The notes under the pieces were generated by a model. That model was not told where the DNA came from, did no database searches, and saw only the letters and a list, made by a program, of their open reading frames with translations. A stretch of DNA of 35,185 bases from Candidatus Eiseniibacteriota bacterium (GTDB lineage Bacteria; Eisenbacteria; RBG-16-71-46), in NCBI GenBank assembly GCA_025357055.1, contig JANXPZ010000011.1, positions 1 through 35,185 on the forward strand, read 5' to 3'. The position numbers were made by a program, and so were the translations under genes. Shown one piece after another: positions 1 to 35,185 of this stretch. Each line of letters begins with the position of its first letter. Position 1 is the stretch's first letter.

Positions 1-13
1 CCTTGAGGCTCCG

Positions 14-1330
14 TCATGGCTTCTCCGTCCCCTTCGCGCCGCCGCCGGTGGGCGGTGGCGCCTGCGCCAGCCGTGCGCCGAGGACCTCCGCGAGGCCCGG
101 CCGGGCGAGTGTCTCCTGCGTGCCGCTCGCGAGGTCCTTCACGACCACCTCGCCGCGCTTCCACTCCTCTTCACCGAGGATGACCAGCAGCCGCGCGCCG
201 CTCTTGCCGGCCGCCTTCATCTGGGCGCCGAAGCCGCGCGCCTCCACGTCGAGCTCCACCACGAGTTGGCGCCGCAGCTCCCGCGCCAGCGCGAGGGCCG
301 CGGCGTGCGTGGCCTCCATCGCCGCGAGGTAGATGCCCGCGGGCGGGACCGGGGCCGCAGTACCGCGCTCCTCGAGCACCAGCATGGCGCGGTCGAGCCC
401 GATGGCGAAGCCCACGCCCGGCGTGGGCGGGCCGCCCAGCTCGGCGATGAGCCCGTCGTAGCGCCCGCCGCCACCCAGCGCGCTCTGGGCGCCCAGCGAG
501 CGATCGTGCACCTCGAAGGCCGTCCGGGTGTAGTAGTCGAGCCCGCGCACCAGGCCGTGATCCACCTCGTAGCGGATGCCCACCGCGTCGAGCCCGGCGA
601 GCACCGCCTCCCAGTGGGCGCGGTCGGCCTCGTCGATGGCATCCAGCATGCGCGGCACGTCGCCCAGCTCGTGGAACAGCGCCAGGTCGCCCGGGTCCTT
701 GGTGTCGAGCACCCGCAGCGGGTTCACGACGAGGCGCTGCTGCGAGTCGGCGCTGAGCCGCTCGTGCGCCGGCGCGAGCCACGCGCGCAGTCGCTCGCCG
801 TAGGCGCGGCGCGAGGCCGGCTGCCCGACGCTGTTCAGCACCACGGTCAGGTCCCGGAAGCCCCAGGCCTCGTAGAGGTCCACGAAGAGCGTGATCATCT
901 CCACGTCCGCGCCGGGCGCGGGCGAGCCCACCAGTTCGCAGTTGATCTGCGAGAACTGCCGGTAGCGGCCCTTCTGCGGCCGCCCGTAGCGGAACACCGG
1001 CCCCGCGCTCCACAACCGGTGGATGCGCGTGCGTCCGCCGAGACCGCGCTCGAGGTAGGCGCGCATCACGCCCGCGGTAAACTCGGGCCGGAGCGCCAGG
1101 TCACGGTCCCCGAGGTCCTTGAAGCGGTACATCTCCTTCTGCACGACGTCGCTCGACTCACCCGAGGTGCGGGCGAAGAGCTCGAAGTCCTCGAACAGCG
1201 GGGTGCGGATCTCGCCGTAGCCGTAGCGCTCGAGCACGCCGCGGGCCTGCGCCTCGGCCCACTGCCAGCGGCCGAGATCCCCGGGCAGCAGGTCGCGGGT
1301 GCCACGGGGAGCCTGGAACCTGGGCGTCAT
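14..1330 (-). CDS. hisS: Histidyl-tRNA synthetase
   Basis: Class II aminoacyl-tRNA synthetase that charges tRNA-His in the cytoplasm. The 438-residue product has the usual bacterial length. It opens with the N-terminal signature PRGTRDLLPGD, and class II motif 2 lies around FRYGRPQKGRYRQFSQ. The HisRS-specific histidine-binding motif is GLVRGLDYYTRTAFEV, followed by the motif 3 region GGGRYDGL...GVGFAIGLDR. The C-terminal anticodon-binding domain (about residues 335-425) follows, with a lysine/proline-rich tail. The ATG at 1330 is preceded by GAGGAG with a 7-base gap. The upstream VanZ-like gene stops 3 bases before this ATG, so the ribosome-binding site sits inside that gene's end and the two are probably co-translated. 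The family assignment is secure. Confidence 0.97.
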   Translation of the reverse strand: MTPRFQAPRGTRDLLPGDLGRWQWAEAQARGVLERYGYGEIRTPLFEDFELFARTSGESSDVVQKEMYRFKDLGDRDLALRPEFTAGVMRAYLERGLGGRTRIHRLWSAGPVFRYGRPQKGRYRQFSQINCELVGSPAPGADVEMITLFVDLYEAWGFRDLTVVLNSVGQPASRRAYGERLRAWLAPAHERLSADSQQRLVVNPLRVLDTKDPGDLALFHELGDVPRMLDAIDEADRAHWEAVLAGLDAVGIRYEVDHGLVRGLDYYTRTAFEVHDRSLGAQSALGGGGRYDGLIAELGGPPTPGVGFAIGLDRAMLVLEERGTAAPVPPAGIYLAAMEATHAAALALARELRRQLVVELDVEARGFGAQMKAAGKSGARLLVILGEEEWKRGEVVVKDLASGTQETLARPGLAEVLGARLAQAPPPTGGGAKGTEKP

Positions 1331-1333
1331 GGG

Positions 1334-1726
1334 TCATCTCCTCGCGAACGTCACGTAGACGAGCTGGGCGATCGCCCCGCCCAGCACATCGGCCAGCACG
1401 TCGAAGAGGTCGCTCTGCCGCCCCGGGATGAAGGACTGGAGGAACTCGTCCGACAAGCCCACCATCACCACGATGCCGATCGCGATCAGGGCCGCGAAGA
1501 GCGGCCGGCTCACCCGCAGGTTCGCGCGCACGGCCCGCACCAGCAGGAGCCCCAGCACCAGGTACTCACCGAGGTGCGCGACCTTGTCCCCGTTCGCGAA
1601 GCGGAGCGGCGACTGCAGGTTGGGCTGCGAACTGAGCGCGAAGATGACGCTGACGTAGGCCAGCACCGGCAGCCAGAAACCCATGAAGAGCACGAAGAAT
1701 CTGCGTTTCGGCGGTCGGGTCACCAT
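1334..1726 (-). CDS. VanZ-like small integral membrane protein
   Basis: A 130-residue protein with about four hydrophobic segments (around residues 12-30, 50-66, 75-93 and 108-126). The layout matches the VanZ-like family: a first helix followed by an SSQP loop, then DKVAHLGEYLVLG, and a GLSDEFLQSFIPGRQSDLFDVLADVLGG motif near the end. The last motif (E..Q.F.PGR..D..D...N/D..G) is the family hallmark. VanZ proteins are linked to teicoplanin resistance in enterococci, but the role of most homologues is unknown, so no function is claimed. The start ATG has GAGGAG 6 bases upstream. It lies directly upstream of hisS with a 3-base gap, suggesting translational coupling. Confidence 0.85.
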   Translation of the reverse strand: MVTRPPKRRFFVLFMGFWLPVLAYVSVIFALSSQPNLQSPLRFANGDKVAHLGEYLVLGLLLVRAVRANLRVSRPLFAALIAIGIVVMVGLSDEFLQSFIPGRQSDLFDVLADVLGGAIAQLVYVTFARR

Positions 1727-1908
1727 GCCCGGCTCCTCTCGCGGCGGGCCGCATGCGGGTCAGAAAGGGACGGCAGGATAACATGCGGTCCCCGCTCCGT
1801 CATGCTGCGGGCCTGCTTCCCGGCGCCGGCGCGATCGTGGCCGGCATCCCGCCCGGCCGGCCGCAGAGCCGGGCCCCGCGAGGAGCCGCCCGGCGCCCGC
1901 GCATCGGC

Positions 1909-3198
1909 TCAGCCCGCGCCGGGCGCTCCCGGGCGGCGCGTGAGGAGACGGGCCAGCGGGTCCGCCGCCAGGATCAGCAGCAGCGGGCGAATCGGCTCGA
2001 AGTAGCGCGAGTTCGTGTACAGCACCGTGGTGGTCGCGACGTTCCACACCACGACGATGAGCAGCACGCCCGCGAGCGGCCAGCCCCGCCCGCGCCTGCG
2101 CATCCCCGCGATCCCGGCCGGCAGGGCCAGCGCGTAGAGCGCGACGAGCGAGGCGAGGAAGCTCCACCGCAGCCAGATCCGATCGGAGCGCTCGAACGAG
2201 ACGAAGCAGAGTCGCCAGAAGCGCTTCAGGCTGATGGTCAGGCTGCGGACCGGCGCGCTCCGCCAGTTCTCGATGCCCGCGCGGAGCAGCGCCCGGTCGG
2301 CCTCCAGCGGGTCGGGCGGACGGCCCAGCCGCTGCTCTTCCCGCTCCATCACCGCGGCACGCGACTGCTCGAAGTGCGCGTGGACCCAGAAGCCATCCGT
2401 CTCGAGGATGCTGCCCGTGTAGAACTGTTCCCCCGCGCCGGTCGAGAGCGGGACGAAGGCGTGGAAGACCGCGGCGTTGCGAAGGGTCCAGGGCGCGAGC
2501 ACGAGGGCGACACCCAGCGCCGCCGCCAGGAGCTTGCGGGCGTGGGGCCTGGCGCCCTCATGGTCGAGGAGCAGCCACCCCACCGCCAGGGCGAACGCGG
2601 ACACGAGCCCGGTCGGGCGCACCAGCGCGGCGAGCCCGGCGCAGACCCCCATGACGAAGGCCACGCGCCAGGTCGGACGCTGCGCGAATCGCACGAAGAC
2701 GGCCAGCATGACCGTCAGGCTGAACATGTGGAGCGGCTCGGTCTGTTCGAGACGGCTCTCGCGGAAGAAGGGAGGCCAGCAGGCCACGAGCAGGAAGGCC
2801 GCCACCGCCGCCGCCCGGCTGCGGAAGATGCGCCACGCCAGCCAGGCCGCGAGCACGATCGTGCCCGCGTCGAAGAGTCCCTGGAAGAGGACGACGGTCC
2901 GGCGCCCCTCGCCGAAGACGGCGTAGATGCCCGCCAGCGTGGCCGGCCAGCCCGGGGGCTTGAAGAGCCACGGCTCGCCGCGGTAGGTGTAGCCGAGACC
3001 GCCCAGGAGGTTGTGGGCCACGGCGTCGTAGACCGGCTCGTCGCCCGCCAGCGGCACACGGTTCGACACCGAGCCCACCAGCGCCGCCAGGCGCAGGAGC
3101 AACAACGCCCCGCCGGCCGCAAGCAACAGGAGCCTGCCGTCGACGAAACGCGCCCGTCCGCGCGGCGTGTCCCCTGAGTGGTCGGGCGCGGGGGTCAC
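1909..3198 (-). CDS. GT39/ArnT-like membrane glycosyltransferase
   Basis: A 429-residue polytopic membrane protein. It has about 10-11 hydrophobic segments and resembles the dolichyl/undecaprenyl-phosphate-mannose (GT39, PMT/ArnT) superfamily. The first periplasmic loop holds the acidic LAGDEPVYDAVAHNLL motif; the Asp-Glu pair is the usual catalytic/metal site of this fold. GYTYRGEPWLFKPPGWP and LVRPTGL also follow the family layout. Such enzymes move a sugar from a polyprenyl-phosphate carrier to a protein, lipid or polysaccharide on the outer face of the inner membrane. Translation appears to begin at GTG 3198; no strong ribosome-binding site is visible. It follows the beta-helix protein gene by 25 bases on the same strand, so the two may be co-transcribed. 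The acceptor is unknown. Confidence 0.82.
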   Translation of the reverse strand: MTPAPDHSGDTPRGRARFVDGRLLLLAAGGALLLLRLAALVGSVSNRVPLAGDEPVYDAVAHNLLGGLGYTYRGEPWLFKPPGWPATLAGIYAVFGEGRRTVVLFQGLFDAGTIVLAAWLAWRIFRSRAAAVAAFLLVACWPPFFRESRLEQTEPLHMFSLTVMLAVFVRFAQRPTWRVAFVMGVCAGLAALVRPTGLVSAFALAVGWLLLDHEGARPHARKLLAAALGVALVLAPWTLRNAAVFHAFVPLSTGAGEQFYTGSILETDGFWVHAHFEQSRAAVMEREEQRLGRPPDPLEADRALLRAGIENWRSAPVRSLTISLKRFWRLCFVSFERSDRIWLRWSFLASLVALYALALPAGIAGMRRRGRGWPLAGVLLIVVVWNVATTTVLYTNSRYFEPIRPLLLILAADPLARLLTRRPGAPGAG

Positions 3199-3223
3199 GG
3201 CCGGGGAGCCTGGATCCCCCGGA

Positions 3224-5170
3224 TCAAGGTCCGAGGGTGGTGGGCGCCGGCGGAACGGTGTCGGTCGCCTTCGTGGTCGCCGCGAGCACGTTGCTCAGGC
3301 TGGACCAGTTGCCGCTCCGGTCCACGACCCGCAGGGCGAAGTAATAGTTGGTCGACAGGGTCAGGTCCGTCAGCACGTAGCTCTGCGGCGTGCCCGCGAC
3401 ATCGGGCACCGGCTGGATCGCGACCGGCGTCGCCGCGGCGAAGTTCGCCGCCGTGATGGGCTGGTTCGACCAGCGCAGGTCGTACGCGCTCGCCTGCCCC
3501 GTCGTCCCGTCGTCGCCAGTCGCCGTCCAGCGCATCACGATGGTGTGGTCCGAGATCAGCGCCAGCACGAGATCGCCGACCGCGGCGGGCGGGATGAGAT
3601 CCCCGACCGAGGTCCCGGGATTGATCGCGCCGACGTAGCCGTCGGTCCAGAGACCACTCGAGAGCGCGATGGACCCCGCGCGCGGCGTGGGATCGGCGGT
3701 GGCCCAGGAGACGTTGGTGAGCTGCGGATCGCCCCACAGCGAGTGGCAATCCTTGCCGTAGGTATCGCAGAGGACGTGGCCAGGGCCCGGGGCGGACGTG
3801 GTCCCCGAGGGGCGGACTCCGAACGCGCCGGCCTCCGTCTGCCCCGTGGCATAGACCAGATTGCTGTCGCTGGAGTTGGCGTAGGTCGACTCGTTCGAGA
3901 TCTCCACCGTGCCGGCGGCGTTGGCACCCGTCGCGTAGAAGATGTTGCTGCGGAGGGTCGAGCGCGTGAGGCCCTGACCGTAGGTCGAGAATGCCGAGTT
4001 CGTCGTCGAGATGACGGTGTTGTGCCGGAAGGTCAGGCTGTCGGTGGGAGGGTCGACGGAGCTGAAGCCCGCAGGGCGGAAGGCCGACTTGAGGATGAAC
4101 GTGTTGCCCGTGAAGTTGTATCCGTGGGAGCCGGTGGTCTGCATCCCGACGATCCCGTCCAGCCGGATGAAGCAATTCCTCCACGAATTGTAGGCGCAAC
4201 TGCCGATGTTGCTGACGCCGTTCCAGTCGTTGTACGCCCCGGCGACGGCGAACTGGAGCTTGACCGCTCCCGTGCTGGTCGGGTCCACGAAGAAGGTGTC
4301 GCGGACGAAGGCGTTGAAGCGGCTGGAGTCACGCAGGTTCAGCGCGTATCGCTCGTTCAGGTTTGCGCCGGGAATGAACAGGTTCTTGATGGTGAACTTG
4401 CAGTCCGTCCAGGTGTTGTCCCGCGCCCGATAGTGGATGCTGGGTTCCGCCACATCGTAGGTACCCGCTACCACGGCCAGCCGGAAGCGGCAGCGGGTGA
4501 ACTCGCTGTTGAGCATCTGCGTGGTCTGGAACGAGTGGGGCTGGCGGCTGGACGCCAGGTTGAAGTCGCAGTCCACGAACTTGGTGTACTGCGTGCGCGA
4601 GCCGGAAGTGGACGAAGCCACCGAGAAGTTGTCGCCGTAGTCCCCCGTGCCGATGCTGTCGTTGGCGAAGTAGCAGCGGTAGGCGCCGTTCACGACGGCG
4701 CTGCCCAGCACGGTCACGTAGGACACGGTGTCGTACTGCGCGGCGACGCCGCCCGATCCGCCCGACACGGCAAGGGAGCCGCGGCTGGTCACGCCCTTGG
4801 CGCTGACGTAGCTGCGTCCCGTGAGGTCGATGCTGGCGACCGAGACCAGTCCCCGCCCCACGAGGGTCCCGACGTACGTGATGCGGCTGCCGGACGTGCC
4901 GGACGCCGCGGGCACGATGCCGTCGGTGTAGGTGCCGGGCTGGATGAGCACGTTGTCGCCCGCCACGAGGGTCTGGTTGGCCTTGGCGATGGTCCGCCAC
5001 GCGGTGCCCAGCGAGGTGCCCGCGTTGGTGTCGATGCCGGTGGGCGAGACGTAGTAGGTGGCGGCCTGCGCGGGCGCACCCAGCACGAGTGCCGCGACGA
5101 CGGCGATCCGGGCCCCGGTGGCAAGACGTCTGGAGGCCAGCCTGAGTAGAGTGATCACGGCGAAGCTCAT
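3224..5170 (-). CDS. Secreted right-handed beta-helix protein with C-terminal fibronectin type III domain
   Basis: A 648-residue exported protein. The chosen start gives a signal peptide: a basic, hydrophobic N-terminus ending APAQA before ATYYVSPTG. An upstream in-frame extension to 5359 has no hydrophobic signal at its start and was not used. Residues of about 38-110 match the DUF1565-type opening of parallel beta-helix proteins (YYVSPTGIDTNAGTS...TIAKAN...GD.VLIQPGTY). This is followed by about 350 residues of N- and S/T-rich beta strands typical of helix coils. About the last 115 residues form an FnIII domain (PPAAVGDL...MRWTATGDDGTTG...YDLRWS...FALRVVDRSGNWS). Such proteins bind or cleave polysaccharide, but no catalytic residue can be named. 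The adjacent glycosyltransferase and glycosidase-like genes suggest a surface-glycan role; this is inference. Confidence 0.85.
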   Translation of the reverse strand: MSFAVITLLRLASRRLATGARIAVVAALVLGAPAQAATYYVSPTGIDTNAGTSLGTAWRTIAKANQTLVAGDNVLIQPGTYTDGIVPAASGTSGSRITYVGTLVGRGLVSVASIDLTGRSYVSAKGVTSRGSLAVSGGSGGVAAQYDTVSYVTVLGSAVVNGAYRCYFANDSIGTGDYGDNFSVASSTSGSRTQYTKFVDCDFNLASSRQPHSFQTTQMLNSEFTRCRFRLAVVAGTYDVAEPSIHYRARDNTWTDCKFTIKNLFIPGANLNERYALNLRDSSRFNAFVRDTFFVDPTSTGAVKLQFAVAGAYNDWNGVSNIGSCAYNSWRNCFIRLDGIVGMQTTGSHGYNFTGNTFILKSAFRPAGFSSVDPPTDSLTFRHNTVISTTNSAFSTYGQGLTRSTLRSNIFYATGANAAGTVEISNESTYANSSDSNLVYATGQTEAGAFGVRPSGTTSAPGPGHVLCDTYGKDCHSLWGDPQLTNVSWATADPTPRAGSIALSSGLWTDGYVGAINPGTSVGDLIPPAAVGDLVLALISDHTIVMRWTATGDDGTTGQASAYDLRWSNQPITAANFAAATPVAIQPVPDVAGTPQSYVLTDLTLSTNYYFALRVVDRSGNWSSLSNVLAATTKATDTVPPAPTTLGP

Positions 5171-5627
5171 GAACCCTTGCCTTGCTCCCTCGCGTGAGGG
5201 CCTGGTGTCAGGTCGAAGAGGGGTCAACGGACTCTGCATCCTCCGTGCCGGGGGGACCATTCTTCCCCCGGGCTCCGAAGATGAGGCCCGACAGGCCCCT
5301 GCTGGAGAGCGGTCCGGATCAGGACCTCGGCCCGAAACATTCCGGCGAGCGTCCTGCAACGTGCCAACTGACTATATGCGATACCCGTCGTGGCTCAAAG
5401 CGCACGATTCGATCCCCGGACCGACCGGGCCCAGACCCTGAAGAGCGGCGGCCCGGCGGTTCCAGCCGCGCCTCCGCCGGCATGACGGCCGGGTGGCGAA
5501 AGGGCCATCGGCCTCCACCCTTCCAGCCCGAACCGGTTGAAGGCAGCCAGCCAGCGTGCCGCCGGCGCCACGGCCACCGATCGCCGTGCACCCCATCCGC
5601 CCCGGCCCCGAACCCGGCTGGGCCCGG
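5171..5627. other. Intergenic region, 457 bases, no gene seen
   Basis: This stretch lies between two minus-strand genes. Several overlapping short open frames run on both strands, but none has a convincing start, composition or recognisable motif. On the minus strand it would hold the promoter and leader of the beta-helix gene. A slightly AT-richer patch sits around 5370-5400. A TTGGCACGTTGC string there was examined as a sigma-54 site, but its spacing is wrong. Confidence 0.5.
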
Positions 5628-7211
5628 TCAGTCGCGTGCGGCCCCTCTCACGAGCTGCGCGAACCTCTCGAGGTCGTCGTAGCGCCCCTGCCAGGTCGTG
5701 TACATCACGCCCATGACCCCCGGCACGCCGCGCGCGGCGGCCAGCGCGTCCAGGACCTCGGCGGGATCGCCATCGTAGTAGCCGGCGATGATCTGGCGCT
5801 GGCCCCGCCGCGAGAAGAGGCGCAGCGACTCGGCACGGTACTCGGAGTTCCAGTTGAGGATGATGACGTCGCGGTCGAGCCCCTCCCAGGAACGCGCGAG
5901 GTCGCCGCGCACCAGGTAATATCCGGCGTGGGCGTTGTGGAACGGGTCGAACATGTCGCTCCAGGCGTAGACCTGGGTCCCGGCGAGCAGCGCACGGCAG
6001 CGCCGCAGGTGCGCCGCTAGCACTTCACCGGCGCTCTTCCCCTGCGCGGCGCACGAGGCGTCCCAGCCCAGGCAGCGGATCTCGTTGTGCATCAACAGGT
6101 GACCGGAGGCCCCCCAGAGATCCCGCAGGCGTGCGGCCTCCTCGCGCAACAGGGCGAAGGTCCCCGGGTCCGATGGACAGCAGGTCGTCCTGCCCCCGAA
6201 GAAGAAGGCCGGCTGGTACCACGACACCCGCAACTCCGTGCCATCGGGGAGCCGGGTGCGGATGCGCGGCGGCTCGTGCCATTCGGAGTAGACGCCGCTG
6301 CCGCGCACCCGTTCGAGATCGGGGTCGCGGATGAACTCGTAGTCGCGGCCCTCCACGCGGCCTTCGACCACGCACGGCGCGCCGGCACGCCGCAGCACGT
6401 TGAGCAGCCCGACCTCCTCGATCCGCCAGTCGGTCCATTCGAGCCGGCCCCGCGCCGCCTGCCACAGGCCCATGGTGATCTCGAGTTCGCGATGGCCGAG
6501 GGAATTGAAGACCACGTCGTAGCGCCGCCAGTCCTGGGTGGGCAGGATCTCGAGCGGCCGGATGAAGTCCAGCGTCTGCCGCCCACCCAGCACGCTGATC
6601 CGCGCCGCGCCCGAAAATCCGCGGCTGCGCACCTTCACCGAGACGTGGTAGCAGCGGAACGGAGCGACGCGTACGCGCAGGCGGAAACGGGCGCGGCCGG
6701 CGTTGTCGCTGCTGGCAGCCACCGCACCGGCCAGTCGCACGGCGGGGTCCGCCCACTCCGGCCGGGCGCCCAGCGACACCGGCGGGTCGGCGACCAGTTG
6801 CGCCTCGCCGCCGCGCACCACGAAACGGGCGCGCCGGACCGGCACGCCCTCGGCGAGGTTCGGATCGTTTCCCAGCATGACGTTCGAGCGGCCCACCTGG
6901 AACGCGCCGGGCACGATCGCCAGGCCGAGCCGGGCCGCCAGGCTCCGCACGCGCGCGGCGTTCGCCCGGTACCGTCCATCCATATCGCCCGGGCGGGCGA
7001 AGTGGACGTCGGCCAGCATCACCCTCGTGTAGCCGGCCGCCGCCGCGCGGCGCCAGACCCGCTCGAGCTCGCGGACCTCGCCGTCCTTCCGCAGATCCAG
7101 GAAATAGTAGAGGGAGAGCTCCAGCGGCGCGGCCGACTTCGGCGCGACCGCCAGCGCCGCACCGGGCCGCAGCAGCGCCAGGAGGAGCAGGACGGACGGG
7201 AACCATTTCAA
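5628..7211 (-). CDS. Secreted TIM-barrel glycosidase-like protein with beta-sandwich insertion
   Basis: A 527-residue exported protein. The best start is TTG at 7211: AAAGGAG lies 8 bases upstream, and the product then opens with MKWFPSVLLLLALLRPGAALA, a clean signal peptide. The GTG 60 bases further upstream would add 20 polar residues before the signal. After the signal the chain resembles a TIM barrel (LSLYYFLDLRKDG, AAAGYTRVMLADVHF, LGLAIVPGAFQVG). About residues 130-280 look like a carbohydrate-binding beta-sandwich insert. The barrel then resumes with HLLMHNEIRCLGWD, VYAWSDMFDPFHNA and VIILNWNS. The order recalls GH20-like hexosaminidase folds, with HNE and WSDMFD as candidate active-site strands, but the family is not certain. 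It stands alone between two intergenic gaps. Confidence 0.7.
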   Translation of the reverse strand: MKWFPSVLLLLALLRPGAALAVAPKSAAPLELSLYYFLDLRKDGEVRELERVWRRAAAAGYTRVMLADVHFARPGDMDGRYRANAARVRSLAARLGLAIVPGAFQVGRSNVMLGNDPNLAEGVPVRRARFVVRGGEAQLVADPPVSLGARPEWADPAVRLAGAVAASSDNAGRARFRLRVRVAPFRCYHVSVKVRSRGFSGAARISVLGGRQTLDFIRPLEILPTQDWRRYDVVFNSLGHRELEITMGLWQAARGRLEWTDWRIEEVGLLNVLRRAGAPCVVEGRVEGRDYEFIRDPDLERVRGSGVYSEWHEPPRIRTRLPDGTELRVSWYQPAFFFGGRTTCCPSDPGTFALLREEAARLRDLWGASGHLLMHNEIRCLGWDASCAAQGKSAGEVLAAHLRRCRALLAGTQVYAWSDMFDPFHNAHAGYYLVRGDLARSWEGLDRDVIILNWNSEYRAESLRLFSRRGQRQIIAGYYDGDPAEVLDALAAARGVPGVMGVMYTTWQGRYDDLERFAQLVRGAARD

Positions 7212-7613
7212 CGAGGAGCTCCTTTCCGGTGTCCACCGGGATGTCCCGTCGGCTCGAGGGGAACCCACCACGCTCGACGCGAGTGGCGCCAGCTCGAGCC
7301 GCTGCCGGCCACGGGCGGGCGCGCGGCATTGATTCTACCAGCAGGCCGCGGACGCGCCACCGCCGGCCCGCGCGGCGGGGGGATCGCCCGGCGACACTCC
7401 GGACCGCCCGGCCGGGTGGTCCGCGGCGCGAGGCGCGAAGGCGGGCTTGCGGGGCGGCTGGTTTCCGGGTAAGTTTCCCGTCCACGTGTCCGATGCGTGG
7501 CGGGGTGAGTAGGCTCGTCGTCCCGATCTCGAGGCGGAGGTGTCTGCACGGATTGTGCTGCGCAGCCCGCACCTGCCGGACGTCCCTCGAACGCAGCCTC
7601 GCAGTCCAATGTC
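7212..7613. other. Intergenic region upstream of tRNA-Lys, 402 bases
   Basis: This stretch carries the leader of the glycosidase-like gene on the minus strand and should carry the tRNA promoter on the plus strand. Open frames cross it on both strands but lack recognisable domains or supported starts. No clear -35/-10 pair stands out. No copy of the tRNA-derived repeat was found on this side of the tRNA, so the repeats lie only downstream. Confidence 0.5.
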
Positions 7614-7689
7614 GCGCCGCTAGCTCAATTGGTAGAGCAACTGACTCTTAATCAGTAGGTTCTAGGTTCAAGTCCTAGGCGGCGCACCA
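7614..7689 (+). tRNA. tRNA-Lys, anticodon CTT, CCA encoded
   Basis: A complete 76-base cloverleaf. The acceptor stem is GCGCCGC (7614-7620) paired with GCGGCGC (7679-7685), then discriminator A and an encoded CCA. The D arm is GCTC...GAGC. The anticodon stem is ACTGA/TCAGT around the loop CTCTTAA, giving anticodon CTT for lysine codon AAG. The T arm is CTAGG-TTCAAGT-CCTAG. The 3' half of this gene is repeated exactly at 9291-9336 and in degraded form twice more, marking it as an integration target. Confidence 0.97.
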
Positions 7690-7690
7690 A
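7645..7690 (+). repeat. tRNA-Lys 3'-end repeat, copy 1 (inside the intact tRNA; attL-like)
   Basis: The 46 bases from the anticodon loop to one base past the encoded CCA are identical to 9291-9336. A perfect repeat covering anticodon loop, T arm and acceptor end is the usual crossover segment of tyrosine-recombinase elements that integrate into tRNA genes. The tRNA here is still complete, as expected of the side that keeps the gene functional. Confidence 0.85.
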
Positions 7691-7760
7691 ATCCCCCCGG
7701 CTGGTCGGAGTACGTACCCCGCTCCAACCTTGGCCCTGCGCTTGTGCGCGGTACTGCACG
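7687..7760. repeat. Conserved flank downstream of repeat copy 1, with GGAG...CTCC hairpin
   Basis: The block after the CCA aligns with the block at 10246-10320. Both have ctcggag or gtcggag starting 16-18 bases past the CCA, then CCCCGCTCC, then cttg/ctgcgc.tgtgc.cgg.actg. In this copy GGAG (7707-7710) can pair with CTCC (7722-7725). It could be a tRNA terminator stem or the left end of an element; no T-tract follows. Confidence 0.55.
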
Positions 7761-7897
7761 AGCGCTGCCGCGCCCCGCTCCCGCTCGGCAGCATCCTGAT
7801 TACGACGAGCAAGGGCGTCCGCGACTCGCCCGAGGTCTTCGCTGGCGACGAGATCCTCGACGATTGCCAGATCGACGCGTGGCGAGCCCTCGGCCAG
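7754..7897 (+). pseudogene. Possible degraded IstB-like (IS21 helper ATPase) fragment
   Basis: One plus-strand frame reads LHERC...GSILITTSKGVRDSPEVFAGDEILDD. It resembles the C-terminal part of IS21 IstB helpers, where a typical line runs HERY..GSTLITTNRPF.EWGEVFGD..L..AILDRL. Only this stretch matches; no Walker A motif or start is present, and no IstA transposase is nearby. The resemblance is from memory of the family and is short, so this may be chance. If right, it is the only trace of a transposition gene in the accessory region. Confidence 0.3.
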
Positions 7898-7916
7898 TTC
7901 CCCCGTGTGCAGAGTT

Positions 7917-8930
7917 CTAGCGAATCAAACCCATGCGCACGGTCTCCACTCTTCCCCCGAACTCCAGCCGAGCCAGATAGCTGCCTGGGCCGACCTCCCG
8001 GCCAGACGCGTCTCGTCCGTCCCAGACGGCCTCGTGGCCTCCCAGGGGCATTCCGCCATCGATCAAGGTGCGGACCAAGCGGCCAGCCACGTCGAACACT
8101 GACAAGCGCACAGTGCCTGCCCGGGGCAGAGAGAACTTGATCGTCGTCCGTGGGTTGAAAGGATTCGGACTGCACCGCAAACGGTCCAAGAAGGTGGCCG
8201 CCTGGCCGTCCACATCCGCCGAGAGGCAGACCGGATCGGCGCCGGAGTAGATGAATGCCCAGTCGTTGGCCGTCTGGACGAGCCAGACAATCGTGTCTGT
8301 CGTGAGTTCGGGTCCAATCTGCGCATAGGCCTCAGCGAGATTTGTGAAGCTCTCTGCCAGCGGCGTCTCAACGACGAGTATTTGCTTCTGCCACGCGTCT
8401 TCGGGCGCCACGTTGGCCGTACTGTAGATGACTCGTTGCAGCTGCTGCTCGAGCAGTTGCCGCGCCGCGCTTACTGTCAACGGATCTTCCAGCGGAAAAC
8501 CGATTGCGCGCGTGGTCCTGAGCCCTATCCGCGTGCCGTCGATCTCAAGCAGGGCCTGGGCCTTGTGGCCGCCCGGATCGACGTAGTTGATCTCATCCAT
8601 GGTCTTGACCAGAGTCGCCCCCTCACATCCGAACAGCAGCTCGTGCGCGAGGACAAGGGCGTACACGCCGCTCCCGCCCGACGAGTATGTCAGCAGGATA
8701 TCGAGTCCTCCCGGCGAAAGCCGGTCGGGCTGGAACGAACACGGATACACTTGGGCTACGGACGACAGGAGATGAGGTGAAGCGTCGGTCAGCTCCGTGT
8801 CGAGTTCGCCGCAGGCACCAACGGTCACAGGGACCTGGGCGCCTGCTGTACCGACAAGAAGGAAGACCATTGCGGCCAGCGTCACAACGCCCAGGCGCCA
8901 CTTGGTGGGACCAAAGCACCAACGGAACAT
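7917..8930 (-). CDS. Secreted protein with C-terminal FlgD-like sorting domain
   Basis: A 337-residue exported protein of unknown main function. The start ATG at 8930 has GGAGG 5 bases upstream. It gives the signal peptide region MFRWCFGPTKWRLGVVTLAA to ...GTAGA. Residues of about 35-250 form a domain that I do not recognise (Cys at CGELD, YPCSF, FGCEG and PVCLS; several acidic and aromatic stretches). About residues 255-337 are a typical FCB-group C-terminal module: RCSPNPFNPRTTIKFSLPRAG, then VRLSVFDVAGRLVRTL, then HEAVWDGRDASGREV, then GSYLARLEFGG. In related lineages this FlgD Ig-like/type 9 sorting-like domain directs outer-membrane export or anchoring. The frame continues upstream past the start into a copy of its own C-terminus, which belongs to another, truncated gene. 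Confidence 0.8.
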   Translation of the reverse strand: MFRWCFGPTKWRLGVVTLAAMVFLLVGTAGAQVPVTVGACGELDTELTDASPHLLSSVAQVYPCSFQPDRLSPGGLDILLTYSSGGSGVYALVLAHELLFGCEGATLVKTMDEINYVDPGGHKAQALLEIDGTRIGLRTTRAIGFPLEDPLTVSAARQLLEQQLQRVIYSTANVAPEDAWQKQILVVETPLAESFTNLAEAYAQIGPELTTDTIVWLVQTANDWAFIYSGADPVCLSADVDGQAATFLDRLRCSPNPFNPRTTIKFSLPRAGTVRLSVFDVAGRLVRTLIDGGMPLGGHEAVWDGRDASGREVGPGSYLARLEFGGRVETVRMGLIR

Positions 8931-8945
8931 CGTTGCCTCCGCGAT

Positions 8946-9041
8946 TCTGCAAATGAGCCCCGTCTCCACCATGTCGCCAGACTCCAGCCGCGCCAAGTAG
9001 CTGCCCGAACCGACCTCCCGGCCCGACGAATCCCGTCCATC
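8946..9041 (-). pseudogene. Truncated tail of a second FlgD-like sorting domain
   Basis: The frame upstream of the secreted protein reads DGRDSSGREVGSGSYLARLE, then SGDMVETGLICR. This matches the last 32 residues of the downstream protein (DGRDASGREVGPGSYLARLE, then FGGRVETVRMGLIR), and the DNA is clearly similar too. The stop codon is lost, so the tail runs in frame toward the next gene, and no upstream part of the gene remains. It is probably the remnant of a paralogous gene removed by recombination or left behind at an element boundary. Confidence 0.7.
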
Positions 9042-9185
9042 CCGGTGAGCAGGAACCTTCACACCACCTGAACCCAAGTTTAGGCCCCGCCGCGGTCCCG
9101 CTCAACGATAGGAACTCGCATACGCGAGGAGTCGAGCCTGCGCCCACCCGAGCGGGGAAACCTTCCCCTCTTCGTGCCCCTTCAA

Positions 9186-9215
9186 ATGCCCGCGGATGCC
9201 CGAGGATGCCCGTTC
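9186..9215 (+). repeat. Three tandem 10-base repeats (ATGCCCGNGG)
   Basis: ATGCCCGCGG, ATGCCCGAGG and ATGCCCGTTC follow each other without a gap, immediately beside the conserved block that precedes repeat copy 2. One unit per helical turn suits a protein-binding array, but three units could be chance. Confidence 0.6.
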
Positions 9216-9290
9216 GTTCCCGGGCCAACTTCTTGCCGTTCTTCGCAATGCGTTGCGCGACAATCGCTTCGTGCTGGCGGCGGTCAGAGT
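9215..9290 (+). repeat. Conserved block upstream of tRNA repeat copy 2 (right-end-like)
   Basis: About 76 bases running up to the tRNA-derived repeat align with 14665-14741 at about 80% identity. Shared landmarks are CGTTCCCGG, TTCTTGCC, CGTTGYGCGACAAYCGCTTCG and TGGCGGC. This block is not part of the tRNA, so its presence before two different tRNA-derived repeats marks it as an element end. Confidence 0.75.
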
Positions 9291-9336
9291 CTCTTAATCA
9301 GTAGGTTCTAGGTTCAAGTCCTAGGCGGCGCACCAA
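9291..9336 (+). repeat. tRNA-Lys 3'-end repeat, copy 2 (attR-like)
   Basis: A perfect 46-base copy of 7645-7690, running from the anticodon loop through the acceptor end and CCA. The 5' half of the tRNA is absent, so this is not a functional tRNA. The identity stops abruptly on both sides. Confidence 0.9.
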
Positions 9337-9850
9337 GTTTCAAGCACAACCCGGCCCGTCCGCGGCGACGCGAGCGGGCTGTCCACATTCTGGCCCGGGC
9401 CCTTGGGCTACCCGGCGCGGTAGCCCCGGCACCACCTCGCGCTCGCCCAGCGCCGCCCGCACTTAAGCGCGCAGCGTGCGGGTCGCGAGCCGGCTCGACA
9501 GCCCCAGTCGTCTGTTGTCACGAACGAAGTGGGCGCGCCGCCGCCCGCAGCGGACCGCGCGTCGGCTAGAAACGCTCCTCGTACACGTGCTCGAGCTCCT
9601 CGAAAGCGAAGCACTGGCGCCGGCGCCGGCGACACGATGACCACGGCGGTCTGCCACGGCCATGAGTTTCGAGCCCTTCCCACGCCGCGTGGGTCCAACC
9701 CATAGGCGTCGGGTGGCCTACGATAGCCACAGATCGACCTCGCCCTCTTCCCAATGGCCCTTCAGTTCTTGAGCGATTGGCCGACCATCAAGAAGTGCAG
9801 CCTCAAGTCATCCGCCTTGGGGGGTGGCGCAATCGCTATAGGAGGTCATT
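9337..9850. other. Non-coding 514 bases with a run of inverted repeats
   Basis: No gene is supported here; short minus-strand frames have no supported start or recognised domain. Three inverted repeats follow in quick succession. GGGCTACC/GGTAGCCC lies at 9405-9412/9419-9426 with a 6-base loop. CCCGCAC/GTGCGGG lies at 9456-9462/9476-9482. CGAGCCGGCTCG at 9486-9497 is a perfect 12-base palindrome. The end of the stretch holds the ribosome-binding site of the EF-hand gene. Confidence 0.6.
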
Positions 9851-10237
9851 GTGGCGATTTCAGCGGTGAGTAGTGCAGCAGGCTTGGATCCATCCCTGCG
9901 GTCTCAGTCAGTGCAGGCAAAGGCGGGCGCGAGTGGCGCCAAACCCGCTGGAGGGCCGCCGCCTGGCGGTGGGGCACCGTCGGTGGGCGGAGGCAGCAAA
10001 GCCTCCGGGACGAGCGGTACCAGCAGCACCTCCACCAATAACAGCAGCACTTACGACGTGCGTGATACGAACCAAGATGGCGTCGTTTCAGCTGCGGAGG
10101 CCCTAGCCTACTCGCTGAAGCAAGCGCGAGCGGCCGCTGAGAAGCAAGGCGCCTTGCAAGGCTACACCGCCCAGGGCAAAGCTGCCGCGGGTCAGACGGG
10201 GGCCGGCCAGTCCAGCACCTTCAGCGTGATGGCCTAA
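9851..10237 (+). CDS. Small EF-hand protein, Ser/Gly/Pro-rich
   Basis: A 128-residue protein starting at GTG, with AGGAGG 5 bases upstream. The first 65 residues are low-complexity (Ala, Gly, Ser, Pro, Thr) with no hydrophobic signal peptide. Next comes one canonical EF-hand loop, DTNQDGVVSAAE, with calcium ligands at positions 1, 3, 5 and 12 and Gly at 6. An alanine-rich helix (ALAYSLKQARAAAEKQG) follows. Many bacteria have short EF-hand proteins of this build, but their role is mostly unknown; calcium binding is likely. The stop codon lies inside tRNA repeat copy 3, so the gene ends exactly at an element junction. It is the only gene between repeat copies 2 and 3. Confidence 0.75.
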   Translation: MAISAVSSAAGLDPSLRSQSVQAKAGASGAKPAGGPPPGGGAPSVGGGSKASGTSGTSSTSTNNSSTYDVRDTNQDGVVSAAEALAYSLKQARAAAEKQGALQGYTAQGKAAAGQTGAGQSSTFSVMA

Positions 10238-10249
10238 GCGGCGCACCAA
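10233..10249 (+). repeat. tRNA-Lys 3'-end repeat, copy 3 (short, overlaps a stop codon)
   Basis: CCTAAGCGGCGCACCAA differs at one position from the last 17 bases of the repeat in the tRNA (CCTAGG...). It covers the end of the T arm, the acceptor strand and CCA. The TAA in it is the stop of the EF-hand gene. On its own, 17 bases is weak evidence. It is strengthened because the downstream flank also matches the tRNA's own flank. Confidence 0.7.
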
Positions 10250-10320
10250 CTTCCCTCTGACTGCTCGGAGCACCTTCCCCGCTCCGCTCTTCGCCTTGCG
10301 CCTGTGCACGGCACTGGGCG
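10246..10320. repeat. Conserved flank downstream of repeat copy 3, with CGGAGC/GCTCCG hairpin
   Basis: This block aligns with 7687-7760, including the position of a hairpin 18 bases past the CCA. Here the stem is a perfect six-pair CGGAGC (10266-10271) with GCTCCG (10281-10286). The similarity fades after about 75 bases. The rest of 10321-10510 holds no supported gene. Confidence 0.55.
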
Positions 10321-10510
10321 AGGCGCGCGGCCCTGCGTTTGGCGAAATCATCGCCGACCGTTCCGTGTCTCCCGGTCACTGCGACGGCGCTGTTGCCCGG
10401 CTGTTCGTCGACACGGCATCGGACCCTGGCTCGGCGTGGGCATCGTTGAGGGACCCGGTCCGGGGGAAGTGGTTGCGCCAGCCCCGGACGCAGATCTGCC
10501 GCGCCCGCGC

Positions 10511-12034
10511 CTACTCGCGGGGGGGAAGCGCCAGGCACTTCTCGTAGAACTCCACGCGCCGAGGTTCGAGGAACGGGCGCGGGGTCACGGTTGCGCCCAG
10601 CTCCAGCAGCCGCGGCTCGCCGGGATCGAACGCCGGCCACTCCGGCGATACCGGGCCATTCGGATCTCCCGTCCGGGCGAAGCGGACCCAGTACGCCGCG
10701 AGCGTCTCGGACAGGCGGCGATCGGCCTCCTGCCAGGGGCGGTGCAGCAGCCGGAGGTTCGCGAATGCATAGGGCACGTCGGAGGAGTGGAACGCGCCGA
10801 ACTCCGGATGCTCGGGCCAGGGGATGCCGCGCGTGAAATAGTACGCGTACAGTGACGCGTGGCCGCGCGCGGCGCGCGTGCGCGCCCAGCGCAGGGTCCA
10901 GAAGAGCCCGAGGTCGCGCAGGCTCTGCTTCTGCGCGAGCCCGGCCTGCTCATCGTTGGCGAACGGATAGAGCTGCAACGCCTCGTCCGCCAGCGCGCCC
11001 AGGCTCGAGCGTGCGAACGCCTCGTACGCCGCGGCCGTGGCCTTGCCGTACGTGGGGTCGCTGCTGCCTTCGTCCGCGGTCAGGCCGAAGAGGATCGGCA
11101 CGTCGCTCGCCGGAGCGGCCGGTCCGTTCGCGGGCAGGCACCAGCCGTCCGCCACGAGCCCGAAGGGCCCGCCGACCATGGTTCCGGCGGCGGTCAACGC
11201 GCGCAGCGCAGAGAGTGAGCTGTCCCGGAAGGTCCTCGCCCACGCCGCGCCCGCCTGCTCCGCCCCGGCAAGCGGCAGGTATCCGTCGGAGGCGCCGCCG
11301 CTCATCAGGATGACGCGGTGGAAGAGCCCGACCGCCAGGGGCGAGCGGAGCAGCGCGCCGGCCAGATCGGCGCCCGAAGACTGCCCGGCGAGCGTCACGC
11401 GAGCGGGGTCACCACCGAAGGCGGCGATGTTCCGCCGGACCCACTGCAGCGCGGCGATGCAGTCGAGCAGCCCGTAGTTCCCGGAGACGTGCCGCGGGGA
11501 CTCCGCGCTCAGCCCGGGATGCGCGAGGAAGCCGAGTGCGCCCAGGCGGTAGTTGACGGTCACCACCACGAGGCCGCGACGGGCGAGCTGGGCGCCGTCG
11601 TACACGGCCACCGCGCCGGATCCTCCGGTCAACGCGCCGCCGTGCAGCCACACGAGCACCGGGCGCTTCGCGCTGCCTGGAGCTCGTGTGGTCCAGAGGT
11701 TGAGGTCGAGGCAGTCCTCACTCGTCCGCTCCTGCGTGACGAACTCCGCCGTCCAGGGCGGCGCGGACCATGGCACCTGCTGGCAGCACGGCGCGACGCC
11801 GTCGGCCCTGCGCACACCGCTCCAGGCCGCCGGCGGCTGCGGCGGCTGCCACCGGAGCGCCCCGACGGGTGGCAGCGCGTAGGGCACCCCCCTGAAGACG
11901 AGGACGCCGGGCACGCCGCTCGGGACGCCTTCGATCCCCCCGCTCTCGATCTGCACCGCGCCCGCCTGCGCCGGGGACGGCGACGACACCACCAGCGCCA
12001 GTGCGAGAAGCCTGGCGACGACCCGAGGTCGCAT
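10511..12034 (-). CDS. Secreted type-B carboxylesterase
   Basis: A 507-residue alpha/beta hydrolase of the carboxylesterase/cholinesterase family. The ATG at 12034 has GGAGG 5 bases upstream and starts a signal peptide ending near SPAQA. The protein shows the family's second signature SEDCLDLNLW (105-114) and the oxyanion-hole motif LHGG (130-133). The nucleophile elbow is GQSSG (217-221, Ser219, in place of the usual GESAG). The acidic residue is in LTADEGSS and the histidine is probably in FGAFHSSDVPYAF. It should hydrolyse esters in the periplasm or outside the cell; the substrate is not predictable. It lies 88 bases downstream of the DUF4395 gene on the same strand. Upstream in-frame extension to 12094 is not used. 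Confidence 0.9.
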   Translation of the reverse strand: MRPRVVARLLALALVVSSPSPAQAGAVQIESGGIEGVPSGVPGVLVFRGVPYALPPVGALRWQPPQPPAAWSGVRRADGVAPCCQQVPWSAPPWTAEFVTQERTSEDCLDLNLWTTRAPGSAKRPVLVWLHGGALTGGSGAVAVYDGAQLARRGLVVVTVNYRLGALGFLAHPGLSAESPRHVSGNYGLLDCIAALQWVRRNIAAFGGDPARVTLAGQSSGADLAGALLRSPLAVGLFHRVILMSGGASDGYLPLAGAEQAGAAWARTFRDSSLSALRALTAAGTMVGGPFGLVADGWCLPANGPAAPASDVPILFGLTADEGSSDPTYGKATAAAYEAFARSSLGALADEALQLYPFANDEQAGLAQKQSLRDLGLFWTLRWARTRAARGHASLYAYYFTRGIPWPEHPEFGAFHSSDVPYAFANLRLLHRPWQEADRRLSETLAAYWVRFARTGDPNGPVSPEWPAFDPGEPRLLELGATVTPRPFLEPRRVEFYEKCLALPPRE

Positions 12035-12122
12035 ACCAACCTCCGAACAAGATGATGCAGATGGTCTCGGGGGACGTGGGCGATCATCCCGCACGACTCC
12101 CCGCGGTTCCAGAGCGGACTCG

Positions 12123-12815
12123 CTAGCGCTCCGTGCCCGGCGCGGGGGCGGACCCGGGCCTCGCCCCGGACGACACCTGCGGAGCGAAGAGCGGGCGGGG
12201 CTTCGACGACAACGGCCCGCGCAGGGCCAGGACCGACAGGACCACCACCGCGACGAAGCCGGCGAGGACGAGCAGCTGGCCCGCGGAGGTCTTCTGGATC
12301 GGTTGGCGCGACTGCGGGGTGCAGACCTCGCCCGGGCAGTAGCGGGCCTGCTCGCGGTAGATCAGCGCGTAGAACTTGCATCCCAGGCAGATGCCGAAGG
12401 CCGATTCGAAGAACAGGAAGACCAGGCAGACGAGGCAGGTGATGCCGGTGATCGGGCCGTAGGTGTTCATGAGGACCATGAGCACGAACATGGTCGCGGC
12501 GAGCACGACGCCGATGCTCCAGGCGACCTTCTTCTGCTGCGCGCCCACGTACTCGGGAACCTGTCCCCACACGATCAGGCGGCCGAGGATCAGGGCCGGC
12601 GAGTAGCGGGGACTGACCAGGACGCGGATCAGCAGGTCCAGCAGGAAGAAGGGGATGACGAACTTGATGGGCAGGAAGTTGCCGTTGAAGAGGATGAAGA
12701 TCAGCGACAGGAACGTCGCGAGGAAGAGCAGGCCGGCGGCCGCGCGGATCTCGCGCTCGTTCAGGACCCGGATGTCGTAGCCGGGAACGACCTCACCGAA
12801 ACCAAGAAGCGTCAT
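12123..12815 (-). CDS. DUF4395-type integral membrane protein
   Basis: A 230-residue membrane protein. It opens with DIRVLNEREIRAAAGLLF and has about five hydrophobic segments. The core carries a cysteine cluster, GITCLVCLVF and FGICLGCKFYALIYR, matching the DUF4395 family. A Cys-rich periplasmic or cytoplasmic segment follows (YCPGEVCT), then a last transmembrane helix and a Pro/Ser-rich tail. Family members often occur near thioredoxin-like or sulfur-metabolism genes, but the function is not established. The ATG at 12815 has AAAGGA 7-8 bases upstream. The esterase gene follows on the same strand. Confidence 0.8.
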   Translation of the reverse strand: MTLLGFGEVVPGYDIRVLNEREIRAAAGLLFLATFLSLIFILFNGNFLPIKFVIPFFLLDLLIRVLVSPRYSPALILGRLIVWGQVPEYVGAQQKKVAWSIGVVLAATMFVLMVLMNTYGPITGITCLVCLVFLFFESAFGICLGCKFYALIYREQARYCPGEVCTPQSRQPIQKTSAGQLLVLAGFVAVVVLSVLALRGPLSSKPRPLFAPQVSSGARPGSAPAPGTER

Positions 12816-13058
12816 CGCGTCATCCTTTCAGGATCCGGGTGGATCGGTGCGGACCCTCTGTGGCTCGAGCATCTGGGGCCTCCGAGGGTTCAGGTTGCGC
12901 GCACCTGGATGCCCCGGTCGAGCGGAGGCCCGGCACTCCGCGCCCGGTCCAGACCCGGAACCCAGTGGCCGGGATCACCGCCCTGTGCCCGCTGCGCGGT
13001 GCGCAAGTTGGATCCCCATCGGAATCTCGCGCATCCAACCTAGGCAAGGAGGTGCCGA

Positions 13059-13712
13059 TTGTCGCGATTACGGGTACACGCGTTCTCGGTCTCCCTCGAT
13101 GGCTTCGGCGCCGGCCCCGACCAGGACCTGGAGCATCCGCTCGGCCTCGGCGGTCCCGAGCTGTTCGATTGGTTCCTTCCCACGCGGACCTTCCAGAAGA
13201 TGCACGGGAACGGCGAGGGCGAGACTGGCCTGGAAGACGAGATCGCCGCGCGAGGGTTCGAGGACGTCGGGGCCTGGATCCTCGGCCGGAACATGTTCGG
13301 CCCGGTGCGAGGGCCCTGGCCCGACGAGAGCTGGCGCGGCTGGTGGGGCGAGGAGCCGCCCTACCATGTCCCGGCGTTCGTGCTCACCCACCATCCCAGG
13401 GCGCCCCTCGCGATGAAGGGCGGAACGGTCTTTCACTTCGTCACGGAAGGGATCGAAGCCGCGCTCGCGCGAGCCAGGGAGGCCGCGGGTGACCGGGACG
13501 TGCGGCTCGGCGGCGGCGTGGCCACTATCCGGCAGTACCTGCGGGCCCGTCTCATCGACGAGCTCCATCTGGCGATCTCGCCGGTCGTGCTCGGGCAGGG
13601 CGAGCACCTGCTGGGCGGCCTGGACCTGCGGGCCCTGGGCTACGCGTGCTCCCGTCACGTCGCCGGTGGCCGCGCGGCCGCGCACGTGTTCCTGCAACGG
13701 CGGGAGGACTAG
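13059..13712 (+). CDS. Dihydrofolate reductase-family (RibD C-terminal-like) protein
   Basis: A 217-residue protein of the RibD C-terminal/DHFR-like fold, which binds NADPH. It begins at TTG 13059 with AAGGAGG 7 bases upstream. Visible family features are VHAFSVSLDGFGAGPDQ at the start, GAWILGRNMFGPVRGPW, the FVLTHHPR strand, VRLGGGVATIRQYL (the nucleotide-binding loop and helix) and DELHLAISPVVLGQGEHLL near the end. Members related to this subgroup are annotated as deaminases or reductases, but most have no known substrate. It is transcribed on its own, opposite to both neighbours. Confidence 0.88.
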   Translation: MSRLRVHAFSVSLDGFGAGPDQDLEHPLGLGGPELFDWFLPTRTFQKMHGNGEGETGLEDEIAARGFEDVGAWILGRNMFGPVRGPWPDESWRGWWGEEPPYHVPAFVLTHHPRAPLAMKGGTVFHFVTEGIEAALARAREAAGDRDVRLGGGVATIRQYLRARLIDELHLAISPVVLGQGEHLLGGLDLRALGYACSRHVAGGRAAAHVFLQRRED

Positions 13713-13756
13713 GGGCTCTCACGGTCTCCGAGGTCCAGCCCGTGCCCTCCCCCGCG

Positions 13757-14593
13757 TCAGGCTCCCCTGGCCGCCTTCTGCGCCACGTCGGTGATCGCGT
13801 CCAGCCACACGCGGCGGATGATGGCGCTCCCCGGGTAGATGACCCGCCAGTAGCCGGCGAAGAGGCGTCGGCTCGCATCGCCGTTGCAGACGACTCGGGT
13901 CTCGCTGGTGAGGCGCGTGCCGCCGCCGGCCGCTTCGCTCACGTGCAGGTTGAACGCCACGCGGATCCCGTCCGGGTCCTTGAAGGCGAGGAACTGCTCG
14001 GGCGTGTGGATCGGCGGCTTCGGGGCCGTCGCCAGGCCGACCATGCCGCCCACGAACTCGCGCGGGTCGCTCGCGTCCAGCACCAGGAAGCCGGTCTCGG
14101 GCCGCGACATCAGGTCGAGGAGCGACTCCCGCGGGATCTCGCCCGCATCTCTGTGGCCGGCCGCCATCCCTCGCACCCGCATGAGGAAGACCGCCGCCGG
14201 CAGGTCCGCGAGACCCACCCGGTGCATGGCGGCCACGACGGCGTCGGGCGGGGCGTTCACGTGCGTCTCGTGGAACTCGTAGAACGAGTACGAGGGCACG
14301 AAGTCGTCGATGCGCTGGTGCGGGCGCAAGGAGCGCAGCGTCGGCGCCGGCCAGGCCAGGGCCGCGGCCACGACCAGCACGCCCGCGCCCAGCACGAGCA
14401 GGCCGGTCACGCGTCTGCGGATGCCGAGGAAGCGCAGCGGCACGAGCACGCACAGGAGCCCGAGCAGCGCGATGCCGAGCCCGGCGTAGAGGGCCACGAA
14501 CTCCGCCTGCAGCGGGGCGTAGCGGTTGAGGACGAGCAGCGCGGCCAGCACCGCGACCGCGATCAGTCTCCACCAGAGGGTCGGCTTGTTCAT
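13757..14593 (-). CDS. Membrane-anchored SRPBCC-like protein
   Basis: A 278-residue protein. The ATG at 14593 gives three N-terminal hydrophobic segments within about 85 residues (WWRLIAVAVLAALLVL, FVALYAGLGIALLGLL and TGLLVLGAGVLVVAAALAW). A soluble domain of about 185 residues follows. It opens with YEFHETHVNAPPDAVVAAM and ends with RLFAGYWRVIYPGSAIIRRVWLDAI. This matches the START/polyketide-cyclase-like (SRPBCC) layout of an opening strand, a central sheet and a long last helix. The ligand is unknown. An in-frame extension upstream runs across tRNA repeat copy 4 and is not a credible start. The stop is 44 bases from the convergent DHFR-like gene. Confidence 0.7.
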   Translation of the reverse strand: MNKPTLWWRLIAVAVLAALLVLNRYAPLQAEFVALYAGLGIALLGLLCVLVPLRFLGIRRRVTGLLVLGAGVLVVAAALAWPAPTLRSLRPHQRIDDFVPSYSFYEFHETHVNAPPDAVVAAMHRVGLADLPAAVFLMRVRGMAAGHRDAGEIPRESLLDLMSRPETGFLVLDASDPREFVGGMVGLATAPKPPIHTPEQFLAFKDPDGIRVAFNLHVSEAAGGGTRLTSETRVVCNGDASRRLFAGYWRVIYPGSAIIRRVWLDAITDVAQKAARGA

Positions 14594-14664
14594 CCGCGAC
14601 CTGCCTTGGGCGGCCAGGGGTCCGGCCGGTAAGGGGACGAATCGATGAGCGCGGAGGGCCGCCG

Positions 14665-14741
14665 CGTTCCCGGACGAAGTTCTTGCCCGTTTTCGAAATA
14701 CGTTGTGCGACAACCGCTTCGTGCTTGGCGGCTGTTGGAGT
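14665..14741 (+). repeat. Conserved block upstream of tRNA repeat copy 4 (right-end-like)
   Basis: About 77 bases align at about 80% with 9215-9290, the block before copy 2, with only short gaps. It ends exactly where the tRNA-derived sequence begins. Confidence 0.75.
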
Positions 14742-14780
14742 CTCTTCATCAGCAGGTTCCAGTCCCAGGCGGCGCACCAT
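14742..14780 (+). repeat. tRNA-Lys 3'-end repeat, copy 4 (degenerate)
   Basis: CTCTTCATCAGCAGGTTC, then CAGTCCCAGGCGGCGCACCA, matches the tRNA 3' half with three substitutions and a 7-base deletion in the T arm. It is the last copy seen and marks the far edge of the accessory region. A weak GGAGC...GCTTCC hairpin lies 22 bases past its CCA. Confidence 0.8.
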
Positions 14781-14855
14781 CTTCCTTCCGGCTTCCTCGC
14801 GGAGCCCCCATCGCTTCCCGGTCCGCCCGTCGATAGGGCGAACCGCGTTCCCCTG

Positions 14856-16061
14856 TCACGGCAGCAGCCTGGCCGCCCCCAGCACCGCGAGGCCCGCACC
14901 GCTCACCCAGAGCGCAGCGCGCGCCGGCAGGGGCACGCTGCGCTCGGGCCGCACCGCCGTGGGCGCGCCGAAACCCTCGCGCAACTCGCGCATCACGGTG
15001 GCGAAGGCCGCGAGCCAGCCGAGGGCGAGCGCGATGAGGAGCCCGTTCAGGCCATTCGTCGCGAGCCCGCGCGCGATCTCGAGCCAGAGGACCGCCCCGG
15101 GGGTGCCCGGCACGCCGGCCAGCGAGAAGAGCGCGTAGAGCCCGGCGAACGCGCTGAGCGGATGCCGCCGGAACAGGTGGCCTCCGGGCGCGCCCGCCGC
15201 CGGGTCCGCGGGCGTGAGGCGCGCGAGCAGCGCCGCACCGGAAAGCGCCAGCGCCAGGTGCGCGGCCCAGGGCACGAGCCAGGCGGAGACCATCGCGTCG
15301 AGTTGGCCGCGCCCCGTGGTGACGGCGAGCGCGGCCAGCGCGAGCCCGCCCTGCAGGCTCGCGAGGGTGCCCACGCGCCGCTCGGGCCGGCGCTGCAACA
15401 GGAGCGTGCCCGCGCCGGCGAGGAACGCCGCGATCGCGGCAGTGCGCAGCAGCGCACCCGCCAGCACGGCACCGTCACCGAACACCTCGAGGCCCGCGAG
15501 ACGCCGGACGAGCCACATCGCACCCAGAGCCTGCAGGGCCGCGACCGCCAGCGGCGCGAGCGCCGCGGACGCGCCCTGGAACAGATCGGCCACCCAGAAA
15601 TGGAACGGCGCGCCACCCAGCAGCACCACGCCCCCGAGCAGCGCGAGCGGCAGCGCCACCGCCCACACCATGCGCTGCGAGAGCCCCAGCCGCAGGACGC
15701 TCCACTGTTCGGGCGGCGCGGTCACGCCGGTGGCGAGCGCCAACAGCGCGACCCCCACGGCGGTGAGGGCGAAGGCACCGCCCAGCACCCAGACGAGCTT
15801 CAGCGCGCACTCGCCGGGGAGCGGGTCCGGGCGCTCGCGGGCGAGCCCGGCGGCGACGAGCGCGGCCACCAGCGGCGCCAGGATCCAGCTGGCCGCATCG
15901 AGCCACGCGAGCGCCAGCGCACAGGGCACGAGCACGAGCAGCAGACCCAGCGAGCCGGAGAGCGGGCGCTGCCGGCGCTCGGACGCGAGCAGGAGCAGGG
16001 CCGCGACCAGGGCGAGCGCCACCGGCAGGGCGGGATCGGCGAGCACGGCGCGCGCGCTCAT
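14856..16061 (-). CDS. Divergent NuoN-like proton-antiporter membrane subunit
   Basis: A 401-residue protein with about 11-12 transmembrane segments. GGAPFHFWVADLFQGASAALAPLA matches the family hallmark PFHFW.PDVY.GAP.P, and GECALKLVWVLGGAF matches the EA.IKY..LGAF segment of NuoN. These subunits form proton or sodium channels in complex I and related complexes. Two key positions look changed. The lysine in the helix after the hallmark (usually AxxKIA) is Gln (AALQALG). The Glu of the upstream helix (usually IELISL) aligns with Ala or Ser. The gene's start overlaps the stop of the preceding gene by 4 bases. It is the last of four same-strand genes. No quinone-reducing or NADH-binding partner lies in this window. 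Confidence 0.75.
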   Translation of the reverse strand: MSARAVLADPALPVALALVAALLLLASERRQRPLSGSLGLLLVLVPCALALAWLDAASWILAPLVAALVAAGLARERPDPLPGECALKLVWVLGGAFALTAVGVALLALATGVTAPPEQWSVLRLGLSQRMVWAVALPLALLGGVVLLGGAPFHFWVADLFQGASAALAPLAVAALQALGAMWLVRRLAGLEVFGDGAVLAGALLRTAAIAAFLAGAGTLLLQRRPERRVGTLASLQGGLALAALAVTTGRGQLDAMVSAWLVPWAAHLALALSGAALLARLTPADPAAGAPGGHLFRRHPLSAFAGLYALFSLAGVPGTPGAVLWLEIARGLATNGLNGLLIALALGWLAAFATVMRELREGFGAPTAVRPERSVPLPARAALWVSGAGLAVLGAARLLP

Positions 16062-17392
16062 CGCAGCAGGGGCAGCAGGATGGCCAGCACGGCCACACCG
16101 ACCAGGAAGAGCACGTACTCCTGGGCGTCACCGGTGTGCAGGTCGCGCAGCGGGGCGGCGAGCACCCGCACCAAACGCTCCGCTCCCGAGACCAGCGCGC
16201 GCTCGAGACCGATCACGAGGCGGAACAGGCGACGCGCGGCGTGCTGGGCGATCCGGTCGGCGAGCGCCCCGCGTCCGGCCTCGGCGGGGTGCACGGAGAG
16301 CAGGCCGAGCGCCCCGCCCAGGACCGCGGGCACGAGCGCGAGCAGGGCGAAGAGCGGCCTCGGCGCGAAACCCACCCACCACGCGCTCGCCAGCGCCATG
16401 GGCACGCCCCCGAGCAGCACGACCGGGGCGATCCGGCTCGGGGTGAGCCAGGAGACCGGCCGGGCGAGCGCGCGGCGCTCGGGGGCCTCGACCAGGCGGG
16501 CCACGTTCACCCACGACGCGAGCGCGATCGGGATGCCGCCGCAGACCAGCGTGAGGACAGCGCGGCGCGGGCTCAGGTCACCCGCGGCGGCGAGCAGCGG
16601 CCAGCCCAGCGCGGCGGTCGAGATCCACGAGGTCATGCGCCACAGCATCGCCATCACCGGGCCGCGGCGCGGGGCCGCCCCGCCGAGTTCGGCGGCCAGC
16701 AGGTAGGCGTGCGTGCCGCAGGCGCCGATCCAGAGCACCGCCGCGACCCAGAGCGGGACCGCACCGCTCGACAGGAGCACGCCCGCCAGCGCGCCGTCGA
16801 AGACCACCAGCCAGCGCAGTCCCGCGGTCCAGCGCCGCCGCCCGTAGGCCCGCAGCGCGGCCAGTGCCGCCGTGAGCAACAGCAGGACCGCGGCCCCCTC
16901 GCGCACCTCGTCCACGTCCAGCCAGCGCGGCGCCTGGCGCCAGAGCAGCAGGAAGCCCGCCGCGGGCAGCAGGGCCGGCAGCCACGCGCCGTGCGCGAGC
17001 AGCGGGCCCGGCAGGTCCGAGAACGGCCGGGCCAGCGGGAGCGCCGCCAGCAACTCGAGCGCGGCCCAGACGATCGCGATGGCCTCGACCCGTGACCAGA
17101 ACGCGAGCGCGGCGGGCGGCATCGGGAAGCCGGCGGCAGGCCCGAGCAGCGCCACCTCGATGGCCGCCGCCAGCCACAACGCGGTCGCCGGGCGGCGCAG
17201 CCAGCCCCAGCGCGGCACCTGGAACGCGGGCTCGTCGCTGGCGCGGGCCCACCACCAGAATCCGGCCGCGAGCAACTCGACCCCGAGCGCGGGGGCGAAC
17301 CGCGCGGGCATGGCGACGAGCGCGAGCCCGGCCGTGCACAACAGCCCGCCGGCGGGGAGAGGTCCGGGGACCAGGTGGCTCAGGAGGCGCAT
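16058..17392 (-). CDS. Divergent polytopic membrane protein, NuoL/antiporter-like
   Basis: A 444-residue protein with about 12 hydrophobic segments. The family is less clear than for its neighbours. The C-terminal region (ERALVSGAERLVRVLAAPLR, then DLHTGDAQEYVLFLVGVAV) resembles the tail of NuoL-type subunits, where a helix is followed by LQTG..Q.YA. Its position between NuoN-like and NuoK-like genes agrees with that. The usual core motif with GPTPVSALIHAA is not visible, so any channel would be much altered. Stop and start overlap the next gene by 4 bases (ATGA), and the start is 3 bases after the previous stop, which implies tight translational coupling. Confidence 0.55.
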   Translation of the reverse strand: MRLLSHLVPGPLPAGGLLCTAGLALVAMPARFAPALGVELLAAGFWWWARASDEPAFQVPRWGWLRRPATALWLAAAIEVALLGPAAGFPMPPAALAFWSRVEAIAIVWAALELLAALPLARPFSDLPGPLLAHGAWLPALLPAAGFLLLWRQAPRWLDVDEVREGAAVLLLLTAALAALRAYGRRRWTAGLRWLVVFDGALAGVLLSSGAVPLWVAAVLWIGACGTHAYLLAAELGGAAPRRGPVMAMLWRMTSWISTAALGWPLLAAAGDLSPRRAVLTLVCGGIPIALASWVNVARLVEAPERRALARPVSWLTPSRIAPVVLLGGVPMALASAWWVGFAPRPLFALLALVPAVLGGALGLLSVHPAEAGRGALADRIAQHAARRLFRLVIGLERALVSGAERLVRVLAAPLRDLHTGDAQEYVLFLVGVAVLAILLPLLR

Positions 17393-17395
17393 GGC

Positions 17396-18049
17396 TCAGT
17401 CATGCAGGTCGTGGGCGTCGCCCACCCACGCCGAGCCGGCCGTGGCGACGCGCACCGCGCCGATCCGCGCCGCCAGCACCACCACCAGCGTCGTGGCGAC
17501 GAGCGGCAGTCCATCGGGGGGCGCGCCGCCGGTCGTCACCACGGTGCGCACCGCGCCCTGCAGCGACTGCAGGCCGAGGCCCATCGCGGCGAAGGCGGTC
17601 GCGGCGCGCACGGTGTGACGGCGCAGCATGAGATGCAGGAAGCCGAGGCTGACGAGCATCACCCCGAAGGAACACTGCCGCGTCAGCGCGGCGTCGAGGT
17701 CGAGACGCGCCACTCCCGCGATGAGCAGCGCCAGCAGCGCCGCGCCAAGCAGCAGCCCCACCGTCCCCGACTCGAGCCCCCCCAGCCCCGCGCTGGAGCG
17801 CGCCGCGCGGCTCGAGGGCAGTCCCGCGCGCCAGGCGATCGCCAGCCAGAGCAGCATCCAGCCCGCCGTGACCCAGCCGGAGTCCCCCGAGCCACGCAGG
17901 AACGGGAGCGAGAGCGCCAGGCCCAGCGTGGCAAGCCGCGCCATCACGCGGCCGGGCGCCAGCACCGCGACCAGCAACAGCGCGGCGGGCACGCCGAAGC
18001 GCAGCAGGTCGAGACGTGGCAGCGCCGCCCAGGCATCGAGGAAGTGCAC
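17396..18049 (-). CDS. NuoK/HyfE-like membrane protein
   Basis: A 217-residue protein starting at GTG, with GGGGGA about 6 bases upstream. It has about seven hydrophobic segments. The C-terminal 100 residues resemble NuoK/MnhC/HyfE-type subunits: a helix (FGVMLVSLGFLHLMLRRHTV), a second (AATAFAAMGLGLQSLQGAV) and a third (LPLVATTLVVVLAARIGAV). These align with the three-helix core of that family, although the membrane-buried glutamates of NuoK are not obvious. The N-terminal half is extra. It lies 37 bases downstream of the PTS EIIA gene and 3 bases upstream of the next gene. Confidence 0.55.
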   Translation of the reverse strand: MHFLDAWAALPRLDLLRFGVPAALLLVAVLAPGRVMARLATLGLALSLPFLRGSGDSGWVTAGWMLLWLAIAWRAGLPSSRAARSSAGLGGLESGTVGLLLGAALLALLIAGVARLDLDAALTRQCSFGVMLVSLGFLHLMLRRHTVRAATAFAAMGLGLQSLQGAVRTVVTTGGAPPDGLPLVATTLVVVLAARIGAVRVATAGSAWVGDAHDLHD

Positions 18050-18086
18050 CGTGTCCCCCGTCGCGACCGGTGGTCCCGGCCGGGTG

Positions 18087-18560
18087 TCAGCCCTGCGGGA
18101 TGGAGGGGCTCTCGCCGCTCCGGATCACCGCCAGGAACTCCTCCGGGTTGCGCGCCTCGAGCAGGCCCTGGCGCACGGAGTCGTCCTTCAGCAGGCGCGA
18201 GATGTTCGCGAGCAGCCGCACGTGCGGCGTGGTGGCGTTCTCGGGCGAGACCAGCAACACGAACAGGTGGGTCGGCTGGCCGTCCTCCGACTCGAACTCC
18301 ACGCCCTCGGGCGAGATGCCGCAGGCGGCCGCCATGCGGTCCACCGAGCGGGCCTTGCCGTGCGGGATGGCCGCGCCGGGGAAAAGCCCCGTGGACATCA
18401 TGGCCTCGCGCCGCAGCACCCGGTCGAGGATCTCGCCCTGGCTCGCGAAACCGTGGCTGGACTCGAGCAGCTCCACGAGCTCGACCAGCACTTCACGCTT
18501 GGCGTGGCCCTTCAGGCGCAGGCTGATCGCGTTCGGATTCAGGAGTTCGGAGAGCATCAT
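18087..18560 (-). CDS. ptsN-like: PTS EIIA-type (PtsN-like) regulatory protein
   Basis: A 157-residue single-domain EIIA of the fructose/mannitol/Ntr type. The phosphorylation-site motif is STGLFPGAAIPHGKA, with His67 as the expected phosphoacceptor. LLVSPENATTPHVRLLANIS also fits the family, where the HVRLLANIS histidine helps shape the site. There is no sugar-specific IIB/IIC domain nearby, so it is likely regulatory. PtsN proteins are known to control potassium transporters and sensor kinases. The start is ATG 18560 or the next codon. It is the first gene of the minus-strand unit with the antiporter-like genes, suggesting it regulates them or responds to the same signal. Confidence 0.88.
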   Translation of the reverse strand: MMLSELLNPNAISLRLKGHAKREVLVELVELLESSHGFASQGEILDRVLRREAMMSTGLFPGAAIPHGKARSVDRMAAACGISPEGVEFESEDGQPTHLFVLLVSPENATTPHVRLLANISRLLKDDSVRQGLLEARNPEEFLAVIRSGESPSIPQG

Positions 18561-18790
18561 GGCGCGGGATACTCCGTGGCAGCCGTGCAGCGCAGGTCGG
18601 AACCCGCACCGTATCGGCCGTCGTCGCGGGGTGTCAAGCCGCTTCAAATTCACGTCGCGCGGCGCGCCTCCGGCCGCATCCGGCGCGTTTCTGCTTGCCG
18701 CCCGCGGGGCCGCGGCCTACTCTGCACCGGATCGTTTCGCGCCAGGCTGTCCGGGCCTGCGCCCCCCCCAGGCCCCACCCCGAGGTGCAC

Positions 18791-20107
18791 GTGTACTGGC
18801 TCAGCAAGAGCATCCACAAGCTCTCGCGCTTCCGGCGGCAGCTGACGATCTTCACCGCCGTGCTGGGCCCGGGCATCATCACCATGGTGGCCGACAACGA
18901 CGCCGGCGGCATCTCCACGTATGCCGTGACCGGGTCGAAGTACGGCTTCAGCCTGCTCTGGATCTTCATCCTGCTGGTCCCGATCGCCTACTACATCCAG
19001 GAGATGACGGTGCGCCTGGGGGCGGTCACCAAGCGCGGACACGCCGAGGCCATCTTCGAGGGTTTCGGCCCGGTCTGGGGCTGGTTCTCGCTCTTCGACC
19101 TGGCGATCGTCAACTGGCTCACCCTGGTGACCGAGTACATCGGCATGATCGCGGCGGCGAGCATCTTCGGGGTGCCACCCCTGGTCACGTTCCTGGGCGT
19201 GACGGCCATCCTCTTCATGGTGGTGCTGACCGGGCGCTACTGGACCTTCGAGAAGCTGACGCTCTTCTTCTGCGTCTTCAACCTGGTCTACATCCCGGCG
19301 GCGCTGTGGGCCATGAACGCTCCCGGCGCGCCGGGCTGGAACAAGGTGTTCGACGGCTTCTACCGGCCCGAGATCCCCGGCGGGTTCACCCCGGGGCTCA
19401 TCTTCATCCTGCTGGCCAACATCGGCACCACGATCACCCCGTGGCAGGTGTTCTTCCAGCAGAGCTCCGTCGTGGACAAGGGGCTCGACATCCACGACGT
19501 GCGCTTCGGCAAGTGGGACACGCTGGCCGGCGCGATCATCACCTGCGTGGTGGCCGTGTTCATCATCATCGTCACCGGGGCGGCCCTGCACTACCACCAG
19601 CCCCCGATCGTGATCGAGGACGCCGCACAGACCGCCGACGCGCTGGTGCCGCTCCTGCCCCACGGGCAGGGCCAGCTGGCCCGGCAGCTCTTCGCCATCG
19701 GCCTGTTCGACGCCGGATTCCTCGGGGCCCTGTGCATCTCGCTGTCCTCGTCCTGGGCGATGGGCGAGGTCATGGGCTGGGCGCACTCGCTCAACAAGAG
19801 CGTGCGTGACGCGCCCTGGTTCTACCTCGCCTACCTGGGCATGCTGCTGACCAGCGGGGCCGTGGTGCTCATCCCGGGCGCCCCGCTCGTGACCATCACC
19901 ATGTACGTCCAGGTCGTGGCGGTGACCCTGCTGCCGGTCGCGCTGGTGTTCCTCATCCTGCTCCTCAACGACGAGGGCTTCATGGGGAAGCACGTCAATA
20001 CGCGCTGGCAGAACATCGTCAACTGGAGCATCGTGATCGGCATCGTGATCGTCTCGACGCTCTTCGCGTTCAGCACCCTCTTCCCGGGGCTCTTTCCCAG
20101 CTCCTGA
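18791..20107 (+). CDS. NRAMP-related divalent metal transporter
   Basis: A 438-residue membrane protein of the NRAMP fold. GTG at 18791 is chosen because GAGG lies 5 bases upstream; longer upstream versions add only a Pro/Arg-rich stretch. The first helix has GPGIITMVADNDAGGISTY. The classical NRAMP metal site there is DPGN; here it reads DNDAGG (35-40). In the sixth helix the usual A.xMPH motif is IGTTITPWQ (211-219), without the metal-binding methionine. Loss of that methionine is known for NRAMP-related magnesium transporters, which favour hard ions such as Mg2+ and Mn2+. The next gene encodes an MgtE-type Mg2+ sensor, which supports Mg2+ as substrate. The family is secure; the ion is inferred. 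Confidence 0.88.
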   Translation: MYWLSKSIHKLSRFRRQLTIFTAVLGPGIITMVADNDAGGISTYAVTGSKYGFSLLWIFILLVPIAYYIQEMTVRLGAVTKRGHAEAIFEGFGPVWGWFSLFDLAIVNWLTLVTEYIGMIAAASIFGVPPLVTFLGVTAILFMVVLTGRYWTFEKLTLFFCVFNLVYIPAALWAMNAPGAPGWNKVFDGFYRPEIPGGFTPGLIFILLANIGTTITPWQVFFQQSSVVDKGLDIHDVRFGKWDTLAGAIITCVVAVFIIIVTGAALHYHQPPIVIEDAAQTADALVPLLPHGQGQLARQLFAIGLFDAGFLGALCISLSSSWAMGEVMGWAHSLNKSVRDAPWFYLAYLGMLLTSGAVVLIPGAPLVTITMYVQVVAVTLLPVALVFLILLLNDEGFMGKHVNTRWQNIVNWSIVIGIVIVSTLFAFSTLFPGLFPSS

Positions 20108-20119
20108 CGGGACGTGTCC

Positions 20120-21409
20120 ATGACCGCGACCAACCAGAAGAGCCTGAAGAACCTCGAGCTGCCGGGCGAGTTCCGGTTCCTCTATTTCTCGCAGCTCATC
20201 CACCGGCCGGTCTGCAAGGGCAAGATCCACGACCGGATCGGCAAGGTGTCCGACCTGGTCTTCTCGCTCAGCGAGCTCTATCCCGAGGCGGTGGGGATCT
20301 ACCTCGAGCATGGCTGGGGCAAGCCCACCGAGTTCGTGCCCTGGAAGCGCGTGCTGCGCATCGAGGACGACGCCATCTTCGTGCAGCCCCCCGAGGAGGG
20401 CGAGGTCTATCCCCCGTTCGTGGACCAGCCGGGCTGGATGCTGGTCGAGAACCACCTGGTGGGACGCACCATCCTCGACATCGATGGCCGGCGCGTCGAG
20501 GCCGTCAACGACGTGCAGCTGCTGGAGAGCCGCGGTCGGCTGGCCGTCGTGCACGTGGACACCTCCTTCAACGGCTTCCTGCGCCGCTGGCACCTGGGCT
20601 GGCTCCAGCTCTTCAAGGAGAACCTGATCGCCTGGAAGTACGTCCAGCCGCTCAACGTCGAGGACGCGGTCACCACCGACAAGGTGCTGCTCTCGGTGAC
20701 GCGCAAGCAGCTCGTGGACCTGCCGCCCGAGGACCTCGCGGACGCGCTCGAGGAGCTCTCCGGCAAGGAGCAGGAAGCGCTGTTCTCGGCGCTCGACTCG
20801 GAGACCGCGGCCGAGGCGCTGCTCGAGGCCGAGCCGCGCGCGCAGCGGCAGATCATCGCCGACATGCGCGAGGAGCGGGCCCGGGCCGTGCTCTCGGAGA
20901 TGAACGTGGCCCAGCTCGCCGACCTCTTCACGGTGTTGCCCCACGCCCACGTGACCGAGCTCACGAAGATGCTGCCCACCGAGACCGCGCGCCGGCTGCA
21001 CGCCATCCTCTCGGAGCGCGAGGTCACGGCCCATTCGCTGATGACTCCGGACTTCCTCGCGGTCGGCAAGGAGAGCCGCGTGGGCGAGGTGCTGGGCGAC
21101 ATCCGCCGCTCCGGCCGCGAGGCCGACAGCATCTCCTATGTCTACGTGGTCGAGGGCGAGGAACGGGTGCTCGAGGGCGTGGTGGACCTGCGCGACCTGG
21201 TGCTGGCGCAGGACGACGCGCTCATGGGCGACATCATGGTCTCCCCGGTCGTGAGCGCCGAGGCCGAGGACCTGCGGGACGACCTGCAGGAGCTGTTCGT
21301 GAAGTACCACTACCGGCTGCTGCCGGTCGTGGACCACCGCGACCACCTGCTCGGCGTGGTGCGCTACAATGAGGTCATGAAGGGCGTCGTGACCAAGGTG
21401 AGGACGTGA
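20120..21409 (+). CDS. PRC-barrel / MgtE-N / CBS protein without MgtE channel
   Basis: A 429-residue soluble protein. About residues 15-95 and 105-165 look like PRC-barrel-type beta domains (IHDRIGKVSDLVFSLSELYP; LVGRTILDIDGRRVEAVND). About residues 190-300 match the MgtE N domain, a superhelix of short repeats (LPPEDLADALEELSGKEQEA; MREERARAVLSEMNVAQLAD). About 300-429 form a CBS pair (HSLMTPDFLAVGKESRV; MVSPVVSAEAED). In MgtE these parts gate a Mg2+ channel, but here the C-terminal transmembrane domain is absent. It begins 12 bases after the NRAMP-related gene, so it likely regulates that transporter in response to Mg2+ (inference). An alternative GTG start lies 6 bases upstream. Confidence 0.88.
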   Translation: MTATNQKSLKNLELPGEFRFLYFSQLIHRPVCKGKIHDRIGKVSDLVFSLSELYPEAVGIYLEHGWGKPTEFVPWKRVLRIEDDAIFVQPPEEGEVYPPFVDQPGWMLVENHLVGRTILDIDGRRVEAVNDVQLLESRGRLAVVHVDTSFNGFLRRWHLGWLQLFKENLIAWKYVQPLNVEDAVTTDKVLLSVTRKQLVDLPPEDLADALEELSGKEQEALFSALDSETAAEALLEAEPRAQRQIIADMREERARAVLSEMNVAQLADLFTVLPHAHVTELTKMLPTETARRLHAILSEREVTAHSLMTPDFLAVGKESRVGEVLGDIRRSGREADSISYVYVVEGEERVLEGVVDLRDLVLAQDDALMGDIMVSPVVSAEAEDLRDDLQELFVKYHYRLLPVVDHRDHLLGVVRYNEVMKGVVTKVRT

Positions 21410-21416
21410 GGCAGCC

Positions 21417-21527
21417 ATGCCCCCGGTGAAGATGACCAAGGGCAAGCGTTTCGCCCTGTACTTCCTGCAGTTCTACCTGCTCTTCCTCTTCCTGCTGCTG
21501 GTCCTGCGCTTCACGTTCTTCCGCTAG
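21417..21527 (+). CDS. 36-residue single-span membrane protein
   Basis: This short gene starts at ATG 21417, 8 bases after the stop of the MgtE-N/CBS gene, with GAGG 5 bases upstream. It encodes MPPVKMTKGKRFALYFLQFY followed by LLFLFLLLVLRFTFFR. The layout is a basic N-terminus, one strongly hydrophobic helix rich in Leu and Phe, and a basic end. Position, ribosome-binding site and clean amphipathic composition argue that it is real. It could be a small subunit or regulator of the NRAMP-related transporter, like other bacterial micro-membrane proteins. It is too short to assign by family. Confidence 0.7.
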   Translation: MPPVKMTKGKRFALYFLQFYLLFLFLLLVLRFTFFR

Positions 21528-21779
21528 CCTCCCGGGCCCGCTTCGTCCCGCCGGCCCCGCGTGGGCCAGATGCCCCAATCGCGACCCGGCCAACGGCCCC
21601 GGCGGACGCCACGGGCGCACCGCACAGCCCGGCGCTCCGGTCCCGAGCTGCCGGGCTGTGCTAACATATTGGGTAGCTCCGCATCGGGATCTGCGGGCCC
21701 AGCACCTTGTGAGATCGCTCCTCGTCAGGGGTCCGGAGGACTGCACCCGATGGCATCGGAACCAAGGCAAGGACGCCCC

Positions 21780-23096
21780 ATGCGACAGAAGGCGATCGAC
21801 TTCCGGGAGCTGATCGAACACCTGCTCCCGCTGGACGAATTGCCGCCCACCGACCGCCTGCGCGTGCGGCGCGCGCTCCAGACGGACATCTCCGCCCAGC
21901 TGGAGCAGGCCGCCCTCTATGCGCTCACGCGCCTGGAGGAGACCGGTGCGGTGCGGCGCCTGCCCGTGCGCGAGAACGGCAAGCGCACCCTGCGCTGGCA
22001 GACGCGCGACACCCTCGGAGTCATCACGCTCGAGCAGCCGGTCCCGCTCGAGCGCGCCGGGCTGCTGGTCGTGCCGCGCTCGAGCCTGCCGGACCAGGCC
22101 CAGGCCGGGCTTGATCAGGTGCGCCGCCTGCTGCGTCTCGACGAGGCCATGCTCGCCTCCGACCCGCGCTCCGGCCAGGCGCGCCGTGGCCTGATCGAGC
22201 AGCTCGACCAGGCGGGACGCGAACTGCTGGCCGCCAGCGAGGTCCGCTTCATCCCGCCCGGCGACGAGGCCACGGGCCCCGAGCCGCTCTCCCCCGCGCT
22301 CGCCGCCGAGGCGCGCGGACGGCCCGACGTGCTGCTCTACTGCCCCGACACGGAGCGTTGTCCCGCGCTCGCGGTCGAGGGCCGGCGGCGCGGGATCCGC
22401 TCGGTCGTGATCGCCGCCGCCGCCTCGATCGACGGCCAGCCGCTGGGGCTGCTCGAGGTGTTGTCGCGCGAGCCCGAGCGCTTCCCCGCCGACGCGCTGG
22501 CGCTCGTGGCCCTGCTCGCGGACTCGTGCGCGGGCGTGCTGGAGCGCGCCGCCCGCATCGAGAAGCTGATCTTCATCGACCCGCTCACCAAGGTCTACAA
22601 TCGCTCGTACTTCGACCTGCAGCTGCGCAACGAGATGGCGCGCGCCCAGCGCGAGCGCAACTCGATGGCGCTGTGCATCGCGGACATCGACGACTTCAAG
22701 TCGTTCAACACCTCCTTCGGCTACGAGGCGGGCGACCAGGTGCTGGTGCAGGTGGCGCAGTCACTGAGCCGCGGCGTGCGTCCCTTCGACACGGTGGCGC
22801 GCTGGGGCGGCGAGGAGTTCGCCATCCTGCTCACTTCGCCGGTGCACGCCCACGACGTGGTGACGGTCTCGGAACGCCTGCGCTCGGTGGTGGAGCGCCT
22901 CGCCGTCGAGGTCGAGGGGCTCGATCGCAGGCGCCACCCGGTGGGCGTGACGATGAGCGTGGGCGTGGCGTTGTTCCCGGATCACGCGCTGAGTGGCGAG
23001 GACCTGTGGCGGGCCGCCAACCAGGCTCTGCTGCGGGCCAAGCGCCCGCCCAAGAACAAGGTGGTCTTCTACTCGCCGCAGCGCAACGCCATCTAG
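21780..23096 (+). CDS. GGDEF diguanylate cyclase with GAF-like N-terminal domain
   Basis: A 438-residue protein that should make cyclic di-GMP from GTP. About residues 100-255 look like a GAF-type sensor (VIAAAASIDGQPLGLLEVLS...ALVALLADSCAGVLERAARIE). A linker and the GGDEF domain follow: DPLTKVYNRSYFD, DIDDFKSFNTSFGYEAGDQVL, and the active loop GGEEF at 343-347. An RxxD inhibitory site (RPFD, 334-337) sits five residues before the loop, so product feedback is expected. The ATG at 21780 has AAGGA 7 bases upstream; ATG 21750 in the same frame is an alternative. There is no transmembrane segment, so it is cytoplasmic. A 252-base gap separates it from the small membrane protein gene. Confidence 0.92.
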   Translation: MRQKAIDFRELIEHLLPLDELPPTDRLRVRRALQTDISAQLEQAALYALTRLEETGAVRRLPVRENGKRTLRWQTRDTLGVITLEQPVPLERAGLLVVPRSSLPDQAQAGLDQVRRLLRLDEAMLASDPRSGQARRGLIEQLDQAGRELLAASEVRFIPPGDEATGPEPLSPALAAEARGRPDVLLYCPDTERCPALAVEGRRRGIRSVVIAAAASIDGQPLGLLEVLSREPERFPADALALVALLADSCAGVLERAARIEKLIFIDPLTKVYNRSYFDLQLRNEMARAQRERNSMALCIADIDDFKSFNTSFGYEAGDQVLVQVAQSLSRGVRPFDTVARWGGEEFAILLTSPVHAHDVVTVSERLRSVVERLAVEVEGLDRRRHPVGVTMSVGVALFPDHALSGEDLWRAANQALLRAKRPPKNKVVFYSPQRNAI

Positions 23097-23149
23097 GGAA
23101 GTGCCCGCCCGGGCTCGTGGCCGGGGGGATGCTCAGGGAGGAGGCCCCG

Positions 23150-24481
23150 ATGAACGCTGGCCTGGCCCGCTGGCTCTACCTTGGCGCCCAGCAGTTGCGC
23201 GGTGAGCCGGTCATGGCGGTGCTGCGTGAGCTGGAGAAGAGTCAGAGCTGGCCGCTCGAGCGATTGCTGGCGCTCCAGTGGGAGCGACAGCGCGCACTGG
23301 CCCGGCACGCCTTCGAGACCGTGTCCTTCTACCGGGAGCGCTGGACGGCCCTCGGTCTCTCCCCGGGTGATCTGAACAGCCCGGCAGACTGGGCCCGGAT
23401 CCCGCCGCTCGAGAAACGCGACGTGCAGGAGCACGCGGCGGCCCTGTTCTCGACGCGCGCACCCCGCGGCGGCGTGAAGGCCACGACCTCGGGCTCCTCC
23501 GGCACGCCGATCGCGATCCTGCGCGGTCACCTCTCGTGGACGCACGCCCACGCCAACGTCTTCCGCGGCTGGCACTGGCACGGACTCGACATCGGCGACC
23601 CCTACGCCTACTTCTGGGGGCTCGCGCTCGATCTGTCGGGCCGCCGGCAGGCGGGGCTGCGCGACGGCTTCTTCAACCGCCGGCGCTTCTCGGCCTTCGA
23701 GACCGAGCCCGCGCGGGCGCGGGCCTTCTACGACGATCTGCGGCGGCGCCCGGCGCGCTTCGGCTTCGGTTATCCCTCGGCGGTCATGCAGTTCACCGAA
23801 CTGGCCCGCGCGCAGGACCTGGATGGGCGCGCCCTCGGCTGGCGCGCGGTCGTCACCACCGCCGAGATGCTGCGCCCGCACCAGCGCGAGCGGCTGAGCG
23901 AGACCTACGGCTGCCCCGTGGTGGACTCCTACGGCTGCGCGGAGGCGGGCGTGGCGGGTTTCGAGTGCGAAGCCGGCGGCATGCACGTGCCGGTCGAGTC
24001 CGTGGTGGTGGACCTGGAGCCCGCGGGAGAGGGCCTGTACGAGATCCTGCTCACCGACCTGCACAACCGGATCCAGCCGCTGATCCGCTACCGGATCGGC
24101 GATCTCGTGCGCCCCGCGCCGGGACCGTGCCCGTGCGGGCGCGCGCTGCCGCTGCTGGGGGCGCTCCAGGGCCGGGCCGGCGAGGCCATCACGCTGCCCG
24201 ACGGCCGCGTCATCAGCGGACTGCTCCCCTATTACATCTTCCGTCACCACGCCAAGTCGGGGAAGGTGCGCGAATACCAGTTCGTCGAGTTCCCCGGCGG
24301 CCGGCTCGAACTGCGCGTCACCGCGGGCGCGGGCTGGAGCGACGCGGTGGCGGGCGAGATCCGCGACGAGGTCTCACGGGGGCTGGGCTGGCAGGTCGAG
24401 GTGCGCGTGGTGCCGCGCTTCGAGCGGCGCGGACGCGGCAAGCACCGCGACTGGGTGAAGGCCGCGGACCTCGGGGAGTGA
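23150..24481 (+). CDS. PaaK/CapK-type adenylate-forming enzyme
   Basis: A 443-residue member of the phenylacetate-CoA ligase/CapK branch of the AMP-forming superfamily, which activates a carboxylic acid with ATP. ATG 23150 has GGAGG about 7 bases upstream. Seen in order are HAFETVSFYRERW, the phosphate loop TTSGSSGTPI (around 112-120), GFGYPSAVMQFTELA, TTAEMLRPHQRE, VDSYGCAEAGVAGFEC (the Y.x.E core motif), and IRYRIGDLVRPAPGPCPCGRALPLL. The last is the classic R.IGD plus CPCGR segment. CapK homologues occur in polysaccharide clusters, but the substrate here is unknown. It follows the cyclase gene by 53 bases. Confidence 0.88.
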   Translation: MNAGLARWLYLGAQQLRGEPVMAVLRELEKSQSWPLERLLALQWERQRALARHAFETVSFYRERWTALGLSPGDLNSPADWARIPPLEKRDVQEHAAALFSTRAPRGGVKATTSGSSGTPIAILRGHLSWTHAHANVFRGWHWHGLDIGDPYAYFWGLALDLSGRRQAGLRDGFFNRRRFSAFETEPARARAFYDDLRRRPARFGFGYPSAVMQFTELARAQDLDGRALGWRAVVTTAEMLRPHQRERLSETYGCPVVDSYGCAEAGVAGFECEAGGMHVPVESVVVDLEPAGEGLYEILLTDLHNRIQPLIRYRIGDLVRPAPGPCPCGRALPLLGALQGRAGEAITLPDGRVISGLLPYYIFRHHAKSGKVREYQFVEFPGGRLELRVTAGAGWSDAVAGEIRDEVSRGLGWQVEVRVVPRFERRGRGKHRDWVKAADLGE

Positions 24482-24566
24482 CCGGCGCAGGTCCGGGACG
24501 GTGACGCGCCGGTCACGCCCGCGCTGATCCCGGGCGCTCCGCGCGCTGCTCCCACTCGCCCGGCGT

Positions 24567-24585
24567 GGGGCGCGCAGGGCGCCCC
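24567..24585. terminator. Possible bidirectional hairpin between convergent genes
   Basis: GGGGCGC (24567-24573) and GCGCCCC (24579-24585) form a perfect seven-pair stem with a 5-base loop, in the 118-base gap between the convergent PaaK-like and clpB genes. A second, weaker GTGAC/GTCAC stem lies at 24501-24516. No T-tract follows, so termination is not assured. Confidence 0.35.
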
Positions 24586-24599
24586 TCCGGGTCAGCTTC

Positions 24600-27296
<2,697 letters not shown>

Positions 27297-27368
27297 GCGT
27301 GATCCCTGCGGATGCCGCAGGATAGCATAGGGTCCGAACGCGACCAGCCCGGGTGAGGGGCTGCGGAA

Positions 27369-28247
27369 CTAGGCGGCCGTCGCGATGAACTCGAGCAGCA
27401 GCGGCAGGACGCGTCGCGCCAGCGCCGGCGTGGCTCCGGCGTGACCCAGCACCTCGCCCACCAGCTCCCAGGGCGGCACCTCCGAGCGCGCCGCGCGCGC
27501 CAGCGCCAGCAGCGCCGCCCGGGCCGACGCGGCGCGAGTCGGGGAGAGCCCCAGCGCCTCCAGCTCGCCCGCGAGCCGCACCAGCTCCGCCGCCGGCGAA
27601 TCCGGCTCGGGAGTCGCATCCACCGGCGCAGGTCGCGGCGTGGAGGCCGGGCCCCGCGAGGCGGGCGAGCGGCCGAGCAGCCGGTCCATCGCGCGTCCGA
27701 TGTCGTCGCCAAACCCGTCATCCTTCGGCTGCGTCGCCGTAGACCGAACGGCATCCGCCGGCGGCATCGCCGTGGGCCGACCGGCATCCTTCGGCTGCGT
27801 CGCCGCGGGCCGACCGGCGTCCGCTGGCGGCATCGCCAGCACGGGCCACGGCTCATCCTGACCGCCCAGTGCCGGCATCGGTCCCATCGCCGCCTCGGTC
27901 TCCGAGCCCGCGTAGGTCCCGGCCGCCCGGATCTGCGGCAGGCCGAGCAGGTTGATCTCGGCGAGGAAGTCGCGCAGCAGCACGCCCGCCTCGCCCCAGC
28001 CGCGCTCGTAGGACTCGCGCACCTGGGCTTCCGTGGCGTGCGGAGCCGGGGGACTGAACGGGATGCGGCGGAAGCGGTCCACCCGGCGCGTCTCGCCGGG
28101 CCAGACGCGCTGGATCACGGTGAGGGTCTGTTGCCGCCACGTCTTGAAGGTCTGGTCGCGCCGCGTCGCGTTGCGCAGCTGGCCCAGGTCGGCCAACTGG
28201 CGTTCGAGCCACTCACGCGCACGCTGCGCCGCATCGGGGTCGGTCAT
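27369..28247 (-). CDS. Hypothetical protein with 11-residue repeats
   Basis: A 292-residue soluble protein. ATG 28247 has GGAGGA 7 bases upstream. About residues 1-115 are charged and helical (AQRAREWLERQLADLGQLRN, then FKTWRQQTLTVIQRVWPGET, then LLRDFLAEINLLG). This faintly recalls small helical domains found next to TIR-like or nucleotide-binding defence proteins, but I cannot name a family. About residues 133-178 are a Pro/Ala/Asp linker built on alternating MPPADAGRPAA and TQPKDAGRPTA units. The C-terminal 100 residues are alanine-rich and helical. It lies 72 bases upstream of clpB on the same strand and follows ccmF. Confidence 0.7.
   Translation of the reverse strand: MTDPDAAQRAREWLERQLADLGQLRNATRRDQTFKTWRQQTLTVIQRVWPGETRRVDRFRRIPFSPPAPHATEAQVRESYERGWGEAGVLLRDFLAEINLLGLPQIRAAGTYAGSETEAAMGPMPALGGQDEPWPVLAMPPADAGRPAATQPKDAGRPTAMPPADAVRSTATQPKDDGFGDDIGRAMDRLLGRSPASRGPASTPRPAPVDATPEPDSPAAELVRLAGELEALGLSPTRAASARAALLALARAARSEVPPWELVGEVLGHAGATPALARRVLPLLLEFIATAA
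27719..27850 (-). repeat. 33-base tandem repeat, four units, inside a gene
   Basis: Four consecutive 33-base units start with catcc or cgtcc and encode 11-residue blocks. Units 1 and 3 resemble each other most, as do 2 and 4, so the array grew by duplication of a 66-base pair of units. The reading frame is kept. Confidence 0.8.
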
Positions 28248-28317
28248 CGTTGCGTCCTCCCGGAGTCGTGTTGGCGGCTCTGGAGTTATCGGCCACCGAC
28301 ACGCCGGAGTTGACGCT

Positions 28318-30522
28318 CTACTGGAGCCCCCCGGTGACCGGGGTGGCCGGGGTGGCCCGGGCCCGCCGGCCACGGGCGCCGGGCCCCACTTCGATGGCCC
28401 GGCGCAGGCCGGCGAGCGCGGCGCCCAGCAGGGTGATGAGCGCGCCCACCCAGACCAGGTTGACGAGCGGCTTGGTGCTGAACTCCAGCACCGCCTGGCT
28501 CGCCGATCCGGCGCCCGGGAGCAGGACACCCGCGCGCTTGCCATCCACGTCGATGCGCCCCAGGGAGACCTGCCCGAGGCCGGTGGCGACGACCGTCAGC
28601 GGCCGGGTCCCCTCCGCGTCGGCGCTCATGCCCGGCGAGATCCGTTCGGTCGACCGGCCCCGGCTCACGTCGATGTCGGCGAACACCTGCATGGCCTCGT
28701 GGGACTCCATCCGGAACGCCACGAAGGTCCAGGTCGCCCCACCCGCCGGCACCGGCTGCCCCTGCGGCAGCCACACGAGGTCGTCCGATGCGCCCTCGGA
28801 CCGCCTCACGTCCACGGGCGACAGGTAGAGCTCGCGCCGGCCGCTGATGGCGGGCTTGTGCATGCTGCCCTCGCCCTGCGGCATCTTCAGCAGCTGCGGG
28901 TGCGCCTCGAAGCTCCAGCCCTTCCGGGCCACGAGCACGTCGAGCTCGTGGCCACCACGCGCATCGAAGCGGTCCCCGCGATACGTGAGCGTGTACCCGA
29001 GGGCCTGCCCCGACTCGCCCGTCTTCAGCGTCAGGCGTTCGGTGCGTCCCAGCGCCGTGGACATCACCATCCCGAGGATCATGACGGCGAGCCCCGCGTG
29101 CCCGAGATAGCCGGCACCGTAGCTCCAGCCACGGCGGAAGAGCTTCACGGTCATCCACGCGTTGATGCCGAGGGCGAACCCGGTCGTGGCGATGAGCGCC
29201 AGGTGCGAGCCCTCCTTCACCCCCGTGAAGAGCGCGCCGGCGAACGCCAGCAGGGCGCAGACGAACCCCGGCGTGAGGGCCGTGAGCCAGCCGAGGCCCG
29301 CCTGCCGCGACCAGCGCAGCGCGGGGGCGACAGCCATGACCACCACCAGCAGGATGCCGAGCGGCACGCTCACCGAGTGGTAGAAGGACGGGCGCACGCT
29401 CGCGGGCTTGCCCGCCAGGGAGGTGAGGAGCGGGGCGATCGTGCCGAAGGTCACCATGGCCGCGAAGATGAGCACCGTGACGAGCCCGACCCACAGTGCG
29501 GCCTCACGCGAGAGGCTGGTCCAGCGGGTGGGCTTCGACTCGATCGAGCGCCAGCGCCAGGCCAGCAGCGCGGCCACGCCCAGCGACGTGCCGGCCAGGT
29601 TGAGCACCAGCGGGGCGTTGAGGCCCATGTCGGCGAAGGAGTGGACCGAGAAATCCTGCAGCACGCCGCTGCGGGTCAGGTAGGTCCCGCCGAGCACGGT
29701 GAGCCATCCCAGGAGCGCCATGAGCAGGTTGCTGCGCACCAGCCCGCCGGTCGTCTTCTGGATGAAGAGGCCATGCAACAGCGCGACCGCGACGAGCCAG
29801 GGCACGAGCGAGGCGTTCTCGACGGGGTCCCAGCCCCAGTAACCGCCCCAGCCCAGCACCTTGTAGGCCCAGATGCCGCCGAGGGCGATGCCGGTCCCGA
29901 GCGTGAGCACGGCGAGCAGCACCCAGGGCCAGACCGCACGATTCCACTCGCGCCACTGGCCGAGCGCCAGCGCAGCACCCGCCAGGGCGAAGGGCGCCAC
30001 CATCGCTGCATAGCCCGCGAAGAGCACCGGTGGATGGATGACCATCCAGGGATCCTCGAGCAGCGGGTTCAGGCCCTGCCCGTCCGCCGGCGTGACGGGG
30101 CTCGGGCGGAAGGGACTGCGCATCAGGAGCAGCACGAGCAGACCGAACTGGGCGAGCGTGACGAAGAACATCGCGGGGCGGGAGAGCGGCCCCGGCTGAC
30201 GCATCAGGGCGAGGCCCACCAGCGCCATGAGCAGCGCCCAGAGCAGGATGCTGCCTTCCTGTCCGGCCCAGGAGGCGGCGAAGGTGAGCGCGGGCGAGAG
30301 GGCCCGGGAGCTGTACTCGGCGACGTAGCTGTACTCGAAGTGGTGCCCGAGGAAGAGCGCCCAGAGTGTGCCCACCGCCCCCAGCAGCGCTGCCGAATGC
30401 AGGCCGAACAGCCACTCGGCGGCGGCAGGCCCCCTGCGGCCCCGCAACTCCTGGAAGAAGAAGACGGCCGCCGGGATCGCAGCCAGGAAGGCGAGCTTCA
30501 GCAGCAGGTCACCGAAATTCAT
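28318..30522 (-). CDS. ccmF: Cytochrome c-type biogenesis protein CcmF (haem lyase subunit)
   Basis: A 734-residue protein with about 15 transmembrane segments. It acts in system I cytochrome c maturation, where CcmF/CcmH join haem to apocytochrome CXXCH motifs in the periplasm. The haem-handling WWD motif is GWGGYWGWDPVENASLVPWL (224-243). HPPVLFAGY (163-171) holds one of the conserved haem-ligand histidines. GTYLTRSGVL and SVHSFAD follow, as in the family. The C-terminal 230 residues are a periplasmic beta-rich domain ending in a last helix. ATG 30522 has GGGGAA before it; an in-frame GTG/ATG upstream adds only MARRSFPGNL and was not used. The multihaem cytochrome genes lie divergently next door. 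Confidence 0.95.
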   Translation of the reverse strand: MNFGDLLLKLAFLAAIPAAVFFFQELRGRRGPAAAEWLFGLHSAALLGAVGTLWALFLGHHFEYSYVAEYSSRALSPALTFAASWAGQEGSILLWALLMALVGLALMRQPGPLSRPAMFFVTLAQFGLLVLLLMRSPFRPSPVTPADGQGLNPLLEDPWMVIHPPVLFAGYAAMVAPFALAGAALALGQWREWNRAVWPWVLLAVLTLGTGIALGGIWAYKVLGWGGYWGWDPVENASLVPWLVAVALLHGLFIQKTTGGLVRSNLLMALLGWLTVLGGTYLTRSGVLQDFSVHSFADMGLNAPLVLNLAGTSLGVAALLAWRWRSIESKPTRWTSLSREAALWVGLVTVLIFAAMVTFGTIAPLLTSLAGKPASVRPSFYHSVSVPLGILLVVVMAVAPALRWSRQAGLGWLTALTPGFVCALLAFAGALFTGVKEGSHLALIATTGFALGINAWMTVKLFRRGWSYGAGYLGHAGLAVMILGMVMSTALGRTERLTLKTGESGQALGYTLTYRGDRFDARGGHELDVLVARKGWSFEAHPQLLKMPQGEGSMHKPAISGRRELYLSPVDVRRSEGASDDLVWLPQGQPVPAGGATWTFVAFRMESHEAMQVFADIDVSRGRSTERISPGMSADAEGTRPLTVVATGLGQVSLGRIDVDGKRAGVLLPGAGSASQAVLEFSTKPLVNLVWVGALITLLGAALAGLRRAIEVGPGARGRRARATPATPVTGGLQ

Positions 30523-30856
30523 GAGGTTCCCCGGGAATGAACGGCGCGCCATTGTAAGCCAGGGCGGCCAGTTTGCGTTCCAGTTTGAAACATAGAATGA
30601 CGGTCAGGATGATCCCGTTGCGGGATAGGAGCTTCATTGGATTGCCAAAACCGGAATCCGGACCAGACGATCATCCCGATCACCCCGCCCGGGCTCGCGT
30701 CGGGGAATCCGGCAGGTACTTGTCGAATGGTACTTTAGGACACCTTATCCGGGAGATGATGCGACTTTCGCATACGTAGTTTCACTTAGACATTGATTTC
30801 ACAATACCGTATCATGAAACCCGTCTCAAGAAGTTTGGGCCCTGGGTCGAGGTGCT

Positions 30857-30897
30857 GGGCGGCCGAACGAAGCCGTTCGCTTACGAGAAGCCCGCCC
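30857..30897 (+). ncRNA. Nested stem-loop in the cytochrome leader
   Basis: GGGCGG (30857-30862) pairs with CCGCCC (30892-30897). Inside it, CGAACG (30864-30869) pairs with CGTTCG (30874-30879) around loop AAGC. It might be part of a riboswitch or an operator; I could not fit it to a known riboswitch family. Confidence 0.4.
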
Positions 30898-30980
30898 GCG
30901 AACTGAAGCCCCGGGGAACTTCACGTGATTCACGCGCGGCCCTGCGAACCAGTCGCCGGACGCGCACCAGAGCTCCACTC

Positions 30981-31045
30981 TCGGGTTCGAAAGGGGGGCA
31001 ACACAACTCGCTCGTTCCTTCAGCCTTCTGGAGAATCGAACCCGA
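30981..31045 (+). ncRNA. Ten-pair inverted repeat closing a 45-base loop before the cytochrome gene
   Basis: TCGGGTTCGA (30981-30990) and TCGAACCCGA (31036-31045) are exact reverse complements. The right arm ends 31 bases before the cytochrome ATG, leaving the ribosome-binding site free. It would form a long-range stem in the mRNA or a spaced operator pair in the DNA. Confidence 0.5.
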
Positions 31046-31076
31046 AGTCTCGCTCCACACCAAGAGGAGAGATCAC

Positions 31077-32150
31077 ATGAAGCGCCTGTTGCTCCCCCTC
31101 GTCGTCCTGTCCCTCGCCGGCCTCACGGCCGTGGCGATGGCGGGCGACTATCACGTCGGCCAGTTGCTGGTCTGCAGCGACTGCCACGTGATGCACGGCA
31201 GCCAGTCGCACGCCTACCCCGAGACCAGCGAGCTGAATCAGCCGGGCGCCGGGGCACCGTTCGCCAAGCTGCTGCGCCAGTCGTCGGTCAACTCGCTGTG
31301 CCTCTCGTGTCACGATGGACGGACGGACGTCCCCGACGTGCTCGGCGCCACCACGGCTGCCCCGACGAACGGCCGCCTCGCCGGCGCGCTGAACGTCGAG
31401 TCGGGCCACGGCTTCACGAACGACGCCGGATACGTGGTCGGCGACGGCCACACGCTGTGGTCGACGGCCACCCCGCCGGGCTTCACCGGTGCGACCTCGC
31501 CGGTGAGCGTCGGCGGTCTCGCCTGCTCGGACTGCCACTCCGCTCACGGCGCGGCGAACTACCGCAACATGAAGAGCAGCACGCGCAGCACCAGCGCCTT
31601 CTACAACCGGTTCGTCAGCTACGAGATCGGCGGGACGCCGACCAACACGAAGGACGTCTACGAGGCGGCAGCTCGCGGCTACGGCTGGAACAACGTCAAC
31701 TACCAGGAGCCGGACCAGACCAAGAGCGCGTACGGCGCATGGTGCCAGGCCTGCCACACGACGTTCCACGGTGCACCGGCGGACGCCAACATCGGGCCCG
31801 CGGGCAACGAGATCCGTCACCCGACGGCCGGTGTGGACCTCAGCGCCAGCAACAACACGCAGCTCAACCTGCACACTCACAAGGTCAAGCTGATGGACGG
31901 GCTGGGCAAGTGGGACGGGACGACCGCCACCACGACCCCGTCGTGCTTCACCTGCCACAAGTCGCACGGCAACAAGAACGGCTTCGGGCTGGTCTGGTTC
32001 GTGGACAACACCACGACCGGTCCCAGCACGCCCGCGACCCCGACCGAAATCACCGAAGAAGGCGATGGCGGTGCGTATCGCGACCTGTGCCGTCAGTGCC
32101 ACACGCAGGGGAGCTTCCCGGCGGGCAATCCAGTCGCCATCATCCCCTGA
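31077..32150 (+). CDS. Secreted six-haem c-type cytochrome
   Basis: A 357-residue exported protein. ATG 31077 has GAGGAG 8 bases upstream and gives the signal peptide MKRLLLPLVVLSLAGLTAVA, then MAG. Six CXXCH haem-attachment sites are visible: CSDCH, CLSCH, CSDCH, CQACH, CFTCH and CRQCH. Several have the doubled-CXXCH spacing (C..CH...HG) typical of this family. Additional histidines (HVMHGSQSH, HTHK) could be second axial ligands. Such proteins carry electrons in the periplasm or at the cell surface. It heads an operon with a second multihaem protein and an outer-membrane barrel, and is divergent from ccmF. The upstream open frame to 30852 lacks a signal and is leader. Confidence 0.93.
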   Translation: MKRLLLPLVVLSLAGLTAVAMAGDYHVGQLLVCSDCHVMHGSQSHAYPETSELNQPGAGAPFAKLLRQSSVNSLCLSCHDGRTDVPDVLGATTAAPTNGRLAGALNVESGHGFTNDAGYVVGDGHTLWSTATPPGFTGATSPVSVGGLACSDCHSAHGAANYRNMKSSTRSTSAFYNRFVSYEIGGTPTNTKDVYEAAARGYGWNNVNYQEPDQTKSAYGAWCQACHTTFHGAPADANIGPAGNEIRHPTAGVDLSASNNTQLNLHTHKVKLMDGLGKWDGTTATTTPSCFTCHKSHGNKNGFGLVWFVDNTTTGPSTPATPTEITEEGDGGAYRDLCRQCHTQGSFPAGNPVAIIP

Positions 32151-32172
32151 GCCTCGATTCATCTGGTACGTT

Positions 32173-32203
32173 CCGGCCGGCCCCGAATCCCGGGGCCGGC
32201 CGG
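32173..32203 (+). terminator. Strong hairpin after the six-haem cytochrome gene
   Basis: CCGGCCGGCCCCG and CGGGGCCGGCCGG form a perfect 13-pair stem with a 5-base loop, 23 bases past the stop codon. No T-tract follows. It may attenuate transcription or protect the upstream message, giving more of the first cytochrome than of the genes after it. Confidence 0.55.
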
Positions 32204-32294
32204 ATGTCCTTGAGCAAACTGGAATCCACCATCATCAGGCCGTGGACGGGCGGGCAGCGTGAGGTTTTCGCCGTGCTGGGCTAGTCTGGACCGC

Positions 32295-33698
32295 ATGCGA
32301 CCGAGGAATCCCGTTTCGAGGCTCGCGGCACTCGTGTTCCTGTGCCTGCTGGTGATGGGAGCGCAGCCGCTCCACCCCTATCGCACCCCCGCCGGTGTCG
32401 AGAAACTCCTTGCGCAGGGAGCGCACGCGGGCGATTGCGACCAGTGCCACACGGTCCACGGCCAGGGGGACATCGTCTACGGCCACGCCCTGCTCGGGCC
32501 GGACGACAACTCGCTCTGCGACCGCTGCCACGACACGCCCTGGGCCGGCGGCAGCTACGCGGGCCCCTGGTTGTACTCCGGCGGCGCCCATGGCACCGCG
32601 GTCGGCACGGCCTGGCCGGGGCCCTCCCCGCCTCCCCGCACCGAACCGGGCGCCGAGGGCAAGTGCCTGAACTGCCACGATCCGCATGGCTGGTCGGACG
32701 CCGGCGGCCTGGTGCCCGCACTCGCCATCGGGCGCGAGGAGACGCTCTGCCTCACCTGCCACGACGGGGCGCCGGCGTCCACGAACATCGGCGCCGACCT
32801 CTCCAAGGTCTACCGCCACCCGGTGCGACTCTACAGCGGGCGCCACAAGGGACCGGCTGAATCCGACCCGGCCGATTTCGGAGTGACTGCGGGGACCTCG
32901 CGACACTCCGAGTGTGTCGACTGTCACGATCCGCACGTGGCCAGCCCCGACCGGCCCACGACACCGCCCGCGCCCGGCCTCTCAAGGGTGAACCTGGGTG
33001 TCAGCCGGGTGCTGGTCCAGAATGGCGCCGCGGGCACCCCGCCGACGTTCACCTTCGCGGCGGGATCCGACACGTTGAGCGCACCGAGGACCGAATACCA
33101 GCTGTGTTTCAAGTGCCACTCCTCCTGGACGACTCAGCCCTCGGGTCAGACGGACCTGGCGCTCGTGCTGAACCCGGACAACGAGTCCTATCACCCCGTC
33201 GAGGCCGTGGGGCGCAACCCGGCGATCCTGGCCGGCGCGTTCGTGCCCGGCTGGAGCGCCGCCAGCCTGACCCGCTGCGGCGATTGCCACGGCAGCGATT
33301 TCGCGGGGGCGGCGCGGGGGCCGCATGGCTCCGCGTACCGTTATCTCCTGAAGCAGCCCTATACCGCTTCCGCGGCGAGCCGGACGATGAGCTCCGGCGA
33401 GGCCTGCTTCGCCTGCCACTCCTACGAGGTCTACGCGAACTCGAGCGCCGATGATGCGACGAGGGCCTACTCGCGCTTCAACAAGCCCGGGGTGGACAAG
33501 GGCCACGCCGAGCACGTCAGCGAGAAGAACGTCCCCTGCTACGCGTGCCACGTGACGCACGGCTCGCCCGACCAGCGCCATCTCATCGCCACGGGGCGCA
33601 ACCCGGGCATCACCTCCTACACCGAGACGGCCAGCGGCGGCACCTGCTCTCCGACGTGTCACGGCACCGAGTCGTACACGATCAACTATGCTCGATGA
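32295..33698 (+). CDS. Secreted ten-haem c-type cytochrome
   Basis: A 467-residue exported protein. ATG 32295 gives a signal peptide MRPRNPVSRLAALVFLCLLV, then MGAQ; a start 36 bases upstream would add only a short lead. Nine CXXCH sites are seen (CDQCH, CDRCH, CLNCH, CLTCH, CVDCH, CFKCH, CGDCH, CFACH and CYACH). A tenth site near the C-terminus has an extra residue, CSPTCH, a CX3CH form known in some multihaem cytochromes. The haem-binding clusters are spaced by aromatic and His-rich stretches. It probably passes electrons toward the outer membrane. Its stop overlaps the start of the barrel gene (ATGATG), showing tight coupling. Confidence 0.92.
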   Translation: MRPRNPVSRLAALVFLCLLVMGAQPLHPYRTPAGVEKLLAQGAHAGDCDQCHTVHGQGDIVYGHALLGPDDNSLCDRCHDTPWAGGSYAGPWLYSGGAHGTAVGTAWPGPSPPPRTEPGAEGKCLNCHDPHGWSDAGGLVPALAIGREETLCLTCHDGAPASTNIGADLSKVYRHPVRLYSGRHKGPAESDPADFGVTAGTSRHSECVDCHDPHVASPDRPTTPPAPGLSRVNLGVSRVLVQNGAAGTPPTFTFAAGSDTLSAPRTEYQLCFKCHSSWTTQPSGQTDLALVLNPDNESYHPVEAVGRNPAILAGAFVPGWSAASLTRCGDCHGSDFAGAARGPHGSAYRYLLKQPYTASAASRTMSSGEACFACHSYEVYANSSADDATRAYSRFNKPGVDKGHAEHVSEKNVPCYACHVTHGSPDQRHLIATGRNPGITSYTETASGGTCSPTCHGTESYTINYAR

Positions 33699-35185
33699 TG
33701 CGGTGGAGCGCGCGGGGTGCGGGACTGGTGGCGGCAGGGATGGCAGCCCTCCTGATGGCCGGGCCCGCTGACGCCCAGCAGAAGATCCGGGGAGTCGCCG
33801 AGGTGCAATACTCGAAGCTCAGCATGCTCAACCCGGCCAATGACGTGGAGTGGTGGCTCACCTCCGTGCAACTCGACTACTCCACGCGCTTCCGCAAGGT
33901 CTACGAGTTCGCTTCGCAACTGCAGTTCAGCGAACAGAAGTACATCGGCCGACCGGACCGTCAGCGCCTCCCGCTGGGGTCCCTGCGCCTCGCTCATCCG
34001 CTCTTCGGGCTCTACGGCTCGTACCGTCCGATCCAGGTCACCGATTCGCGCAATGTCACGACCAGCCAGCAGGAGTTGAACCTGACGGGCTACTTCCAGC
34101 AGGCCCGGCTCCCGCGACTCTCCGCCGCCTGGAACCGGCGCAACCAGGACGCGAGCGGCCGCATTCCCGGCACCGTGGCGGTGAGGCGCAGCCTGACGGC
34201 CAATTACGATCTGGGACGGCTGAACCTTCACGCCGGCTACGCGGACCTGGCCAACGAGAACCGGGTCACCGGGGGACAGCACCGGGACGAGAACAACCTC
34301 AACGCCGGCAGCAGCGTCCGTTTCGACGGACGGCGCGCGAACACGGTGCTCCAGTACGACTACAACCAGTCGCACCGGCGGGTCGACGGGGGCCGTGACG
34401 CGACCTCGCGCATCCACAGCGCGTCGGCGAACGGGGGCGTGGAGTTCTCGGCGCGAACCTCCGCCAACCTGTCCTACAGCTTCCGCAACGTGGCCACCAC
34501 GCAGTTCTCCACCACCTCCCAGGTGGATCACGACGGCACGCTCAGCCTGATCCATCGCCCCTTTCGGACCGTGCAGTTGTCCGGCGGCGCGGGGGTGCGA
34601 AGCGTCAGCGTCGCGGGCCTTCAGGAGACGGAGAGCTTCGTGATGACCTCGGCCTCGGCCGAAGGCGATGCCCGGCCGGGCTGGAAGTTGGGAGCGGGAG
34701 CCAGTCAGTCGTGGAACTGGCTGCCCGGAGACCGCGCCCGCCCGGTCCAGAGCGTCCGCTCGAACACCCGCATGCGCCTCGCCACCGGTCTCGAGGCCAT
34801 CGGTGAGGCCTCGCTCTCGCGGACGAATCGTGCCGCGGCGCGCACGGACACGATCAGCTCGGCGAACCAGGTGACGGTCCAGGCTGCCGCCGGCCTGCGG
34901 GCGGTGCCACTCCGCTCGATCACCCTCAACGCCAACCTGCGCCGCTACCGCACGGGTGCGACGTTGCGGGGCGGCGGACCGACCTCGATCACCTACACCA
35001 CGAGCCTGGACTGGAGGGCCTCGGACAAGCTGCAGATGAACGGCAGCTGGGGCCACGCCGGAGGCTTCATCCGGAACGCCCCGGACCGCTCGACGTTCCA
35101 GGCCAGCGTGCAGTGGACACCCTCGCGCTCGTTCCAGACCAGCGGGACCTACACCCGCGCGAACCAGCAACTGCGCGACCCCGGC
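33695..35185 (+). CDS. Outer-membrane beta-barrel protein, 3' end outside the window
   Basis: The frame is open from ATG 33695 (or 33698) to the last base, giving at least 497 residues. A signal peptide is clear (GLVAAGMAALLMAGPADA, then QQKIRG). The rest alternates polar and aromatic residues in strand-length units, with many Arg, Asn, Tyr and Ser, e.g. NTVLQYDYNQSHRR, TSANLSYSFRNV, ITLNANLRRYRTG, SITYTTSLDW and FQTSGTYTRAN. This is the pattern of a large transmembrane barrel. It overlaps the stop of the ten-haem cytochrome, as expected of a porin-cytochrome conduit, where the barrel sheathes the haem chain. No exact family can be named from what is visible. Confidence 0.8.
   Translation, partial: MMRWSARGAGLVAAGMAALLMAGPADAQQKIRGVAEVQYSKLSMLNPANDVEWWLTSVQLDYSTRFRKVYEFASQLQFSEQKYIGRPDRQRLPLGSLRLAHPLFGLYGSYRPIQVTDSRNVTTSQQELNLTGYFQQARLPRLSAAWNRRNQDASGRIPGTVAVRRSLTANYDLGRLNLHAGYADLANENRVTGGQHRDENNLNAGSSVRFDGRRANTVLQYDYNQSHRRVDGGRDATSRIHSASANGGVEFSARTSANLSYSFRNVATTQFSTTSQVDHDGTLSLIHRPFRTVQLSGGAGVRSVSVAGLQETESFVMTSASAEGDARPGWKLGAGASQSWNWLPGDRARPVQSVRSNTRMRLATGLEAIGEASLSRTNRAAARTDTISSANQVTVQAAAGLRAVPLRSITLNANLRRYRTGATLRGGGPTSITYTTSLDWRASDKLQMNGSWGHAGGFIRNAPDRSTFQASVQWTPSRSFQTSGTYTRANQQLRDPG

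Follow-up and report, generated by a model that had tools for sequence, protein, structure and literature searches.

A single-helix microprotein as constant partner of a separate lineage of NRMT-type transporters, with an MgtE-like putative sensor as its optional companion

In this study, we analysed a stretch of 35,185 nucleotides from a Candidatus Eiseniibacteriota genome (the window) and found that a 36-residue membrane microprotein, here called mu, is the constant partner of an NRMT-type transporter (T), and that a soluble MgtE-like protein (S) is the optional one. This reverses the emphasis of the first-pass annotation of the same DNA, which had centred on a detached MgtE-type sensor paired with a different transporter fold and had cast the small protein as a possible membrane link. 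The new element is mu, which is apparently uncatalogued. Taken as a whole, the locus is best explained as encoding an Mg2+ importer with mu as small subunit and S as cytosolic Mg2+ sensor, a reading that we consider reasonably probable.

The three genes lie on the plus strand, exactly where that annotation had placed them, in the order T (18791..20107), S (20120..21409) and mu (21417..21527). The gap between T and S is 6-12 nt, depending on the start of S, for which an alternative in-frame GTG is present at 20114, and the gap between S and mu is 7 nt. A GAF-GGDEF gene follows about 0.2 kb downstream of the operon. Directly upstream of T is a divergent gene of the PtsN/fructose-type EIIA kind (18087-18653, minus strand), beyond which two genes on that same strand (17396-18049 and 16058-17392) encode proteins without a Pfam match.

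T is a protein of 438 amino acids with a GTG start, and its sole Pfam domain is Nramp (PF01566, E=1.3e-72). The canonical Nramp/MntH motifs, DPGN in TM1 and GA(T/V)xMPH in TM6, are replaced by DNDAGG and GTTITPWQ, respectively. The absence of the classical metal motifs had been noticed in the first-pass annotation (DNDAGG for DPGN, TPWQ for the methionine motif), and the replacing residues correspond to a published signature. Ramanadane et al. (2022; PMC8806188) gave DxxG-TxxA/T as the binding-site signature of NRMTs; in T, the DxxG half is D37-A-G-G40 within TM1 segment DNDAGG (residues 35-40, 18893..18910, plus strand), and the TxxA/T half is T213-T-I-T216 within TM6 segment GTTITPW (residues 212-218, 19424..19444, plus strand). 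The closest solved relative of T was EleNRMT (7qia, E=2.4e-61), with the runner-up at 1.7e-15. The AlphaFold model of a clade II homologue (L104), built as a read-through fusion of T into mu, gave EleNRMT structures 7qji/7qia as top Foldseek matches (TMt 0.88); in this model T was confident and the mu helix moderate, with a pLDDT of about 72. In the tree, the mu-bearing clade and EleNRMT both fell outside the canonical Nramps (100% support), yet in separate lineages.

NrmT was introduced as a new class of Mg2+ importer by Shin et al. (2014; PMC4072509), who reported that most NrmT genes neighbour a gene for an MgtE N-terminal domain, and proposed a cytoplasmic feedback or chaperone role for the MgtE-like protein. 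The pairing of a detached MgtE-type sensor with another transporter fold was borne out in our analysis, and T does adjoin such a gene; because that study had reported both the pairing and the regulatory idea, neither is new. T resembles Ca_c0685 of C. acetobutylicum and EleNRMT (PMC4072509, PMC8806188) in signature, fold and adjoining MgtE-N-domain gene, and some members of its clade share M-box control with this class. Unlike the classical NrmT/NRMT proteins, the clade of the window forms a separate branch, the sensor is encoded downstream of T rather than upstream, and mu is always found; mu is absent from the descriptions of these transporters in passages of Shin et al. (2014; PMC4072509) and Ramanadane et al. 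(2022; PMC8806188). More broadly, searches of open-access literature and selected passages of NRMT-related papers gave no mention of a microprotein.

S is a soluble sensor-like protein of 429 amino acids with an ATG start, consisting of a PRC barrel, a second barrel-like domain, MgtE_N and a CBS pair. The earlier description of S as a PRC/MgtE_N/CBS protein without the MgtE pore agreed with its Pfam matches (PRC, E=3.9e-11; MgtE_N, E=7.6e-18; CBS, E=1.1e-13) and with its AlphaFold model (mean pLDDT 88), which shows a CBS pair, an MgtE_N domain made entirely of helices and two further domains rich in beta structure, and for which Foldseek ranked 2oux and 2yvy, both cytosolic domains of MgtE, first among PDB structures. 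Site residues were mapped on the MgtE of T. thermophilus using the sites listed in PMC5882242, with an offset of 23 for the tag of the PDB construct that was deduced from chain lengths and gives E/D at all six listed MgtE sites. Within the MgtE_N domain (residues 201-298, 20720..21013, plus strand), E232 occupies the Mg7 (E59) position and D268 the Mg6 (D95) position, and both acids are kept in most relatives as well. The D247 position is Asp in most relatives and Glu in the S of the window. Neither D91 nor the Mg5 pair is retained, the Mg4/Mg5 bridging residues are mostly gone, and S terminates before the plug helix. S is like the cytosolic gate of MgtE in its MgtE_N domain, CBS pair and Mg6/Mg7 acids; it differs in lacking the channel domain and plug helix, in its added PRC barrels, and in being a protein of its own that is paired with a transporter of another fold. 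The MgtE channel domain (PF01769) was absent from the whole genome of the window. In our reading, S appears to have retained the sensing part of MgtE and discarded the contacts to the MgtE pore, since the Mg6/Mg7 acids are kept, whereas D91, the Mg5 pair and the plug helix are missing.

The 36-residue single-helix membrane protein mu (MPPVKMTKGKRFALYFLQFYLLFLFLLLVLRFTFFR) is preceded by a GAGG Shine-Dalgarno-like box (21408..21411, plus strand), which overlaps the TGA of S and lies 5 nt before the mu ATG. That mu is a real protein, as the first reading of the locus had held, follows from its homologues at the same place and from frame-specific selection. A homologue of 36 aa with 51% identity stands at the same place in a second genome of the clade (G021), and homologues were found behind every complete clade member. 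The overall pN/pS of mu was 0.48 in frame 0 vs 0.89 and 1.78 in two other frames, and in one pair of homologues (L072/L074) pN was 0.04 and pS 0.55; mu is under purifying selection. A Tyr is invariant in all 78 aligned mu rows, and the helix has one conserved face, with conservation periodicity peaking at 100 degrees (p=0.023). The charge pattern suggests that mu probably lies N-in. No Pfam or NCBIfam family matched mu. Its membership of a catalogued family was rejected, as the best candidate was a sub-threshold match of a homologue to the NCBIfam MgtR model NF033229 (13.5 bits, where the cut-off is 35), and the mu of the window did not match this model.

The distribution of mu was traced by a transporter-alignment scan of genome contigs, which gave 80 relatives in three sets; host labels are uncertain, because many contigs come from metagenome bins. 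Clade I, which is that of the window, comprises 23 loci with enough contig (including the window and G021) in the order T-S-mu, with mu mostly of 36-38 aa. Clade II comprises 42 loci in the order T-mu-S from Chlorobiota, Nitrospirota, Pseudomonadota, Bacteroidota, methanogens, Thermoplasmata and others; here mu has 55-84 aa and begins with a conserved segment of positive charge at the N-terminus (KIREINxKYxxP), which clade I lacks. Clade III comprises 13 testable loci in the order T-mu from Alicyclobacillus, Sulfobacillus, other Bacillota, Micrarchaeota, an Aquificaceae MAG and an Acidobacteria MAG, and no sensor was found in the fetched DNA. S was present wherever contigs of clades I and II had room, and mu was the next gene after T or T-S in every clade locus that could be tested (78/78), across many bacterial phyla and several archaeal groups; five loci whose contigs end too early (L034, L065, L078, L084 and L134) were left out of this count. 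The linkage of mu to T is thus independent of S. T and S are adjacent across a large clade, and the earlier proviso that the two large genes might rarely adjoin elsewhere did not come true. In some Planctomycetota (L077, L079, L080, L083), the helix of mu is followed by a long tail rich in Pro, Ala and Thr, and the protein reaches 66-88 aa in total.

A second, independent search covered 199 genomes around one from the Acidobacteriota. All 14 mu-clade loci found there had mu, two of these being weak matches beside the ENDGPS subfamily; none of the 44 classical NRMT loci in this search had mu, although S lies upstream in many of them. Three further classical loci in the phylum of the window (G020, G034, G039) also lacked mu, giving a classical total of 0/47. 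Among 31 whole genomes, every match to the mu profile at E<1e-3 lay right behind an NrmT gene, except for a short fragment in G019. This mu (C650:61-162) is on a separate short contig apart from the transporter, and therefore its T-S-mu operon was probably split by assembly. No mu was found near 24 other Nramp paralogues of those genomes (L168-L191), and the idea that mu is general cargo of Nramp loci was rejected on this result and on that for the 44 classical loci. In the tree, the mu-bearing transporters formed one clade (SH-aLRT 94 by a quick method), which includes one mu-less subgroup of four, and EleNRMT and the loci with S upstream fell outside it. T has 31 positions that the mu clade conserves and at which the classical lineage differs; this pattern is correlational, and the positions may serve as a first list of places to seek contact with mu.

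Three other Nramp-related subfamilies were observed in the course of these searches. One (L163, L164, L165, L167, L197, L247, L252) has the metal site ENDxPS/GATxTPWM, possibly for another substrate, and has behind it a weak mu homologue with the ending MWGLRIYV.... Another (L175, L178-L181, L245, L246, L248, L249, L251) has GTTISPYL in TM6 and DDDPSG in TM1 where this was read, with neither mu nor sensor nearby. The third (L168-L173, L176 and the second transporter of L130) has mostly DTDxGS/GAVIMPWM, and acidophile Bacillota carry several copies of it in each genome.

Evidence on the metal came from the regulation and company of T. M-box Mg2+ riboswitches (RF00380, 133-159 bits) were found upstream of T in five clade members, two with T-S-mu (L072, L074) and three with T-mu (L129, L130, L133), which ties the clade, indirectly, to Mg2+ in both operon forms; no M-box was found in the window. 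In the phylum of the window, the MgtE pore domain was present in 0/6 NrmT genomes vs 29/41 others (Fisher p=0.0017, uncorrected for relatedness or MAG gaps), and outside the phylum the MgtE channel domain occurred in 3 of 25 mu-clade genomes. CorA is common, and because the genome of the window also has a CorA gene, T is not necessarily its principal route for Mg2+.

Considering these results, we propose that T is an NRMT-type importer of LeuT fold, which very probably takes up Mg2+ as its main substrate and, carrying over the properties of EleNRMT, is probably not proton-coupled. The single helix of mu, probably N-in, would very probably bind T in the membrane as a small subunit. S, which we take for a Mg2+ sensor in the cytosol and which is related to the gate of MgtE, is likely to regulate T, and would do so by binding T, or T and mu together, and lowering import at high internal Mg2+. 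Several single-helix subunits or regulators of transporters (KdpF, CydX, AcrZ, MgtS, MgtR) are encoded beside, or act on, larger membrane complexes. Mu resembles them as a tiny hydrophobic protein encoded beside a larger membrane protein, but no sequence relation was found (the MgtR model was tested); by analogy with KdpF and CydX in their complexes, mu would be needed for the stability or activity of T.

It is unlikely that mu is chiefly an adaptor that tethers soluble S to the membrane beside T, as the first-pass annotation had proposed. Mu and S do co-occur in clades I and II, mu adjoins S in T-S-mu loci, and the N-terminal segment of clade II mu could bind a soluble partner; clade III, however, retains mu with no S gene in the fetched DNA, the classical NRMT lineage retains S without mu, and clade I mu lacks the segment although S is present. 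As stated, the membrane-link proposal is thus not supported. Mu is best read as a subunit of T, since the two remain together where S is absent; S, found also beside the mu-less classical NRMTs, is best read as an add-on sensor. A secondary part for mu in docking S is possible, although we incline somewhat against it. The thought that mu is untranslated, either a conserved stretch of DNA or RNA in the operon or an ORF that arose by chance, might appeal to its shortness and hydrophobicity and to the lack of any annotation found; it is extremely improbable given the frame-specific selection, the invariant Tyr, the conservation over many phyla, the Shine-Dalgarno-like box and the two alternative places that the ORF takes in the operon. 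Chance in particular was rejected on conservation and selection.

Another reading concerns the metal. The NrmT of Acidobacterium capsulatum, which has an MgtE-like neighbour, was mainly a Mn2+ transporter that rescued Mg2+ uptake only weakly, with no extra Mg2+ rescue upon co-expression of the MgtE-like gene (Shin et al., 2014; PMC4072509), and EleNRMT also transports Mn2+ (Ramanadane et al., 2022; PMC8806188). In addition, T216 and Q219 in TM6 of the T of the window stand at positions that are A and M in most relatives. T might then import mainly Mn2+ or another transition metal, with S responding to that metal. Against this stand the M-boxes of five clade members, two of them on T-S-mu operons, the lack of the MgtE pore in the phylum's NrmT-bearing genomes, and the fact that the genome of the window already carries, on C107, a canonical Nramp that has the DPGN/Met motif. 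We consider a transition-metal importer quite unlikely, and Mg2+ the preferred main substrate.

A bolder and more doubtful extension of the Mg2+ importer model is that this widespread branch of NRAMP-related Mg2+ importers consists of obligate hetero-oligomers. T would work only with mu, and in two sub-branches mu would also relay the state of the detached sensor, making a modular three-part equivalent of MgtE on a LeuT-fold carrier.

Of the classes of bacterial Mg2+ importers, NrmT is the latest to be recognised, and what its MgtE-like neighbour does has been a question since 2014. Comparison of branches that have or lack S, and that have or lack mu, makes this question testable. Reconstitution of mu-clade transporters without mu may mislead. 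Mu separates two NRMT lineages cleanly, and bears on the assembly and regulation of these transporters.
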